Assembly (NCBI GenBank): GCA_020161835.1
Contig: JAIUNL010000001.1
Coordinates: 496,001-560,000 of the forward strand
Length of the DNA: 64,000 nt
Source of the DNA: Bacteroidota bacterium
GTDB lineage: Bacteria > Bacteroidota > JABWAT01
Direction of reading: 5' to 3'
A program made the position numbers and the translations under genes. The notes under the pieces were generated by a model, which made no database searches, was not told where the DNA came from, and was given only the letters and a program-made list of their open reading frames with translations. Numbering within the stretch: the first letter of the stretch is position 1; each line of letters opens with the position of its first letter. Shown one piece after another: positions 1-64,000 of this stretch.

Positions 1-102
1 TGTGGTGAAGGGGCCGGATATGCTGGCGGAATTGTTTCTGCGGCCATGGATGGTGAACGGTGTGCTGAAGCTTTTCTGGTCAAAACAGGCCAACCGGATT
101 GA
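1..102 (+). CDS. C-terminal end of a FAD-dependent oxidoreductase (partial)
   Basis: The open frame from the first base runs 33 codons to a TGA. It contains GEGAGYAGGIVSAAMDGERC, the C-terminal signature of uncharacterised FAD-dependent dehydrogenases (COG2509-like), in which the glycine-rich GEGAGYAGG segment closes over the FAD. The rest of the gene lies outside the window, so substrate and length cannot be judged. No neighbouring gene helps to define a pathway. The family call rests on a short but very characteristic motif. Confidence 0.7.
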   Translation, partial: CGEGAGYAGGIVSAAMDGERCAEAFLVKTGQPD

Positions 103-221
103 TGGTTCTCTGATTCTGAGTAGTCCCTAAATATTAATGCTTAATATGTTGATATGCTTTATTTAGTAAAGCTGGTTTATTATTTTTGTACTATTATCAA
201 AGAATATAACTGCTTTCGAAA

Positions 222-367
222 AAGTGGAAGAAGAAAATGGAAGTGGAAGTAAAAATATTTTTCAGGTGATAAAAACAGGGTAAAAACGAAAAGTGGAAGT
301 GGAAGTTAAGTGTTGGGATGTGTTTTTAGTGTGATAGGGACGTATAAGTGGAAGAAAATGGTGGAAG
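222..367. repeat. Cluster of TGGAAG repeats in the gene-free stretch 103-482
   Basis: TGGAAG occurs at 225, 238, 244, 294, 300, 349 and 362, mostly within AAGTGGAAG, giving a strongly purine-biased + strand. The remainder of 103-482 is AT-rich. It shows no ORF and holds only a candidate promoter at 406-436. The function of the repeat cluster is unknown. Confidence 0.6.
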
Positions 368-405
368 TGTTTTCCCGGAGTTCCATTCCTGTTTGCTGAT
401 TACCC

Positions 406-436
406 TTGACAATGAGTTAGAAACGCCGGATTTTTG
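406..436 (+). promoter_or_regulatory. Candidate promoter of the DUF2934 gene
   Basis: TTG (406-408, within TTGACA) is followed after 20 nt by GATTTTTG. This fits the Bacteroidota-type -33/-7 pattern TTG-N19/20-TAnnTTTG with one mismatch. It lies about 46 bases before the ATG at 483. Confidence 0.4.
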
Positions 437-482
437 TTAGTGAAATCGCTTCCATATCAATTTATGAATCAAGGAACGAAAA

Positions 483-755
483 ATGGCAAAGGTTAAGACT
501 GATACAAAAGTTACCGATAAAAAGTCAAAAACTGATGTAAAAAAAGCTGAACCCAAAAAAACGGCTGCGAAACCAGTTGAAAAGCCAAAGACAGTGAAAC
601 CAGAGAAATCTGCTGCCGTAAAAGTTTCACATGATCAGATTGCAGCAAAAGCGTATGAAATTTATCTCAGCCGGGATAATCACCCCGGTGATGAGCTCAG
701 TGATTGGATTAAAGCCGAACAACTTTTAACCGGCAAAAAACCAAAAACGAAATAA
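483..755 (+). CDS. Lysine-rich DUF2934 domain protein
   Basis: A small protein of 90 residues. Residues 1 to about 48 are a low-complexity Lys/Ala/Pro/Thr tail, highly basic and likely disordered. Residues about 49-85 carry the DUF2934 pattern (HDQIAAKAYEIYLSR followed by HPGDELSDWIKAEQLL). Family members are short proteins of unknown function, usually a basic linker plus this small helical domain. The tail could contact nucleic acid or an acidic partner, but that is inference. The gene stands alone between the TGGAAG repeats and a hairpin terminator, so it is probably monocistronic. Confidence 0.8.
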   Translation: MAKVKTDTKVTDKKSKTDVKKAEPKKTAAKPVEKPKTVKPEKSAAVKVSHDQIAAKAYEIYLSRDNHPGDELSDWIKAEQLLTGKKPKTK

Positions 756-810
756 AAAGAACTTCTCAAAAGATACCTTCCTTAAAACTTCCTTCCATTT
801 GATTGCGATT

Positions 811-846
811 AACAGCCTGTATGCAATGTACGGGCTGTTTTTTTTT
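811..846 (+). terminator. Rho-independent terminator after the DUF2934 gene
   Basis: AACAGCCTGTA pairs with TACGGGCTGTT (11 bp with one T-G wobble) around a 7-nt loop and is followed by a long T run. It ends transcription from the + strand gene at 755. Confidence 0.8.
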
Positions 847-877
847 ATTTAAATCCCAATCCCTTTTTCAACATCAC

Positions 878-1741
878 TCACTTAGACCTGACAACCAGAA
901 CCGGAATATGAATCTGCCGGATGATGGATTCTGTTGTACTGCCCAAAAGAATTTTACTCAGTCCTGACCGGCCGTGTGTCGTCATGGCAACCAAACCGGG
1001 TTTTGTTGATTGAATATAATCTAGAATGCCTTCAACAGCATCGGTTGACCTGATTTTGACCCATTCAGCTTCAACTCCGCTTTCTTTAAATCCGGCATCA
1101 ATTATTTTCTTGTCATCAGGGTTAAATTCACCGAGATAAGAGGCTTCAAGTGAGTCAACCGCAAGCAGAGTAACAGGGGCCTTTACCTTTTCGCATAAAG
1201 ACAATACCGGTTCAAAAATGTAGAGGGATTCTTTGCTGAAATCAGTTGTTGCAAGAACTCTTTTTGGCGGGAATGGGGGCGTTGTAGCCGGATCTCTCAG
1301 CACCACAACCGGCGTCTGGGCAATGCGGATCACCCGTTCCATTGTTGACCCAAGGAAGAATTTTTCAACTACATTATGAGAATGGGTTGCCATGATAATG
1401 ACATCAAACTTGTTTTCTGCTGCATGGGAGGTAATGGTATCCGCCGATTTGCCATTCATGATTTTTAACGTTAACCGGTTTACTTCTTCTTTTGTAAAGC
1501 CGCTGAGAAGTTTGGCATACTCTTCTTTTGCCCAGTCGTTGATTTCATTTTCAAGTTCGGGGAAAGTAACCACGCCGAACGGATATGAGGAACTGCCAAA
1601 GGGAAGACTGGTTAACTCGTTCACATATAAAACTTCAATACTTCCATTGTCGGCTGAAGCCCAAGAAAAAGCATACCGGATGACGGCGGCCGATTGGGAA
1701 GAGAAGTCAACAGGGACGAGTATTTTCTTGAAAAGTGACAT
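878..1741 (-). CDS. Tandem-domain universal stress protein (UspA family)
   Basis: 287 residues forming two consecutive Usp domains (about 1-145 and 155-287). Each starts with a typical first strand (KKILVPVDFS; KRVLATTDFS) and ends with TPVVVLRDP or IPVLVVRSK. The nucleotide-binding loop is well kept in the second domain (THGRSGLSKILLGS, G-x9-GS). The first domain has S in place of the loop glycine (THSHNVVEKFFLGS), so ATP binding may be restricted to the C-terminal half. Known roles are general stress and starvation resistance. A GGAGG ribosome-binding site 6 bases before the ATG supports the start. It is transcribed alone and is convergent with the DUF2934 gene. Confidence 0.92.
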   Translation of the reverse strand: MSLFKKILVPVDFSSQSAAVIRYAFSWASADNGSIEVLYVNELTSLPFGSSSYPFGVVTFPELENEINDWAKEEYAKLLSGFTKEEVNRLTLKIMNGKSADTITSHAAENKFDVIIMATHSHNVVEKFFLGSTMERVIRIAQTPVVVLRDPATTPPFPPKRVLATTDFSKESLYIFEPVLSLCEKVKAPVTLLAVDSLEASYLGEFNPDDKKIIDAGFKESGVEAEWVKIRSTDAVEGILDYIQSTKPGLVAMTTHGRSGLSKILLGSTTESIIRQIHIPVLVVRSK

Positions 1742-1955
1742 AAAACCTCCAGAAATTCTGTTGATCTGACTTTAGCAAAGAACAAAAAAAAATCGGAACA
1801 ATCAACCCCTGCCGGTGGGTTTTTAAAAGGATCCAAAAGAGTGATTTCTCTCAAAAACGGGTCATTTCGTTCCATCCTGATTGAGAATTTCCTATCTTCA
1901 TCGTCAGAATTTAAATAGTTCAGACGATCAGGAAATTTAAACAGAAAGATTAGAA

Positions 1956-2279
1956 ATGAGTGACAATAAAAACCAGCAGCAATTGAATATTGAACTGGGT
2001 GAAAAAGAATCAGAAGGTATTTATTCAAATCTTGCCATCATCAGCCATTCAGCGCAGGAGTTTGTAATTGATTTTACCCGGATTGTTCCTGGTGTTCCCA
2101 AAGCAAAAGTCTATTCACGAATTATTATGACTCCCAGTCATGCCAAAATGTTTTTGCAGGCGATGCGTGATAATGTTGCGAAATATGAACAGCTTTTTGG
2201 TGAAATCAAGGTTCACCATTCCAATTTTGACCCTTCCGCCATGGGAATTTCGAACGATCCGGGCAAGTGGGAAGCCTGA
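1956..2279 (+). CDS. DUF3467 domain protein
   Basis: 107 residues matching the DUF3467 family. The core shows EGIYSNLAIISHSAQEFVIDF, then a proline-containing turn, and SRIIMTPSHAKMFLQAMRDN followed by an aromatic YEQLFG helix. Members are small cytoplasmic proteins without an assigned function and lack signal peptides or membrane segments; this one fits in length and layout. No ribosome-binding site stands out. It is followed by a weak hairpin and then a lipoprotein gene, with no obvious operon partner. Confidence 0.85.
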   Translation: MSDNKNQQQLNIELGEKESEGIYSNLAIISHSAQEFVIDFTRIVPGVPKAKVYSRIIMTPSHAKMFLQAMRDNVAKYEQLFGEIKVHHSNFDPSAMGISNDPGKWEA

Positions 2280-2363
2280 CGGGTTGTTAGACAGGTCACA
2301 ATCTGCATGTTCAAACAGGTAATTCTTTTTTTTAAGGACTGCATTCAGGTTATCTTTACAACG

Positions 2364-2390
2364 AAACCGGAGCCCCTTTTCGGTTTATTT
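2364..2390 (+). terminator. Possible weak terminator after the DUF3467 gene
   Basis: AAACCG (2364-2369) pairs with CGGTTT (2381-2386) across an 11-nt loop, followed by a T-rich stretch. The stem is short, so this is tentative. Confidence 0.4.
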
Positions 2391-2441
2391 TGTGTTTTAT
2401 AAACCGTAACTGTGAATTACAACTGAAATGGCTTTGGTTTC

Positions 2442-4490
2442 ATGAACCTACATTCCCCAAAATGGATTTCCCTGATCCTCATATCAGCAGGCTTAACGTC
2501 ATGTCTTGACAGCCCGGTTGTTCCAAGCTGGACGGTCAAGGGAACAACTGCTTTACTCGATTCAAAAGTTTCTGCACTTGAAGTCGTCAAATCATCAGAC
2601 AGTGCCATAGTTGATGAAAATCTGCAATTGTTTTTTATCAAAGACATTAAGCTTAAAAATATCGGCGTTGGTGATTCACTTGAAGTTGAAGATAAGGGCT
2701 TCGATGGCGAACAGGTTATGGATTCGATCAAGGTCGATGCCTTTGATTCTGATCCGTTAACAATAAAAGCCAGCTCCCTGAATGCACTTCTTACAGACAA
2801 TTATACCGGACCCATTGTTGGGTTTAATTTTTCGGTCTCAAACCGTGATTTTACTGGTCTTTCTGAATATGAATATGCAGATATTGAGCCTGCATCGGCC
2901 GGTCACCCGCAACTTGTTTCCCTCCAGATTTCGAATAATCTGCCCATTCCGATAACTATCAAATCGGTAACACTTAAAAATAAGGCAACAGGGGCAACCA
3001 TTGGTTCCCAGACCATAAACAAGAATATTCCGGCTGGCACCAATTCATCAGTTGATCTTGCAATGGGGGGTAAGCGAATTACCAACGCCATGCAATTATC
3101 TTTTGACGGATCATCTACAGGTGCAACAAGCGCAAAGATTGAACCTACGTCCGGGATCAATTTTAAAATTGCATCAACCGAGTTGCTTGTGAGTGAGGCC
3201 AGAGGAACCGTTGCCGGAACCAAGTACAACGAAACGACAACGGTTGACGCCGGGATGGATGACTTCTCGCCAACACGCATTGATGTTAAATCCGGGAATC
3301 TCGAATACAAAGTTGTGAATAATTCTGAAATGACCGGCTTTGCTACTGTGAAAATTCCTGAGCTGAAAAAAGACGGCATGGTTTACCAGGGTCAGATTGC
3401 CATCCCACCCAAATCAACAGCAACGAATTCACCGGATCTTGCCGGATATACAATCACACCTGCCTATCCTGCTGCGAACTCACCAAAGCTGAACATGGTT
3501 GTGACTTTTGATTTAAAAAAATCAACCGGATTTATTACCGTTAAAAAAACCGACAAGATCACCTATTCGGCAAAAATAAAATCCATCCAGCACAAATTTG
3601 CACAAGGTAATATTAAGGAACGAACCCAGAATTCTGATCAGGATACAAGCACTATAGACTGGCCCAAAGAGCTGGATAATGTAAATCTTCAATTTGATAA
3701 AGCAACGATTACAGCCAAATTAGCATCAAGTCTGGGAATCCCTGCCGAGGTAACCCCCTATGTGTTATTTGATCAGCCAAATAATACAATTGATAGTTTG
3801 GTTTTTGCTTCCGGCGTTTTCCCAATGAAACTGACGGCAGCAACCCTTACTTCACCCTTTATCAGACTCACCAAAGCTATTGACCTGAATCAAATCAACG
3901 ATTTCAATAAAATACTCAACAGGAGACCTGAACAAATCAGGTATTATGTTTCAGCTACTGCTGCCAAAGGCAGTTTGGTTGACGGATTTGTTTTTGATAC
4001 CAGTGCAGTAAAGGGAAATCTTGAACTGAAAATTCCGATCCGGTTTAAAAGTACCACGGGTTATCAGAAAGACAGTCTCTATTCAGTCACACCCGGAACG
4101 CTGACGGGGATGAAATCGGCCAGCCTCATTCTGGATGTGCAAAACAAGATTCCACTGAAAATTGGTTTGAATTTTGCCTTTGTTGATGCAGATAAAAAGA
4201 CATTGATTACCTACCCAAAACCCGTGGGAACAAAGACCTTTTATTCGCTGCCGGTGCCGCCAATCAATTCACTGGGCAGATCAACCGGTTATGGTACAGA
4301 CAAAATCATTATTACACTTGAAGAATCAGACTTTAAACTGCTTGAAAAAGCCAGTTATATTTTACTGAAGTACAGAGTTGATACCAATGAGTCTCAGGGA
4401 ACGTCTGGCGGGTACAGTGAAATACTGACGACAGATGATATACATATTGTTTTAGGTGCAGATATTCAGTATAAGGTAAACGAAGAATGA
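2442..4490 (+). CDS. Large outer-membrane-type lipoprotein of unknown function
   Basis: 682 residues. The N-terminus is a lipoprotein signal peptide with a hydrophobic stretch ending in LTSC (lipobox Cys at about residue 21), so the mature protein should be lipidated. The rest is rich in Ser/Thr/Lys/Asp with alternating hydrophobic residues typical of repeated beta-sandwich domains. No catalytic motif is visible and I do not recognise a family. The stop codon overlaps the next ORF by 4 bases (ATGA), so it is translationally coupled to a predicted outer-membrane barrel. The two products may form one envelope complex, which is inference. Confidence 0.75.
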   Translation: MNLHSPKWISLILISAGLTSCLDSPVVPSWTVKGTTALLDSKVSALEVVKSSDSAIVDENLQLFFIKDIKLKNIGVGDSLEVEDKGFDGEQVMDSIKVDAFDSDPLTIKASSLNALLTDNYTGPIVGFNFSVSNRDFTGLSEYEYADIEPASAGHPQLVSLQISNNLPIPITIKSVTLKNKATGATIGSQTINKNIPAGTNSSVDLAMGGKRITNAMQLSFDGSSTGATSAKIEPTSGINFKIASTELLVSEARGTVAGTKYNETTTVDAGMDDFSPTRIDVKSGNLEYKVVNNSEMTGFATVKIPELKKDGMVYQGQIAIPPKSTATNSPDLAGYTITPAYPAANSPKLNMVVTFDLKKSTGFITVKKTDKITYSAKIKSIQHKFAQGNIKERTQNSDQDTSTIDWPKELDNVNLQFDKATITAKLASSLGIPAEVTPYVLFDQPNNTIDSLVFASGVFPMKLTAATLTSPFIRLTKAIDLNQINDFNKILNRRPEQIRYYVSATAAKGSLVDGFVFDTSAVKGNLELKIPIRFKSTTGYQKDSLYSVTPGTLTGMKSASLILDVQNKIPLKIGLNFAFVDADKKTLITYPKPVGTKTFYSLPVPPINSLGRSTGYGTDKIIITLEESDFKLLEKASYILLKYRVDTNESQGTSGGYSEILTTDDIHIVLGADIQYKVNEE

Positions 4491-5938
4491 AGAAGCTGAT
4501 TATTTACACCTTGATGGGTTTTTCTTTTTCATCAGTTTCAGCACAGATGGGTTTGCATCATTCAAGTGCAAAAAATCTTTCACTGGCTGGTTCTGCTGGT
4601 GTTTCTCTTTCTGGTTGGGAAGCGGTTGGACTTAATCCTGCGGCAACTGGTCAACCGGGGAAATCCCGGGCTTCAATCGGGACACTCACAGCCGGGGCCA
4701 TGGTAACCAATACGGCTCTTTCCTTTAAGTTTTACGGTGATTACTTTACCGGTGAAACCGTAAACGGGAAATTGGTTGGAAAAGACCTTGATCCGCATAA
4801 AAATGATATTTTTGACCGTTTCGCAGATGATGAAGATATGTCTGCAGCCGGAACGGTTATACCGTTTGCTGCAAGTATGGATTGGAATGGAGTTGGATCG
4901 TTTTCACTGATCTATGCACTCAAAGCAGAAGGTAAAGGGCACTTTCATCAGGATATGATGAAGCTTTGGCTGAATGGCGTTGAACCGGGAAGCAATTTTG
5001 ATCTGGGTGAAAATTATCTCGAAACGATCATGAGAGCCGAGTGGGCTTTGGGTTATTCCAGGTCAATTGCCGGATATATACCTTTTATGGATGGAATTAT
5101 TTCTGATCTGAATGCAGGCGGCGCAATAAAATTTGAACAGGGGCTCAATTATTTTAATCTGAACGTTACCAAAAATACCCTTTCAGTTTCTGATGACCGG
5201 ATTCAGCGACATCAGTTTGATTACACGATTTCAATGGCCGGCAATGATAAATATGGTAACTGGTTTCGTTCAGATGAACTGGACCGGGTTACTGACGATT
5301 GGTTTTTTACTCCGGCAGGTTATGGGTTGGGTCTTGATTTGGGCATCAGCGGAAATTTATTTAAAACGATTCCCATTTATGTTTCCGTCACCGATATTGG
5401 CTGGATAAACTGGACTCAAAACGGAACAGAACTTTCCGGAAGTGGTGACATAACTTACTTACCCGCATTCAGGGAGCCAGGGGACACCGAAACACAGAAA
5501 CCCGTTTTTGCGGAAGATTCACTTGCATCTCATTACACACCCGTCAGAAAAAAGAAAGAATTTACGACTCTTTTACCCACGATGCTGAATGCCGGAATTA
5601 GTCTGCCGATGAAATCAGTTCCTTTTCTCGGCAAGTTGTGGGTTCCCGGTGAACTTACTTTTTACGGTTCTTTTCAGCAGGCTTTGGTTGAAACCCCTGC
5701 CAGCTCCTTTATCCCACGGGTTTCAGTGGGTGGTGACTGGAAACTGGGCGGTATGTGGCATGTGCGAACCGGATTTTCAGGCGGTGGAAAAGAATTGTTT
5801 AACTGGGGATTGGGTGGCGGAATCGAAACCAAATACGTTATTTTTGATTTAGGTACAGCCAATTTCCATAATTTGTTTGCCGGAAGTGACTTTAGAAAAA
5901 CCAGCGTTGCCGCAACACTTCAGTTTTTGATTCCCTGA
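4487..5938 (+). CDS. Outer-membrane beta-barrel protein, DUF5723/PorV-like
   Basis: 483 residues with a signal peptide (MKKLIIYTLMGFSFSSVSAQ). It then has an N-terminal segment, SAKNLSLAGSAGVSLSGWEA followed by GLNPA, found in the FadL/PorV/DUF5723 type of barrel proteins, where a small ligand-like loop enters the barrel. The remainder has many amphipathic strands with aromatic girdles and a C-terminal TLQFLIP ending consistent with a last beta strand. It overlaps the upstream lipoprotein gene by 4 bases and is convergent with lptG, only one base away. Substrate and role are unknown. It could be a transport barrel or an anchor for the coupled lipoprotein. Confidence 0.7.
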   Translation: MKKLIIYTLMGFSFSSVSAQMGLHHSSAKNLSLAGSAGVSLSGWEAVGLNPAATGQPGKSRASIGTLTAGAMVTNTALSFKFYGDYFTGETVNGKLVGKDLDPHKNDIFDRFADDEDMSAAGTVIPFAASMDWNGVGSFSLIYALKAEGKGHFHQDMMKLWLNGVEPGSNFDLGENYLETIMRAEWALGYSRSIAGYIPFMDGIISDLNAGGAIKFEQGLNYFNLNVTKNTLSVSDDRIQRHQFDYTISMAGNDKYGNWFRSDELDRVTDDWFFTPAGYGLGLDLGISGNLFKTIPIYVSVTDIGWINWTQNGTELSGSGDITYLPAFREPGDTETQKPVFAEDSLASHYTPVRKKKEFTTLLPTMLNAGISLPMKSVPFLGKLWVPGELTFYGSFQQALVETPASSFIPRVSVGGDWKLGGMWHVRTGFSGGGKELFNWGLGGGIETKYVIFDLGTANFHNLFAGSDFRKTSVAATLQFLIP

Positions 5939-5939
5939 T

Positions 5940-7019
5940 TTATCTGCGGTCAACTGCCCAAAGCATGTAAAGTCCGAACAGGAAAAAGACCACATTTGCA
6001 AACCAGGCTGCGGTAAGCGGATTAAGATCGCCGCCGTAGCCCAGAGTTTGAGCCACTTTCTGCAGGGCCAGGTAAACAAAACAAATCAGCAGAGCAAGAC
6101 CAAATTCCACTGCAAGCCCACCTCGTTTCTTCTTCGAACTTAACGGCACCCCGAATAAAACCACAACCATACACGCAAACGGAAAACTGATTTTGGAATA
6201 GTAAGTTACCAGATATTTGTCGAGTTCGGTAAATCCGGCAAGTCTCTGTGATTCAATGTAGTCATCCAGATCAAAAAACGTCATTTGATTCAGATTCCGG
6301 TAGTCATTGAGCAAATCACGGGGCTTAAAATTAAACTTCAGGCTGTCAGTTGACGAAAAAGCCTTCAGAGTTGGTGAAGACCCGAATGTTCTGTGCATCC
6401 CGTTTTCAAGCGTCCAAAGCTTGGTCGTGTCACTCCAAACCAGATTTCTTGCATCCCATCTTTCAATCAGCTCCGTTCCTTTGAAGTCGGTGATTGAGAT
6501 GGTATAACCCCGTTGTGAAGAGCCATCAAACCAGCCAATGCTGACCATCCGGTTTTCAGAATCCTGCCGGATAAGATTGGCAGACTGACCTGACGTGGTA
6601 TATTTTCCGAGTTCCGTTGCCTCAAAAGCGGCTTTCAGTTTATTTGCCTTGGGCACAACCCAGCCTGAAAAATAAATCTGAAATCCGGTAATCAGAAAGG
6701 CAGTAAACATAAACGGAACAAGAATACGGGTTGTCGATATTCCGCCAACTTTAATGGCGGTAATTTCCATGAGATTAGTGAGCCTGCCAACGGTGAATAA
6801 CGAAGCAAGAAGCAGGGCAACCGGCATCATCAGACTGATAATATCCGGCAGGAAATACAGATAATACTTAACGACTTTAAGCATGGTGACATTGTTGTCA
6901 ACAAAGCTGCCGAGGTTTTCAATCAGATCAATAATGATGAAAACGGCTGAAAAGGCGATCAGGGCAAATAAAACAGCTACAGCAAATTGTCTGAGGAGAT
7001 AACGGTCAATAATGGTCAT
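5940..7019 (-). CDS. lptG: LPS export ABC transporter permease LptG
   Basis: 359 residues of the YjgP/YjgQ family. It has an N-terminal amphipathic helix plus three membrane segments (about 10-120, with the conserved LTNLMEITAIKVGG coupling region), a periplasmic beta-jellyroll domain (about 125-265) and three C-terminal helices. LptG and LptF pair with the LptB ATPase to extract lipopolysaccharide from the inner membrane. The start overlaps the stop of the upstream lptF-like gene by 4 bases, showing translational coupling. lptB is not in the window. Assignment of LptG versus LptF is by order and size and could be reversed. Confidence 0.85.
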   Translation of the reverse strand: MTIIDRYLLRQFAVAVLFALIAFSAVFIIIDLIENLGSFVDNNVTMLKVVKYYLYFLPDIISLMMPVALLLASLFTVGRLTNLMEITAIKVGGISTTRILVPFMFTAFLITGFQIYFSGWVVPKANKLKAAFEATELGKYTTSGQSANLIRQDSENRMVSIGWFDGSSQRGYTISITDFKGTELIERWDARNLVWSDTTKLWTLENGMHRTFGSSPTLKAFSSTDSLKFNFKPRDLLNDYRNLNQMTFFDLDDYIESQRLAGFTELDKYLVTYYSKISFPFACMVVVLFGVPLSSKKKRGGLAVEFGLALLICFVYLALQKVAQTLGYGGDLNPLTAAWFANVVFFLFGLYMLWAVDRR

Positions 7020-8536
7020 GACGGATCTCCGGCGGGTTTGGTTTTTCTAAAACGGGCAATCAGATCCTGGATTTTTTCAATCAGCCACTGAAGCGGAGGG
7101 AAGTCAAACAACTCACGGTCTCTGATCATTTTAATCGTCATCCAGATACCGAGAATCAGCACAACTGTGTTTCCTGACCACATGGCAATTGCAACCGGAA
7201 CGATGCCACGGTCGGCAAGTTTTTCGCCACCCAAAAGGAAAATCCAATACACCATGAAAAAGATCAGACTAAGTCCGGCACCGGCGCCAATTCCGCCCCG
7301 TTTTGACTGAATGCCAAGCGGAACGCCAACCAGAACAAACATGAGACAGGCAATAGGAAGAGCAAATTTCTTATGAATTTCGACAAGGTAATTGTTGATA
7401 TCTTCCATGAGTGAACCCTGTGACGATGATTCAGAATCAAGATAATTTCTGAGACGAACCTGATCGTTGAGGGCATTGTATAAAATAGTCCGTTTTTCTG
7501 TGGTTTTAAGTCCGGCTAGAACAATTGAAATGGTATCCGCTTCGAGCAGGGCAAATTCACCGCCGGTTTTTTGAGTCATTTTATACCGGTAACCGGTGGA
7601 ATCCCTTCTGATTGAAACCGTGGATGAATCAGATGACCGGATACTTTTATATTTCATTGCGGAGAGCAAACTTTCGTCAAAATAGGCTGCTGACCGGGAT
7701 TTGCTTTTACCAACCAGGAAGAAAATGGAATCATTGACCTGGCGCATGGTGGCGATTGACATTTCCCGGTATCCACGGGAAAAGCTTCCTTCTGAAGACC
7801 GTTCAAATCCGAATCCGCTGGCGTCAAATAAAACTTTTTGAGTGTGGAAGGTGATTTTACGGTAATCATTGAAGGTGAGGTAATCAATTTCATTGATTTC
7901 ACCGTCATTCAGAGTCATGATCATGTACCTGAGGTCGGGCGAATAGGTAAAGTGGGCATTTTGTGCCGTAATAACCTGCTGCTTGGATGAACTGGAATAA
8001 TCAAAAATGGTCACGCCATGAAGTATTCCGGTTTCCCGTTCCGTTTCTTTTGCATGGATGGAATATCCTGAAAACAAATCGCTGAACCGGCCGGCTTCAA
8101 TTTCAAAAGTGGGCTTTTTATTGCGGATATCACGGAAAAGGGTTTTGGCTTTATAGTTCGCATCGGGTAAAACATGGTCATTAAACCAGAACATCACACC
8201 TGCAACAAGAAAACCCAGAAAAACTACAGGCAACATGAGTCTGAGCGGATTTACACCGGCCGCTTTGAGCGACGTAATTTCATGGTCGCCAGACATTTTA
8301 CCGAAAACCATCAGAGTCGAGATCAGTACACCCATCGGGACGGCAAGAACGAGCATCCAGGCCAGATTCAGGGCAATCAGTTCGGCAATAACTGAAAAAC
8401 TGAGTCCTTTTCCGGCAAGTTTATCGAGATACTTCATTAAAAACTGAAGCAGGAAGATAAACATGATCGTCAGGATGGAAAAAAAGAAAGGTCCGGCCAG
8501 ACTTTTAATGATATGGATATAGGCTTTTTTGAGCAT
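7016..8536 (-). CDS. lptF: LPS export ABC transporter permease LptF
   Basis: 506 residues with the same architecture as LptG. Three N-terminal membrane helices contain the coupling motif MSGDHEITSLKAAGVNP, followed by a periplasmic beta domain and three C-terminal helices beginning at KKFALPIACLMFVLVGVPLG. It is clearly longer than the usual ~360-residue proteins. The extra ~130 residues lie in the periplasmic half (about 240-370), an enlargement seen in some FCB-group homologues. It forms the LptB2FG complex with the coupled downstream gene and moves LPS toward the periplasmic bridge. Confidence 0.87.
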   Translation of the reverse strand: MLKKAYIHIIKSLAGPFFFSILTIMFIFLLQFLMKYLDKLAGKGLSFSVIAELIALNLAWMLVLAVPMGVLISTLMVFGKMSGDHEITSLKAAGVNPLRLMLPVVFLGFLVAGVMFWFNDHVLPDANYKAKTLFRDIRNKKPTFEIEAGRFSDLFSGYSIHAKETERETGILHGVTIFDYSSSSKQQVITAQNAHFTYSPDLRYMIMTLNDGEINEIDYLTFNDYRKITFHTQKVLFDASGFGFERSSEGSFSRGYREMSIATMRQVNDSIFFLVGKSKSRSAAYFDESLLSAMKYKSIRSSDSSTVSIRRDSTGYRYKMTQKTGGEFALLEADTISIVLAGLKTTEKRTILYNALNDQVRLRNYLDSESSSQGSLMEDINNYLVEIHKKFALPIACLMFVLVGVPLGIQSKRGGIGAGAGLSLIFFMVYWIFLLGGEKLADRGIVPVAIAMWSGNTVVLILGIWMTIKMIRDRELFDFPPLQWLIEKIQDLIARFRKTKPAGDPS

Positions 8537-8610
8537 GGGTGCAAAAATAGGTGTTTGGGTGGTAAGAAGGAAACAAAAGGACGGGAGGAAAATGGTTAAG
8601 GGTAAATTGT

Positions 8611-8754
8611 CAGAATCAGGATTTTCAGGATTGGTGGATTTTCGGGATAGGAACGGATAATTCAGTTCATCCTATTTTCCTGTAATTTCTGCTTTTTATT
8701 TTCGTTGTTTGTTTTTCATCCTGTCCATCCTTAAATCCTTCAAATCCTGATTCA
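8611..8754. repeat. Imperfect inverted repeat of the AGGATTTTCAGGATT type in the intergenic stretch 8537-8865
   Basis: CAGAATCAGGATTTTCAGGA (from 8611) is echoed in inverse orientation by AAATCCTTCAAATCCTGATT (from 8733). The arms are about 22 bases and separated by 100 bases. Similar degenerate AGGATT repeats are common between genes in this kind of genome. Apart from this and a promoter at 8797-8827, I see nothing in 8537-8865. Confidence 0.6.
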
Positions 8755-8796
8755 GATTGGGTTTTTGGTTAATTCTCGTTCCCGTTACTCTTCTAC

Positions 8797-8827
8797 TTGT
8801 AATTATTCTCCATTAAAGATAGTTTTG
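8797..8827 (+). promoter_or_regulatory. Bacteroidota-type promoter of the lipoprotein gene at 8866
   Basis: TTG at 8797-8799, exactly 20 nt, then TAGTTTTG at 8820-8827, a full match to TAnnTTTG. The start codon follows 38 bases later. Confidence 0.65.
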
Positions 8828-8865
8828 CAATAGAAAATGGCTTTCACCTTGACCCGGGATTTTAC

Positions 8866-10017
8866 ATGTGGATTAAACTGACCGGTTTTCTTTTTTTTCT
8901 GGTTCTTGCCATTGGATTATCCGGTTGTGATCAACCCACAGAACCCAAAGACCAAACTCCCGATACGACCAGTCATAACTTTCAATGGACAACCTACCAA
9001 TTGGGCAGTTATGGCAGCCAGATCAGGGCAGTGAAAATTTTCTCTGACAACAACATCTGGGCAATGGGATATTTCTACAATGAAAAGGGTGACACCTCTT
9101 ATGATGACCTGGCCATCTGGAACGGAACCCAGTGGACTTACCAAAAAATCAGATTCAGAAAAAATCTGACCAATTTTGGAAGGGGAATCATTGCTGATTC
9201 CTATTCCGGTATTGAAGGGATTCTTGTCATCAATGAAAATGACTTTGTAATGTGTGGGGCTTATGGGGCAATTGTTCGTTGGGACGGGAAAAAGTGGGAG
9301 TATGATCAGCCTAAATATGAAGATGAAAAATATGATTACACACACCATATCTCAGGGAAGTCAACCCTGGATTTTTACCTGTTTGGTTGGAATGTTACAA
9401 CCCGAAGAACCATCATCATTCATTATCTGAATGGGGAGTACATTTTTATACCGAATAATCTGGATAATTATGTTAGTTCTGCAACCACCACCGCTGATGG
9501 GACAACCTATTTTTCGACTTTTAATGATTATTCCCTTGATATCAGCAAAGAGCATTGCGGGTTGTACCGGATAAAAAACAATCAGGTTGAGCAATTATAT
9601 ACCTATGCACCTCAGGTTGGTCATATTGAAACACCGGTTGAAGGGTCATTTGAAATTAAGTCTGCGGGGAATACATTGTTTGGAGTGGGTGTCCATTGTA
9701 ACTGGAAATGGGAAAGTTCAGCACAATTTAAACCGGATAGCATATGTCCTGCGTATGTATATAAAGCAAACTGGGCATTCGCTGCACTTAGCAGTAAAGA
9801 TATGCTGACTGGGTATGGAGAATATGAGATTGCACATTGGAATGGTCGTTCCTGGCGTGGTTTTCCTGAATTAGCAGAACTCAATGAATTTAACAGAATG
9901 AGTGATGCTGATTTAACAAAAACGCTTGGTGTAGTTTCCGGATGGAACTATAAATGGGATCCAGTGAGGCTTGAAGAGAATTCTGTTGCCAAAATATTTA
10001 TCGGTAAACGTTACTAA
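8866..10017 (+). CDS. Lipoprotein with beta-propeller-like repeats
   Basis: 383 residues. The signal peptide ends in the lipobox LSGC (Cys about residue 24), followed by a short acidic/proline linker (DQPTEPKDQTPDTT). The body contains repeated tryptophan-rich units such as IWNGTQWTY, VRWDGKKWEY and AHWNGRSWRG, which resemble blades of a beta-propeller. Proteins like this are numerous as surface or periplasmic lipoproteins in FCB bacteria, without known biochemical roles. It is transcribed alone from a good promoter and ends at a bidirectional terminator shared with the convergent sensor gene. Confidence 0.75.
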   Translation: MWIKLTGFLFFLVLAIGLSGCDQPTEPKDQTPDTTSHNFQWTTYQLGSYGSQIRAVKIFSDNNIWAMGYFYNEKGDTSYDDLAIWNGTQWTYQKIRFRKNLTNFGRGIIADSYSGIEGILVINENDFVMCGAYGAIVRWDGKKWEYDQPKYEDEKYDYTHHISGKSTLDFYLFGWNVTTRRTIIIHYLNGEYIFIPNNLDNYVSSATTTADGTTYFSTFNDYSLDISKEHCGLYRIKNNQVEQLYTYAPQVGHIETPVEGSFEIKSAGNTLFGVGVHCNWKWESSAQFKPDSICPAYVYKANWAFAALSSKDMLTGYGEYEIAHWNGRSWRGFPELAELNEFNRMSDADLTKTLGVVSGWNYKWDPVRLEENSVAKIFIGKRY

Positions 10018-10063
10018 ACAAACAAAAGAAGAAGTCATGAAAGACCTCCTTCGATATCCGTCT

Positions 10064-10110
10064 AAAACCGGGCACTTTCCCGATTCCCGGGACTCAGTGA
10101 CCGGTTTTTC
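10064..10110. terminator. Bidirectional terminator between convergent genes
   Basis: AAAACCGG (10064-10071) pairs perfectly with CCGGTTTT (10101-10108). The stem continues through a mismatch into CACT/AGTG, giving about 12 pairs flanked by A and T runs. It serves both the + strand lipoprotein gene and the - strand sensor gene. Confidence 0.8.
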
Positions 10111-10139
10111 GTAAAACGTACCACGTACCTCGTACAGCG

Positions 10140-11651
10140 TTATTTCCCTTCCTCCTTGTTCGCTTCCCCTGACAAATCAATCATTTTTTCACCCTGGGTA
10201 TATTCTTTGGTGTGGCGGAAGTATCCTTTTTCGAGATGTTCGAGTCGCTGGAGATATTGGTTGATTGTGTTCACACTTCGCTGTGCTTTAAAAATATACT
10301 GCTTCTTTTCTTCTTTGGTTGTCTCTTCGGGAAGATCCATCACATCCAGAATACCACGGATGATTTGCAGGGGTTGCCTGATTTCGTGTAAAATCCCGAT
10401 GGTGACCTGCCGGGCAAGCATAAATCTTTCCTGTTCCAGTTTCCGGGTTTCCTGGTTTTTCAATTCCAACTCAGATTTCAGCAGATTGATACGATCTCCC
10501 AAAGCCAGAGACAAAAGAATAATCTCAATGGCTGCGCCGATCTGAATGCCGTAGGTTGTGATAAACGTTACCGGTAAAATCCCGAAATTTTTAAGGGCAA
10601 ACAACGTCATTCCGATCAGGAACATCAGCCAGGCAATCAGGAAAAACCACGCCGGCCGGTACTTTTTGGCAATGGCATAAATGGATGCTATCAGAATCGA
10701 CGGTGCCACCAGAAGGGTCATAAAAGCCGAGGCCATCACCATCTGATGGTATGGAATCACAAATGCCCCGAATGAAATCAGAACCCCGACAACCCGGAGT
10801 CCTTTCATGATTTTGTAGAAAACCGGATTGTACTGTTTCAAATTCAGAAAACTGGTGGTGAACCAGAGACTGAAGGCATAAACCATTCCGATGAAAAAGA
10901 TCAGGGCAACGTTATTCCACCAGGGCAAATCAGGCCACAGATATTCATAGGCCAATCCGTTAAAAATCATCTGAAGAAGCAAAAAGGCAGAAATGAAAAT
11001 CACATACAGAAGGTAGCTTTTATCACGGAGGGAAAGAAACAGCAAAAAGTTGTACAGCATCAGCGACAGGAAAATGCCGTAATAAAATCCGAGTACAAGC
11101 TGTGATTCATGATCGGTTTCACGAAAGTTCGATTCACTTCTGAAGACTATCGGGATGGAAATCGCACCGGCAGATTCAAACCGGAAGTAAAGCGTGTCAA
11201 CGGTTTGAGTTGGCAAATGCAGTTTAAAAACGAAATTGCGGTATTTGATTTCCCGGGTTGAAAACGGCAACCGGTCGCCGGTGGTGATTTCATCATATCC
11301 ACCTGATCCATCCGGATGAAAAAAGGAAATGAGATCCAGATTCGGATAGGCGACTTCCACAACCCAGTGCTGATGATCTTGAGCTTCATTATTCACAATC
11401 ATTCTCACCCAGAAAGCAGATTCTGAATATCCGAGATTCGGGTTTTCCTCTGTGGATGGTTGAAACCGGTGATCCAGACGTCCGGACCTGACATCCTGAA
11501 AAGAAAAGGAATGAAGGGAATCCTGAAGAATAGACAAATAGGTTCCGGCCGGAATAATTTCCTTTTCCGGGGAAAGTGTCAGCGGTCCGGCAACCGACTG
11601 AGTTGTCAGAACCAAACCGAAAAGAAAAAGGAGAAAAAGCTTTTTAGACAT
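10140..11651 (-). CDS. 7TM-DISM sensor protein with histidine box but no ATPase domain
   Basis: 503 residues. It has a signal peptide (1-22), an extracytoplasmic 7TMR-DISMED2-like beta domain (about 40-170), a 7TMR-DISM seven-helix membrane region (about 183-385) and a short coiled coil (390-412). A dimerisation/phosphoacceptor-like helix with an H-box ILHEIRQPL follows (His422). A normal histidine kinase would continue with an HATPase_c domain of about 120 residues carrying N, G1 and G2 boxes. Here the protein stops 81 residues after the His, in a charged tail. A terminator just downstream shows that the ATPase is not simply in the next gene. It may act as a phosphotransfer or scaffold protein, or be a pseudokinase. 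It is divergent from the sulfur operon by 234 bp and could sense a signal for it. Confidence 0.8.
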   Translation of the reverse strand: MSKKLFLLFLFGLVLTTQSVAGPLTLSPEKEIIPAGTYLSILQDSLHSFSFQDVRSGRLDHRFQPSTEENPNLGYSESAFWVRMIVNNEAQDHQHWVVEVAYPNLDLISFFHPDGSGGYDEITTGDRLPFSTREIKYRNFVFKLHLPTQTVDTLYFRFESAGAISIPIVFRSESNFRETDHESQLVLGFYYGIFLSLMLYNFLLFLSLRDKSYLLYVIFISAFLLLQMIFNGLAYEYLWPDLPWWNNVALIFFIGMVYAFSLWFTTSFLNLKQYNPVFYKIMKGLRVVGVLISFGAFVIPYHQMVMASAFMTLLVAPSILIASIYAIAKKYRPAWFFLIAWLMFLIGMTLFALKNFGILPVTFITTYGIQIGAAIEIILLSLALGDRINLLKSELELKNQETRKLEQERFMLARQVTIGILHEIRQPLQIIRGILDVMDLPEETTKEEKKQYIFKAQRSVNTINQYLQRLEHLEKGYFRHTKEYTQGEKMIDLSGEANKEEGK

Positions 11652-11885
11652 GTTGATCCACTAAAGTTTTGCAAATTAAGTCCGACGGTGATCATTCACA
11701 AGATTTTGTCATTTCAGTGTGATGCCGGATAAAATTCCAGCCAAAAATTAGAATACGATTAAAACATCTATTTGTCGTAAAATAGTCTGACATTTACAGT
11801 ATTCTATCAGATCAAAGAATCGGTGTAAAAATTCTGAATTTTTCTCTGACACGCTGAACGTTTTAAAACCAAAGCCGGACACAAC

Positions 11886-14102
11886 ATGCAATCACGCCGG
11901 GATTTTATCAAGATTATGGCACTCGGAACCGGTGCCCTCGCCCTCAGCGGCGGACTTTTTGCCTTCATGGATCCGAAACGGGAAGATGGCCGGCCAGTCG
12001 TCGCCCTCGATTACAAGACCGCAACCTATTGTGAAATCTGTTTCTGGAAATGTGCCGGCTGGGCCTACAAAACAGAAAAAGGTGAACTCTGGAAAATTGT
12101 CGGAAATGATGACGATCAGCACTCAAACGGACGTTTTTGTCCGAGGGGAACCGGCGGCGTTGGCATGTACAACGATCCGAACCGGCTGAAAAAACCCATG
12201 ATCCGTGTTGAAGAACGGGGAAAACAAGTTTTCAGAGAAGTGTCATGGGCCGAAGCGCTTGATTATACCGCAAAAAAACTATCCGGGATTTCAGCGAAAT
12301 ATGGTCCGGAAGCGATTGCCCTTTTCACGCACGGATCCGGCGGAAAATATTTCGGCGATTTGCTCAAAGCCATGGGATCCACCAATATCACCCAACCTTC
12401 CTACGCACAATGCCGTGGCCCCAGAGATGCTGCTTTTCTGGCAACCTTTGGCGAGCAACCTGATTCACCCGAAGTCACAGATCTTCGTGACACCAAATGT
12501 CTCGTTCTGATCGGGTCGCATATCGGTGAAAATATGCACAATGGCCAGGTTCAGGAAATGTCTGATGCCATTGATAAAAAAGCTACCATTATCACGGTTG
12601 ACCCCAGATTCTCGACAGCAGCAAGTAAATCGAAATACTGGCTTCCCATCAAACCGTCAACTGATCTGGCCTTGCTCCTCGCCTGGATTCACGAAATTAT
12701 CAACAATGAGTATTATGACCGGAAATATGTAGAAACCTACACAACCGGACTTGAGCAACTTAAAGAGCACGTTAAAAACTTTACGCCTGAATGGGCTTAC
12801 GGCATCACCACCATCGAACCTGACGTCATCCGGCAGACTGCAAAAGAAATGAGCAACGCCAAACCGGCCGTGATTATTCACCCGGGACGGCATGTGACCT
12901 GGTATGGCGATGACACTCAACGTGAACGGGCAATTGCTATTTTAAATGCACTTCTGGGATCTTGGGGCCGTCGTGGCGGATTTTACCGTCCATCCAAAAA
13001 AACAGTTCCGTCTTATCCGCATCCGGAATATCCAGAACCCAAAACCACTTGGAAAGACTGGTTCCCCGGTCAGTATCCGCTGGCTGACAATCCGGTTTCA
13101 AACGCCTTCGTTGATGCTTCCATTCCAACCAAAGAACGGGATGCCTTCCTGAAAGCCTGGATCGTGAACGGAACGAATCTCATTTTCACCATTCCTGATC
13201 AGGCACATACGCTTGAAGCCATTCAGGCGCTGGAACTTCTGGTTGTAGTTGATACCATGCCGATGGAAATAACCGGCTGGGCAGATGTGATTCTTCCGGA
13301 ATGTACCTACCTGGAACGGTATGATTCACTTCGTGACAGTCCGCACCGGAAACCGGCCATTGCCCTCAGAATGCCGGCTATGGAACCTGCTTATGAAACC
13401 AAACCTGCTTACTGGATGGCACGGGAACTGGCAAAACGTTTGAATGTGGGCGAATATTTCCATTTTGAAGATCAGGCCGATCTACTCGACTGGCAATTGA
13501 AAAAAATGGGTTCGTCACTTGAAGAACTGAAGAAAAAAGGCGTCATCACCTGGGATCGTGAAGAAGATGATCTTTTCTTCGCCAACGGAGAAAAAATTGA
13601 GTTTCCGACTAATTCCGGAAAGATCGAATTGTACTCGTCCGCCATGGAGCAGGCCGGATTTGATCCGATGCCGAAATACACGGCCCACGAAGAACCGCCA
13701 TCCGGATTTTACCGCCTGATTTACGGACGGGCACCGATGCACACCTTCAGCCGGACGGCAAACAATCCGAACCTGACTGATCTGATGGATGAAAACGTGT
13801 TGTGGGTGAACCCTAAAGTTGCCAAAGAATGGGGACTGAAAAACAACGATCCCGTTTTCCTGAAAAATCAGGACGGCATTCAGTCTGACTTTGCAATCAA
13901 AGTAAGGGTAACCGAACGGATCCGCTGGGATTCGGTTTACATGGTTCACGGTTTCGGGCATAAGCAGAAACAACTCGAACGGTGTTTCGGTAAGGGCGTT
14001 TCAGACACCCAGCTCATTACCAAAGTAAAAATCGACCCGGTCATGGGCGGCACCGGCATGCGGGGCAATTTCGTGACTTTCATTCCTCAAGTTTTAGCCT
14101 GA
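11886..14102 (+). CDS. Molybdopterin oxidoreductase catalytic subunit, polysulfide/thiosulfate reductase type
   Basis: 738 residues. A Tat signal (SRRDFIK plus a hydrophobic stretch) directs the folded enzyme to the periplasm. Cys49, Cys52, Cys56 and Cys85 (C-x2-C-x3-C-x28-C) form the proximal 4Fe-4S site. Cys176 in SYAQCRGPRD sits where PsrA/PhsA enzymes place the cysteine ligand of molybdenum. Mo-bisPGD domains follow, and the C-terminal dinucleotide-binding domain begins near residue 610. Length agrees with PsrA and PhsA (about 760) better than with arsenate reductases. It is the first gene of a six-gene operon with B and C subunits directly downstream. Substrate choice among polysulfide, thiosulfate and tetrathionate cannot be settled from sequence, but the sulfur-linked genes downstream favour a sulfur compound. 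Confidence 0.85.
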   Translation: MQSRRDFIKIMALGTGALALSGGLFAFMDPKREDGRPVVALDYKTATYCEICFWKCAGWAYKTEKGELWKIVGNDDDQHSNGRFCPRGTGGVGMYNDPNRLKKPMIRVEERGKQVFREVSWAEALDYTAKKLSGISAKYGPEAIALFTHGSGGKYFGDLLKAMGSTNITQPSYAQCRGPRDAAFLATFGEQPDSPEVTDLRDTKCLVLIGSHIGENMHNGQVQEMSDAIDKKATIITVDPRFSTAASKSKYWLPIKPSTDLALLLAWIHEIINNEYYDRKYVETYTTGLEQLKEHVKNFTPEWAYGITTIEPDVIRQTAKEMSNAKPAVIIHPGRHVTWYGDDTQRERAIAILNALLGSWGRRGGFYRPSKKTVPSYPHPEYPEPKTTWKDWFPGQYPLADNPVSNAFVDASIPTKERDAFLKAWIVNGTNLIFTIPDQAHTLEAIQALELLVVVDTMPMEITGWADVILPECTYLERYDSLRDSPHRKPAIALRMPAMEPAYETKPAYWMARELAKRLNVGEYFHFEDQADLLDWQLKKMGSSLEELKKKGVITWDREEDDLFFANGEKIEFPTNSGKIELYSSAMEQAGFDPMPKYTAHEEPPSGFYRLIYGRAPMHTFSRTANNPNLTDLMDENVLWVNPKVAKEWGLKNNDPVFLKNQDGIQSDFAIKVRVTERIRWDSVYMVHGFGHKQKQLERCFGKGVSDTQLITKVKIDPVMGGTGMRGNFVTFIPQVLA

Positions 14103-14113
14103 GCAGGTAAATT

Positions 14114-14647
14114 ATGCGATATGCAATGGCCATTGATACAAAAAAATGTGTGGGATGCAGTGACTGTGTGGTTGCCTGTCAGACCGAAAATAACGTCCCG
14201 ATCGGGTATTGCCGTGACTGGATTGTTGAAGAAACCAACGGCACCTACCCTCAGCTTGAAATGGAACTCAGAAGTGAACGGTGCAACCATTGCGCCAATG
14301 CGCCCTGTGTGAGATGCTGCCCGACCGGAGCCAGTCACATTGTGGAAGGCGGAATTGTTCTCGTCACCCAAAACGACTGCATCGGTTGTGGTGCCTGTAT
14401 TGCTTCGTGTCCGTACGATGCCCGTTATCCGTATCCTGATGGTTATGTTGATAAATGCACATTCTGCTATCACCGGGTGAAAAAGGGCGAAAAACCGGCC
14501 TGCGTGGAAGTTTGTCCGACCAAATGTCTGTACTTCGGTGATCTTGACGATGCCAACAGTGAAGTTTCGGTCATCCTCAAAAAACGGAAGTATAAAACTC
14601 TGATTCCGGAAGCCGGAACTGACCCCCAACTCTATTTTCTCATTTAA
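14114..14647 (+). CDS. Four-cluster ferredoxin electron-transfer subunit (PsrB/PhsB/NrfC type)
   Basis: 177 residues with sixteen cysteines in four ferredoxin-like groups: CVGCSDCVVAC near the N-terminus, CNHCANAPCVRCCP, CIGCGACIASCP, and CTFCYHRVKKGEKPACVEVCP split by a loop. This is the full complement for four 4Fe-4S clusters that carry electrons between the membrane NrfD subunit and the molybdenum subunit. It has no signal peptide, as expected for a subunit that hitch-hikes through the Tat system with the catalytic partner. It begins 11 bases after the molybdoenzyme gene and ends 15 bases before the NrfD gene. Confidence 0.9.
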   Translation: MRYAMAIDTKKCVGCSDCVVACQTENNVPIGYCRDWIVEETNGTYPQLEMELRSERCNHCANAPCVRCCPTGASHIVEGGIVLVTQNDCIGCGACIASCPYDARYPYPDGYVDKCTFCYHRVKKGEKPACVEVCPTKCLYFGDLDDANSEVSVILKKRKYKTLIPEAGTDPQLYFLI

Positions 14648-14662
14648 GGATCGGGAGAATTT

Positions 14663-15604
14663 ATGAAAGAAGAACTGATCGTCAGCGGAAGAATGAATCC
14701 GTATGTTGACCCGACCCTGAATATCTGGCACTGGCAGATTCCGCTTTATCTTTTCCTTGGCGGACTCGCAGCCGGGATTTTATTCTTTGCTGCACTGAGT
14801 TACATCAGAGGAAGAGAAGAAGCCCACAGTTTCGCCGTGCGGAAAATGCCGTTTCTGGCTCCGGTTTTACTGGTTATTGGTCTGGCCTGTTTGTTTTTTG
14901 ACCTGAACCACAAACTCTTTTTCTGGCGTTTATACACCACAGTAAAACTTCAGTCACCGATGTCGTGGGGCGCCTGGGTTCTTATGGTGATTACGCCGAT
15001 GTCGATGGTTTGGTGTGCCCTTCATATCAAGGAATTTTTTCCCAACTGGGACTGGAAATATACCTGGGCAAAGGAAGCTGAGAAATTTGCGCAGAAGTAT
15101 AAACTCTGGATTGCCTGGATCATTCTGATCTATTCGGTTATCCTAGGGGTTTACACCGGAATTCTCTTCTCTGCCTTCAATGCACGTCCGTTGTGGAATA
15201 CATCCATTCTCGGACCACTTTTCCTTGCATCCGGACTATCAGCCGGTGCTGCAGCCATTATCATGTTCACCAAAAACAAAGAAGAACGGGCTTATTTTGC
15301 CCGCATCGACCTGATCGTCATTGGCATTGAACTCTTCCTGATTACGCACATGTTCATGGGATTCATGGCCAGTACACAGGTACAAATTGAAGCTGCCAAT
15401 TTATTCCTTGGCGGACCTTACACTGCCCCGTTCTGGATTTTTGTTGTTTTTCTCGGGCTGGTCGTTCCGGCTCTGCTTGAAATTCTCGAACTGTTTGATT
15501 ATCACGTTCCTGCTCTTGTACCCTCACTTCTGGTGCTCACCGGCAGCCTGATGCTGAGGTTCCTGATTTCGTTTGCCGGACAGGAAAGCCGTTATCTCTA
15601 CTAA
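14663..15604 (+). CDS. NrfD/PsrC-type membrane subunit
   Basis: 313 residues of almost continuous hydrophobic segments (about eight helices). The characteristic beginning WHWQIPLYLFLGGLAAGILF is that of NrfD/PsrC quinone-interacting membrane anchors. These proteins exchange electrons between the quinone pool and the periplasmic ferredoxin subunit. In the Psr complex they also contribute to energy conservation. A GGGAG ribosome-binding site precedes the ATG. Its position as third gene after the molybdoenzyme and ferredoxin gives the complete A-B-C complex. Confidence 0.9.
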   Translation: MKEELIVSGRMNPYVDPTLNIWHWQIPLYLFLGGLAAGILFFAALSYIRGREEAHSFAVRKMPFLAPVLLVIGLACLFFDLNHKLFFWRLYTTVKLQSPMSWGAWVLMVITPMSMVWCALHIKEFFPNWDWKYTWAKEAEKFAQKYKLWIAWIILIYSVILGVYTGILFSAFNARPLWNTSILGPLFLASGLSAGAAAIIMFTKNKEERAYFARIDLIVIGIELFLITHMFMGFMASTQVQIEAANLFLGGPYTAPFWIFVVFLGLVVPALLEILELFDYHVPALVPSLLVLTGSLMLRFLISFAGQESRYLY

Positions 15605-15617
15605 TCTGGATTCAATT

Positions 15618-16154
15618 ATGGAAACACCTTCAGTTACCCGAAAAGTCAGAGCCTACATGAACCCCTACGTGGCGGGAGTTTTGCTCGGACTCGTTTTACT
15701 TGCTGCCAATTACATCTCAGGCCGTGGCCTTGGTGCCAGCGGAGCCATTAAAAGTGTGGTTGTGACCAGCGTGCTTGCTGTTGATCACGACGCTGCAAAA
15801 ACCTCAGCATTTATTGGTGAATACGAACAGGGCCATGCCGGAAATCCCATGAAAAACTGGCTGGTTTTCGAAATGCTCGGTGTTATTCTTGGCGCCTTCA
15901 TTTCAGGCATCTGGGCTGGCCGGTTAAAAATGAAAGTTGAACATTCCCCCAAAATCACTTCCAAAAGAAGACTCATTTTTGCGGTGATGGGCGGTGTTCT
16001 CTTCGGTTTTGGTTCACAGCTCGGCCGGGGCTGCACCAGCGGTTCGGCTCTCAGCGGAATGGCAGTTATGTCTGCCGGCGGTATTATCACCATGATGGCC
16101 ATCTTCGGAACCGGCTATGCACTTGCTTATTTTTTCAGAAAAAACTGGATTTAA
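15618..16154 (+). CDS. YeeE/YedE family transporter, first half
   Basis: 178 residues using the ATG at 15618, which follows the NrfD stop by 13 bases; an upstream in-frame start would overlap the NrfD gene. It has about four membrane helices and the family signature FGSQLGRGCTSGSALSG with one cysteine (Cys139). YeeE/YedE proteins of the TsuA type import thiosulfate through a pathway lined by conserved cysteines. Here the usual ~350-residue protein is encoded as two genes, and this is the half with a single GRGCTSG motif. It probably delivers or removes a sulfur compound for the adjacent molybdoenzyme. Confidence 0.85.
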   Translation: METPSVTRKVRAYMNPYVAGVLLGLVLLAANYISGRGLGASGAIKSVVVTSVLAVDHDAAKTSAFIGEYEQGHAGNPMKNWLVFEMLGVILGAFISGIWAGRLKMKVEHSPKITSKRRLIFAVMGGVLFGFGSQLGRGCTSGSALSGMAVMSAGGIITMMAIFGTGYALAYFFRKNWI

Positions 16155-16173
16155 ATCCTGAAAGGACTTTAAA

Positions 16174-16779
16174 ATGGGACCTTTATCAGTAAATGATATC
16201 ATCTCGGGCGACACCAATTTTCTGCTCGCCTTTTTTATCGGCATCGGGTTCGGCTTTGTTCTTGAGCAGGCTGGGTTTTCATCTTCCCGCCGTCTCGCCG
16301 GTGTTTTTTACGGCTACGACATGACGGTTTTAAAAGTGTTTTTTACCGGAGCTGTTACCGCCATGCTCGGCATGCTTTTTTTCGGACTTTTCGGATGGAT
16401 GGATCTGAGCCTGATTTATGTGAATCCAACTTTCCTGACCTCAGCAATCTTTGGCGGGGTGATTATGGGAGCCGGTTTCATTCTGGGCGGATATTGCCCC
16501 GGAACCTCCTTCTGCGGTGCTGCCATCGGGAAAGTTGACGCCATGCTGTTCATCGGTGGATTGTTCATTGGTGTGTATATCTGGGGATTCGGTTTTGATC
16601 TCTGGAAGGACATGTACGTTGCCGGAAATATGGGAAGTCCGAAACTGGGCGAATGGCTTGGAATTTCGGATGGTGTGATGGCACTGGTAATCGTGATTAT
16701 TGCGATTGGGGCCTTTTTCATGGCAGAATGGGTTGAATCACTTTCCGCAAAAAAAGAAGAAAGTCAGGAGATTAACTAA
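16174..16779 (+). CDS. YeeE/YedE family transporter, second half
   Basis: 201 residues. It starts with an inverted-repeat-like unit (FGFVLEQAGFSSSRRL) and carries the second family motif GGYCPGTSFCGA with two cysteines (Cys108, Cys114), followed by two more hydrophobic helices and a charged cytoplasmic tail. Together with the previous gene this gives three conserved cysteines over two polypeptides, the number described for the thiosulfate path of TsuA. An AAAGGA motif lies upstream of the ATG. The next gene begins immediately after the stop, so co-translation with the rhodanese is likely. Confidence 0.85.
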   Translation: MGPLSVNDIISGDTNFLLAFFIGIGFGFVLEQAGFSSSRRLAGVFYGYDMTVLKVFFTGAVTAMLGMLFFGLFGWMDLSLIYVNPTFLTSAIFGGVIMGAGFILGGYCPGTSFCGAAIGKVDAMLFIGGLFIGVYIWGFGFDLWKDMYVAGNMGSPKLGEWLGISDGVMALVIVIIAIGAFFMAEWVESLSAKKEESQEIN

Positions 16780-17418
16780 ATGAAACCGAATTTCAGAAAT
16801 GTGATTATTTTGGGCGTTGCCCTGATTCCGCTGGCTCTGATCATTGCTGCCGTTCCGCAGAATCAGATTAAACCTTTCAAATTAACTGCTGAGCAAATGG
16901 TTCAGATGGTGAATCAGAAAGAACATTTTTATTCTGCTGATGTGGTTGCAGATATGCTGGTTCAGAAAGATCCGTCTCTGCAGCTGATTGATGTGAGAAG
17001 TCCGTCTGATTTTGAAAAGTACAGTTTGCCGGGAGCCATCAATATTCCGCTGGCTGATTTGCTGAGCGAACAATATGAAGGTGTTTTGAATCAGGATGTG
17101 AAAGTAAACGTGTTCTACTCAAACGGAACGTTGCAAGCCAATGAAGCCTGGATGATTACCCGTCAGTTGGGTTACCTGAACAATTTCGTTCTCGAGGGCG
17201 GACTGAATTACTGGTTTGAAACGATTATGAATCCAACCGAGCCAAAATCTACCAGCCCGGATGAGGAATTTGCAAAATATGATTTCAGAAAAGGTGCCGG
17301 TCAGGCTCTTGGCGGTGGCGGCGGATTAAATACAGAATCCTCAGCAAAACCCATGGCACCCCAGGCACCGAAAACCATGATCACACCAAAGAAGAAAAAA
17401 GCCGCCGGGGGATGCTGA
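16780..17418 (+). CDS. Membrane-anchored rhodanese-like protein lacking the active-site Cys but ending in Cys
   Basis: 212 residues. Residues 8-26 form an N-terminal membrane anchor with positive charges before it, which places the rest in the periplasm. Residues 50-150 are a rhodanese fold (LIDVRSPSDFEKYSLPGAINIP, then VFYSNGTLQANEAW, then LEGGLNYW). The active-site loop normally starts with the persulfide-bearing Cys (CRxGxR/S). Here it reads YSNGT with Ser114. The only cysteine in the whole protein is the last residue, Cys212, at the end of a flexible Gly/Pro/Lys-rich tail (KKKKAAGGC). A swinging-arm sulfur carrier or receptor for sulfur bound elsewhere is an attractive reading but unproven. 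It is the last gene of the sulfur operon and abuts the transporter half gene. Confidence 0.82.
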   Translation: MKPNFRNVIILGVALIPLALIIAAVPQNQIKPFKLTAEQMVQMVNQKEHFYSADVVADMLVQKDPSLQLIDVRSPSDFEKYSLPGAINIPLADLLSEQYEGVLNQDVKVNVFYSNGTLQANEAWMITRQLGYLNNFVLEGGLNYWFETIMNPTEPKSTSPDEEFAKYDFRKGAGQALGGGGGLNTESSAKPMAPQAPKTMITPKKKKAAGGC

Positions 17419-17424
17419 GATGGT

Positions 17425-17515
17425 CACAGATCACGGGTTACATATTACGGGTCACAAAATGCGGGGACAGGTGACAAGGGACAAGGGACAAATACGGGTT
17501 GCGAATCACAAGTAA
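17425..17515. repeat. Degenerate GGGACAAGGGACA/GGGTTAC repeat after the sulfur operon
   Basis: Tandem-like copies of GACAAGGGACAAGGGAC (17473 onward) are flanked by TCACGGGTTACA and TTACGGGTCACA variants. Related segments follow the stop codons at 52561 and 27570. The repeat begins a few bases after the stop codon at 17418. Confidence 0.6.
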
Positions 17516-17541
17516 CTGGATAAAATTAAAAAGATTTTGAA

Positions 17542-17596
17542 TGTCAGGCTGAGTGGCGATTTGGCCGAAGGCCGGATCGTTGTATCGAAGCCTCAT
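17542..17596. repeat. Modular hairpin element (GTCAnnCTGAGTG - core - TATCGAAG), copy 1
   Basis: GTCAGGCTGAGTG is followed by a short core with GGCC-gaa-GGCC and then TATCGAAG. The same outer parts enclose different palindromes at 39973, 63062 and 63639. The rest of the gene-free stretch 17419-17834 contains a terminator (17604) and a promoter (17713). Confidence 0.55.
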
Positions 17597-17603
17597 GTTT
17601 TTT

Positions 17604-17640
17604 AAGAAGGGTTACCAGAAAGGCAACCCTTCTTGGTTTT
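17604..17640 (+). terminator. Terminator of the sulfur operon
   Basis: AAGAAGGGTT (17604-17613) pairs perfectly with AACCCTTCTT (17625-17634) over an 11-nt loop and is followed by GGTTTT. It is the first strong hairpin after the rhodanese gene. Confidence 0.65.
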
Positions 17641-17712
17641 AACAAATTCACAACAGAACCTCCTGTTTATGATTAGAATTTAATTGGATGCTATTTATTT
17701 TAAGAGAGTTTC

Positions 17713-17742
17713 TTGTTAATTATTAATAATCCCGTATCTTCG
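17713..17742 (+). promoter_or_regulatory. Bacteroidota-type promoter of the beta-barrel gene
   Basis: TTG (17713-17715), 19 nt, then TATCTTCG (17735-17742), one base off TAnnTTTG. It leaves a 5' leader of about 85 bases before the ATG at 17835. Confidence 0.5.
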
Positions 17743-17834
17743 CATCGCCTTTCCTGAAACTCGTAGATAATTTTTCGAACAAAAATAAAGCCTGGGTTTT
17801 AGGTAACTCACTTAAAATAGAGATGGAGACTTAC

Positions 17835-18512
17835 ATGAAATCATTTGTTACTTTTGCAACCCTTCTTTTATCATCCTCTGTACTAATGGCTCAGGGTACC
17901 CAATCTAAACTCGAACCCGAAGTAGAATCTAAAGAAGGGTACACTGCCGTTTTCGCTACGGTTGGCATTCCCTCCGGTGATTTCGCCAAGGAAACAGCAG
18001 ATAATTTGGGAAAAGCAAAAACGGGTTTTGGTATTGGTATTTCACGTGTTAATCAAATTAATCCGCAACTGAGTTCTGTTTTTGAAGCCCGTTTTAATTA
18101 TAACTCACTGGATGTATCAGAAGCAGAAGGTGAACTTTCGGGAAGTGGCGTTTCCATTGATGAAAGTGGTTATAAAACCATCTGGGGATTGGGTGGTATT
18201 CAAATCAATTCAGTGATGAATTCAGGTGGCCGCATTTATGTAAAGGGACTTGGTGGAGTCGTATTTGGTTTGTCGCCTCAAGTTGAATTAAGTGGGGATG
18301 GTGAAACGCTGGTAGTGTTTAAGGGTTCAACTGCCCTGTCATTCGGTTTTGGTTTTGGCGGTGGGTTTACAATCAAGGATAAGTTTCTTCTTGAATTAAT
18401 GTATTTACATGCCAAGCCTGAATACACGATTACAAGTGATGTTTTTGATGAATCTGTAAAGACGAAAATGGATCACTCCATTATTTCGATAAGCTTTGGG
18501 TTTTTATTGTGA
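17835..18512 (+). CDS. Secreted outer-membrane beta-barrel protein
   Basis: 225 residues from the ATG at 17835. This start is chosen because GGAG at 17825-17828 lies 6 bases before it, whereas the in-frame ATG at 17823 has no such site. A signal peptide (MKSFVTFATLLLSSSVLMAQ) precedes a series of amphipathic strands (FATVGIPSGDFAKE, IQINSVMNSGGRIYVKGLGG, FGFGFGGGFTIKDKFLLELMYLH) typical of small 8-stranded outer-membrane barrels of the OmpA/Opa-like type. It ends with ISFGFLL, which fits a terminal barrel strand. Function unknown. Monocistronic, with its own promoter and a strong terminator. Confidence 0.75.
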   Translation: MKSFVTFATLLLSSSVLMAQGTQSKLEPEVESKEGYTAVFATVGIPSGDFAKETADNLGKAKTGFGIGISRVNQINPQLSSVFEARFNYNSLDVSEAEGELSGSGVSIDESGYKTIWGLGGIQINSVMNSGGRIYVKGLGGVVFGLSPQVELSGDGETLVVFKGSTALSFGFGFGGGFTIKDKFLLELMYLHAKPEYTITSDVFDESVKTKMDHSIISISFGFLL

Positions 18513-18550
18513 TTTAATTGTTTAATCAGTCTGACCCTGCTCCCGATTTT

Positions 18551-18587
18551 TCAGGTGGAAAGTAACAATACTTTCCACCTGATTTTT
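18551..18587 (+). terminator. Strong terminator after the beta-barrel gene
   Basis: TCAGGTGGAAAGTA (18551-18564) and TACTTTCCACCTGA (18569-18582) form a perfect 14-bp stem with a 4-nt loop, followed by five T residues. Confidence 0.9.
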
Positions 18588-18649
18588 GCTTTTTTCACTT
18601 CTCATGACATTCCAATACATTCCTGATTCCAAATTGACAATCCATTTAC

Positions 18650-18657
18650 TACCTTTG
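18650..18657 (+). promoter_or_regulatory. Candidate -7 element of the acyl-CoA synthetase gene
   Basis: TACCTTTG matches TAnnTTTG exactly and lies 17 bases before the ATG, implying a very short leader. The only nearby TTG is 13 bases upstream, closer than usual. Confidence 0.4.
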
Positions 18658-18674
18658 GATAACTTTATCCCGAA

Positions 18675-20744
18675 ATGGACTTTGATATGCTGGAAGCCTT
18701 TTTCAAACCAAAGGGAGTTGCCATTATTGGTGCTTCCCGTGATCCGCACAAACTGGGTTATGGCGTCGTCAGAAACCTGACTGAATTCCGTTATAAAGGC
18801 CCGGTTTATCCGGTCAATGCCTCCGCCTCAGAAATTCTGGGGTTAACCTGTTACCCCTCGGTCAGTCAGGTTCCAGATCCTGTTGATCTTGCCATCATTG
18901 TCGTTCCCGCCCCAAATGTTGTCGAAATGGTGGATCTCTGCGGAAAACGGGGGATCAAATATGTCATCGTTACTTCAGGCGGATTTGGTGAAACCGGTGA
19001 AGAAGGAAAAGCCAGAGAACGGCTGCTTAAACTGACGGCTGATAAACATAGCATTCGTCTGATCGGTCCGAATTGTATCGGCTCCATTGATACCCACACC
19101 CCTTTAAATACCACTTTCGTCATGGGAATGCCCATTCCCGGTGATATTGGCTTTACTTCACAATCAGGCGCCATGGTTGCTGCTGTTATCGACTGGGCAA
19201 GAGGCGCCGGCATCGGGTTTTCAAGAATTGTGAGTCTGGGAAATCAGGTTGATGTGACTGAACGGGAAATGATTGCATCCATGGTGAACGACCCGCACAC
19301 CAAAGTGATTACTGCTTATGTGGAAGGTGTTTCAAACGGACGTGAATTCATGGCGATTGCAGAGGAAGCCGCCAGAAAAAAACCTTTAATCGTTCTCAAG
19401 GGCGGAACCGGAGAAGGCGGCGCAAAAGCAGTTGCCTCTCACACCGGTTCTCTTGCCGGAAGTGCTGATGCCTACCGGGCTGCCTTCCACAGGTCAGGAA
19501 TTCTCACCGCCACCACCATGGAAGAACTTTTCGACTGGGCACGTGCCCTCGCCTGGCAACCCCTTCCAAAAGGAAACCGGATTGCTGTTCTGACCAACGC
19601 CGGCGGACCCGCAATCCTTGCTGTCGATGCACTTGAAGCTTCCGGACTCAAGCTCGCACCTTTAACCGAAGCCACCCGTGCGCATCTGAAACCCAGAATC
19701 CCTGCCGCCGGAAGTGTGAACAATCCGGTAGACGTTCTTGCAGGATCAGGACCAGCAACTTACGCACTTGCGCTCGATACCCTGCTCTCAGATCCAACCG
19801 TTGATGCAGCCATTGTCATTCAGGCGCCTCAGGATTGGTTTTTACCGGAATCTCTCGCAGAAGTGATTGGTGAAGTTGCTGCAAACCATAAAAAACCGGT
19901 TCTTGCTGCGATTATGGGAATGGCATCCGTACAAAAAGCACTTGAAATTCTCCACCGAAAGAAAGTCCCCAATTTTGCATTTCCTGAACGGATGGCTTCT
20001 ACTCTCAAAGCCATGCTGAACCGGTATCACTGGCTCGAAAGTCAGCGGGAATCACATATTTCGCTTTCCGGAATTGATCATCTTGAAGCACAAAGTGCCA
20101 TTTATCATCAGGATTTCGTGAGACTGATGGAGGCTTATGGTATTCGCTTTCCGGCGTTTGAACTTGCCCAAACTGCAAAAATGGCGGCAGCTAAGGCATC
20201 ACAGATTGGCTACCCGGTGGTGATGAAACTGATTTCACCTGATTTCACACACAAATCTGATGTTGGTGGTGTTTTGTTGAACCTTAAAACTCAGGATGAT
20301 GTGCTTCAGGGTTTTGATGCCATTATGAATATGGCCAAAATGATCAGGTCAGATGCCAGAATTGAAGGCGTCCTCATTCAGAAAATGATGCCGAAAGGAC
20401 ATGAAATTCTCGTCGGATTGAAACAGGATGCCCAGTTTGGTCCGCTGATTGTTGTGGGAACCGGGGGTGTAGAAGTTGAACTGGTCAGAGATGTGGCCAT
20501 GGGAATTGCACCACTTTCGCATCAGCAGGCAACTGAATTGCTTGGCAGAACCATTGCAGGAAAACGGCTTAACGGCTGGAGAAGTATTCCGCCAGGTGAT
20601 TGGAATGCAGTAACAGATGCGGTGGTAAGATTATCTCAGATCGGGGCAGACTTTCCCGAGATCAAAGAACTGGAGATTAATCCGTTATTGGTTCTTGATC
20701 CCGGGAATGGGGCTTTTGCTCTTGATGTCAGGGGTGTTATTTAA
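18675..20744 (+). CDS. ADP-forming acetyl/acyl-CoA synthetase (fused alpha-beta subunits)
   Basis: 689 residues. It has an N-terminal CoA-binding domain (GVAIIGASRDPHKLGYGVVRNL), succinyl-CoA-ligase-like domains with the phosphohistidine region ASHTGSLAGS, and a C-terminal ATP-grasp domain (about 465-689, MKLISPDFTHKSDVGGV). These enzymes interconvert acyl-CoA plus ADP and phosphate with acid plus ATP, making ATP from acetyl-CoA or branched acyl-CoA during fermentation of sugars or amino acids. Some homologues act as protein or propionyl ligases, so the substrate is open. The ORF ends 8 bases inside the convergent receiver-like gene. It is transcribed alone. Confidence 0.9.
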   Translation: MDFDMLEAFFKPKGVAIIGASRDPHKLGYGVVRNLTEFRYKGPVYPVNASASEILGLTCYPSVSQVPDPVDLAIIVVPAPNVVEMVDLCGKRGIKYVIVTSGGFGETGEEGKARERLLKLTADKHSIRLIGPNCIGSIDTHTPLNTTFVMGMPIPGDIGFTSQSGAMVAAVIDWARGAGIGFSRIVSLGNQVDVTEREMIASMVNDPHTKVITAYVEGVSNGREFMAIAEEAARKKPLIVLKGGTGEGGAKAVASHTGSLAGSADAYRAAFHRSGILTATTMEELFDWARALAWQPLPKGNRIAVLTNAGGPAILAVDALEASGLKLAPLTEATRAHLKPRIPAAGSVNNPVDVLAGSGPATYALALDTLLSDPTVDAAIVIQAPQDWFLPESLAEVIGEVAANHKKPVLAAIMGMASVQKALEILHRKKVPNFAFPERMASTLKAMLNRYHWLESQRESHISLSGIDHLEAQSAIYHQDFVRLMEAYGIRFPAFELAQTAKMAAAKASQIGYPVVMKLISPDFTHKSDVGGVLLNLKTQDDVLQGFDAIMNMAKMIRSDARIEGVLIQKMMPKGHEILVGLKQDAQFGPLIVVGTGGVEVELVRDVAMGIAPLSHQQATELLGRTIAGKRLNGWRSIPPGDWNAVTDAVVRLSQIGADFPEIKELEINPLLVLDPGNGAFALDVRGVI

Positions 20745-21135
20745 AAGGTTTTTTTTGTTCGGTTTTATTCTGAAAAGTTGCCTGTATCTGAGACCAGTCT
20801 ATGGGTTTGGTAAATAAGGTGATTCGGGGATGAATCAGCCCAAGCAATCTGGCTTCGTTCAGGCTTTCTTTTTCAATAGAAACTCCAAGGTGTGCGGTCG
20901 GATTCCGTAACAATATTTCTGTTATCAGTGACCTTACTATGGTTGTTTGTCCTGAAAAATCAATCAGGGCAAGATCAACCCAGCCCGAATAATCTCCAAG
21001 AAAACCAGTCATACTAAAATTGGCGCCGAAATTTACAATTGAAAAATTGTCTGAGAGATGTTTTTCAATTTCCCAGGCATCAGCCGGATTGTGTCCGATT
21101 AGAAAAAGTGTTTCTTTCATAGTATCTGTCATCAT
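20737..21135 (-). CDS. Degenerate receiver-like (response regulator fold) protein
   Basis: 132 residues from the ATG at 21135, supported by GAGG 5 bases upstream; the ORF is open further upstream without a ribosome-binding site. The pattern of alternating strands and helices (ETLFLIGHNP, VDLALIDFSG, LGVSIEKESLNE, ITLFTKPID) resembles a CheY-like receiver. The Asp in ALIDF is at the phosphorylation position and the Lys in TKPID at the conserved lysine position, but the N-terminal acidic pair is replaced by GHN. It has no output domain and no adjacent kinase. It may bind a partner without phosphorylation. The call is tentative. Confidence 0.5.
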   Translation of the reverse strand: MMTDTMKETLFLIGHNPADAWEIEKHLSDNFSIVNFGANFSMTGFLGDYSGWVDLALIDFSGQTTIVRSLITEILLRNPTAHLGVSIEKESLNEARLLGLIHPRITLFTKPIDWSQIQATFQNKTEQKKPFK

Positions 21136-21353
21136 GTTAGCCTCTATATAACAAGGATTGTGCCGGAACATTTAAGAAACTGAGTTTTTTTTTCTCAAAT
21201 GTGCCAACCAACCCAATAATGGATTTAAAATGATTGTTTATTCACATAAAGTTATTTTTTGAAATTTTATTCGGGATACGCCAATTTGATTTTAAGACTC
21301 AGGCATTAAGTCTGTTTACCTGTGAAAGCTTACAAAATCTCCGTTCTCTTACT

Positions 21354-22817
21354 TTATTTCCTGTTTGGCGGTTCAGAATTAATCTGATTTTTTACCTGCA
21401 TCAGAGTATCAAGAGCTGAGTTAACATTGTCTTCTGTCACGTTGGTTTGTCCGATCACCATTCTGAGAGTAAAAATTCCATTTAGCCGGGTGTGTGAAAG
21501 GTAAAGTTTTCCTGAAGCATTTACACGTTTCAGAATCTCTTCATTAAAAGAATTCCAGTCGGTTTCATGACGTTCAGCAGGGCGAAATCTGAAACAAATC
21601 AGGTTTAAATGTGAGGGAGCCAGAATCTCAGAATCTGACCAGTTTCTGATTGTCCGTTCAGCCAGCCTTGCAAGATTGATGTGAAACCTGAGTTTTTCAC
21701 GGATTCCATCCACACCAAAAGATCGAATAACCCACCAGAGTTTTAATGCCCTGAATCGGCGGCCAAGCTGAATGCTCCAGTCTGAATAATTATTGACTTT
21801 GCCATGTGACTGGGTTCTGAGGTACTCTGGCAGAACCGACATGACATTAACCAAATGGTTGGTGTCTTTAATAAAAAAGGCAGAACAGTCAAAGTTGGTG
21901 AACATCCATTTGTGCGGATTAAAAACCAGACTGTCGGCGAGTTCGAGTCCGTCACCCATCCATCTGAATTCTGGTAAAACCAGTGCTGAACCGGCATAGG
22001 CTGCATCAACATGAAGCCAAACCCCATGACGGCGGCAGATCTCACCAATTTCTCTTACCGGATCGATGGCTGTGGTTCCGGTTGTACCAATCGTGGCAAC
22101 CACGGCACAGGGAATTTTACGGTTTCTGATGTCTTCCCGGATTGCAGCTTCAAGTGCCTCGGGGTCAAGGGTAAAATCAGGTTTGACTGCAATCTGACGA
22201 TATCCGGCACGACCGATTCCTGCAAGTTTTACAGCTTTTTCAATTGAGGAATGAGTTTGGGTTGAACCGTAAACCACAAGCGGATGAACCTGATTAGATC
22301 CTTCTTCGTTGAATCTGAAACCGGTTGCCTTTTCGCGGGCACACATGAGAGCGATTAAAGTTGAAGAAGAGGCACTATCCTGAATCACACCGTGAAATCC
22401 ATCCGGAAGACCGGTCATTTCAGCCAGCCAGGTCATGACCACCTGTTCAAGTTCTGTGGCAGCCGGTGAAGTTTCCCATAACATACACTGAGCGCCCAGT
22501 GTTGCTGTTAACATTTCAGCCAGTACAGATGGGTAACTGGAATTTGCCGGGAAGTAAGCCATAAACATCGGATGCTGCCAATGCGAAATTCCAGGCATAA
22601 TCTGATCTTTGAAATCCGCAAAAATCTGACTGTCAGGTTCACTTTTTTCAGGGGGATGAGCAGGAAGTGCGTTTAGCAGGTCGCCGGGCTGAAGCTGGGA
22701 TTTTACCGGGAATTTTTCAGGATTGGCTAAATAATCGGCCATCCAGTCAACAAGTTCATGGGCATTTTTCCGAAATTCTTCAGGAGACATTTGGCGACTC
22801 AGGTTAGGTTCATTCAA
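21354..22817 (-). CDS. PLP-dependent group II (aromatic amino acid type) decarboxylase
   Basis: 487 residues, typical for the family. Visible landmarks are the N-terminal HPMFMAYFPANSSYPSVLAEML segment, the substrate/cofactor region HVDAAYAGSALVLPE with the PLP-pairing Asp, and the Schiff-base lysine in FNPHKW. Family members decarboxylate L-DOPA, tryptophan, tyrosine or phenylalanine to amines. Substrate cannot be fixed by eye. The local phenylalanine hydroxylase gene (35317) is too far away to imply a joint pathway. No operon partner: the neighbours on the same strand are separated by more than 100 bases on both sides. Confidence 0.88.
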   Translation of the reverse strand: MNEPNLSRQMSPEEFRKNAHELVDWMADYLANPEKFPVKSQLQPGDLLNALPAHPPEKSEPDSQIFADFKDQIMPGISHWQHPMFMAYFPANSSYPSVLAEMLTATLGAQCMLWETSPAATELEQVVMTWLAEMTGLPDGFHGVIQDSASSSTLIALMCAREKATGFRFNEEGSNQVHPLVVYGSTQTHSSIEKAVKLAGIGRAGYRQIAVKPDFTLDPEALEAAIREDIRNRKIPCAVVATIGTTGTTAIDPVREIGEICRRHGVWLHVDAAYAGSALVLPEFRWMGDGLELADSLVFNPHKWMFTNFDCSAFFIKDTNHLVNVMSVLPEYLRTQSHGKVNNYSDWSIQLGRRFRALKLWWVIRSFGVDGIREKLRFHINLARLAERTIRNWSDSEILAPSHLNLICFRFRPAERHETDWNSFNEEILKRVNASGKLYLSHTRLNGIFTLRMVIGQTNVTEDNVNSALDTLMQVKNQINSEPPNRK

Positions 22818-22863
22818 AATCTAAAAATACGGTAAAAAAAGAATAATTAGTCAGAAAAGGCAA

Positions 22864-22897
22864 AAAAAAATCCGACCCAACCGGACCGGATTTTTCT
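22864..22897. terminator. Terminator between the sigma factor and decarboxylase genes
   Basis: AAAAATCCG (22866-22874) pairs with CGGATTTTT (22887-22895) around a 12-nt loop, with an A run on the left that becomes a U run for leftward transcription from the sigma factor gene. Confidence 0.75.
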
Positions 22898-22918
22898 GCA
22901 ATCAAAACACAAAACAGA

Positions 22919-23515
22919 TCAATAGGCTTCTACATTATATCCGCGGGCACCGGCATATTCACGTAGGATATCATGAAGCATTTTCCGGCCACGGTGAAGG
23001 CGGCTTCTGACCGTTCCAACCGGACAGCCCACCATATCCGCAATCTCTTCGTAGGTTTGTCCTTCAATATCACAAAGAATCACAACCGTACGGAAATCAG
23101 TTGGCAATTTCTGAAGGGCAATGGTGATGTCATCATCAAGAAGTCCGCCAAAAAGCTGAGTTTCAAGATCATTCGGGTCAACCGATTCATCTTTGATGGT
23201 ATTGTAAAATTCTTTGACTTCATCATAGTCAATTTTGTTGGGTTCTTTGGCATTCTTCCGGTATTTGTTAATGAAAGAGTTCTTCAGAATACGGTACAGC
23301 CAGGCTTTAATATTCGTTCCTTTTTCAAAACTATCCCAGAACCGGTAAGCCTTGAGCATGGTTTCCTGAACGAGATCCTGAGCATCTTCCTCATCGGCAG
23401 TCAGGCGAAGGGCAAAGTTGTACATTGCGGAAAGATGCGGTACGGCAGTTGCTTCAAAATCAATCTGACGGGCACGGTCTGTTCCTGAAATCATACTGCC
23501 AAGTAACGGAGCCAT
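22919..23515 (-). CDS. ECF-type RNA polymerase sigma-70 factor
   Basis: 198 residues. Region 2 (about 28-95) has YNFALRLTADEEDAQDLVQETMLKA and FEKGTNIKAWLYRILKNSFIN. Region 4 (about 135-190) has LQKLPTDFRTVVILCDIEGQTYEEIAD and an HTH ending VGTVRSRLHRGRK. These are the features of extracytoplasmic-function sigma factors of the RpoE/SigE group. No anti-sigma factor gene is adjacent, which is unusual for the classical ECF pairs but common for house-keeping-like ECFs in FCB bacteria. GAGG 5 bases before the ATG supports the start. The upstream region has two CGTTC/GAACG copies that might belong to an autoregulated promoter. Confidence 0.92.
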   Translation of the reverse strand: MAPLLGSMISGTDRARQIDFEATAVPHLSAMYNFALRLTADEEDAQDLVQETMLKAYRFWDSFEKGTNIKAWLYRILKNSFINKYRKNAKEPNKIDYDEVKEFYNTIKDESVDPNDLETQLFGGLLDDDITIALQKLPTDFRTVVILCDIEGQTYEEIADMVGCPVGTVRSRLHRGRKMLHDILREYAGARGYNVEAY

Positions 23516-23794
23516 AAAAACCTCAAGTGTTTGGTTATTCGTTCAAAACGTTCACAAGATGATCAATCTATATATTATTGTCAAGATTCATCTGACCGAA
23601 AAGATTTGAAATAGTTCCCATATTTGTGATGGTTTGTCATTTTATTTCCCGGAAGGAAAGTGCAATCATTCCCAGATATGAGTCTATCTGATTGATTGTC
23701 AGTAGGATGGAGGTGGAAAAAATCAATTCCTACGGAATCAAAGAATTGATTATTGATATTATTGATTGTAGGTATAGAACGGGTCTATGGGGAT

Positions 23795-23948
23795 AGTGAT
23801 AAGTTACAAGTGGTAAGTGGTAGGTAATAAACCAGAGGCACTTCGACTCCGCTCAGTGTCCCTGGTTTAAGTTTTATAAATCACCCCGAAGCTAGTTCGG
23901 GATCTTCGCTTTGTTCGGCTTGTCACTTACCACTTATAACTTATCACT
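23795..23948. repeat. 154-bp composite inverted-repeat element in the gene-free stretch 23516-23947
   Basis: The 25-base arms 23795-23819 and 23924-23948 are inverse complements with one mismatch (core GATAAGTTA[C/T]AAGTGG). Inside are two further hairpins: TAAACCAG/CTGGTTTA (23828-23869), enclosing a CTTCGACTCCGCTCAGTG segment, and CCCGAA/TTCGGG (23885-23901). The right arm touches the amylase stop codon. The remaining part, 23516-23794, is AT-rich leader DNA of the sigma factor gene without other recognisable features. Confidence 0.7.
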
Positions 23949-26900
23949 TATTTCACCACTGTCATCTTATTGACGATTGCCTTGCTGCCGGATTCCAGTT
24001 TGTAAAAATAAATTCCGGAAGGCAGTGATGCTGCAGAGAATGTGACCTGATGCCAGCCGGCAGAAAACATCTCATTCCTCACCAGAACTGAAACTTCCTG
24101 ACCCAAAAGATTGATGACTCTGAGCGTAATATGACCTGATTCAGGAAGACCGAATTCAATTTTTGTTTCCGGGTTGAACGGATTCGGATAGTTCTGATTC
24201 AGGGCAAGCACCTGCGGAAGTTCACGGTCTGAAACACCAACGCCGGAATGACCGATCACGTTGATAACAACCAATGACCGGGGTTCATTCGATGCTGCTG
24301 ACTGAATCACCAAAGTATCAGTTAATGTCATCTGGCCGGGAACGGTGAAAGAAACGGTTACCTCCAGTGAATCATGCGGTGCAATTGTTCCCGGATCACC
24401 CGGCAAAAGAGTGAAGGCATTGCTTTTTGTCCAGATTGAATAAATATTCAGGATATCACCTGATGTGTTTTTGATTTTCACTTTTCCCGAAACTGTTTCT
24501 CCGCCACTTCCTTCCAGATTCAGAATTTTGGGTGAAACCGAAATAGTCGGGTTCATCACCGTTATGCAGTCATCATCAAAATTTCCTGTAACCAGCGAAT
24601 AATCGCAGGAATAGAAAGGTCCGCCACTCATTTTGGTGAAATCCGGATTAAATCCCAGATTTTTGTAGGCATCGGCTGATCCGGTTACCGTTCCGGGAAC
24701 AGTAACATTCGAGAAATAGCCGTTGGCAGATAAAATGAATCCGAAGGCACGGAATAAATCAAGATTGGCACCCAAAGCAGATTTTGCAATGGCCAGTTCA
24801 AGTCCTTTTTTCCCGGTTCCGGCGTTGCTGTAAGCATACCTGAAGCTTTTATCAGGGAAAACTGAACTTCCGAGCGGACCTGAAACCGTAGACGATCCGT
24901 CAATAGGGGCACCGTTTGCAGCATTGGCGATGACTGCACCACCAACAGGTCCGGACGGACCATATTTTGCCAGCGTCACGACTGATTTTTGTGAAACCGC
25001 AAGAAGTGAAAGTCCGAAATCGACTTCAAACGACATTTTAAAAGCTTCAGATTTTGCATCGTAGGTGGTGTCACCAATCTGCAGGAAGTGCCCGGATCCT
25101 TTCACATTACCCAACGGCGTTCCGGCAGGTGCACCGGCAACTTTGTCGAAACCAAACAGGAGACCGAGTCCGTCACCGTTCGGATTTGATGGATCGAGAA
25201 CACATTCAATTCCGAGATAAAGTGTGTCGTCAGTTGATCCGATGAAAATACCTTTGATATCTTTTTCAATCCCAAATCCGGCATTGGTGTTTTGCTTGTT
25301 GCCCACCATCCGGTAAAACGATTCAGACAAATCACCATCTATCCGGAAGGAAACGATGACAGGTTTGGGATCAACTTTAAAGTTCACCACTTTCTGATTG
25401 TCTGAAGGTTCACTGTCACCGGGCATTGAAACAGTCGCCGTTGCAGAGTAATTTCCTTCCTTCAGATTTTTAACTCCCGGGAAGGTCAGGGTAACGAAAT
25501 CCTGTCCGCCAATGAACGGAATGACGAGGTTTTTGCTGGAAATTTCAACGTTGTCTTTCTTCAGGACGAACGAAACCGGCACATTCTTTTTGGAAAAAGT
25601 TGACCGGTTTTCTACAGTAAAAACCGCCTGAACCGAGTCGCCTTCGATAAAGGATTTGTTAAATCCTTTCAGTTCAAAAGCTGCAGCGTTGGTCACAAAT
25701 GGCGACGGATAATCAGTCGGGACCCAAATGTGGTAGCTGTTTTTCTTTGTTTTCACCAAAACCCGGTTGTCACCATAAACCTGAAGGGTATCAGAAGAAT
25801 TACCGGTTACATCGTACAGTTTTTTATTGCTCCAGTCGAAGGCAGAAACCCAAACTTCGATATCATATTTATCAGAATTATTCATGGCGAAAAGAACGCC
25901 GGTTTGTCCGCCGGTTCCGTATCTGCGCATCACGTAAACCCGTTTTGCATCTTCGGCGGCATTTCCCGGCCAGTACGGCGCATTTCCGCCATCGGTACGG
26001 GCAGTTAAAACTTCGTGGGAACCTGAGACAAATGATTTTCTGATGGCCAGCAGTTTGTTGATTTCATCCCGGAGGCCATACCAGTAGTAATCACGGTACC
26101 AGACAGTTGCATACCCGGGATGGGTAAGCAGGTGGGCATAACAGAGCACCTTTCCGCCGATAACGGGTGAGTGTCCGTCTCCTGACGGTTTACTTTCATA
26201 ATCCAGACGGTCAAAGTCATGATTATCAACAAAAGTGACAACCCGGTCACCTGGTGCACCGGCGTTCACCAAACCACGGCCGTTAAAGTTTCTGACGTCG
26301 TAATTGGGTCCGCCATCAGAGAATTCCTTGTAACCGAAGCGCATGTTAAAATCGAAAACAGAAGCTTGTTTTTGAGTGCCCGACATTTTTGCAAGCCAGT
26401 CTTTCAGCCGGCCGGTATCACCATCGTACAATTCGCCGACAGAGAATTTTCCTTTCATGGCATCGGTATCCAGCCAGCGTTTGAGGTAATTCCAGTGAAT
26501 TCCCTTCACGAAGTCAAACCGGTATCCATCCAGATTCAGACGTTTCGTGAGCCAGCTTCCCCATACAATTAAACTGTCACCTGCCGGGAGTGGATTTCCA
26601 TCCCAGTCGTGCAGAGCTACATCATAGGCAAACGTGTTTTTGTAAAACTCGAAGTAACCCCACTGTCCGCCAAAAATATCTGAGGTGTTATCCGGATTGA
26701 TATTTCCGTTCGGATAGACATATTTTCCGCCGTTTCCGGGAGTACTGGCAAAACGGCCTGAGCCATTTTTCAGCGGGAAAGCAGTGAAGGAAACCCGTTT
26801 TGGGGGAATAAAGGAACTGTCATTCTGTGTGTAAAGTGAGCCATCCCAGCCCACATACCGGCCATCAACAATTGAAAACGGATAGTAACCTATGAACGGA

Positions 26901-27328
26901 TTTTGCTCGGGTGATCCGCCTGACCGGTGATTCAGGACGATATCCATATAAGCTTCAACTCCGTTTGCGTGAAGCTGATCGATGGCATTTTTTAACTGCT
27001 GATACGTTCCGTAACGGGTTGGGATGTAGGCACCGAACCCTGAAGTCTGATCACCGCCCCGGCTGTCAAATTCGCCCAGATCAAAATAATCGTAAGGGGT
27101 ATATCCAACATCTGATCGGCCGGCATTTCCTTTTGACGGCGGCGGAAACCAAACCGATTTGATTCCGGCTCGTGCAAGCTGGGGTGCCCTGATGGCCAGA
27201 GAGTCGTACCAGGTTCCGCCCGGATAGGTGTTCCAGTAGAAGCCCTGAAGCATGGTGGGATCCTGGGCTTTCACAGAAAGCGGAGCCAGAAAAAGAAGGA
27301 ATAAAGCGAGCAGTTTGCCTGTTTTCAT
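23948..27328 (-). CDS. Secreted GH13 alpha-amylase with T9SS sorting domain
   Basis: 1126 residues. Signal peptide (1-21), then a GH13 catalytic barrel (about 23-540). DIVLNH (129-134) marks one conserved strand. The nucleophile Asp272 is in GYRFD, the acid/base Glu299 in VGEL, and Asp371 in VDNHD, so the triad is intact. It is followed by a CARDB-like beta domain (about 560-655), a second beta domain with ligand-binding character (about 660-900), an Ig-like domain and a C-terminal T9SS type A sorting domain starting at LNQNYPNPFNPETK. It should hydrolyse starch-like alpha-glucans at the cell surface or outside. The repeat element at 23795-23948 reaches its stop codon. Confidence 0.92.
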   Translation of the reverse strand: MKTGKLLALFLLFLAPLSVKAQDPTMLQGFYWNTYPGGTWYDSLAIRAPQLARAGIKSVWFPPPSKGNAGRSDVGYTPYDYFDLGEFDSRGGDQTSGFGAYIPTRYGTYQQLKNAIDQLHANGVEAYMDIVLNHRSGGSPEQNPFIGYYPFSIVDGRYVGWDGSLYTQNDSSFIPPKRVSFTAFPLKNGSGRFASTPGNGGKYVYPNGNINPDNTSDIFGGQWGYFEFYKNTFAYDVALHDWDGNPLPAGDSLIVWGSWLTKRLNLDGYRFDFVKGIHWNYLKRWLDTDAMKGKFSVGELYDGDTGRLKDWLAKMSGTQKQASVFDFNMRFGYKEFSDGGPNYDVRNFNGRGLVNAGAPGDRVVTFVDNHDFDRLDYESKPSGDGHSPVIGGKVLCYAHLLTHPGYATVWYRDYYWYGLRDEINKLLAIRKSFVSGSHEVLTARTDGGNAPYWPGNAAEDAKRVYVMRRYGTGGQTGVLFAMNNSDKYDIEVWVSAFDWSNKKLYDVTGNSSDTLQVYGDNRVLVKTKKNSYHIWVPTDYPSPFVTNAAAFELKGFNKSFIEGDSVQAVFTVENRSTFSKKNVPVSFVLKKDNVEISSKNLVIPFIGGQDFVTLTFPGVKNLKEGNYSATATVSMPGDSEPSDNQKVVNFKVDPKPVIVSFRIDGDLSESFYRMVGNKQNTNAGFGIEKDIKGIFIGSTDDTLYLGIECVLDPSNPNGDGLGLLFGFDKVAGAPAGTPLGNVKGSGHFLQIGDTTYDAKSEAFKMSFEVDFGLSLLAVSQKSVVTLAKYGPSGPVGGAVIANAANGAPIDGSSTVSGPLGSSVFPDKSFRYAYSNAGTGKKGLELAIAKSALGANLDLFRAFGFILSANGYFSNVTVPGTVTGSADAYKNLGFNPDFTKMSGGPFYSCDYSLVTGNFDDDCITVMNPTISVSPKILNLEGSGGETVSGKVKIKNTSGDILNIYSIWTKSNAFTLLPGDPGTIAPHDSLEVTVSFTVPGQMTLTDTLVIQSAASNEPRSLVVINVIGHSGVGVSDRELPQVLALNQNYPNPFNPETKIEFGLPESGHITLRVINLLGQEVSVLVRNEMFSAGWHQVTFSAASLPSGIYFYKLESGSKAIVNKMTVVK

Positions 27329-27393
27329 AGTATCACCGGGTTTTAATTTACCTGCGATAAATATACAATAAAAACTGAACAGGTACAGAGGAA

Positions 27394-27562
27394 AATGGTC
27401 AATGGTGAATGATTAATGGTTAATGGAAAATACCAGAAGTTTCACCCTAATAGTAGGATATTCAAGTTTAATCCGTCTACCCGCAACTAACGGCTCTCGC
27501 ATTCGGGATTCTTTTTACAGTCTTTCTTTTTCACATGTCACCTGTCCCTTGTCCCACGTCAC
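27394..27562. repeat. Two degenerate repeats between the T9SS cargo genes
   Basis: 27394-27426 carries four near-copies of AATGGTTAATGG/AATGGTCAATGG. 27537-27562 is the inverse complement of the GACAAGGGACA repeat found at 17471 and 52569, and lies 7 bases from the stop codon at 27570. Confidence 0.55.
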
Positions 27563-27569
27563 TGAATCT

Positions 27570-30500
27570 CTATCTGATCAGCTGCATTTTTTTAACAGCC
27601 GTACCCGATTTCGACGTTACCCGGTACCAATACAAACCGGAAGCAGCAGAAACTGAGGCATCCGTTTTTCCATCCCAGCTCAGTTCGTATGAACCTGCTG
27701 AACGTACTTCATTTAAAAGTGTGCGTACTTTTTGTCCGGTAACCGAGAAAATGTCAATTGTTACTTTTCCGTCTTCCGGAAGGTCGAGGGTAAAACGGGT
27801 TTCCGGGTTGAACGGATTTGGGTAATTCTGTCCTACCGCAAATTTTTCAGGAACAGGCTGATACTCCAAAATGGCTGTTTTGCTTGAAAGATGAGATGTT
27901 CCATCCAGATCAACTGATTCAATCTGATAGGTAATCATTTTCTTTTCTGCCAGACCAGGTTCATCGGCGAAAGCATAATTTTTTCTTGTTGACGATGATG
28001 AGGTTCCTGACTTAATCAGCTGATCAGAAACTTTGACAGGTTCTTTCCCATCCACAAGCCTGTAAATATAAAAACCGGCATTGTTGGTTTCTGATTCTGT
28101 CGTCCAGCTCAGGGCGATCTTTTTCCCGTGTTGCCGGGCAGAAAACTCACTCAGTTCAACCGGCAGTGAATTATCAGCGGCGTCACTGGCGATTGTGAAA
28201 TCAGAAAATCCGGTTAATCCGCTTCTTTTTACGACCGGAATTGCATTTGAACCGGTTGCCGGAACATGAGTACCATCTAAAACCCAGGGTGAACTGTTGT
28301 TCGTCCGTTTAATCAGTCTGAGTGAAGTATAACTGATAATACCGCCAAAATTTTCACCGGTCAGATTCAGGCTGTACGTACCGCCAGAAAGTCCGTTTGC
28401 AGCAGAGATCGTCCAGTAACCTGAACTTGCTGTTGTGGTGATCGGATATCCGGAATCATTAAGAGGCAACCCGTTTTGTCCGGCTGCATTTGTGGAAAAC
28501 GAAGCTCTTAGGGTTCCGCCTGTTGTTGGTGCAGAGGTGAAACTCAGATCAACCAATGTACTTGCGGTTACAATTCCGATCGGGAAAAGAACATTTGAAG
28601 CCGTGGAAGTAGAGAACCATCTTCTGAATCCGCCAAAAATCCGGCCTGATGTGTAAACCAGAGTTCCGGTTTGGGCTGGGGAAATTCCCAGAGTCAGTGT
28701 ATTCGATCCGGTAGAAATATTACCGTTCGTCATGGTTAACGTCCCGGAAACAGACGGATTAGCTGAAACCGTAAATCCGTCACTGTCATCAAACTCCAGA
28801 TTTCCAAAAATGCCAGAACCGGTAATTGCTGCCGGAGAAGCTTTCCCCTGCATCAGCACTTTTCCGGAACCGGAGTGTGTTCCCTGATTGGAAACGTCAC
28901 CTTTCACTGTGATGGTAAACGATGCATCGTTCAATGTACTTCCTGAACCAATAGTCAGATTTCCTTCCAGCGGAAGATGGGCGGCAAGAGTTACGCCACC
29001 GACTGAAGTGTTGGTAACCGTAAAATGGTTAAGTGCTGTGATCGTTGATGGAATTGAAATTCCTGAAGCTGATCCGCCGGCAATCAAAGTTGAGGTCATT
29101 CCGCCACTAAGATTAGATGCCGTTCCTGCGAGTGGATTTCTGATTTCAAGTGATTGTGAGCTGATGTTCAGGGTTCCATTGGTAAGAGTCAGGGTACCGG
29201 TGATGGTTGTTAATCCGTTGAGGGAAGCACCGGCGGCATCATTCAGTTCAATGTTTCCAAGTGTTACTCCGCCAATTGCATGAGTGGTTCCGCCAGTCAG
29301 TAAAATCTTTCCGGAGCCGGTATGAACTCCCGAGGTGCCCGTAACATCACCATTTACGGTAATCGTATTTCCGTTGTCATCCAGAGTGCCGGAAGTGAGA
29401 GTCAGGTCACCGGTAATTGTTCTGGGAGAGACTGCAACAAGAGTAATGGCTGAGTTGTTCTGAACGGTGACATTTAACGGACCTGATGTTGTTGGCCATT
29501 CACCGGTTGTTACCGAGTAAGCCCCGCCATTGTTATAGGTCAGAGAACCATTGACGCCATACGTTACATTTGCTGAAGAGGCCACACTGGTTTCGACAAA
29601 TCCGTTTGCATTGATCTGAAGCGTTCCGTTTACGGTAAACGTACTGTACCGGGCCTGAAGTCCACGTGAAAGTACCAAAGTTGACCCCGGGTTCACTGTG
29701 ATCTGGTAGAATTTCCGTCCGAGGGAAGCACCAGTTAAAGACCGGGTTCCGCCAACTGTTGCCAATCCGCCAGAAACAATGAGATAAATGTTATTTCCTT
29801 CACTATTATCAGTCCCAGAGATGGTTCCGGTTGTATTCACATCGAGCTGAGAATTACTTCCTGAAAGTGTCAGTGTTCTTTCATCATTGGCAAGAAAATC
29901 ACCACCATCGACGGTTAGCGCGCCTTCCACATCAATATTGGCCAGCAGAGTGCGGGTGCCGGATTCAAAAGTCAGATTGTAAAAGGAGGATCCTGAACTG
30001 ATATTTCCTGCATCACGGAAAGAAATGGTGCTGGTATTCTTGTTAAACGTAGTAACCGACCAGTTTCCGAAAGTAGAAATAATCCCGTTTCCGGCGGTGA
30101 GCACATTAAATGTTGGCGCAGTCGACCCGTCAATTCTTGAAGCACCAGAAAAAACGACTGTTCCGGCATTTGGAGTAAAAGTAGCATTGTTCGTAAACCG
30201 GGCACCGTCTTCAAAGGTGAGGGTATTGGTTCCAAGATCAAGACTTCCGGCGGATAAAATCATGGAGCCGATTGTCGGATTCACATCCAGGGTAACGGCA
30301 TGACTGATCGTTACTGAACTTCCGGCAGGCGGAACTGAACCGCCCCAGGTTGCACCTGTATTCCAGTTTCCGGGAGCTGAAGTCGAGTAGAATTTTTCCG
30401 CCAGCGTGTAAAAAGCAGAAAATCCTGAAAGACCTGCACGGGAATAAAAATTACCGGTTGCATCCAATGACCCCGTTCCTGCAGTTTCTTCGTTCCAGGT

Positions 30501-33500
30501 TGAAGCATCAGCGGAATTATAAGCAACCAGATTATTTTCGTATAAACTGTTGAGGTCATTGGTTTGATCGTAATTTAACTGAAATGCCGTTCCATTATTG
30601 GTTCCGGCAAGATTGACGTAAAAATATCGTTTAAGTGACAAGGCGCCGGCAACAGAAACGGTTTCCTGAGTATGATACCTTCTGACGGTTACCAACCCCG
30701 GATTTCCTGATGTGGTGACCAGAAATCCAAGATTGCCGATATTTTCAGCAGTCAAGGCAGCAACTGCATTGTAGGTTGCTTCCACATAACCGGTTCCCGA
30801 TCCGTTGGAGTTGATGACCGAGTTGCCTGCAGATTCGGTAAGCGTTCCGGTTGAACCAAAAGAAAGGATGCTATTTCCGTTCAGATCAAGATTTCCGTTT
30901 GTCAGGATCAGGCTGGTTGAAATTGTCAGATCAGAAGCAAGGGAAAGTTTTCCTGAAGATGTGCGGTTTAAAGTCAACGTTCCGATTGAATTGGCTCCAG
31001 GAGTAAAAGCGACCGTTCCGGCATCACCGGTTCCGGTTACAGAAAGGTTTCCGGCTCCTGAAGTTGAAGATAATGTTCCTGAAGTTCGGGTGAGAGATCC
31101 GGTTACGGTCAGAGTAGAAGAACCCAAAGCCAGTTCTCCTGCTGTCAGCGTCAGTGTTCCGCCAACGGTCAATGGTGTTCCAAGTGTGACTTTACCAGAT
31201 GTAATTCGGTTAACCGTCAGGTTGGACAAAGTCTGTGATCCGGTTGTAAACCAGATCGTCCCTGCATCACCGGTTCCAGAAATTGAAATTGAAGAGGATG
31301 CAGATCCGGTAAGTGTTCCTGTTCCTGAGAATCCACCGGCAGAGACAGTTAACGTGTTTCCGTTCAGATCCAGTTTATCGGATGCTGAGTTGAATGCAAT
31401 TGCATTTCCGCCGGCAGGGGCAGTTGCTGTCAGATTGGTGCCCGAAGCAAGCAGAACAGTTGAAACATTTCCGCTTCCGCCAATCAAAACATACGGAATC
31501 GTTATGGTTCCGCTTCCCGTTTTGGTTACTGATTGAGTTCCGTTTTTGTAAAAGAAAACGGCACGGCCATTTCCGGTAAAAGTTCCGGCACTTCCAACAG
31601 TAAAATCACCGTATGAAACCAGATCACCGCCACCTGAGCCTGAAAGAGTCAGGGTTCCTTCAATATTGGTATTCCCGGAAACTGTCAGACTTGCGGTCAT
31701 GGCAGTGGTTGCCAATGTCAGGGTTGAGCCGGCGTCAATGGTCAGATTTCCGGCAATCTGACGGGCGGTTCCGGTTCCAAGATTTGCACCGAGGTCAACG
31801 GTTGTTGAATTGCTGATCTGAACATGATAGGGATACCCGGCACCGGATGTCGAAGCCCATTCCAGATTCCGGCCATAAGTTGTGGCAGAATTATATTTTA
31901 AAATTGATCCGGAAGCGTAAGTTGGGGCATTTACCGAAACAAACCCGAGGTTGTTAATCTGCAGGGTTCCGTTGATGGTGGAAAGTGAAGATCCGAAATT
32001 CATTCCGGCTGTAAGTAAAACCGTGATACCGGACCCAAACGTCAGGGTTTTCGAATTATTTGAAACAATTGTTTTGGTACCGGAAATTGAGACAGTTCCC
32101 GACGTTCCGCCAATGGTTCTTACAGAACTCCCGGCAGCATTTCCAACCAGAATATTTCCGCCATCACCTGACAATATCAGACTGTTTCCGTTCAAGTCAA
32201 TAATATTGTCGTTTAAAATCTGAAGCACATCACCGGCTGTGCCGGCAAGAGTCAGGTTGGTTCCAAGAATGATGTTTCCGCCTGAATTATCAGCAACCAG
32301 GTAAGCAAGGGCAACATTGGCAGTATTGGTTAGGGTTTGATTTGTCGTTCCGGAAAAGAAAATGGCCCGGCCACTGTTGTTAAAAGCTGAACCTGAGTTA
32401 AAGGTTACATTCTTTTTTGCAACCAAATCACCACCACCCGATGAAGAAAGAGTTAGGGTTCCATTGACGTTTACATCACCATTTACAGTCAGAGTGCCCG
32501 AAATCGTGTTCAGGGTAAGTGTTGAACCCAAAGCGATATTTAAATCACCATTCGTAGAAAAACTGCTTGCTCCCGTTCCGAGACTAACCGAAGTGTTCCC
32601 GATTATGGAAACATGGTGGGGTGTGGTTGCAGACCATTCTGCATTCCGGGTATAGGCGCCACCGGTATTGTATCTGAGAGTTGAACCCGAATTGTAAACA
32701 GGACCCGAATTGGTGTATCCGCCCGAAGTAATTTCAAAAGTTCCGGCAACAGTAAAAACCCCGTTATTGGTTAGTCCGTTCGAGGTTTTCAGGGTTGACC
32801 CCGAGTTAACGGTAAGATTTCCGGCTGCACCGATGGTTCCGCCGTTGACGAGAGCATCCTGATCCATCGTTACGGTATGATTAATTGAAACTGCACCCAG
32901 ATTTTCTGTGGTGGATGGAACAGCATTTGCCGTCCAGGTTGCAGCAGTACTCCAGTTTCCAGGGTTGGCTGTTGTCCAGGTCTGAACGGTGTACGAATAA
33001 TTGGAACCACCATTGTTGTTCCCGTTGATGGTTAACAGGTCAGCATTGGCTCCCGAAATACTTCCAAAATCACCTGAAGTGAACAAATAATAGGCAACTG
33101 TTGTACCTGAGATATTTACACTTGCTGGAATGGTAGCCGAATAACTGGTTCCCGAACCGGACATTTTCACAACCGTTGAACTTGTAAATCCGTTGTTTGA
33201 ATATCGAAGCCAAACCGCCTGTCCGGCACTGAATGAGCCGGACAGTGTTGCCGTTACATTCACATTCTGACCTGAGAATACACTTCCCTGAACGGGATTC
33301 TGGGCAACAGATGAAACCGATTCAATATTGGTGCCCTGAATTTCGATAACGGCAACATTGGCAACACCAGCATCGGATTTAAAAATGTAGCGGTAACCGG
33401 TATTGGTGCCGGTTATTCTGAACGCATTGAAAGCACCGTCAAAAATGGAAGTGTAGGCGGTATTCTGATTCAGTGCAATAATATCACCATCAGCATTTGG

Positions 33501-33761
33501 CCGGCGATCCTGTGTATTTGCAGAGTTCCTGAACCTGAAATACCGGTCACCACTGGCATCGGCACTGACAACCAGTTTATAATTTCCAAATGCAACGGCT
33601 TCAAAAGGAAATCCAGTTGAATAATCCTTTACACCGCCTGTACCTGATTGATTGGTGAGATCTGCCGTAAATAATTTCGGTTGGGCAGAAAGTGAGGTTG
33701 ACAGGCCGATACCGGCAAGCAATAAAAGAGGTTTTAACCAATTTGCAGAATTCAAATTCAT
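27570..33761 (-). CDS. Giant beta-repeat surface protein with T9SS sorting domain
   Basis: About 2063 residues from the ATG at 33761. An upstream in-frame TTG lacks a ribosome-binding site, while AAGGA lies 10 bases before the ATG. Signal peptide ends at LSAQ. The N-terminal 150 residues look like a separate beta domain. Residues about 270-1750 are dozens of imperfect units with GNLTVNSGSTL, TLTLSGSGGGDLV and NGRAVFF themes, typical of beta-helix adhesins. The end carries GQNYPNPFNPETRF and the KMQLIR tail of a T9SS type A domain. The likely role is surface attachment or matrix formation. Long antisense ORFs across it are composition artefacts. Confidence 0.85.
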   Translation of the reverse strand: MNLNSANWLKPLLLLAGIGLSTSLSAQPKLFTADLTNQSGTGGVKDYSTGFPFEAVAFGNYKLVVSADASGDRYFRFRNSANTQDRRPNADGDIIALNQNTAYTSIFDGAFNAFRITGTNTGYRYIFKSDAGVANVAVIEIQGTNIESVSSVAQNPVQGSVFSGQNVNVTATLSGSFSAGQAVWLRYSNNGFTSSTVVKMSGSGTSYSATIPASVNISGTTVAYYLFTSGDFGSISGANADLLTINGNNNGGSNYSYTVQTWTTANPGNWSTAATWTANAVPSTTENLGAVSINHTVTMDQDALVNGGTIGAAGNLTVNSGSTLKTSNGLTNNGVFTVAGTFEITSGGYTNSGPVYNSGSTLRYNTGGAYTRNAEWSATTPHHVSIIGNTSVSLGTGASSFSTNGDLNIALGSTLTLNTISGTLTVNGDVNVNGTLTLSSSGGGDLVAKKNVTFNSGSAFNNSGRAIFFSGTTNQTLTNTANVALAYLVADNSGGNIILGTNLTLAGTAGDVLQILNDNIIDLNGNSLILSGDGGNILVGNAAGSSVRTIGGTSGTVSISGTKTIVSNNSKTLTFGSGITVLLTAGMNFGSSLSTINGTLQINNLGFVSVNAPTYASGSILKYNSATTYGRNLEWASTSGAGYPYHVQISNSTTVDLGANLGTGTARQIAGNLTIDAGSTLTLATTAMTASLTVSGNTNIEGTLTLSGSGGGDLVSYGDFTVGSAGTFTGNGRAVFFYKNGTQSVTKTGSGTITIPYVLIGGSGNVSTVLLASGTNLTATAPAGGNAIAFNSASDKLDLNGNTLTVSAGGFSGTGTLTGSASSSISISGTGDAGTIWFTTGSQTLSNLTVNRITSGKVTLGTPLTVGGTLTLTAGELALGSSTLTVTGSLTRTSGTLSSTSGAGNLSVTGTGDAGTVAFTPGANSIGTLTLNRTSSGKLSLASDLTISTSLILTNGNLDLNGNSILSFGSTGTLTESAGNSVINSNGSGTGYVEATYNAVAALTAENIGNLGFLVTTSGNPGLVTVRRYHTQETVSVAGALSLKRYFYVNLAGTNNGTAFQLNYDQTNDLNSLYENNLVAYNSADASTWNEETAGTGSLDATGNFYSRAGLSGFSAFYTLAEKFYSTSAPGNWNTGATWGGSVPPAGSSVTISHAVTLDVNPTIGSMILSAGSLDLGTNTLTFEDGARFTNNATFTPNAGTVVFSGASRIDGSTAPTFNVLTAGNGIISTFGNWSVTTFNKNTSTISFRDAGNISSGSSFYNLTFESGTRTLLANIDVEGALTVDGGDFLANDERTLTLSGSNSQLDVNTTGTISGTDNSEGNNIYLIVSGGLATVGGTRSLTGASLGRKFYQITVNPGSTLVLSRGLQARYSTFTVNGTLQINANGFVETSVASSANVTYGVNGSLTYNNGGAYSVTTGEWPTTSGPLNVTVQNNSAITLVAVSPRTITGDLTLTSGTLDDNGNTITVNGDVTGTSGVHTGSGKILLTGGTTHAIGGVTLGNIELNDAAGASLNGLTTITGTLTLTNGTLNISSQSLEIRNPLAGTASNLSGGMTSTLIAGGSASGISIPSTITALNHFTVTNTSVGGVTLAAHLPLEGNLTIGSGSTLNDASFTITVKGDVSNQGTHSGSGKVLMQGKASPAAITGSGIFGNLEFDDSDGFTVSANPSVSGTLTMTNGNISTGSNTLTLGISPAQTGTLVYTSGRIFGGFRRWFSTSTASNVLFPIGIVTASTLVDLSFTSAPTTGGTLRASFSTNAAGQNGLPLNDSGYPITTTASSGYWTISAANGLSGGTYSLNLTGENFGGIISYTSLRLIKRTNNSSPWVLDGTHVPATGSNAIPVVKRSGLTGFSDFTIASDAADNSLPVELSEFSARQHGKKIALSWTTESETNNAGFYIYRLVDGKEPVKVSDQLIKSGTSSSSTRKNYAFADEPGLAEKKMITYQIESVDLDGTSHLSSKTAILEYQPVPEKFAVGQNYPNPFNPETRFTLDLPEDGKVTIDIFSVTGQKVRTLLNEVRSAGSYELSWDGKTDASVSAASGLYWYRVTSKSGTAVKKMQLIR

Positions 33762-33772
33762 CTTCAGATTAT

Positions 33773-34031
33773 CCTTCAATCAATAACAAATCCCTTCGGG
33801 GACCAACTTTTGACTGCGCAAAAGTTGGCAAAACGCATTTCGCCCATCCGCTCTTTGACTTGTGGCTGGCTCTCCGGCCCTGAACTTTTTTTATCAGGGC
33901 ACGCAGTTGGTTGCTGAGCTTGCCGAAGCATGGCCACTGCGTCGACCGGATGACGGCGGTTATTCTTTAAAATACTTTTGGTAGTTAAAAGCAATAAGAT
34001 TTAAAAGCCTGTTTGCCTTCAATCAATAACA
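33773..34031. repeat. 227-bp unit flanked by 16-bp direct repeats
   Basis: CCTTCAATCAATAACA occurs at 33773-33788 and again at 34016-34031, just upstream of the giant gene and at the 3' end of the deformylase gene. The unit between them holds a perfect 10-bp hairpin (CCAACTTTTG/CAAAAGTTGG, 33803-33828), a GCCCTGA/TCAGGGC hairpin (33877-33900) and a CTGAGCTTGCCGAAGC element. It looks like a small non-coding insertion. Confidence 0.6.
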
Positions 34032-34573
34032 GGGATTTGGGGCAATTGTTCAGAATACCGATCCCATTCACGTTCAAAGTACAATAATTTCATATTTTCC
34101 ATCCGTTCAATGAAAACCGTTCCGAACAGATGATCAGTTTCATGCTGAATCACGATAGCTTTAAATCCGTCAGCTACAAAATCCAGGGGGTCACCATTCT
34201 GATCCTGTGCTTTGACGTGAATTTTCGTAAATCTGGGAACGGCACCCCGCAATCCGGGTAAAGATAAACATCCTTCCCAACCTAGCTTTTTCTCTGTGGT
34301 TAATGGGGTGATAACCGGATTCACTAAAACCAGGAGCGGAATTTCATTCGCTTTCGGATATCTCGGATTATCTTTAACTTCAATCACCGAAATCTGCCAG
34401 GATTCATGAACCTGTGGGGCGGCGAGTCCGGCACCCGAATATTCTTCCATGGTTTCAACCATGTCTTCAACAAGTTGCTGAAACTGACTGGTTCCGAAAA
34501 AATCTGTTGGAACTACATCGGCGACTTGTTTCAGAATAGGATGACCCATACGGGCAACTTTTAAAATTGACAC
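34019..34573 (-). CDS. def: Peptide deformylase
   Basis: Removes the formyl group from N-terminal methionine of new proteins. All three signature motifs are present: GAGLAAPQV, EGCLSLPG (metal-binding Cys) and QHETDHL (two metal-binding His and the catalytic Glu). The start is uncertain. A GTG at 34573 gives a protein beginning VSILKVARMGHPILKQ, the usual N-terminus, at 184 residues. An ATG at 34627 would add 18 unusual residues and bring the start close to the divergent Mpg gene. I chose the GTG. The stop codon overlaps the 16-bp direct repeat at 34016. Confidence 0.93.
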   Translation of the reverse strand: MSILKVARMGHPILKQVADVVPTDFFGTSQFQQLVEDMVETMEEYSGAGLAAPQVHESWQISVIEVKDNPRYPKANEIPLLVLVNPVITPLTTEKKLGWEGCLSLPGLRGAVPRFTKIHVKAQDQNGDPLDFVADGFKAIVIQHETDHLFGTVFIERMENMKLLYFEREWDRYSEQLPQIPVID

Positions 34574-34653
34574 AGGAAAAGTATCTTTCTTTTTACTGGT
34601 GGATTTTAGAGAATTGTAAAAATACATCACAAACTCTCACATTGGAATTGCAT

Positions 34654-35253
34654 GTGACCCCCATCAAGCTCAAATCCGCATTTTATAACATTCCGGACAC
34701 AATTGAACTTGCCAGAAATCTGCTTGGAAAAGTGCTCTGTACTAATGTGAACGGTGTTTTTACGTCTGCGATCATCACCGAAACCGAAGCTTATCTGGGT
34801 GAAACCGATCGTGCATCCCATGCCTGGAACGGAAGAAGAACCACCAGAACTGAAACCATGTTCCAATCGGGTGGAATTGCCTATGTTTATCTCTGTTATG
34901 GGTTGCACAACATGATGAATGTGGTAACCGGTCCGGCTGACTTCCCTCATGCGGTTCTGATCAGATCCGGCGAACCGCTTGAGGGCATTGATCAGATGCT
35001 TATTCGGCGAAAAAAAGTCAGAGCAGATAAAAATTTGCTTGGCGGACCCGGAACTTTTTGTCAGGCCATGGGGATCGACCGGTCGATGAATGCTGCTGAC
35101 CTGACCGGTGAACAGATCTGGATTGAAGACCGGGGGATTGGGATTCCGGATGCTGAAATTTCTGCAGGACCCAGAATCGGGGTTGATTATGCCGGTGAGG
35201 ATGCAAAACTGCCCTACCGGTTTAGGGTGACAGGAAAACCTGTTGATTTGTAA
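34654..35253 (+). CDS. 3-methyladenine DNA glycosylase, AAG/Mpg family
   Basis: About 199 residues from a GTG at 34654. An open frame extends upstream from a TTG at 34567 but would read into the divergent def gene. The motifs ARNLLGKVL, ETEAYLGETDRASHAWNGRRTTRT and AYVYLCYGLHNMMNVV (with the catalytic Glu in TETEAY) identify the alkyladenine/hypoxanthine glycosylase fold, which flips out and excises damaged purines. LLGGPGTFCQAMGI and SAGPRIGVDYAGEDAKLPYRF complete the family profile. Divergent from def with about 80 bases between; no operon partner is apparent downstream except phhA, 63 bases away. Confidence 0.92.
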   Translation: MTPIKLKSAFYNIPDTIELARNLLGKVLCTNVNGVFTSAIITETEAYLGETDRASHAWNGRRTTRTETMFQSGGIAYVYLCYGLHNMMNVVTGPADFPHAVLIRSGEPLEGIDQMLIRRKKVRADKNLLGGPGTFCQAMGIDRSMNAADLTGEQIWIEDRGIGIPDAEISAGPRIGVDYAGEDAKLPYRFRVTGKPVDL

Positions 35254-35316
35254 ATCTCTTGCCACCATGGAAGTTCTTGTGTAACTTGCTTCCACTAAAA
35301 TGGAATTTTGTAAACC

Positions 35317-36051
35317 ATGATGACCCAAAACTACGACCTGTACACCTCCACTGACCAGGAGGTTTGGCAGACTTTATTCGACAGGCAAACCCAGCAGCTT
35401 CCCGGACTGGCTTCCACAGCTTTCATGAACGGTGTTTCTGATATCGGATTTAAACGGGATGAAATTCCACAATTCAGTGAAATCAACAAAGTTCTGAAGG
35501 AAAAAACGGGCTGGGGCATTTATGCCGTTCCGGGTCTTATTCCGAACCGTGACTTTTTTGAAGCACTGAAACACCGGCTTTTCCCGGCCACAACCTGGTT
35601 TAGAAAACCTGACCAGCTCGATTACCTCGAAGAACCCGATATGTTCCATGATGTATTCGGTCACGTTCCTCTGCTAACCAATCAACCCTTCTGCAATTAC
35701 CTTACCGGACTTTCACAGATCGCTCTTGATCATATTGACAATGACAATGCCATTGAACTGATTTCAAGACTTTACTGGTACACCGTTGAATTCGGTTTGA
35801 TTAAGGAACCTTCGGGACTTAAGATTTACGGATCGGGAATTTTATCTTCTGCCGGTGAATCTCCTTTTTCACTGAGTGATAAACCGAAAAGAGTTGAATT
35901 TAGTGTGGATGATATCCTCAGAACACCTTACATCAAAGATCGTTTTCAGGAAAAATACTGGGTGATTCAATCATACGATGACCTTTATTCATCTGTTCCT
36001 GAAATCAGAGAAAAAATCAAGATTTTACTAAAAAATGGTTTTAAATCCTGA
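35317..36051 (+). CDS. phhA: Phenylalanine 4-monooxygenase (bacterial PhhA type)
   Basis: 244 residues, the compact catalytic-domain-only form found in bacteria. The iron ligands are His111 and His116 in FHDVFGHVP and Glu158 in WYTVEFGL. The pterin-binding region and the GSGILSSAGE segment are also recognisable. It converts phenylalanine to tyrosine with tetrahydropterin and oxygen, so the organism must see some oxygen. No pterin recycling enzyme (PhhB) is adjacent. Its last 11 bases overlap the end of the convergent ClC gene. Confidence 0.94.
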   Translation: MMTQNYDLYTSTDQEVWQTLFDRQTQQLPGLASTAFMNGVSDIGFKRDEIPQFSEINKVLKEKTGWGIYAVPGLIPNRDFFEALKHRLFPATTWFRKPDQLDYLEEPDMFHDVFGHVPLLTNQPFCNYLTGLSQIALDHIDNDNAIELISRLYWYTVEFGLIKEPSGLKIYGSGILSSAGESPFSLSDKPKRVEFSVDDILRTPYIKDRFQEKYWVIQSYDDLYSSVPEIREKIKILLKNGFKS

Positions 36052-37411
36052 CTGGTTTTATTTTTTCTTCATTCTCCTGAAGTTCAATAATATAAAGATT
36101 TTTCAGGTGGTCATAAAAGGATTGACGGCTCACCCAATTAGAAACCAGATTTGCAACCAAAGCGGTTAACATCAGGTGAAAAATAATGGTATGGTTGGTT
36201 GTCATTTCAATAACCAGAATTGAAGAGGTAAACGGACTTCTTGTAATTCCGGTTAAAAAACCAACCATCCCACATAAAATAATAAGATTAGCTTCCGATC
36301 CAATCAAATCAAACCATCCCGCAAAAACAGCGCCCAAATCAGCACCTGCACTTAGAGATGGAGCAAAAATGCCTCCGGCAGCTCCGACAGTAAACGATAT
36401 AATCTGCCCCAGAATTCTAAATACAGGTAAAAACCAATCAACTTCCTTATTCTCAGCAAACAGAATTTCAACCATGAATTCTTTTCCAGATCCAACGGCT
36501 CTGAAATCAATAAAATAGGCGATGGAAGCAAGTAGTATGCCACTGATAATAGTATATATGATTACATGAGAATGTCGGGCTATTGCTTTTTTTCCTTTTA
36601 AAATTAATAAAATGATTCGCCCCATTCCGCCACCGGCAACCCCTGTCACAATCGCAACAGGAATTACTCCAAGAATAAGCCAATAATCTAAATCTTTTAA
36701 TGGAGGATATCCCAGATACAGATAAGGCCCCAGAAGCATCAGTGCGGTAAGTCCCGCTATGATGACACCGGTTAAAAGAGCTGATTTAAAAAGACTGAAA
36801 TGGGTTTTGGTGAGCTCCTCAATGGCAAAAACGATACCACCCAATGGCGTGTTAAAAGCAGAGGCAAGCCCGGCAGCAGCGCCGGTTATAATCATATTCT
36901 GCTTTGATATTTTTGGATACCACTCCGGTAATAAATCATTTATTTTTTTGAATATAGATGCGCCGATTTGAATGGTTGGTCCTTCACGCCCTATAACGCC
37001 GCCGCCAAAAACCATCACAAGGCTTGAGATTATTTTAACCAAAATAACCCTGAGACCCAGCAGCTTATTTATCTTATAACCGTTTTTTGGGTTTGCTAAC
37101 TCAATGGAAGCACTAACCTGAGGGATTCCGCTTCCACGTGACATTGGGGCATACGTTTTTACCAACCACCAGGCAAATACAAAGCACAGAGGGGTAATGA
37201 AGAAAAAAAGCCAGTTATTCAGGTTAAAAAGATAAAGTGTTCCGGCTTCTGCCCATGCAAATAACTTTGCATATAGAACTGAAACCAATCCGGTAAGGAT
37301 AGCACCAACCCAAAACGGGAGCGCATTTAAAAGATTTTTTTTGAACGCTTCATTGTCAACGGTAGTAAAATAGGCCTGAACCTTACTAATTACCTTCCTG
37401 AAATAAACCAT
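36041..37411 (-). CDS. ClC-family chloride channel / H+-Cl- antiporter
   Basis: 456 residues with the ClC fold of about 18 helices. The three chloride-coordinating motifs are present: GSGIPQ, GREGPTIQIG (with the external gating Glu) and GIFAPSL. A Glu in FAIEELTK is at the position of the internal proton glutamate of the E. coli antiporter, favouring an exchanger over a channel. There are no C-terminal CBS domains. Likely roles are acid resistance or charge balance. The gene is convergent with, and overlaps by 11 bases, phhA. Confidence 0.93.
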   Translation of the reverse strand: MVYFRKVISKVQAYFTTVDNEAFKKNLLNALPFWVGAILTGLVSVLYAKLFAWAEAGTLYLFNLNNWLFFFITPLCFVFAWWLVKTYAPMSRGSGIPQVSASIELANPKNGYKINKLLGLRVILVKIISSLVMVFGGGVIGREGPTIQIGASIFKKINDLLPEWYPKISKQNMIITGAAAGLASAFNTPLGGIVFAIEELTKTHFSLFKSALLTGVIIAGLTALMLLGPYLYLGYPPLKDLDYWLILGVIPVAIVTGVAGGGMGRIILLILKGKKAIARHSHVIIYTIISGILLASIAYFIDFRAVGSGKEFMVEILFAENKEVDWFLPVFRILGQIISFTVGAAGGIFAPSLSAGADLGAVFAGWFDLIGSEANLIILCGMVGFLTGITRSPFTSSILVIEMTTNHTIIFHLMLTALVANLVSNWVSRQSFYDHLKNLYIIELQENEEKIKPVRI

Positions 37412-37573
37412 TTGTCATTCACTTACTATGTTTTAGAACGGGAATTTTGCCGGTTATTCAAAAGCTTTAAAACTGCATTTTCTATTTGCAATTTCCCCTT
37501 ATTCACCAAGCCAGACCGAACTGGTAAAATTGTTTAAATCCACTCAGATAAGAACATCTGATCAGGTTTCCCT

Positions 37574-38323
37574 CTATTCAGTAAAATATGGTATTAACAG
37601 GTCTTCAAAGGTATAAAATCCATTTTCCTTTCCAATCAGGTTCTGAGCCACAAAAATTGCTCCGTTGCCGAAAGCTTCACGGGTAATAGATTCATGTATC
37701 AACCTAACCGTTTGGAATGGGAATCCACAAATAATTTCATGCTTTCCGATGATACCGCCTGCTCTGACGGATTTTATTTCCTGATGTTCAATATTCAGGT
37801 TATTTGCAATAATTTTTGCGGTTCCTGAAACCCCTGTTTTATCCCTGAAATGCTCCTCAATAATAACCATGTCAGTACTGGGTGCAATCTTTTTTAAATA
37901 ACGTGCTGCAATCATTAAGTAATTAACACCCAGCGTAATATTTGGTGACCATAAAACAACAGTTTTTTTGGCAAACTGTTTCAAGCGAAGAATCGTTTTC
38001 TCATCATAATGTGAAACGGCACTGATGATTTTAATTTTCCGTTTTGCAGCTTCCTCAGCATAATAATCCAAACCGGTTTCTGATGAAAAATCAATGATGA
38101 CATCAACCGGTTGCTCATCCAGTAATTCGGAAATTGAAATTTTACTGCTCGAGTAGATTAATCCTGGCTCATCTGAGGGTTCACCCAGAAATTCAGGTAT
38201 AGATCTGTGATCAAGAAGTTCTGAACGTCTTACCACCCATTCAAGAATCATGTCTTTGTTTCTTAAAACCGTTGCGGCAACGGCCTTTCCGGTTTTTCCA
38301 AAACCCATTAACCCAATTTTCAT
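37574..38323 (-). CDS. Divergent dihydrodipicolinate reductase (DapB)-like protein
   Basis: 249 residues from the ATG at 38323, which has GGAGG 5 bases upstream; an in-frame TTG further up is less likely. An N-terminal Rossmann fold begins KIGLMGFGKTGKAV, and DVIIDFSS and NITLGVNYLM follow DapB order. The active-site block normally reads E-x-HH-x3-K-x-DAPSGTA. Here it is EEHFRDKTGVSGTA. The first His and the catalytic Lys are kept, the second His is Phe, and the DAP segment is altered with one residue missing. It may still be a DapB for lysine and meso-DAP synthesis, or a paralogue with changed substrate. No other lysine gene is nearby. Confidence 0.75.
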   Translation of the reverse strand: MKIGLMGFGKTGKAVAATVLRNKDMILEWVVRRSELLDHRSIPEFLGEPSDEPGLIYSSSKISISELLDEQPVDVIIDFSSETGLDYYAEEAAKRKIKIISAVSHYDEKTILRLKQFAKKTVVLWSPNITLGVNYLMIAARYLKKIAPSTDMVIIEEHFRDKTGVSGTAKIIANNLNIEHQEIKSVRAGGIIGKHEIICGFPFQTVRLIHESITREAFGNGAIFVAQNLIGKENGFYTFEDLLIPYFTE

Positions 38324-38663
38324 TTTTTCCTCCAACTTTTTGAACAGATTCTTGCCCGTATTTTTTATCAGGCCACTGTTTTAACGATTAAATTAATTTC
38401 CCTCATAATTCAGGTAAAAATCCGGAAAACACTTTTTTAGTTTCTCAGGCTATCATCATCCAATGTAACAATAACTGGCTAGTCAGACAAACCTTTTTCG
38501 GTTATCATTGGAAGATTATAATAATTACAGCGGTTTTTTTTGATGGATCAATCTTCAGAAGGTGTGAATCATGTAACTAATTCATGAAGTTTTGTAACGT
38601 TTACCGGTTCAGGGTTGGTCATCTTTGCTTTGTATCAACTCAAACCTTATCCGGAAGAAAAAA

Positions 38664-38984
38664 ATGAAAAATCCTGCTCTTTACTTAGTTCCTTTATTTA
38701 TCACTGCTTCAGTTTTACCGATCCAGTTAAAAGCTGAAACCGTTACCACTCCAGTCATCAGCGAAGCAACCGTTCCGTCAGAAAAAACAGAAATGACTGT
38801 TTTGATAGATAGACTCGAAGCCATCAAGGCAATTGATGCCTCCATGATGAACGCTGAAGACAAAAAAGTACTTCGCACCGAAGTTGTTACCATCAACGAA
38901 CAACTCAAAAACCAGGCTGATGGCGTTTATCTTTCTGTTGGTGCCATCATCATCATCGTTTTATTGCTGATCGTTTTATTCTGA
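38664..38984 (+). CDS. Small exported protein with C-terminal membrane anchor
   Basis: 106 residues from the ATG at 38664 (GGAAGA 6-10 bases upstream); the frame is open from a TTG 39 bases earlier. It has a signal peptide (MKNPALYLVPLFITASVLPIQLKA), a polar helical middle with Lys/Glu-rich segments (EMTVLIDRLEAIKAIDASMM, NAEDKKVLRTEVVTINEQL), and a C-terminal hydrophobic helix of about 20 residues (VGAIIIIVLLLIVLF). I do not recognise a family. The architecture suggests a small periplasmic helical protein tethered to the inner membrane. It stands alone and is followed by a REP-like hairpin. Confidence 0.65.
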   Translation: MKNPALYLVPLFITASVLPIQLKAETVTTPVISEATVPSEKTEMTVLIDRLEAIKAIDASMMNAEDKKVLRTEVVTINEQLKNQADGVYLSVGAIIIIVLLLIVLF

Positions 38985-39033
38985 TCTGAAAAAGGGTTGG
39001 AAGAAAAGTTAAGGTTTTAATGAAAAGGTCTGG

Positions 39034-39135
39034 ATCCCGGATCAAGTCCGGGATGACAGCCTATCAAATTAGCTTTTGCGAAGAGTGTGTCATCCTGAGC
39101 ATTGCCTGTTCCGAACGCTTTCGGGGACTCAGGAT
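39034..39135. repeat. Two REP-like hairpins after the small membrane protein gene
   Basis: ATCCCGGA/TCCGGGAT (39034-39054, 5-nt loop) and ATCCTGAG/CTCAGGAT (39092-39135), which encloses a smaller CCGAA/TTCGG hairpin. Both belong to widespread intergenic repeat types containing GTCATCCTGAG. Confidence 0.65.
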
Positions 39136-39178
39136 TCATTATTTCTTTATTTCAAGAAACATCCTTCTGTTGAAGCTT

Positions 39179-39940
39179 TTACTTCTTGCGCAGATAAATA
39201 TGCTTGATGTTGTTGTTGCCTGAATCCCGTTCGTCAATTTCGAACCGGTTCATGCTTTTGATCAGCGGAAGCATTTTCAGGAAGCCATAATTCCGGGTGT
39301 CAAAATCCGGCTTTTTCTTCATGAGCAGATTGCCAAGATCACCCAGAAACGCCCATCCGTTTTCATCGGCAAGATCTGAGATACTGTCGGAAACCAGTTT
39401 AATGATGGCCGGATCAATTTTGCTCAGCGGTTGTTTGGCCGGCTGTGGTTTTGATTTGGATTCCTTTTTCCCGGGCAATTCGGGTTCTCTTTCCACTTGC
39501 GGTTTCAGAATTTCGAGATAAATAAATTTATCGCAGGCCGTGATAAACGGATTCAGCGTTTTCTTCTCGCCGATGCCAATTACTTTCATGCCGGCTTCCC
39601 TGAGCCGGGTTGCCAGACGGGTAAAATCACTGTCGCTCGAAACGATGCAGAATCCGTCTACTTTTCCCGTGTACAAAATATCCATTGCATCAATAATGAG
39701 TGCACTGTCGGATGCATTTTTCCCGGTTGAATAACTGTATTGCTGGATGGGCGTAATCGCATTTTCAAGAAGCACTTTTTTCCAGCCGGAAACGGTTGGC
39801 TTTGTCCAGTCGGCGTAAATTCGCTTGAAAGTCGGAGTCCCGTATTTGGCGATTTCTTCAAACATTTCCCGAACGTTGGCGTACGGAACATTGTCTGCAT
39901 CAATCAGAACAGCAAGTTTCAGATCTTTTTGGATTTCCAT
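39179..39940 (-). CDS. NYN-domain nuclease-like protein with OST-HTH/LOTUS domain
   Basis: 253 residues. The N-terminal 140 residues are a NYN (LabA-like, PIN-related) domain. Acidic residues are in LIDADNVPY (Asp14, Asp16), SDSALIIDAMD and VSSDSDFTRLATRLREAG. A charged linker (about 148-172, lysine-rich) leads to a C-terminal winged-helix OST-HTH/LOTUS domain (about 175-250, IIKLVSDSISDLADENGWAFLGDLGNLL). The combination is known from proteins thought to bind and cut or recognise RNA. The bacterial role is unclear. It is bordered upstream by the long repeat-rich segment. Confidence 0.87.
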   Translation of the reverse strand: MEIQKDLKLAVLIDADNVPYANVREMFEEIAKYGTPTFKRIYADWTKPTVSGWKKVLLENAITPIQQYSYSTGKNASDSALIIDAMDILYTGKVDGFCIVSSDSDFTRLATRLREAGMKVIGIGEKKTLNPFITACDKFIYLEILKPQVEREPELPGKKESKSKPQPAKQPLSKIDPAIIKLVSDSISDLADENGWAFLGDLGNLLMKKKPDFDTRNYGFLKMLPLIKSMNRFEIDERDSGNNNIKHIYLRKK

Positions 39941-39972
39941 GGCAGTATTTTTTCTCTTAAAGTCCTTTTGGC

Positions 39973-40018
39973 GTCATTCTGAGTGTCCGTCAGCCGACGG
40001 ACGTATCGAAGAATCTCC
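39973..40018. repeat. Modular hairpin element, copy 2
   Basis: GTCATTCTGAGTG (39973-39985), core TCCGTCAGCCGACGGA with a 6-bp stem (39986-40001), then CGTATCGAAGAATCTCC. It shares outer parts with copies at 17542, 63062 and 63639. Confidence 0.65.
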
Positions 40019-40154
40019 AAACCAAAGGTACCTCTTTTCCTGTCAGGCAACAAGGTTTTTCGGAAGTGGAATTTGGGGAGTTTCGGGGTTACCAGAATCT
40101 TTCCAAATCAAATGCCCATTATCCAAAAGCTTTTTAAAATCTGGTATTCTGATC

Positions 40155-40205
40155 CTGAGGTCACTGAACCTGTGGTTACTGAGCGTAGTCGAATTATCGA
40201 AGTGC
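40155..40205. repeat. CTGAGCGTAGTCGAA-type dispersed repeat
   Basis: CCTGAGGTCACTGAACCTG is followed by TTACTGAGCGTAGTCGAATT and ATCGAAGTGC. This is a member of the intergenic repeat class also seen at 43304 and 23838. Confidence 0.6.
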
Positions 40206-40280
40206 AGAAGGACGGCTATCGACGGAAGATTTGACGACAATCGGGAACAAATCAAGAATTACAGAATTCATTAAATTTCA

Positions 40281-40579
40281 TTGCCGTCTGCTTTAGCTGA
40301 CGGAATCAGAATGCAAAAAATTAAAATTCGTCCGGCCACAAACTACATTTAACCACCAACTTCTATCCGGACGAAACGGGGGAAATTCAACCCGTCAGCT
40401 GACGGCTTGGTAGAATTTTGCAATGCATCAAACCACCGGGCACCTCGATACTCAACCATTGGCTGAAATCGGTGCTTCGTGGCCAAAAAAAGGTGGTTAA
40501 ACAGAAAAAACAGGGTGTTGGGTTAAAACCCAAATTCTTTTTAAAATTCCAAATATCCGTCAGCTAAAGCAGACGGCAA
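40281..40579. repeat. 24-bp perfect inverted repeat with CCGTC/GACGG hairpins (gene-free stretch 39941-40724)
   Basis: Bases 40281-40304 and 40556-40579 are exact inverse complements separated by 251 bp. Each arm is itself a near-palindrome, CCGTCTGCTTTAGCTGACGG in the left copy. Between them lie a perfect 14-base palindrome CCGTCAGCTGACGG (40392-40405) and a TTCGTCCGG/CCGGACGAA hairpin (40327-40375). No ORF of credible composition exists in the 784-bp segment. Confidence 0.75.
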
Positions 40580-40635
40580 TAAAGATGATGTAATTCAGGA
40601 TAACAGGCTTTAAACATTTAACTCCAACATCCCCC

Positions 40636-40720
40636 CGGCTTCGCCGTTCCCCCTTCAAAGGGGGACATTCAAATGTCCAGTTTTCCTTCCCGTACCACTT
40701 ACCACTTACCACTTTTCACT
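40636..40720. repeat. GC-rich double hairpin and CTTACCA repeat abutting the helicase stop
   Basis: CGGC-ttc-GCCG (40636-40646) and TCCCCCTT/AAGGGGGA (40648-40665) are followed by ACTTACC-type tandem copies (40693-40720), which end 4 bases before the helicase stop codon at 40725. Confidence 0.6.
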
Positions 40721-40724
40721 ATTC

Positions 40725-42527
40725 CTACGCCCCATACAAATCTTCCAGCTCAAGCTTTTCGATTCTTTTCCGGATGGCGTTTTTCGTCCGGCCAAAGTGT
40801 TTCGCCAGATCTTTTACATTCACACCTTCGCAGAACATGACCGTAAGTTCAGAATCCATTTCCGGCGACCAGGGTTTGTACGCTTCCTGAAAATTTTCCC
40901 TGACTTTATCCACTGAATAAGAACGTTCTTTGGGTGGTTCTTCAGTAAATTTCCGTCTGAGCGGTTTTGGAAAACTTTTAAACTCAGCCGGTTTCTCAGC
41001 TTTAACTTCAGCTTCATTTTTAAGGATATGGATTTGCGGAGAAGCCGGAAATTTCTTCGGCATTAAAGCTTCAGCCAGATGGATGCTGTTTTTCGTGCGT
41101 GTCACGGCCACATAAAGCAGATTGATTTCTTCGTTCAGTTTGGCCGGATTCAAGTCTTCTTCACTGACAGTTTTGATCAGTTTTTCCAGTTTTTCTTCGG
41201 TAATAAAATCGCTCACCAGCTGAACGGAGTCATATTCCATCCCTTTGCACCGGTGAACCGTTGAAAAAATCATTTCCGCTTTGTCTTTATCCTCATCGCC
41301 GACATGTTTTGCTTTTATTTTTTTGAGGATATCCGGAATGTCTTTGCCGTATTCCTTCACTATATCCACCATCATCCCAAGCTGAACATCTTCCGTTTTT
41401 TCGATGTACTCTTCAAGCTCAGCCATATCTTTCATTTCTTTGATCAGTTTGTCACGGATGAGGGCATTTTTCCCGGACGACAAATGCAGCACATCATAAA
41501 GTGAGGCGCCATCATCGGCGTAAGTGTACGAGTTGATGTTTCCTTCAAAGTAAATCGACTTCACCTTGGTTGATTCCGTCACGTATTCGATGGCTTTGAG
41601 TAAAAGTCCCAGATTCGTCCGGGCCAAAATAGCTTTGGATTTAACGGATTTGGTCGTTCCCATTCCTGAGATTTTCACCGGATGGTAACTGCCCAGATGG
41701 TTTTTCCAGTAAAGGATTTCCATGGCCAGATTGGCGATATCCTGACTGAACCGGAAGCTTTGTGATAAATTGAAAGTTTTGAAATCAGCTTTTTCGAGTG
41801 AATTCACGGCAAAACGCCATCCGTAAATCTGTTGATGGGTATCACCCACAATCACTTTGGTTGCGCTTTGGCGGAAAAACAAGTCGAGCATGGCCGCCGA
41901 TGCATCCTGACCTTCATCAAAAAGAATGTAATCGTAATTGAGCTGGATTCCCGAAAGCTGGAATTTCTTGAGATAAAAATCGTGGGTGATGTCGATTTCA
42001 CCTTTATCCATTTTGCTCAACAACTGCCGGGTTTGCGCTTCGATGATCTCGTAAAAACTGTCAACAAATTTCCGTGCTTTTGCATCAGTCACCACTTCCC
42101 GGTAATTCAATTCCTGAACTTTGAGTTTGTCGCTGTTGCAGAAGTAGGCAATGAACTTGCTAATGTGATTCGCCACCATGAACTCGGCGTGCTTTTCCCC
42201 ATTTCCCTTAAGTCCAAGCAGTTCAGCAATTTCGTGGGTTTTATATCCTGACGGTCTGACCACATAATTATTCTGGAAAACGACGTGCCGGTAGGCGAGG
42301 GAATGAGCCGTTTCAACTTTGACGTTGGTAAGTCCGGCATCTGCAAACCGTTTCACCGCTTCAATTTTAACTGATTTGTTAAAGGCCAGATAAAGGATTT
42401 TACTGGATGGCGGACGGGTTCTGGCGTATTCGATAATGGTCGTGGTTTTGCCCGAACCGGCAACAGCATTGATTTTAATGTTGCCGGTTGAGTTGATAAT
42501 GTCTTTTTGTTCAGGAGTCAGGATCAT
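40725..42527 (-). CDS. UvrD/FBH1-like superfamily 1 DNA helicase with C-terminal Myb-like helix-turn-helix
   Basis: 600 residues from the ATG at 42527. Helicase motifs in order: Q/I region and Walker A NAVAGSGKTTT (20-30), Walker B LFDEGQDAS, motif III GDTHQQIYGWR, motif IV SFRFSQDIA, motif V STVHRCKGMEYDSVQL, motif VI LLYVAVTRTKNSI. The motifs are complete, so it should be an active 3'-5' translocase or helicase. The last ~55 residues (KPWSPEMDSELTVMFCEGV, then LAKHFGRTKNAIRKRIEKL) form a Myb/SANT-like DNA-binding domain, unusual for this family. It starts 16 bases after the vapC stop, behind an A/C homopolymer tract, so it may be co-transcribed with the toxin-antitoxin pair. Role unknown; repair or defence is possible. 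Confidence 0.88.
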   Translation of the reverse strand: MILTPEQKDIINSTGNIKINAVAGSGKTTTIIEYARTRPPSSKILYLAFNKSVKIEAVKRFADAGLTNVKVETAHSLAYRHVVFQNNYVVRPSGYKTHEIAELLGLKGNGEKHAEFMVANHISKFIAYFCNSDKLKVQELNYREVVTDAKARKFVDSFYEIIEAQTRQLLSKMDKGEIDITHDFYLKKFQLSGIQLNYDYILFDEGQDASAAMLDLFFRQSATKVIVGDTHQQIYGWRFAVNSLEKADFKTFNLSQSFRFSQDIANLAMEILYWKNHLGSYHPVKISGMGTTKSVKSKAILARTNLGLLLKAIEYVTESTKVKSIYFEGNINSYTYADDGASLYDVLHLSSGKNALIRDKLIKEMKDMAELEEYIEKTEDVQLGMMVDIVKEYGKDIPDILKKIKAKHVGDEDKDKAEMIFSTVHRCKGMEYDSVQLVSDFITEEKLEKLIKTVSEEDLNPAKLNEEINLLYVAVTRTKNSIHLAEALMPKKFPASPQIHILKNEAEVKAEKPAEFKSFPKPLRRKFTEEPPKERSYSVDKVRENFQEAYKPWSPEMDSELTVMFCEGVNVKDLAKHFGRTKNAIRKRIEKLELEDLYGA

Positions 42528-42543
42528 TTTTTTTGGGGGGGGC

Positions 42544-42948
42544 TTAAACCCAGTTTTCAAACATTAAACCAGGAATACGTGAAAATTCTTTTAAATTATT
42601 CGAGACAAGAGTTAAGTTTCTGGATATAGCCTGAGATGCAATTTGCAAATCATAAGGACCAATAATCTTACCCGATTTTTCCAAATTTGCCCGAATCATT
42701 CCAAATATTTCTGCATCATGATCTTCAAATGGAATAATATCAAACGGGGAAAGGAAGTGAAGCAATTTCCACCGGTTTTTCTCAACAGATTGGCTTTTTG
42801 CAACCCCATATTCCAACTCACCAACAGAAATAGCTGAAATTTTGATCTGGAATGGTTCTAGCGTTTTTAATTTCTGAATAACCGTTTCGGGATTTTGTTT
42901 AATTATGTAAATACAAATATTGGTATCAATCAGGTACATTAAATTCAT
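42544..42948 (-). CDS. vapC: PIN-domain toxin VapC
   Basis: 134 residues. The PIN-domain acidic residues are visible: Asp8 in YLIDTNI, Glu in ISVGELEYG, and Asp in GPYDLQIA, near the C-terminal SNNLKEFSRIPGL. VapC toxins cut specific RNAs, often initiator tRNA, when freed from the antitoxin. The gene overlaps vapB by 23 bases (14 if the ATG at 42939 is used), the normal arrangement for translational coupling. AT content is above that of the neighbours, which suggests recent acquisition. Confidence 0.9.
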   Translation of the reverse strand: MNLMYLIDTNICIYIIKQNPETVIQKLKTLEPFQIKISAISVGELEYGVAKSQSVEKNRWKLLHFLSPFDIIPFEDHDAEIFGMIRANLEKSGKIIGPYDLQIASQAISRNLTLVSNNLKEFSRIPGLMFENWV

Positions 42949-43168
42949 CTCTTATTTGTTGTTCTGGCTGATTTCTCCCGTCAGAAAAAATATCAGATGA
43001 AAACCCGGTCAGGCTTTCTTCAAAATTTTTCCAGGGATCGTTTTTAGGAAAAAGAATAATTGTATTCCCAATTTTTTGGATAAATAGCTCTTTCTCCAAA
43101 ACATTATACTCTTTTGGAAGTCGTATCGCCTGGCTATTTCCGCTGGTAAAAACTTTTGATGTATGCAT
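42926..43168 (-). CDS. vapB: AbrB/SpoVT-type antitoxin VapB
   Basis: 80 residues from the ATG at 43168, preceded by AAGGAG 9 bases upstream; the in-frame ATG at 43201 lies in the operator and lacks such a site. The N-terminal half is a swapped-hairpin AbrB domain (SKVFTSGNSQAIRLPKEY) for DNA binding. The C-terminal half (DPWKNFEESLTGFSSDIF) is the toxin-wrapping tail. It neutralises VapC and, with it, should repress its own promoter at the palindrome 43191-43208. Confidence 0.9.
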   Translation of the reverse strand: MHTSKVFTSGNSQAIRLPKEYNVLEKELFIQKIGNTIILFPKNDPWKNFEESLTGFSSDIFSDGRNQPEQQIRDEFNVPD

Positions 43169-43190
43169 TTTAAAATTCTCCTTTTGCAAG

Positions 43191-43208
43191 TATATACACA
43201 TGTATATA
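43191..43208. promoter_or_regulatory. Likely VapB(C) operator
   Basis: TATATACA-CA-TGTATATA is a perfect 8-bp inverted repeat with a 2-base centre, 22 bases upstream of the vapB start. This is the expected place and form for autoregulation of a toxin-antitoxin operon. Confidence 0.65.
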
Positions 43209-43303
43209 CAAAATCAATTCATTTTTTTGCCTGACATTAAAAAATTTATTCTTAATTAAGAATTTTCGGGATTCAATACCATTCTGGAACGAAGAAAACT
43301 GAG

Positions 43304-43352
43304 GGCACTTCGACTTGGTCACTGAGCGCAGTCGAAGTGCCGCTCAGTGACC
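43304..43352. repeat. Two interlocked 12-bp inverted repeats
   Basis: GGCACTTCGACT (43304-43315) pairs with AGTCGAAGTGCC (43330-43341). GGTCACTGAGCG (43317-43328) pairs with CGCTCAGTGACC (43341-43352). The arms alternate, so the two stems cannot nest; they would form a pseudoknot or alternative hairpins. Confidence 0.75.
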
Positions 43353-43380
43353 TCAGCATATCCTAAAAAAGCATTCCCCA

Positions 43381-43413
43381 CTTACCACTTGTAACTTATA
43401 ACTTACCACTTAC
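43381..43413. repeat. CTTACCACTTGTAACTTATA-type degenerate tandem repeat
   Basis: Four near-copies of ACTTACC/ACTTGTAA/ACTTATAA run directly into the stop codon of the MFS gene at 43413. It is the same class as 23795, 23924, 40693 and 62935. Confidence 0.6.
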
Positions 43414-44720
43414 TATGGTTTTTCCAGCATATTGCCGGTTCTGGCGTCAGCCCGTTTCAGAAGAATACTGAACACCAGACCAATCACACCCAGGCTGGCA
43501 AACATGATCATGCTGGCCGTGTAATCGTGGGTTAAATCCCGCAATGTGCCATTTAAAAACGGGAAAAGCGCAAGTCCGATATTCTGAATGAAAGTGGTGA
43601 TACCGAAGGCAGTTCCGGTGTGTTTTTCATCCACAATCATGGCAATGGCCGGCCAGAGTGCAGCCGGAACAAGAACAAAAGCAAATCCGAGTAGGATCAT
43701 CGGAAGAACCGGATTGATGGTTGTAAGTCCCATCAGCAGGTGAGCAGGAATTAAAAGCAGGGAACCGATAATCATAATGGTTGCACGTTTCCCGACTTTA
43801 TCGAGAATCTGACCGGCAAACGGAGCCATAACCATCGAAGCAAAAATAATGATGGAAGAAATTCCGCCGGCGGTACTGAACATGTGAAGAAACGATCCGA
43901 AAACCTGCATCATGAACGAGCCGTTCGTATCAGCAACTCTTGGGAATCCCCATTTATCCACAAAGAAATCGGTTGAAAGCGCAGTGAACGGGAAAACAGC
44001 GGAATAAAAAAGTACACACAAAATGGCTATGTACCAGAACCGGGGTCCGAAGTAAGCAATATCAGATAACTTGATTTTATCACCGGCAGTTTCTTCCTTC
44101 AGTCCGACGGCTTTTTCCGCTTTTCGGTCCATGTAAATGTAAACGAGGTTTGAAAGCAGAGAAAATCCGCAGAAAATCGCAGCTGCATAAAGCGCAAACC
44201 GGGCGCCGCCGAAATAGTCAGAAATCAGTTCACCCGTATTGAAGGCAAACATAGTTCCGAGACGGCTGATGGTCAGCGCAACACCGAAAGCGAGTGCCAG
44301 TTCTTTTCCCTTAAACCAACGTGCCAGCATGGCAGATTGTACAACAGCCAGCGGTTCAGCACCGGCACCGAATACAAACCGGCCGATCATGAGGGTGGTG
44401 ATATTCGGGGCAAAGGCGATGATGACGCCGCCAACGACCACAATTCCTGAGAAAATCAAACTGGCTTTTCGGGTTCCGAGCCAGTCAATCACAAATCCGG
44501 AGGCAAGAACAAAAATGATGGCGGCAATACTGTAAGCCGTATAGAAAAACCCAACCGTTCCACGCCCGGCACCCAATTCTTCAATTAACGTCGGGGCGAT
44601 GGCACCGATGATATCATAGGCAAAGTAACTTCCGAAGGTGATTGCAGAGATAAAAAAGAGTCCGATAAAGCGGTAAGCCTTACTTGCCGGATCAAACCAG
44701 GAAACAGATTGGGTGGACAT
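43413..44720 (-). CDS. Major facilitator superfamily transporter
   Basis: 435 residues with twelve predicted helices. The MFS loop motif between helices 2 and 3 reads GFVIDWLGTRKAS and its repeat in the second half GQILDKVGKRA. A central cytoplasmic linker (about 200-225) is charged. The overall pattern, including the N-terminal YDIIGAIAPTLIEELGAGRG, resembles MFSD1-like carriers, some of which move small peptides. That assignment is tentative and the substrate is unknown. It is transcribed alone, with a promoter region shared divergently with the restriction-modification genes. Confidence 0.85.
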   Translation of the reverse strand: MSTQSVSWFDPASKAYRFIGLFFISAITFGSYFAYDIIGAIAPTLIEELGAGRGTVGFFYTAYSIAAIIFVLASGFVIDWLGTRKASLIFSGIVVVGGVIIAFAPNITTLMIGRFVFGAGAEPLAVVQSAMLARWFKGKELALAFGVALTISRLGTMFAFNTGELISDYFGGARFALYAAAIFCGFSLLSNLVYIYMDRKAEKAVGLKEETAGDKIKLSDIAYFGPRFWYIAILCVLFYSAVFPFTALSTDFFVDKWGFPRVADTNGSFMMQVFGSFLHMFSTAGGISSIIIFASMVMAPFAGQILDKVGKRATIMIIGSLLLIPAHLLMGLTTINPVLPMILLGFAFVLVPAALWPAIAMIVDEKHTGTAFGITTFIQNIGLALFPFLNGTLRDLTHDYTASMIMFASLGVIGLVFSILLKRADARTGNMLEKP

Positions 44721-44947
44721 TGGGAAAATCCTTATTTTTGACTGGGGCTAAAAATAGGCAGTGGATATTTCTATTGCCAGATTTCATTACTTTTTTGATG
44801 AATTTCTTTTTTTGTTGAGGGGGATTGCTGAAGGTTATTTTTCAGTTGTCGTACTGACAGGCAGACTGAATGCTCACTTTCTTTGCAATTTCATTTTATT
44901 TGTAGACTTGCATTTTAGGAAAATTTGTTGGTTTTTTTGATAGTTTC

Positions 44948-44987
44948 AAATTTGTCCGTAAATTTGTCCGCATATAAAATAGGTTTG
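44948..44987 (+). promoter_or_regulatory. Direct repeat and -7 promoter element of the restriction-modification operon
   Basis: AAATTTGTCCG occurs twice in tandem (44948-44958 and 44960-44970), directly followed by TAGGTTTG (44980-44987), a full match to TAnnTTTG, only 4 bases before the ATG at 44992. The transcript would be nearly leaderless, and the repeat sits where an operator would block RNA polymerase. Confidence 0.55.
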
Positions 44988-44991
44988 CAAT

Positions 44992-47217
44992 ATGATAAAT
45001 GTGAAATTCTACTTAGATAAAGCCGATAAAAGCAAAAGGTCTCCAATACACCTAGTTATCAGACAAAAAGATGTGCAAGTCAAAGTTGCGACAGGGGAAA
45101 AAATTTTAAAAAAGGATTGGGATAACAAAAACCAAGTCGTTAAAGAATCGGAATACGCACATAGGTCAATAAATAAGTTCTTGGCATTTTTAAAGCAAGA
45201 GGTTGAAAAATATTTTGATTCCGTTCCGCATTCCCATTTTACTGATAAAAAAGTCAAGGAGAAAATATTGTCTTTGGTTAATGGCAGAAAGGTTAACATT
45301 GATGTAAAAATGGTTTGCGAAGATTTAGCTGAATATGATGGAAAAATTAAAACAACTTTTATTGATTTATTTGCTGGTGCTGGTGGATTTAGTGAGGGTT
45401 TTTTACAGGCAGAATGCGGTAATAGATATTACGACTTTTTGTTAGGAAGTGATATAAATGAGAATTGTGAATTAACCCATCTTGCTCGATATAATTACCA
45501 ACTTGGAATGGATTCAGAGTTTTTGCGTCAAGACATTACTGAACCAGACTTTTTAGAAAATTTATTAAAGAAATTGAAAAATATTCAAGTTGACGTTGTT
45601 TGTGGTGGACCACCTTGTCAAAGCTTTAGTTTAGCAGGGAAACGGAAAAAGTTTGATAAAAAGGACGATTTATTCGCCCATTATTTAAATGTGATCCGTG
45701 TTCTACGCCCAAAATATTTTGTAATGGAAAATGTAAAAGGAATCCTTACAAAAGAAGGTGGAAAAATAAAGGAAATGATTTTACAAGAAATCAAATCAAT
45801 TCTTGATTTAAAAGAATTTCACCAGTTAATTCATTTTTTAGCAAAGCTTAGAAAAGTAGAAAAGGAAAAAGTATTTACGCTGGATTGCTACAATTTACGC
45901 ATGCAATTTGAATCTGCTAATGAAAAAGAGCTGGAAAAATTAAGAGATGATTATATTCAAAATGTTGAAAATAGATTTCGACTTCTAACACCTAAAATTG
46001 CAGATTACAAAACAAGTAAAACAGATATAAATATTAATACAATTCGCCACGGATTTAACTTATTAAAGCGAAGCAAGGAGTTAGCTTATGTAAGAAAAAA
46101 AGTCATTTTAGAAAAAGCACACAGCGATTTAGACAATGATTACTTCTCCGAAAAATTCGATGCATTTTTAACAGCAATAGAATCAGATTCAATTATTGAC
46201 CAAATACATGATTCATTCAAAAATTTAAAAGCTCCAAATGAATATCAGAACGATATTTCTGAAATAATATCGGCTTTAGAAATTTACAATTATTCATTTG
46301 AGGAGTGCATTCAAGGGCTCAAACCGTTCGTGAAAACAATAAAGGATGAAATCGAATTTGAAGAAATTTTATCGCACTTAAGGTTATATAATATTGAGCA
46401 GCCTTTTGTTGCCCTAGCTTCAAATTATGGAGTTCCGCAAAACCGCGAAAGGGTTTTATTTATTGGTTGTCGCAAGGATCAGAAATTAATTACGACTGTT
46501 CCGCCAACTGTAAACGAAAAAGAAAAGGTAACAGTTTTTGAAGCATTGTATGATTTAGATTTTATAGGAAATGATGATGAGAAATATAGTTATGAGGCAA
46601 TTGATTTAAAATCAAAATACAATGGCACAACAGAAAAGATGATCTCTTTAGTTAAGAAAAGAACTATTGACGGAAAACCAGATGAAAACAAAGGCTTGAC
46701 ATACGCAGATTGGTCAAAAAGAGGTCGATTGAACGGAAGATTTTCAAATGCAAAAAATCCATTTTACGTAAGAACTTTTGATGAACTAGAAAACACTTTA
46801 AACCATATTGTTGCTCCATTACACAATCACAAAACAAGTAAACAAAATGAAGATGTTGTTAAGCGTTTGGAAGTCATTTTAAAAACTGGTGATTATGATA
46901 TGGCGAAAAAGGAACTTAAAAAAATTGGTCTTGATTCTGAAAAACGAAATTACAATGTTTTAAAACCAGACTCTCAAAGTCCAACTGTAATGACGATACC
47001 AGATGATTATATACACTTTTCAAGTCCAAGGGCATTAACAGTTAGAGAAATGGCTAGGTTGCAATCATTTGATGATTCTTTCGTGTTTCAGGGTAAGCGT
47101 TCAACCGGAGGAAATAAACGCAAATTTGAAGTACCACAATTTACTTTAGTAGGAAATGCAGTTCCACCATTAATGGCGCGTGCTGTTGCGTCGGAAATAT
47201 TAAAAAACATAAAGTAG
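44992..47217 (+). CDS. DNA cytosine-5 methyltransferase fused to an integrase-type arm domain
   Basis: 741 residues. Residues 1 to about 75 (VKFYLDKADKSKRSPIHLVI, then VATGEKILKKDWD and a helical tail) look like the arm-DNA-binding domain of Bacteroidota tyrosine recombinases. From residue 123 an m5C methyltransferase follows. Motif I is DLFAGAGGFSEGF, the catalytic Cys209 is in GGPPCQSFS, motif VI is ENV (246-248), motif VIII QNRERVLFIG and motif X FTLVGNAVPP. A lysine-rich insertion of about 180 residues separates VI and VIII. It should protect DNA against the endonuclease encoded 6 bases downstream. Codon use is AT-rich compared with flanking genes, indicating transfer. Confidence 0.88.
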   Translation: MINVKFYLDKADKSKRSPIHLVIRQKDVQVKVATGEKILKKDWDNKNQVVKESEYAHRSINKFLAFLKQEVEKYFDSVPHSHFTDKKVKEKILSLVNGRKVNIDVKMVCEDLAEYDGKIKTTFIDLFAGAGGFSEGFLQAECGNRYYDFLLGSDINENCELTHLARYNYQLGMDSEFLRQDITEPDFLENLLKKLKNIQVDVVCGGPPCQSFSLAGKRKKFDKKDDLFAHYLNVIRVLRPKYFVMENVKGILTKEGGKIKEMILQEIKSILDLKEFHQLIHFLAKLRKVEKEKVFTLDCYNLRMQFESANEKELEKLRDDYIQNVENRFRLLTPKIADYKTSKTDININTIRHGFNLLKRSKELAYVRKKVILEKAHSDLDNDYFSEKFDAFLTAIESDSIIDQIHDSFKNLKAPNEYQNDISEIISALEIYNYSFEECIQGLKPFVKTIKDEIEFEEILSHLRLYNIEQPFVALASNYGVPQNRERVLFIGCRKDQKLITTVPPTVNEKEKVTVFEALYDLDFIGNDDEKYSYEAIDLKSKYNGTTEKMISLVKKRTIDGKPDENKGLTYADWSKRGRLNGRFSNAKNPFYVRTFDELENTLNHIVAPLHNHKTSKQNEDVVKRLEVILKTGDYDMAKKELKKIGLDSEKRNYNVLKPDSQSPTVMTIPDDYIHFSSPRALTVREMARLQSFDDSFVFQGKRSTGGNKRKFEVPQFTLVGNAVPPLMARAVASEILKNIK

Positions 47218-47223
47218 TCACTG

Positions 47224-48408
47224 ATGAGGCAACTAACAACCATTGAAATAAATCGGATAAAACTTCTAACAGAAAAGTCTATTGAACTTTGTCTAATTGA
47301 ACCAACTATTGTAGGACTTGAAAAGTCGATAATGGATGCTACGGGTTCAGTTAGAACCTATTTGAAAGCCCGATGTATACACGATTATGAATTGCAGAAA
47401 CAAGGTCAAGAAAATAAAATTCAGATTTCATCGTTTTTAATTTACTCAAATGAATTAAAAAATTCAGTTGCCTCACTTTATCGTCCAAATTCAAAAATGG
47501 GTGATCCCAGAATTTGGTTCAAAGGGTTAGGTTCGTTTGCAATGGCAAACGATATTTTAGGAATAATCGCCTTTGAAAGAAAGCTATATGTCTTGAATAT
47601 TACACAACTTGATTTGCAAAAATTAGTAGAAGCAAATACGACAAATCCATTAAAGGAATTGGTGAATGAGATAAACCAAATTTCAAATGAAATAGCTGAT
47701 GAATTGTTATTTAAATTGAGAGCCATTGCTGCGAGAGGCTTTGTTCCTGCTTTGTTACAAGCAGACACTTCAATTGGTAGAACATTGGAGAAATTGTTAG
47801 GTATTGAAATGAACTCCTCAAGAACCCCTGATTACAAAGGAATAGAATTAAAATCTGCAAGGGAAAACAAAGGAACAAGAAAAGGGCTCTTCGCAAAAAC
47901 GCCAAACTGGAATTTAAGCAAATTTAAAAATAGAAGTGAAATTTTGGATGCGTTTGGGTATTGGGGGGAAGACGGTTTCCGTTTATATAATACAATTAGA
48001 GCTACTGGCAGAAATGCTCAAGGTTTAATATTAAGAACCGATTACGACCTTGGTTATTTATTTGAAAATTCCGATAAAAAGGAAATTGGCGATTTTTTAA
48101 TTTGGGAATTGGGTGTACTTAAAGATGCTTTGGCATCAAAGCACAAAGAAACATTTTGGATAAAGGCCCAATCCAAGATGGAAGACAATAGAGAATTCTT
48201 TTTGTTTAAGTCGGCTGAACACACTAAAAGTCCGTTAATTAATCAATTTGGTTTGCTAATTGATATTGGCGCTATTACAATCGATTATACAATAAAGAGA
48301 CTTGCAAATGGTTCAGTGATTGACAAGGGGTGTAACTTTAAATTGAAACCAACTGCTTTGAATATGCTATTTCCCCCAAGTAATATTTATTCACTTTTAC
48401 CAGATTAA
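47224..48408 (+). CDS. MvaI/BcnI-family type II restriction endonuclease
   Basis: 394 residues. The C-terminal half carries the MvaI/BcnI layout: GRTLEKLLGIEMNSSRTPDYKG with the catalytic Asp203, then IELK with Glu208 and Lys210 (D-x4-E-x-K), and a later conserved DLGYLFEN/WIKAQSKMED region. MvaI and BcnI are monomeric enzymes that cut CCWGG and CCSGG. The recognition sequence here is not determined. The N-terminal ~160 residues are an added helical domain of unknown function. It follows the methyltransferase by 6 bases, so the pair forms one operon within the AT-rich island. Confidence 0.85.
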   Translation: MRQLTTIEINRIKLLTEKSIELCLIEPTIVGLEKSIMDATGSVRTYLKARCIHDYELQKQGQENKIQISSFLIYSNELKNSVASLYRPNSKMGDPRIWFKGLGSFAMANDILGIIAFERKLYVLNITQLDLQKLVEANTTNPLKELVNEINQISNEIADELLFKLRAIAARGFVPALLQADTSIGRTLEKLLGIEMNSSRTPDYKGIELKSARENKGTRKGLFAKTPNWNLSKFKNRSEILDAFGYWGEDGFRLYNTIRATGRNAQGLILRTDYDLGYLFENSDKKEIGDFLIWELGVLKDALASKHKETFWIKAQSKMEDNREFFLFKSAEHTKSPLINQFGLLIDIGAITIDYTIKRLANGSVIDKGCNFKLKPTALNMLFPPSNIYSLLPD

Positions 48409-48444
48409 ACATTCTTTGCAAAGTAAATGGAGTGAATGTTTTTA
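48407..48444 (+). terminator. Terminator of the restriction-modification operon
   Basis: AAACATTC (48407-48414) pairs with GAATGTTT (48434-48441), with a T run following. The stem begins within the stop codon. An alternative GGAGT/ACTCC hairpin overlaps it. Confidence 0.5.
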
Positions 48445-48552
48445 CTCCTCTGGGTTTGCAAAGGTGATTTTTTTGATATGCAAAGTGACAATTGCTCGAT
48501 TATTATCCCAATTTGGATGCTTCTCCCTACTTGTAACTTTTAACCCTACCCC

Positions 48553-50085
48553 ATGACTCAAAAAAAATCCCTATCCACCACCGATCCGCTGATTCTGATC
48601 GGAATTTTCATTACTGCGAAATTTCTGCTTCACTTGTTTACCAACACCATTTACGGTTTCCACCGGGATGAACTGCTTTACATGGCGCTTGGTGATCACC
48701 TCATGTGGGGATTTCAGGAAGTACCGCCTTCGATTGCCGTTTTTGCCAAACTTTCGGGATTCATTTTCAGTGATACGCTCGCAGGTTACCGGTTTTTCCC
48801 GGCGGTGACCGGTGCTGCCACGGTCGGACTTGCGCTTCTCTCCGTAAGAATACTAGGCGGAAAACAACTTGCCATCCTTATCACCGGCATTACGCTTTTG
48901 CTTTCACCGCTTTTTCTGCGGATGAATACTCTTTTTCAGCCGGTCACCTTCGACGTTTTTTACTGGACGTTAATTCTTTGGCTCGTTCTCCGTGTGATTA
49001 ATTCTTCAGCAAAACCTTCCGACTGGATCTGGCTGGGTGTTGCCTTCGGACTTGGGATGCTCAACAAATATTCGATTCCGTTCATCGCCATTCCGGTTGC
49101 CCTGAGTTTGATTTTAACTCCAAACCGGTTGTTGCTCAAATCCCGCTGGCCGTGGATTTCAATCGGGATTGCACTTTTAGTCTGGCTGCCCAATCTGATC
49201 TGGCAGATTAAAAATCAGTTTCCTGTTTTTGACCACATGGCTGAACTCCGTTCCAATCAGCTCGTTCATGTTTCAGCTTTGGATTTTATTTCAGGTCAGG
49301 TCCTTCTCAATCTTTTTGCCGGATTACTTTTCATTCCGGGTTTAATCTGGCTCATCCGGTCGAAGGAATTCAGAATTCTGGCCTGGATTTACGGTTTTTC
49401 TCTTCTGCTTTTTGTTCTGCTCAGCGGCAAATCTTATTACCTGGCCGGAATTTACCCGATACTTATTGCTGCCGGCGGCGTCTGGTTTGAATCCTGGACT
49501 GCATCCGGGAAAAAATGGAAAGTGTCCCTGTTTGGTTTGCTATGTCTGCTGAATCTGCCTCTCGTTCCGTACGGACTCCCACTCCTCCCGGTCGACACAA
49601 TGAAATCGTATTCTGCTTTCATGGCCGAAAATGCTGCCATGACTCCGCCTCTCGTCTGGGAAGATGACACGGTTCATGATCTGCCTCAGGATTATGCCGA
49701 TATGTTCGGTTGGGAAGAACAGGTTCGCTCAGTCACCACCGTTTATTATAATCTGCCCGATTCCATCCGGAATGAAACGGTGATTATGACCTCAAATTAC
49801 GGTCAGGCCGGAGCTCTGGCCCATTTTGGTGAGGTATATAATCTGCCCTACCCGGTCAGCATTGCAAGCAGCTTTTATTTTTTCGGACCCGGAAATCTGC
49901 CGGGAAAATACATTCTCGCAGTTGGTTATGAAAAGGAAGACATTGAGCAGTTTTTCGCTGAAATGGAACTGAAACGGATTCACACTTCATCGGTTGCCCG
50001 TGAAAACCGGGTTGAAATCTGGTTGTGCAAAAATCCGAAAGTAACCCTGCAGGAAGCCTGGTCCGGGTTCCGGGATGACCGGTGA
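48553..50085 (+). CDS. Glycosyltransferase family 39 (PMT/ArnT-like) membrane protein
   Basis: 510 residues. After a short cytoplasmic N-terminus and the first helix, the periplasmic loop carries GFHRDELLYMALGDHLMWGF with the acidic catalytic pair typical of GT39/ArnT-type enzymes. These move a sugar from a polyprenyl-phosphate donor to a lipid or protein on the outer face of the membrane. About eleven helices follow, then a soluble C-terminal domain (about 370-510). The natural acceptor is unknown; lipid A or glycoproteins are possible. It precedes the PAP2 phosphatase gene by 37 bases, but that gene has its own promoter. Confidence 0.85.
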   Translation: MTQKKSLSTTDPLILIGIFITAKFLLHLFTNTIYGFHRDELLYMALGDHLMWGFQEVPPSIAVFAKLSGFIFSDTLAGYRFFPAVTGAATVGLALLSVRILGGKQLAILITGITLLLSPLFLRMNTLFQPVTFDVFYWTLILWLVLRVINSSAKPSDWIWLGVAFGLGMLNKYSIPFIAIPVALSLILTPNRLLLKSRWPWISIGIALLVWLPNLIWQIKNQFPVFDHMAELRSNQLVHVSALDFISGQVLLNLFAGLLFIPGLIWLIRSKEFRILAWIYGFSLLLFVLLSGKSYYLAGIYPILIAAGGVWFESWTASGKKWKVSLFGLLCLLNLPLVPYGLPLLPVDTMKSYSAFMAENAAMTPPLVWEDDTVHDLPQDYADMFGWEEQVRSVTTVYYNLPDSIRNETVIMTSNYGQAGALAHFGEVYNLPYPVSIASSFYFFGPGNLPGKYILAVGYEKEDIEQFFAEMELKRIHTSSVARENRVEIWLCKNPKVTLQEAWSGFRDDR

Positions 50086-50086
50086 A

Positions 50087-50117
50087 TTGGGTGGGTGAAT
50101 TCTTTTCCCTACCTTTG
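50087..50117 (+). promoter_or_regulatory. Bacteroidota-type promoter giving a near-leaderless transcript
   Basis: TTG (50087-50089), exactly 20 nt, then TACCTTTG (50110-50117), a complete match to TAnnTTTG. The ATG of the PAP2 gene begins 6 bases later, so the transcript should start at or next to the start codon. Confidence 0.7.
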
Positions 50118-50122
50118 CATTC

Positions 50123-50707
50123 ATGACCGACTTTTTATACGAAATCGACAAGACTTTATTTTACTGGATCAATCACGGCTGGTCAAATCCCGTTTTTGAT
50201 GTGGTCATGCCGTTTATCACCAACCGGGTGACCTGGTTTCCGGTCTGGATTGCTCTTGTTGCCTGGTTGATCTTGAAAGGTGGACGAAAAGGGCGGATTG
50301 TCGCAGCTCTGATTATTCCGGTAATTTTTCTGACTGATCAGGTTTCTTCAGAACTGATCAAACCGTTTATCGACCGGGTTCGTCCGTCCAATGCCCTGCC
50401 CGATGTTTATCTTCTCGTAAAAAGAACGATGTCTGACTCTTTTCCGTCTTCTCATGCGGCCAATTTTTTTGCCGGAGCAACCTTGCTGACCTGGTTTTAC
50501 CGCAAAACGGCCTGGATTTGCTTCAGTCTGGCAACTTTGGTCGCACTTTCACGTCCGTATGTGGGCGTTCACTATCCGTCAGATATTCTGGGCGGTGCCG
50601 TGCTCGGATCTTTGCTTACACTTGCCGTCATCTGGCTGTATCTTCAACTTGCAAAAAAATCGGGTCTTCCCTGGCTTCAGACAGACCTTGAAGGAGTTTC
50701 AAAATGA
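50123..50707 (+). CDS. PAP2-family membrane phosphatase
   Basis: 194 residues, about six helices. The three phosphatase motifs are complete: KPFIDRVRP (C1), PSSHAANF (C2) and SRPYVGVHYPSD (C3, catalytic His). Members hydrolyse undecaprenyl pyrophosphate, phosphatidylglycerophosphate or lipid A phosphates; which of these applies here is not decided. The stop overlaps the lgt start by 4 bases (ATGA), coupling it to lipoprotein maturation. Context with GT39 and Lgt points to envelope lipid metabolism. Confidence 0.9.
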   Translation: MTDFLYEIDKTLFYWINHGWSNPVFDVVMPFITNRVTWFPVWIALVAWLILKGGRKGRIVAALIIPVIFLTDQVSSELIKPFIDRVRPSNALPDVYLLVKRTMSDSFPSSHAANFFAGATLLTWFYRKTAWICFSLATLVALSRPYVGVHYPSDILGGAVLGSLLTLAVIWLYLQLAKKSGLPWLQTDLEGVSK

Positions 50708-51504
50708 TCGAATGGAGTGTTTCTCCCATTATTTTTTCTGTCGGACCTGTTTCCATCCGTTGGTACAGTCTCATGTTCGCCGTTTCGTTTTACCTTGGGT
50801 TTTTGCTGATCAGGGCTTTCATGAAAAAAGACGGTCGCCCCATTGAAGATGCTGACCGGGTTTTGCTTTACATGATGGTTTCGGTGATTGTGGGTGCCCG
50901 TCTGGGTCATTGTTTATTCTACGATCCGGCTTTTTACCTCAGCCATCCGCTTGAAATTCTTAAAGTCTGGGAAGGCGGACTCGCAAGCCACGGTGCTGCT
51001 ATCGGGATTTTAACCGGCATGTATATTTATTCACGGAATTCCAAAAACCAACCTTTTCTCTGGGTGATGGACCGGATTGTCATTGTTGTCGCCCTTTCCG
51101 GACTTTTCATCCGCCTCGGGAACCTGTTCAACTCAGAAATTCTCGGCATCCCGACTGACGGATCCTGGGGATTTGTCTTCACACGCATTGATCTGATTCC
51201 TCGTCATCCGGTGCAGCTTTATGAAGCGTTCACCTATTTCGCCATTTTTGGAATGCTCATGTGGATGTATTACAAAACCCGTGAAATTCTTCAGGATGGA
51301 AGGCTTTTCGGCTGGTTTCTGATTACGGTTTTTGGCGGAAGGATTATCCTCGAGTTTTTCAAAGAAGAACAGGCAGCTTTTCACATGATTCTGCCCATCA
51401 CCATGGGTCAGCTTCTCAGTATCCCGTTTGTAATTGCCGGTATCTATCTGCTCGTGACCTCGAAAGAGAAGAGTGAACCCGCCAAAAGTCAAAAGGGAAA
51501 ATAA
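50704..51504 (+). CDS. lgt: Prolipoprotein diacylglyceryl transferase
   Basis: 266 residues with about seven helices. Conserved elements are IRWYSLMFAVSF, WEGGLASHGAAIG (essential His region), GRLGNLFNSEILG in the form RLGNLFNSEILG, RHPVQLYEAFTYF and the late FGGRIILEFFKE segment. Lgt attaches diacylglycerol from phosphatidylglycerol to the lipobox cysteine, the first step for the several lipoproteins encoded in this window. It is translationally coupled to the PAP2 gene and ends about 105 bases before a hairpin terminator. Confidence 0.95.
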   Translation: MIEWSVSPIIFSVGPVSIRWYSLMFAVSFYLGFLLIRAFMKKDGRPIEDADRVLLYMMVSVIVGARLGHCLFYDPAFYLSHPLEILKVWEGGLASHGAAIGILTGMYIYSRNSKNQPFLWVMDRIVIVVALSGLFIRLGNLFNSEILGIPTDGSWGFVFTRIDLIPRHPVQLYEAFTYFAIFGMLMWMYYKTREILQDGRLFGWFLITVFGGRIILEFFKEEQAAFHMILPITMGQLLSIPFVIAGIYLLVTSKEKSEPAKSQKGK

Positions 51505-51609
51505 GAAACCGTTGTACTGCCTGTCCCGAAAGTATTAATCCCGCCTACTGACGGGCTTTCAGGGTTTTAAGTTGCAGGTCGTACGGATAGTGAATTTTTC
51601 CCTTCCATG

Positions 51610-51639
51610 AAAGTCTGCGCAATTTGCCGCAGATTTTTT
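51610..51639 (+). terminator. Terminator after lgt (gene-free stretch 51505-51931)
   Basis: TCTGCG/CGCAGA, extended by A-T pairs and one G-T wobble to about 10 bp, with an 8-nt loop and T run. The rest of the 427-bp stretch holds a CCCG/CGGG hairpin near 51540, a CACGGATTAGCGCAGATG repeat near 51680, and ATTAACCATT-type repeats at 51757-51789. Confidence 0.7.
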
Positions 51640-51756
51640 CCCGCTCCCAAACAAGGGTACTTGTCGGGTAAAAAGATCACACGGATTAGCGCAGATGTGG
51701 ACGGAAATCATAACCCAAAAATTTAAGAGAGTATTAAAAAAGAGGGGTTTCGAAAT

Positions 51757-51789
51757 TCATTAACCATTCACCCTTAACCATTAAACATT
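51757..51789. repeat. TTAACCATT-type degenerate repeat
   Basis: Near-copies of ATTAACCATTCACC and TTAACCATTAAACATT, inverse complement of the AATGGTTAATGG repeat at 27394 and of the AATGGTTAAGGGT segment near 8591. Confidence 0.5.
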
Positions 51790-51931
51790 TGCCTTTCCTC
51801 CTTCCTTCTTACAATTTCATTAAAACACTCCGGAAAATCCCTTCGCCTCTTTCGCTTGTACCAAATAAAACACTAATTTAGTCAGAACAGAATTTAAGCT
51901 CGGTAAAGCACACTTCTAAACAGAAAAACCG

Positions 51932-52561
51932 GTGGCAAAAGTCTACACCCTTCATCCAAAAAATCCGCAAAAAAACCGGATTGAAGAAATCGTCCTGAAG
52001 CTCAGGAAGGGTGGTGTAATTTTATATCCGACCGATACCAATTATGCCCTGGGCTGTGATATCAACCATAAAAATTCCATCGAGAAACTCAGGTTCATTC
52101 GTCAGCTTCCGCCCCATTATCCGCTTTCTATTCTTGTGCCATCCTTTACCGGACTTAGTCAGTTTGCCAAAATCCCTGACAACGCCTACCGGATTATGAA
52201 AGCACTTGTTCCGGGGCCTTACACGTTTATCCTCCCGGCAACCAAAGAAGTCCCGAAACTGCTTCAGGATCCAAAAAGGAAAACAATTGGAATCCGAATT
52301 CCTTCCAATCCCATCTGTCTTGAACTTTTAAGAGAACTTGGAACTCCACTCGTTTCAATTTCTGCCAAACTGGACGAAGAAGAGCTGGCTTATCACAGCA
52401 GTTTTGCTTTGTTTGAGCAGTACGGTCCGATCGTTGATTTTATTATTGATGATGAAAATGATGATCCCGGCTCAGAATCCACCATTATTGATTTCACTGA
52501 TGAAGAGCCGGTAATCCGCCGTGAAGGATTAGGCCTAGACCGGGTACTGGCGGTACTTTAG
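51932..52561 (+). CDS. YrdC/YciO-family threonylcarbamoyl-AMP synthase-like protein
   Basis: 209 residues starting at a GTG. It has the YrdC fold: LRKGGVILYPTDTNYALGCD (N-terminal nucleotide-binding stretch), PLSILVPSF, LVPGPYTFILPATKEVP, and GIRIPSNPICLELLRELGTPLVSISA. Basic residues of the central cavity are present. The sequence is closer to the YciO branch than to TsaC/Sua5, which lacks the extra Sua5 domain. True TsaC makes threonylcarbamoyl-adenylate for tRNA t6A; the YciO role is less defined. A repeat segment follows the stop within 8 bases. Confidence 0.85.
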   Translation: MAKVYTLHPKNPQKNRIEEIVLKLRKGGVILYPTDTNYALGCDINHKNSIEKLRFIRQLPPHYPLSILVPSFTGLSQFAKIPDNAYRIMKALVPGPYTFILPATKEVPKLLQDPKRKTIGIRIPSNPICLELLRELGTPLVSISAKLDEEELAYHSSFALFEQYGPIVDFIIDDENDDPGSESTIIDFTDEEPVIRREGLGLDRVLAVL

Positions 52562-52568
52562 ACCGCCG

Positions 52569-52640
52569 GTGACAGGGGACAAGGGACGGGTGACTAATAA
52601 CCGGGGACAAGGGACGGGGATAAGGTTACGGGTTACGGGT
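52569..52640. repeat. GGGACAAGGGAC/GGGTTACGGG repeat after the YrdC gene (gene-free stretch 52562-52863)
   Basis: GTGACAGGGGACAAGGGACG and GGGGACAAGGGACGGGGA copies are followed by GGTTACGGGTTACGGGT. A second repeat type, CTCTGCGTTCCCAGCGCCTC, lies at about 52725-52745. The remaining bases are the AT-rich leader of the prenyl synthase gene, with a near-match to a -7 element (TTAATTTG) shortly before the ATG. Confidence 0.6.
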
Positions 52641-52863
52641 AAAAATTGTGGATGCCAAGCAAACCATAATTTCTTGATTTTCCGAGTAATTAAAACTAAA
52701 AAAAGCATGTCTCTGTATTGATTTCTCTGCGTTCCCAGCGCCTCTGCGGTCGAATTATCCACTTTCCCAAAACTTTTCAGAAGTCAGACTTTTAATTCCC
52801 GATAAATCTTCGTAAAATCTAAGTAATTTTAAGACTTGTCGTTAATTTGTAATCAGGATTTTC

Positions 52864-53838
52864 ATGACGCCAGAACAACACTTACTTGCCCTCAGAAATT
52901 CGGTGGATCTCTACCTGAAGGGACTCGCCAATGAAACTGAGCCAGAATCACTCTATGAGCCGATTCGATATGTGCTTCATGCGCCGGGAAAACGTATCCG
53001 CCCGGTTTTATCATTACTTTCCGGGAAAATGGCAGGCGGACAGGATTCAATCGTCATGCCGGTTGCGGCTGCAGTAGAAGTTTTCCATAATTTTACACTG
53101 GTTCACGATGATATTATGGATCATGCTGCTTCCCGCCGTGGAAACCCGACAGTCCATGTAAAATGGGATGAAAATGTGGCCATTCTTTCAGGGGACATGA
53201 TGGTGGGAATGGCTTACCGTCTTCTGCTTTTCTCAGAAACGGTTCACCTGCGTGATGTTATTTCAGTTTTTCAGGATAGTGTTGATGCAGTTTGCGAAGG
53301 TCAGGCGCTTGATAAAGAGTTTGAAACCCGCCCTGTTGTTTCAATCCCCGAATATCTGAATATGATCGAGAAAAAGACAGCCTGGCTGATTTCCTCTGCT
53401 CTTCGAATCGGGTGGGTTGCAGTTAATGGAAAAGATGGAACCGACAAAAAACTTCACAATCTGGCCATCTTACTCGGTCGTGGATTCCAGATTCAGGATG
53501 ATTACCTTGATCTGATGGGTGATGAAGCTTCATTCGGAAAAACCATCGGTGGTGATATTGTTGAAGGAAAGAAAACCTATCTTCTTCTGACAGCTCTAGA
53601 GCGTGCCGAAGGTGACGATAAGATTTTTGTCAGAAAAATAATGAACAGGGAAGTCGGGTTCGACCAGATTCCGGCAGTGAGAGATCTGTTTAAGCGTTTA
53701 GGTGTTTTGGCTGAAACTGAAATGGTTATCAACAAGACATTTGAAGAAACGTACAGCCTCCTGAAAGATTTCGAAGGTAACCCTGGCTATGAAGTGCTGA
53801 AACTTCAGATTGAACAAATTATCAACCGGAAGTTTTAA
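52864..53838 (+). CDS. Polyprenyl (isoprenyl) diphosphate synthase
   Basis: 324 residues of the all-helical prenyltransferase family. The first aspartate-rich motif is DDIMD in LVHDDIMDHAASRRG, and the second is DDYLD in IQDDYLDLMG. KRIRPVL and GGDIVEGKKTYLL are also conserved. It condenses allylic diphosphates with IPP. The short DDxxD first motif (no two-residue insertion) and the residues before it do not decide between geranylgeranyl and longer products. It is followed after 7 bases by ptsH, an odd but fixed-looking operon with the phosphotransferase proteins. Confidence 0.9.
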   Translation: MTPEQHLLALRNSVDLYLKGLANETEPESLYEPIRYVLHAPGKRIRPVLSLLSGKMAGGQDSIVMPVAAAVEVFHNFTLVHDDIMDHAASRRGNPTVHVKWDENVAILSGDMMVGMAYRLLLFSETVHLRDVISVFQDSVDAVCEGQALDKEFETRPVVSIPEYLNMIEKKTAWLISSALRIGWVAVNGKDGTDKKLHNLAILLGRGFQIQDDYLDLMGDEASFGKTIGGDIVEGKKTYLLLTALERAEGDDKIFVRKIMNREVGFDQIPAVRDLFKRLGVLAETEMVINKTFEETYSLLKDFEGNPGYEVLKLQIEQIINRKF

Positions 53839-53845
53839 AGACACA

Positions 53846-54112
53846 ATGGTAGAAGCTGACGTACAGATTAAAAATAATGCCGGCCTGCATACAAGACCGG
53901 CTGCAGCCATTGTAAAAATGGCATCCAGATATAAAAGTGAGTTTTACATCACGAAAGACGGCATTGAAATCAATGGCAAATCAATCATTGGCGTCATGAC
54001 ACTCGCTGCTGAAAAAGGGTCCTGGATGAAATTGACTTTTGATGGACCCGATGAGGAACAGGCTATTTCAGAAATGAAAGAATTGTTCGAAAACGGATTC
54101 GGAGAACTTTAA
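53846..54112 (+). CDS. ptsH: Phosphocarrier protein HPr
   Basis: 88 residues from the ATG at 53846; the frame is open upstream into the previous gene. His15 lies in GLHTRPAA, the site phosphorylated by enzyme I. Ser46 in NGKSIIGVM is the regulatory site that HPr kinase modifies in organisms having that enzyme. No HPr kinase and no sugar-specific EII components occur in the window, so the system may act mainly in regulation. One base separates its stop from the ptsI start codon. Confidence 0.95.
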   Translation: MVEADVQIKNNAGLHTRPAAAIVKMASRYKSEFYITKDGIEINGKSIIGVMTLAAEKGSWMKLTFDGPDEEQAISEMKELFENGFGEL

Positions 54113-54113
54113 T

Positions 54114-55901
54114 ATGATCACCGATAAACCAGTTCTCGCTGGAAATAAAGAACCCGACCTGACTCAGGAAGTCAGACTAAAAGGAGCCCCGGCTTCACGT
54201 GGTTATGCCATCGGACCTGCCTTCCTGTTTAAGCGTGACACCATCAATATTGATTACCGAACCGTCGCACCTGAAGATTCTGAAGAAGAAAAAGACAAAT
54301 TCCGCAAATCCATCGAGCAGTCAAATAAAGAACTGATTAAGATTTCAACTATTACCCATCAAAAACTCGGCGAAGAATTTTCAGCCATTTTTGATGCACA
54401 GATTATGATGCTGTTTGATCCGGAAATAACGAAAATTATCAACCGGGAAATTGAACAGGCAGGTTTTACAGCAGAGGCGGCAACAGATAAAGCTTTTAAT
54501 CAGCAAATTGAACTTTTACGGGCATCGGCTGATACGTATCTGGCTCAGCGCATTACCGATCTTGAAGATGTGAAATTCAGAATTATCAGAAACCTTCAGC
54601 GCGGAAAACTGCTTTCCCATGTTGAAGATTCAAGCGTTATCGTTGCAGATAATCTTACTCCTGCAGATATGATTCTGTTTTCCCGTCAGAATATTGTGGG
54701 TATTATCCTCGATTTTGGCGGACTCACCTCGCACGTTGCCCTCATTGCCCGGTCTCTGAACATTCCGCTGGTGATTGGTCTTCACAAAATCTCGGGTGTT
54801 GTGAAAAACGGCGATGAAATTATTGTGGATGGAATTGATGGCATTGCCATTGCCCGGCCGGCACCAAATATTCTCGAGAAATACCGCAAAAAAATGGAGA
54901 AGTTCAGAAAGTTCATCTCCATTTTTGAAAATGATATAAATGAACCGGCAATCACGATCGACGGAAAACGAATAAATGTTCTTGCCAATATAGAATTCCG
55001 TGATGAAATAGGTGATATGGGAATTTGTGGCGCCGAGGGAATCGGTCTTTACCGGACGGAGCACTTGTTTCTAAGCCGTGGATATTTCCCCTCAGAAGAT
55101 CACCAGTTTAAATATTATTCCAGTTTGTTTGATCTTGCAAAAGCCTGGCCTGTAACCATCCGGGCGTTTGATGTCGGCGGTGATAAAGTTCTTGAATCCA
55201 GTTTCCATGAAATGAATCCGTTTTTGGGCTGGCGGGGAATCAGAATCATGCTCGACAGGCCTGATATCTTCAAAAATCAAATCCGGGCTATTCTTCGTGC
55301 TTCCGTTGGCAAAAATGTGAAACTGATGTTCCCCATGATTCATAATCTGACGCAGGTTCATCAGATTAAGGAATTGATGGAAGAAATTTATGTCGAGCTG
55401 GATAAAAAAGATATTCCTTATAAGAAAATTCCGGTTGGCGTGATGATTGAGGTACCCAGCGCTGTCATGGTTTCTGAAGAAATTGCTCGTGAAGTGGCCT
55501 TTTTCAGCATCGGAACCAATGACCTGACTCAGTACACGCTTGCTGTTGACCGTGGAAACGATATTATTTCTTCACTTTACAAAGAGCTTGAACCGGCTGT
55601 TATCCGACTGATTGACAAAACCATTCAATCCGGACATCTTTCCAATATTCCGGTTTCCATTTGCGGGGAATTGGGTTCAAATATTCTGGCGACTCCATTG
55701 CTTATCGGAATGGGGATTGATGACATCAGTGTGGTGATCCGGCGGGTTCCTGAGGTGAAATATATCATTAAAAACCTTCGTGAATCAGATTGTGTAAAAT
55801 TGAAAAATGAAGTTCTGAAACTTGGAACTGTTGCAGAAGTGGAAGCCCGGCTGAAATCCTGGCTGACTGAACACATGCCACAGTTTGCCGGTTACATTTG
55901 A
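54114..55901 (+). CDS. ptsI: Phosphoenolpyruvate-protein phosphotransferase (enzyme I)
   Basis: 595 residues. It has the N-terminal HPr-binding helical domain, the swivelling phosphohistidine domain with the active His in GGLTSHVALIARSL, and a C-terminal PEP-binding TIM barrel with EGIGLYRTEHLF, SIGTNDLTQYTLAVDR and the catalytic Cys in SICGELG. It transfers phosphate from PEP to HPr. It lacks a GAF domain, so it is the ordinary enzyme I rather than the nitrogen-type PtsP. It carries a ~20-residue N-terminal extension before RLKGAPASRG. Operon with prenyl synthase and ptsH. Confidence 0.95.
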   Translation: MITDKPVLAGNKEPDLTQEVRLKGAPASRGYAIGPAFLFKRDTINIDYRTVAPEDSEEEKDKFRKSIEQSNKELIKISTITHQKLGEEFSAIFDAQIMMLFDPEITKIINREIEQAGFTAEAATDKAFNQQIELLRASADTYLAQRITDLEDVKFRIIRNLQRGKLLSHVEDSSVIVADNLTPADMILFSRQNIVGIILDFGGLTSHVALIARSLNIPLVIGLHKISGVVKNGDEIIVDGIDGIAIARPAPNILEKYRKKMEKFRKFISIFENDINEPAITIDGKRINVLANIEFRDEIGDMGICGAEGIGLYRTEHLFLSRGYFPSEDHQFKYYSSLFDLAKAWPVTIRAFDVGGDKVLESSFHEMNPFLGWRGIRIMLDRPDIFKNQIRAILRASVGKNVKLMFPMIHNLTQVHQIKELMEEIYVELDKKDIPYKKIPVGVMIEVPSAVMVSEEIAREVAFFSIGTNDLTQYTLAVDRGNDIISSLYKELEPAVIRLIDKTIQSGHLSNIPVSICGELGSNILATPLLIGMGIDDISVVIRRVPEVKYIIKNLRESDCVKLKNEVLKLGTVAEVEARLKSWLTEHMPQFAGYI

Positions 55902-55957
55902 TTGAGGTGACAGATGGTAATCAGTAAAAAGAAAACGATCGAAACCTTTTAAATGAA

Positions 55958-57370
55958 ATGTTGATTATTGCTGTATCTGGTGCTGTTGCAACCGGAAAAT
56001 CTTCTCTTCTTTCTGAAACTGCCAGATGGGCTTTGGCAACCAAACTCAACATTGACGGATTTATTGCCGTTGCCGGAAACCGCCCAAACCCTGACCGGGG
56101 TGCTGAAACTTATGATTTGTATCGTATAAAAAAGGGTGATTTGGTCCCCTTTGCCAGCCGTGATCCTCAATTAAATCCACCCTATGTACTTGATTCAACA
56201 ATTATTGAAGAGGAAATTGAGTGGGCAGCCTCCTTAAAAAATAGTCCCCCTGCTGATCTTATTGTTCTTGATGAATTTGGAATTTTTGAGGCCGGTGGGC
56301 AGGGGCATTATCCAATCTGGACTGATATTCTTGCTGCAAAACCTGCAATTGTTTTAATTTCAATTTCTGAAAAACATTTTGCTGCAGTTAAATCCAGATT
56401 GAATTGTGAATTTGATCTGGTTATTTCCTCAAAAACCCCGAATGCCGCTGAAAAGTTGAGAAAAGTTCTGATCCACCATTCAGATTGGGCAACAGTTGGA
56501 TTATGGGGCTCCATTTCTGGCGGAATTGAATCAACGGTTGGGGCATTTCTCCACGCGGTTCAAATTCCGTTCAGAGGACATATTTTAAGTACAGGGCAAT
56601 CCGTTTTACTGATGTTTGCTGGCGAAAAACTTGCCGTTCGTTTCCGTCTTGCCTGGATATCGATTATTGCAGCCGGTTTAAAGTCCTTTTCACCTTCGGG
56701 TCAGCGCCTGAGACCCATGATAGCCATTTCAATTCAGGGTTTTTTGTACAGCATCGCGGTTACGCTTGCAGGCTGGAATTTCGCCGGCATATTTATGGGT
56801 GGTGTGCTGATTGGTGCATGGGCATCTGCCCAAGGTGTTTTGCTGCAATATTTATTTGTTGGCTCAGATGTGTTTAAAGCAATGGATATTGTTCTTGAAA
56901 ATGTTGCTGCATTTTTTGAATTGAAATCAACGCCCGCCCTTTCAGTTTTGCTGATAGGTTGGGTTTCTTTTTCAGCACTGATTACAGGGTTAATCACTTT
57001 GTATGTGTGGCGATATCCGCAGGCAAAATTTCTCAGAATCATCAAAAAGATTGAAACCTATCAGGTCATTAAAAAAAGAGGAAAAGAACCCGGTTCCCTT
57101 TCTTCGGTATGGATTCAAGCCGGTGCAGATCTTTTACGCCCCGGCTTCTGGTTGCCATTAATTCTAATTGCAGGAATTATTTTTCTTTTTGATACTGATG
57201 TCAAAAAAATGACCTGGACACTTTTCAGGGGTATTACCATTGCCTGGATTTTGTTTGCCCTGGTCAGAATGATCAATGTTGAAAAAATCCTGGGCTGGAT
57301 GAATAAAAAGGGATATTGGGGACCTTTGATTGCCTTTCAGAGAGCTTTGAACAAACATAAAGAACACTAA
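55958..57370 (+). CDS. THEP1-type NTPase fused to a multi-helix membrane domain
   Basis: 470 residues. The first ~175 form a P-loop NTPase of the THEP1 family: Walker A GAVATGKS (8-15) and Walker B LIVLDEFGIFE (Asp105, Glu106), with FDLVISS at the end. From about residue 178 a membrane domain follows with a Gly/His/Arg-containing motif (SISGGIESTVGAFLHAVQIP, FRGHILSTGQSVLLMFAGEK, RFRLAWISIIAAGLKSFSPS) and about eight helices. The membrane part recalls ECF-type substrate-binding components, a suggestion only. The fusion implies nucleotide hydrolysis coupled to a membrane process. It lies 56 bases after ptsI and may belong to that operon. Confidence 0.65.
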   Translation: MLIIAVSGAVATGKSSLLSETARWALATKLNIDGFIAVAGNRPNPDRGAETYDLYRIKKGDLVPFASRDPQLNPPYVLDSTIIEEEIEWAASLKNSPPADLIVLDEFGIFEAGGQGHYPIWTDILAAKPAIVLISISEKHFAAVKSRLNCEFDLVISSKTPNAAEKLRKVLIHHSDWATVGLWGSISGGIESTVGAFLHAVQIPFRGHILSTGQSVLLMFAGEKLAVRFRLAWISIIAAGLKSFSPSGQRLRPMIAISIQGFLYSIAVTLAGWNFAGIFMGGVLIGAWASAQGVLLQYLFVGSDVFKAMDIVLENVAAFFELKSTPALSVLLIGWVSFSALITGLITLYVWRYPQAKFLRIIKKIETYQVIKKRGKEPGSLSSVWIQAGADLLRPGFWLPLILIAGIIFLFDTDVKKMTWTLFRGITIAWILFALVRMINVEKILGWMNKKGYWGPLIAFQRALNKHKEH

Positions 57371-57608
57371 TATATTTCTCTTGTGGCATGGCATTTCTTC
57401 ACTCTCACTTATGCATCATTTCCTGAATTGATTTGGTTGAAAGCTCATTAAAGAAGAGTGGCATGATTTCGGTAGTTTTTCAATTAAAACTTAGACAGAA
57501 CCCCGAAGGGGTGACAGGATAAAAAATCCCTCCACTTTAAACCGATCCCATTTCAGACCAATCGTATAAATCCAAGTTCTTAATTTAAGATTACTTCCAA
57601 ATCGTGTT

Positions 57609-57643
57609 GATTATGATATCCTCAAATAGTATATTTCATAATC
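57609..57643. promoter_or_regulatory. Inverted repeat upstream of the Crp-type regulator
   Basis: GATTATGA (57609-57616) and TCATAATC (57636-57643) are exact inverse complements 19 bases apart, 26 bases before the start codon. It could be an autoregulatory site, although it does not match the CRP or FNR consensus. In the rest of 57371-57665 I see only an ACCCC-gaa-GGGGT hairpin at 57499. Confidence 0.4.
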
Positions 57644-57668
57644 ACCAATCATTCGGCAAGGGGAATTG

Positions 57669-58349
57669 ATGATAACTGTAGATCAGCTAAGAAATTTTTC
57701 TCTATTTTCAGATCTTAAAGATGAAGATCTAAAAGTCATTCTTTCTCAAATGACCATCAAACAGTACAAAAAAGACAGTGTGCTGGTTATTGAAGAAGAA
57801 GAAGCAACCGTTGTTTTCTTTATCGTGACCGGAAAGGTAAAAATTTCCCGGTTGAGTGAAGATGGCAGGGAGGTCATATTATCTATTCTGGGAGATTTTG
57901 ATTTCTTTGGTGAAATGGCCGTTATTGATGGCTTTGCCCGGTCTGCGAATGCTGTTTGTATCAACGATTCTGAACTGATGACTATTGATGCCCGTGATTT
58001 TATGGATATTCTCTATAAATTCCCTGACGTCCCGATTGCACTCCTTCGTGAACTTGCCGTTCGCCTCAGAAAATCAGACAGCCAAATCAAATCTCTTTCT
58101 CTCGGTGATGCAACCGGCCGTGTTGGAAATACACTACTCCGTTTGGCCGATGACATTGGCATCATGGTTCAGGGCCGTGTTGAATTGCAAAACGTTCCGC
58201 TTCAGCAGGATCTTGCAAATATGGCCGGAACATCACGTGAAACCATTTCCAGAGTTCTTCACATGTTTATTGAAGAAGGTCTTATCGCCCGTGACGGCAA
58301 CAAAATTTATCTTCTTGACTATAACAAGTTCAGAGAGCTGTTTGGTTAA
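57669..58349 (+). CDS. Crp/Fnr-family transcription regulator
   Basis: 226 residues from the ATG at 57669, with AGGGG upstream. It has an N-terminal cyclic-nucleotide-binding beta-roll (about 5-120) and a C-terminal winged helix with QQDLANMAGTSRETISRVLHMF. In the phosphate-binding cassette, FGEMAVIDGFARSANAV keeps the Glu, Arg and Ser that hold cyclic nucleotide in Crp. Binding of cAMP or a related ligand is plausible. There are no cysteines for an FNR-type iron-sulfur cluster near the N-terminus. Its stop overlaps the PHP gene start by one base. Confidence 0.9.
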   Translation: MITVDQLRNFSLFSDLKDEDLKVILSQMTIKQYKKDSVLVIEEEEATVVFFIVTGKVKISRLSEDGREVILSILGDFDFFGEMAVIDGFARSANAVCINDSELMTIDARDFMDILYKFPDVPIALLRELAVRLRKSDSQIKSLSLGDATGRVGNTLLRLADDIGIMVQGRVELQNVPLQQDLANMAGTSRETISRVLHMFIEEGLIARDGNKIYLLDYNKFRELFG

Positions 58350-59176
58350 TGATCAGGGGGAGTTTCCACAATCACACCCGTTTCTCAGATGGAAAATACT
58401 CCCCTGAACAGGTTCTGAAAAAATACAAATCCAGGAAGTTTACCCACGTTTCTGTCACCGATCATGATAATACCGGTGCCTATCCCGACATCCTTCAAAT
58501 TGCTTCATCGCTAGACCTGACCATTTTTCCCGGACTCGAATTCTCAAGTCAGTTTCTTGAATTCTCAGAATGCCACATAATCGGACTCAATATCCGTTTT
58601 GAGGAAGATGAACTCAGAAAGTACGAAGACCAGATTCTGGGAGGACGGCGCCGCCGTGCAGAATTAATTGTTTCCCGCATCAGGGAAATGGGTGTTGAAC
58701 TCGATGATGATACAACCAATCAGCTTTACAACAATCCGAGTGTAGGCCGTCCGCACATTGCTGCTATTTTGGTTTCTAAAGGGGTGGTGAAAACCTCTCA
58801 GGATGCTTTCCAGAAATACCTGCTGCACGGCCGTCCGCTTTACGTCAGGAAAGAGCAATGGGATGCAGCCCGTGTTATTGCCTTTATTCAAAGTCTTGGC
58901 GGAAAATCTATTTTATGCCATCCAACCAATCAGTTTTCTGAAGATCAGGTGAAGGAATTGGTCGGAATGGGTCTGAACGGAATTGAAGTTATTCACCCCA
59001 TGAACAAACTCAAACATTCAAAGCAATGGCGAACGTTTGCTCAAAAGAATAAGCTGATTATTTCAGGTGGGGCAGACTATCATGGTCTTGAAAAATCAGA
59101 AGAACGGTCTTTATCACGTTATTATCTCGAAGGTGATGACATGGTGAAACTGATAAAAGCTGTTGAACGGAACTAA
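58349..59176 (+). CDS. PHP-domain phosphoesterase (RNase AM/TrpH-like)
   Basis: 275 residues. Metal-binding PHP motifs are present: FHNHTRFSDG, VTDHDNTGAY, GLEFSSQ, GRPHIAAIL, LCHPTN and GGADYHG. The layout with an inserted helical segment (about 95-160) matches the YciV/TrpH group, of which the E. coli enzyme is a 5'-3' exonuclease for short RNAs and nucleoside 3',5'-bisphosphates. It is coupled to the Crp-type regulator by one-base overlap (TAATG), suggesting shared regulation. Confidence 0.87.
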   Translation: MIRGSFHNHTRFSDGKYSPEQVLKKYKSRKFTHVSVTDHDNTGAYPDILQIASSLDLTIFPGLEFSSQFLEFSECHIIGLNIRFEEDELRKYEDQILGGRRRRAELIVSRIREMGVELDDDTTNQLYNNPSVGRPHIAAILVSKGVVKTSQDAFQKYLLHGRPLYVRKEQWDAARVIAFIQSLGGKSILCHPTNQFSEDQVKELVGMGLNGIEVIHPMNKLKHSKQWRTFAQKNKLIISGGADYHGLEKSEERSLSRYYLEGDDMVKLIKAVERN

Positions 59177-59310
59177 GAATCTTTTCAAATCTTCAAAATT
59201 TGTCTTCAAAATCAGGACATCTGTTTCTGCTTCAATCAGCATTCTGTTAACGTTGCGATATCTTCGGTTTACTTTTTAAATCACTTAAAAAACACAGGAA
59301 TTTTCCGGTT

Positions 59311-59796
59311 ATGGAAAAAACAACGGATATTTTTACACTTGAGGGACATTTTTCAGGTGAAGGGAAAAAATTTGCCATTGTAGTTTCCCGATTTAATGAG
59401 GTACTTTGTGAAAGATTGCTGAAAGGGGCGGTTCAGGGTTTTCTCAGACATCAGGTTTTACCCGGTGATCTCACGATTATCCGTTGCCCCGGTGCTTTTG
59501 AACTTCCGCTTGCGGCAAAAAAAGCTGCCGAAACCAAAAAGTTCGATGCTGTTGTTTGTTTGGGTGCTGTTGTAAGAGGTGATACCCCGCATTTTGACTT
59601 TGTTGCCGGTGAATGTGCGTCAGGAATCAGTCAGGTTGCACTCGAAACCGGTTTGCCGATTATTTTTGGTGTCCTCACAACCAATACAGAAGAACAAGCC
59701 TGGCAGCGTGCCGGTGTTGGCGGCGGAAACAAAGGTTATGATGCAGCCCTGACGGCAATTGAAATGGCCAATTTACTTCAAAAGATCGGATCCTGA
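59311..59796 (+). CDS. ribH: 6,7-dimethyl-8-ribityllumazine synthase
   Basis: 161 residues. The family's active-site blocks are present: VVSRFNE, CPGAFELPLAA, LGAVVRGDTPHFDFV (catalytic His) and FGVLTTNTEEQA. It makes the riboflavin precursor from a pyrimidine and a butanone phosphate. No other riboflavin gene is adjacent and I saw no FMN riboswitch in the 134-bp leader, which instead has a TATCTTCG near-match to a -7 element. The next gene starts 5 bases after the stop. Confidence 0.95.
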   Translation: MEKTTDIFTLEGHFSGEGKKFAIVVSRFNEVLCERLLKGAVQGFLRHQVLPGDLTIIRCPGAFELPLAAKKAAETKKFDAVVCLGAVVRGDTPHFDFVAGECASGISQVALETGLPIIFGVLTTNTEEQAWQRAGVGGGNKGYDAALTAIEMANLLQKIGS

Positions 59797-59800
59797 TTTC

Positions 59801-62056
59801 ATGGTATTCATCCGTATTTCGCTTTTTCTATTTCTTCTTCTCCCGCAAATGGCTTTTGCCCAATATCTTTCCTGGCAAAGCAAATTTTCCCCGAATAACG
59901 TCAACGATCTGGTTTGGTTTGATGGTGAATGGTATGCCGGAACCAAATCGGGGCTTTTTCATTTTTCGCCTGATTCTCCTGCGACCGGACTCACTTTGGC
60001 CAAAGAAGACGGACTTTCATCTGTTTATATAACTGCACTTGCCGCTGATACTGCACGGAATCAGCTCATTATCGGGTATCAGAACGGGGATCTTCAGTTT
60101 TACTCTCCTGAAACTGGGTTATTCACAACCCTTGCTGACATCCGCATCAATAAAAATTTTACCAATAAACAGATTAACCGGCTTATCATCCAAAAAAATC
60201 TGCTTTGGATTGCTACTGAATTCGGCGTAGTTATTTATAATCTTACGGCCGGATTTTTTGAAGTTGATTTTTCAAGGGTTGATGATCAGACAGACATCAA
60301 AGTGTATGACATTGATTTTTTTTCGGGAAGAATCTGGCTTGCAACTTCACAGGGAATTTATTCAGCAAATGAAAACGAAGGCAATTTAAAAAACCCTGCC
60401 GTCTGGTCTCCTCTTTCCGGAGTTCCGAATGGTGCCGGATCTGCTTTGCTTAAATCAGGTTCTGACCTGTATATGGGTTTGATTTCGGGACTATACCGCT
60501 TCAATGGAACAACAGTAGAGTCTTTATCCGGTTGGACGACGAATTCTGTGATTGATCTTGCTGCAGGACCATCCGATTCGCTTTTTATTCTGACCAACAA
60601 AGTTGGGACTTCAGAGTGGAAAATTCTGAAATTTAATCCGGCCGGTACTCTTCAGAATTCATTCCCGGTTGAGACTGGGAGCCGTCTTGCAATTTCACCA
60701 AATGGAGTTGTTTGTGGTTCACCAACTGCAGGTATTTACAATGCAACAACATCAGTTCCGTTTGCCCTGCCCGGGATGCCATTTAACTCACTCTTCGACC
60801 TTGCTTTTGATGGGTCCTCTTTTGTTGGCTCTTCGGGGAAGGGGAACGCCGGATTTATGGTTAAAGATGAGTCTGGTGAATTTTATGTAAACCGGGCAAA
60901 ATATCCTGAAATTCCTCTAGTAGATGGCTTCTACGGTGCGACATTTTATGAAGGAAAGGTATTGGTCGGAACCTGGGGTGCAGGAATTGTGGAAGTAACT
61001 CAGGATCGTGCCGTCAGTCTGATCAATAATAAAAACTCAGGGTTAAAGGGAATTCTCACGAATTTCGATTTTGTGGTTATTCCGGATGTCGATGTTGATC
61101 AGAACGGTGATCTCTGGATGACAAATTATGTACCGACAGACGGAAAAGGTCTTAAAGTAAAAAGAAAGGGAAAATCCTGGAATGAACTTGACGGGTTTTC
61201 ATATCCGGGGAACCCGGGTTACCTGTTCAAAAAACACTGGATTGATCCGGTAGGAAATCACTGGCTGGAAGTTCTTGATAATGACGGGGGAGCCACAATC
61301 GGGCTTCTGGTTTATTCTGAAAACGGAACCACAAACACTTCCACAGATGATAAATACGTGCTGCTCAACAATAAAGCCGGAACCGGTAATCTGCCTTCAC
61401 CTGCAATAAATGATATTGCCTTTGACGGAAGTGGTGCAGCCTGGATTGCCACGCCTTCCGGTTTATCAGTTCTTTACAATTCAAATTATATTATCAGCCA
61501 GACTGGCTCAATCAATGCAAATCAGGTTTTATCCATCCAGAATGAATCTGTTCAAGCCGTTTTTGTTGATGTTTCCGGAAGGAAGTGGGTTGCCCTTTCA
61601 TCAGGGATTGCGGTGCTTTCTGCTCAGAGTGAAAATATTGAAGAGTTTTATTCGGTTTCAAACTCGGGCCTGATGTCGGATGCTGTTTCCCGTTTGCGCT
61701 ATAATGAGGTTACCGGTGAAATTTTTGCCATGACCGATTTTGGTTTGAGTGTTTTTAAAAGTCCTAAAGTGCGACCTGCTTCAAATCCTGAAACTCCTTT
61801 TGTTTATCCGAATCCGTTTCTTCCTGAACAACACCATACACTCTGGCTTAAAGGGTTGTCAAAAAACTCTGAGGTTTTGATAATGAATATGGCAGGCAGG
61901 GTGATCAGAAAACTGGAACCTGTTTCGGGTTTTGTAAATACATGGGACGGTCGTGATCAGGATGGAAATTGGGTTTCTTCGGGAATTTATGTGATTTCGT
62001 ATCGTGATCAGGATAAAGATAAAGCAACAACGGGGAAAGTGGCGGTGATCAGATGA
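59801..62056 (+). CDS. porZ: PorZ-like type IX secretion two-propeller protein
   Basis: 751 residues from the ATG at 59801; the frame opens earlier inside ribH. A signal peptide (VFIRISLFLFLLLPQMAFA) precedes two beta-propellers made of units such as NDLVWFDGEWYAGTKSGLFH, LIIGYQNGDLQFY, LLWIATEFGVVIYNLT and IAFDGSGAAWIATPSGLSVL. The end (FVYPNPFLPEQHHTLWL and GIYVISYRDQD) is a C-terminal sorting-domain-like fold. PorZ in Porphyromonas is a surface component of the T9SS attachment complex delivering anionic LPS, with this domain order. The identity as PorZ rather than another two-component-type propeller is likely but not proven by eye. Confidence 0.7.
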   Translation: MVFIRISLFLFLLLPQMAFAQYLSWQSKFSPNNVNDLVWFDGEWYAGTKSGLFHFSPDSPATGLTLAKEDGLSSVYITALAADTARNQLIIGYQNGDLQFYSPETGLFTTLADIRINKNFTNKQINRLIIQKNLLWIATEFGVVIYNLTAGFFEVDFSRVDDQTDIKVYDIDFFSGRIWLATSQGIYSANENEGNLKNPAVWSPLSGVPNGAGSALLKSGSDLYMGLISGLYRFNGTTVESLSGWTTNSVIDLAAGPSDSLFILTNKVGTSEWKILKFNPAGTLQNSFPVETGSRLAISPNGVVCGSPTAGIYNATTSVPFALPGMPFNSLFDLAFDGSSFVGSSGKGNAGFMVKDESGEFYVNRAKYPEIPLVDGFYGATFYEGKVLVGTWGAGIVEVTQDRAVSLINNKNSGLKGILTNFDFVVIPDVDVDQNGDLWMTNYVPTDGKGLKVKRKGKSWNELDGFSYPGNPGYLFKKHWIDPVGNHWLEVLDNDGGATIGLLVYSENGTTNTSTDDKYVLLNNKAGTGNLPSPAINDIAFDGSGAAWIATPSGLSVLYNSNYIISQTGSINANQVLSIQNESVQAVFVDVSGRKWVALSSGIAVLSAQSENIEEFYSVSNSGLMSDAVSRLRYNEVTGEIFAMTDFGLSVFKSPKVRPASNPETPFVYPNPFLPEQHHTLWLKGLSKNSEVLIMNMAGRVIRKLEPVSGFVNTWDGRDQDGNWVSSGIYVISYRDQDKDKATTGKVAVIR

Positions 62057-62931
62057 AACAAAATCAGTTTGGTAATCAGGGGTTTTCTGTCTCTGTACTG
62101 GGCTTGGGTGCCGGTGAAATTGGTGATGGTTCCATTTCAGAAGATCACGTGGGTCACTTGCTGAACCTGGCTGTTGATTCTGGAATTAATCTGGTCGATA
62201 CAGCAAAAGGCTACGGACTTTCAGAAGAAAGAATCGGGCGGCATCTGTCCTGGCGGCGGAAAGATTTTATTCTGTCAACAAAAGTGGGTTACGGTATTCC
62301 GGGGCATGCAGACTGGTCTTTTGGATGTATCACAGAAGGAATTGAAACTGCACTTCGGCTGATGAGAACGGATGTGATTGACATTGCCCATTTTCATTCC
62401 TGTCCGGTTGAGGTTCTTGAACGGGGTGAAGCTATTGATGCTCTTGAACGAGCAAAAAACGACGGGAAAATCAGGGTTGCTGCGTATTCGGGTGAAAATG
62501 ATGCCCTGGATTGGTGCTTGAATTCCGGTCGGTTCGGCGGACTTCAATCTTCAATCAATGTTTTTGATCAGGATTCCATTCAAAGAGTCATTCCAAAAGC
62601 GACAGAAAACGGAATCGGTTTCATTGCCAAACGACCGGTTGGGAATGCCCCGTGGCGATTTGCTGATCAACCAAACGGACATTACAGCGAGACCTACTGG
62701 AACAGAATGAAAACCATGCAACTCGATTTTGGTTCAGACTGGCAATCGGTTGCGCTTCGTTTTACGGCGTTCCATTCCGGAATTTCTTCCTGTATCGTCG
62801 GAACCACCAACCTGAACCACCTGAAATTAAATGTTGAAATCATCGGGCAAGGTCCACTGCCGGAAAATGTGGTTGATCACATCCGTAAATCCTGGCAAAC
62901 ACATCAAAAGGGCTGGGACGGGCAAGTGTAA
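62053..62931 (+). CDS. Aldo/keto reductase
   Basis: 292 residues of a TIM-barrel NADPH-dependent reductase. The catalytic tetrad can be assigned: Asp and Tyr in LVDTAKGYGLSE, Lys in LSTKVGYG and His in IAHFHS. The C-terminal GTTNLNHLKLNV corresponds to the cofactor-gripping region. Substrate unknown; many members reduce sugars or aldehydes. Its start overlaps the PorZ-like gene stop by 4 bases, so it is part of the ribH-porZ-like transcription unit, although the functional link is not obvious. Confidence 0.9.
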   Translation: MKQNQFGNQGFSVSVLGLGAGEIGDGSISEDHVGHLLNLAVDSGINLVDTAKGYGLSEERIGRHLSWRRKDFILSTKVGYGIPGHADWSFGCITEGIETALRLMRTDVIDIAHFHSCPVEVLERGEAIDALERAKNDGKIRVAAYSGENDALDWCLNSGRFGGLQSSINVFDQDSIQRVIPKATENGIGFIAKRPVGNAPWRFADQPNGHYSETYWNRMKTMQLDFGSDWQSVALRFTAFHSGISSCIVGTTNLNHLKLNVEIIGQGPLPENVVDHIRKSWQTHQKGWDGQV

Positions 62932-62934
62932 AAT

Positions 62935-63103
62935 AGTGACAGGTTACAAGTGGTCAGTGATAAGAAAAATAAAAAAGAAATGAATTCCCCTCTTGGGAGG
63001 GGATAAAGGGGTGGGTTTCTCTTTCCCAATCAAACCAAAGGTAATTCCGGTCACTAAGCATGTCACACTGAGTGTCCGTCATGAGACGGATGTATCGAAG
63101 TGC
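62935..63103. repeat. Repeat cluster after the reductase gene, including modular hairpin copy 3
   Basis: 62935-62964 carries the GTTACAAGTGGTCAGTGATA tandem type. 62985-63001 is a CCCCTC/GAGGGG hairpin. 63062-63100 is a modular element: GTCACACTGAGTG, core TCCGTC-atga-GACGGA (63075-63090), TGTATCGAAG. It ends at the hypA stop codon region. Confidence 0.65.
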
Positions 63104-63109
63104 CCGCTC

Positions 63110-63454
63110 TCAATCCTCCAGCAAAATCTCAGTAACCTGAAGTTCATTCCCGGTCAACACCTTCAAAGACGTTCCTTTACAACTTGCACATTGGTAAGTC
63201 TGATTGACGATCGGTGAAACAGCCCCGCACGATTTGCACTCTGCCGTTACCGGAACTCTGATCAGTTCCATTTTACTATCCGGCATCCCGAAATCAGCTT
63301 TCAGCGCTTCAAAACAAAAGAGAAGAGATTCGGGCAACAGATGTCCTTCCTCCCCGATTTTTAATCTGATTTCTCTCACCAGGCCCAACTGCCCCGCAGG
63401 AACGGCCTTGGTGACGATTTCCAGAATTTCCTGAGTGATGGATAGTTCGTGCAA
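63110..63454 (-). CDS. hypA: Hydrogenase nickel-insertion protein HypA
   Basis: 114 residues starting at TTG, which is certain because the protein must begin M-H-E-L-S (nickel-binding His2). The zinc site is CKSC and CASC, 14 residues apart. The central KIGEEGHLLPESLLFCFEAL region is also family-typical. HypA delivers nickel to NiFe hydrogenase with HypB. No hydrogenase or other hyp genes occur in the window, so it is an isolated copy here or lies near the edge of a larger locus. Confidence 0.93.
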   Translation of the reverse strand: MHELSITQEILEIVTKAVPAGQLGLVREIRLKIGEEGHLLPESLLFCFEALKADFGMPDSKMELIRVPVTAECKSCGAVSPIVNQTYQCASCKGTSLKVLTGNELQVTEILLED

Positions 63455-63625
63455 GTTTGGAAGTCCTTTATTGAGGTGCAGAAGTTAGAAGATAGAAGTT
63501 GGAAGTGAGAAGGTAAAATCTAGTGTTTTAGTCTTTAGTTGGCTCAACTGATTGAATAGCCACAAAATTAAATAGAAAAGTGAAAAAATTAATGTTTCCT
63601 TCCCCCGATTCAAACTTCCAAATAC

Positions 63626-63694
63626 GGTCACTGAGCGTGTCATCCTGAGTGTCAGCTTTGCAATGCAAAGCTGATTTATCGAAGGACGAAGTGC
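63626..63694. repeat. Modular hairpin element, copy 4
   Basis: GTCATCCTGAGTG (63639-63651) is followed by an 11-bp perfect palindromic core with arm TCAGCTTTGCA (63652-63674, one-base centre), then TTTATCGAAGGACGAAGTGC. It is preceded by GGTCACTGAGCGT. The rest of 63455-63717 shows no gene. Confidence 0.65.
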
Positions 63695-63717
63695 TATCTT
63701 CTTGTTCAAAACTCAAT

Positions 63718-64000
63718 CACTTAATCAGTATCATCCGTTTTGCTTCTGAGTGATTTCCGTATTCAATTCTGTAAAAATAAACACCACTAGCCAGACCGGC
63801 ACCATTAAACGGAATAGAATGATAACCTTCAGAATAAAACTGATTGGTGACTTCTTTGATTTTCTCACCCAGAATGGAATAAATTGCAATCTTTGCTTGC
63901 CCGGCAGTTGGAAGTGAAAAAGAAATCTGGGTCTCGGGGTTGAATGGATTCGGGTAATTTTGGTTTAAAATAATATTTTCTGGAATATTCTTTGCATAAC
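63718..64000 (-). CDS. C-terminal part of a T9SS-secreted protein (partial)
   Basis: The frame enters from beyond the right edge and ends at a TGA at 63718-63720. The visible 93 residues are a complete T9SS type A sorting domain: AKNIPENIILNQNYPNPFNP, then ETQISFSLPTAGQAKIAIYS, LGEKI, SGVYFYRIEYG and the final KRMILIK. The passenger domain lies outside the window, so its function is unknown. It is the third clear NQNYPNPFNPET-type sorting domain in 64 kb and lies near the modular hairpin copy 4. Confidence 0.85.

Follow-up and report, generated by a model that had tools for sequence, protein, structure and literature searches.

This locus raises the question of what role is played by a rhodanese-family protein that has no cysteine in its active-site loop and a single cysteine at its very C-terminus. 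The protein (212 amino acids; ORF and Pfam) is encoded at 16780–17418 on the + strand of a 64,000-nucleotide stretch of Bacteroidota DNA, hereafter the window, by an ORF whose ATG follows immediately on the stop codon of the gene before it. Rhodanese (PF00581) was its sole Pfam match, at 50.3 bits against a cut-off of 22.2. The usual rhodanese loop reads Y-C-x-x-G-x-R-S. In the window protein the corresponding loop is the degenerate YSNGT (17116–17130, +; residues 113–117), with Ser114 (17119–17121) where a catalytic rhodanese has cysteine, and an ungapped comparison with the usual loop showed that its Gly and Arg are also gone. The only cysteine, Cys212 (codon 17413–17415), is the last residue of the tail ITPKKKKAAGGC. 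Both the Ser114 substitution, checked in the translation and the alignment, and the sole, terminal Cys212, checked in the translation, were exactly as the initial annotation had described them.

An AlphaFold2 model of the window protein (mean pLDDT 82.7) contained a helix at residues 6–24, a confident rhodanese domain, one further helix (161–176) and a low-confidence tail from residue 181. The tail block (17320–17415, +; residues 181–212), which is basic near its end and terminates in GGC, had a pLDDT of 40–49; from pLDDT and conservation, the domain is predicted to be ordered and the basic tail of about 32 residues to be flexible and disordered. The top Foldseek rows for the model were mainly rhodanese-like chains at probability 1.00, the first of them, 2hhg, being titled a possible tyrosine phosphatase. 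Hydropathy and charge indicated a putative N-terminal membrane anchor (16801–16857, +; residues 8–26) that overlaps the first model helix. Because K2 and R6 precede this anchor (N-in), the rhodanese domain is predicted to be periplasmic. In the fused relative P0122, six hydrophobic stretches were found with K+R counts of 2, 1 and 4 in the predicted inner loops versus 0, 0 and 2 outside, a charge distribution that likewise places the rhodanese part in the periplasm. Hydropathy and charge thus predict a periplasmic location for the domain.

The neighbouring genes, all on the + strand, point to sulfur metabolism. A Psr/Phs-like molybdopterin catalytic subunit with an RR leader (Tat-type, by eye) lies at 11886–14102, followed by an NrfC/PsrB-like 4Fe-4S subunit (14114–14647; profile matches) and an NrfD/PsrC-like membrane subunit (14663–15604; PF03916, 157.5 bits), so that all three subunits of a Psr/Phs complex are present. 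The best solved relative of the catalytic subunit was 2vpw (642 bits over residues 3–731), and the NCBIfam PhsA model scored it at 470 bits, under its equivalog cut-off of 694. Two Sulf_transp halves follow, each with one conserved pore cysteine as in the PmpAB/YeeE family. YeeE1 (15618–16154; PF04143, 79.4 bits) resembles the C-terminal half and carries GRGCTSG with Cys139, which was kept in 115/115 rows; YeeE2 (16174–16779; PF04143, 42 bits) resembles the N-terminal half and carries GYCPGTS with Cys108, kept in 115 of 116 rows, the remaining row having a gap. YeeE1 aligned with residues 222–319 of TsuA, and Cys139 fell in the region of Cys293, described as the cysteine that thiosulfate meets first on its path (PMC11073785). 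No solved relative of YeeE2, which in other lineages forms one chain with the rhodanese, was found by sequence at E up to 1. The six-gene order of the window recurred in many of the loci, and 11000–18700 contained no Rfam match. Two cultivated environmental species, Labilibaculum filiforme (L043) and Marinifilum flexuosum (L049), also carry the operon.

We then assessed the conservation of the two positions. Ser at 114 and a GGC end were present in 121/121 close homologues (the query and the best 120 of 2653), and the cysteine was unique in 120 of these 121; near relatives dominate this list, as they do the list of fused relatives (best 120 of 3181). To avoid circularity, profiles were built from tail-trimmed domains of the tail-Cys family and of ordinary rhodaneses, and 456 proteins with distinct C-terminal 120 residues were scored. 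The results showed that 370 were nearer to the tail-Cys family, with the cysteine last in 365, next to last in 4 and lacking in 1, whereas 83 of the 86 ordinary rhodaneses had no tail cysteine (the other three, L164, L245 and L198, have one last or next to last). The single exception without a tail cysteine, at L172 (34 vs 32 bits, intact CHIGQQ loop), is a borderline ordinary rhodanese, namely the one encoded upstream at a Balneolaceae-type locus. Most of the 370 came from the best-120 lists, and the independent lineages are therefore far fewer. Their loop residue was Ser in 227, Ala in 110, Gly in 27, Cys in 3, Asp in 2 and Thr in 1, and since one of the three loop-Cys rows is the misplaced L172, only 2 of 369 true members keep a loop cysteine. 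The tail cysteine is near-invariant and the loop residue varied, which indicates that the former has been kept while the loop drifts. The initial annotation had coupled a loop serine to a terminal cysteine: a loop that is usually Cys-less stands, but the serine is not specific and the cysteine need not be the very last residue, as the counts above show.

The tail-Cys proteins also separated as a group. In a domain tree (108 domains, 108 columns, rough bootstraps), all 63 tail-Cys rows lay on one side of a single branch with 99/99 support versus the ordinary rhodaneses; the tree left out N_L162 and N_L229 (sampled family members), ordinary rows below 45 bits, two rows with no usable domain hit and exact copies. 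Gly precedes the terminal cysteine in 134/135, and the last 15 residues contain on average 3.75–5.9 K+R by subtype, while the ends themselves vary (EGC, MGC, FQC, or GGC followed by A, G or T). Chemistry of the ThiS/MoaD/CysO type, considered for the GG-C end, was rejected because the GG is not kept. A scan of 296 genomes of the phylum gave six occurrences of KKKxxGGC followed by a stop, five of them in the tail-Cys rhodanese family; the sixth (G168) has TGG where the stop is expected. A general sorting or processing tail was rejected on this confinement. Among other non-overlapping ORFs of at least 150 amino acids in the fetched loci, 3 of 1730 ended in Cys and none in GC.

A rhodanese sample was drawn as every third of the first 118 listed places (40 loci, 4 of them with no row of their own) plus 12 places in the window's genome. 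Its 53 proteins comprised 48 with a loop cysteine and no tail cysteine, 3 with both (L164, L245 and L229, the last a tail-Cys family member), 1 with a tail cysteine only, which is the window's own protein, and 1 scored as having neither (L159), an alignment failure whose sequence contains CWRGGMR. The L164 protein, on contig C4 of the window's genome, is an ordinary rhodanese whose loop is intact and whose His-rich tail ends in STCC; it is unrelated to the present finding. The scan patterns behind loci L004–L083 included the tail motif, and these loci are not unbiased for the tail; a count of 97/394 takes in ordinary rhodaneses and is not the prevalence of the tail-Cys family.

The association with YeeE was assessed from the transporter side, in a survey of PF04143 in 198 genomes that did not start from the rhodanese. 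On the YeeE1 profile, the pairs of newly fetched loci split cleanly into a long type (233–276) and a short PmpAB type (31–77). A tail-Cys rhodanese lay within 2.5 kb of 36/36 long-type pairs (35 from the survey, two of which, L004 and L005, were taken from the public entry for the same contig, plus the window), compared with 0/27 short pairs, the 27 being those fetched among the survey matches listed. These results indicate that in Bacteroidota the tail-Cys rhodanese is usually encoded next to a YeeE-type membrane protein or forms one chain with it. The initial annotation had expected the Cys-less loop and the C-terminal cysteine to be conserved together next to YeeE; this was borne out both by the matching pairs and by the tail-blind sorting of 370 relatives, and neither of the outcomes it had named as pointing to decay, random loss of the tail cysteine or a normal catalytic cysteine, was seen in the relatives examined. 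One tail-Cys operon (L081) is on a contig labelled Candidatus Neomarinimicrobiota, which together with the Chlorobiota-labelled L039 makes up the only non-Bacteroidota labels among the 80 loci L004–L083.

A further branch, which includes named Ignavibacteria records, has the rhodanese as the C-terminal portion of YeeE2 itself. Both Pfam domains and a GC end were found in 120/120 fused relatives (best 120 of 3181), the loop residue being Ala, Gly, Ser, Asp or Thr, and public annotation already names some of these proteins YeeE/YedE thiosulfate transporter family. YeeE was present and no Psr/Phs was seen at 23/24 fused loci. Homologues of one cytochrome were encoded three genes upstream in 21 of the 22 fused loci examined (the exception, L178, was unparsed), with a b-type cytochrome (20 loci) and YeeE1 (20 loci) between it and the fusion. 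Each of three cytochromes inspected has 8 CxxCH motifs, and 3/3 tested passed the NCBIfam cut-off of the octaheme tetrathionate reductase family (568, 578 and 571 vs 375 bits); the one b-type subunit tested resembles thiosulfate reductase cytochrome b (109 bits, under the 204 cut-off). The conserved four-gene cluster of octaheme cytochrome, b-type cytochrome, YeeE1 and YeeE2-rhodanese fusion, seen at L119, L127, L150 and other fused loci, is a possible physiological context for octaheme tetrathionate-reductase-family cytochromes. At L153, L172 and L173 (Balneolaceae-type) and at L145, the upstream gene encodes a rhodanese of several domains that keeps a loop cysteine and whose N-terminus looks signal-like by eye.

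The module therefore occurs in three unrelated enzyme contexts: the Psr/Phs molybdoenzyme, the octaheme tetrathionate-reductase-family cytochrome and the intact-loop rhodanese. Across 133 loci, counted for rhodaneses with a tail cysteine only, Psr/Phs alone was found at 89 (rhodanese adjacent), octaheme at 23 (fused; a loose label covering any same-strand ORF of 400–650 amino acids with at least 7 CxxCH), intact rhodanese at 4, other combinations at 8, and no enzyme was seen at 9. In eight of these nine the sequence upstream of the rhodanese is shorter than 2.2 kb; in the last, L152, a partial rhodanese ORF lies upstream. The reading of the tail cysteine as a sulfur carrier, put forward in the initial annotation, is supported by these sequence patterns and strengthened by the fusion to YeeE2 and by the three contexts.

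The tail was also retained away from YeeE. Genome G295 (99% complete) encodes Psr/Phs genes and two tail-Cys rhodaneses ending in EEGGC, and gave no PF04143 match at E 0.01. Tandem tail-Cys rhodaneses, with copies ending in PEGGC or EEGGC, were found at L114:7631–8915 and L115:10–1314; at L115 the YeeE pair is missing, and its genome has no PF04143 match. Survival of the tail cysteine when either partner is absent is what a shuttle between the two would show and does not fit service to one partner alone, and G295 suggests that delivery to the pore is not obligatory.

We compared the protein with known sulfur carriers. DsrC/TusE, of which the initial annotation had cited DsrC for comparison, carries a C-terminal swinging cysteine; this likeness holds, but the protein is cytoplasmic and of a fold unrelated to rhodanese. 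In Sud of Wolinella the cysteine sits in the rhodanese loop, whereas the window protein has its sole cysteine on the tail and none in the loop. Sud is otherwise described as a periplasmic, rhodanese-like protein with a single essential cysteine that feeds polysulfide reductase (PMC2754497). SoxY binds sulfur on the cysteine of a C-terminal swinging arm, in which Gly residues flank it as GGCGG (PMC6067878, PMC5336275), and the low-confidence model tail with its Gly-flanked cysteine resembles this arm, which would make SoxY the nearest functional analogue, nearer than DsrC. The tail-Cys rhodanese differs from SoxY in its fold, Rhodanese being the only Pfam match of the window protein, in having the cysteine as its last residue and in being predicted to be membrane-anchored, or fused to a YeeE half; no Sox family, SoxZ partner included, was found among the 8 operon-region proteins scanned.

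YeeD (TsuB) is a small Cys carrier with a TusA-like fold that sits at the cytoplasmic face of YeeE (TsuA) and in some species is fused to it; its cysteine is the fourth in line with the pore (PMC11073785). The tail-Cys protein is similarly a small candidate Cys carrier beside or fused to a YeeE-type protein, but it is a rhodanese, is predicted to lie on the periplasmic side and gave no match to TusA, the fold with the CPxP cysteine. A cytoplasmic YeeD-like role is disfavoured by this predicted topology and by the lack of a TusA-family match in the window's genome at E 0.01. PmpAB consists of two half-transporters with one conserved cysteine each (PMC11582611), and for YedE1E2, which requires both cysteines, import of zero-valent sulfur has been reported but no export (PMC10812762). 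The window's YeeE pair is likewise made of two halves with one conserved cysteine each, but its halves are longer (178 + 201 amino acids) and are accompanied by the tail-Cys rhodanese.

From these observations, the tail cysteine is likely a tethered carrier from a predicted periplasmic sulfur enzyme to the predicted pore mouth of the adjacent YeeE-type proteins. Sulfane sulfur would come from the enzyme or the medium, and the thiol of the basic, Gly-flanked swinging tail would take it up as a Cys212 persulfide (or S-sulfonate). The rhodanese domain would serve as a docking platform with no chemistry of its own, holding the tail near enzyme and pore. In the window, sulfur from the Psr/Phs-like enzyme would pass via Cys212 to the first pore cysteine, YeeE1 Cys139, with a net inward flow if the direction is borrowed from the related split pair YedE1E2 (PMC10812762). 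We infer both the persulfide on Cys212 and its transfer to the pore. In an AlphaFold2 model of a fusion the YeeE2 half had a pLDDT below 50 (residues 1–90 and 93–163), and the docking geometry therefore gives no support to the pore step. Also counting against this reading, cysteine is present in both loop and tail in G123 and G030 (L137 and L148, one genus), and the window's genome (94.4% complete) gave no TusA/YeeD match (PF01206) at E 0.01.

Other readings of the tail were weighed against transfer from enzyme to pore. In one, which we regard as unlikely, the Psr/Phs-like reductase would be the sole recipient of polysulfide sulfur from Cys212, in the manner of Sud, and YeeE would share the operon for separate sulfur import. 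G295, which retains enzyme and tail but not YeeE, agrees with this, as does the description of Sud as binding polysulfide sulfur and transferring it to polysulfide reductase (PMC2754497); however, the fused form makes rhodanese and YeeE2 a single chain, nearly all fused loci lack a visible Psr/Phs, and every long-type YeeE pair examined keeps the tail protein. The opposite emphasis, a tail that carries no cargo and whose persulfidation or oxidation opens or closes the YeeE pore, is equally compatible with the fusion and the invariant tail end (120/120, best 120 of 3181), but leaves unexplained both the retention without YeeE in G295 and the repeated pairing with sulfur-converting enzymes, and we consider it very improbable.

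A structural cysteine, which would hold the complex together through an intermolecular disulfide, as a metal ligand or by attachment to membrane or lipid, appears improbable, if a little less so than a gate. The basic residues beside Cys212 would suit membrane contact and the window protein has no other cysteine, but a membrane anchor is already predicted, the confinement of KKKxxGGC to one family is unlike a sorting signal, the one residue after the cysteine in four members disfavours a fixed C-terminal processing signal, and the surrounding genes encode sulfur enzymes and members of a sulfur-transport family. Local decay, in which a rhodanese simply lost its cysteine, would account for the missing loop Cys and G-x-R, but it was rejected outright, as the tail cysteine is conserved and the domain strongly conserved across Bacteroidota lineages.

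Extending the carrier reading, we tentatively propose, with rather less confidence than in the carrier itself, that in Bacteroidota the emptied rhodanese fold may act as a periplasmic docking platform and the tail cysteine as a movable entry cysteine, in a covalent relay from enzyme to tail to YeeE pore by which sulfur might cross the membrane through protein persulfides and not as a free ion. In this recurrent module the candidate presenting cysteine is identifiable and conserved, and in the fused branch it belongs to the pore's own chain. If true, a large enzyme superfamily would have a case in which the working cysteine has moved from the fold to the tail, and sulfur import in Bacteroidota would be linked to enzymes of the Psr/Phs and octaheme tetrathionate-reductase families. 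How sulfur oxidizers bring sulfur into their cytoplasm has been called poorly understood (PMC11582611), and we found no description of a C-terminal-Cys rhodanese beside or fused to YeeE in the accessible full-text literature, a scope outside which preprints and most subscription papers fall.

Finally, a regulator was noted at some of the loci. Inspection by eye of the region before the window's operon revealed no obvious MerR-like ORF. Homologues of a MerR-like regulator (by eye, with a Cys-rich C-terminal part) were present in 28 loci, such as L119, L131 and L144, covering both the Psr/Phs type and the octaheme type, and the gene lay directly upstream in three loci inspected.
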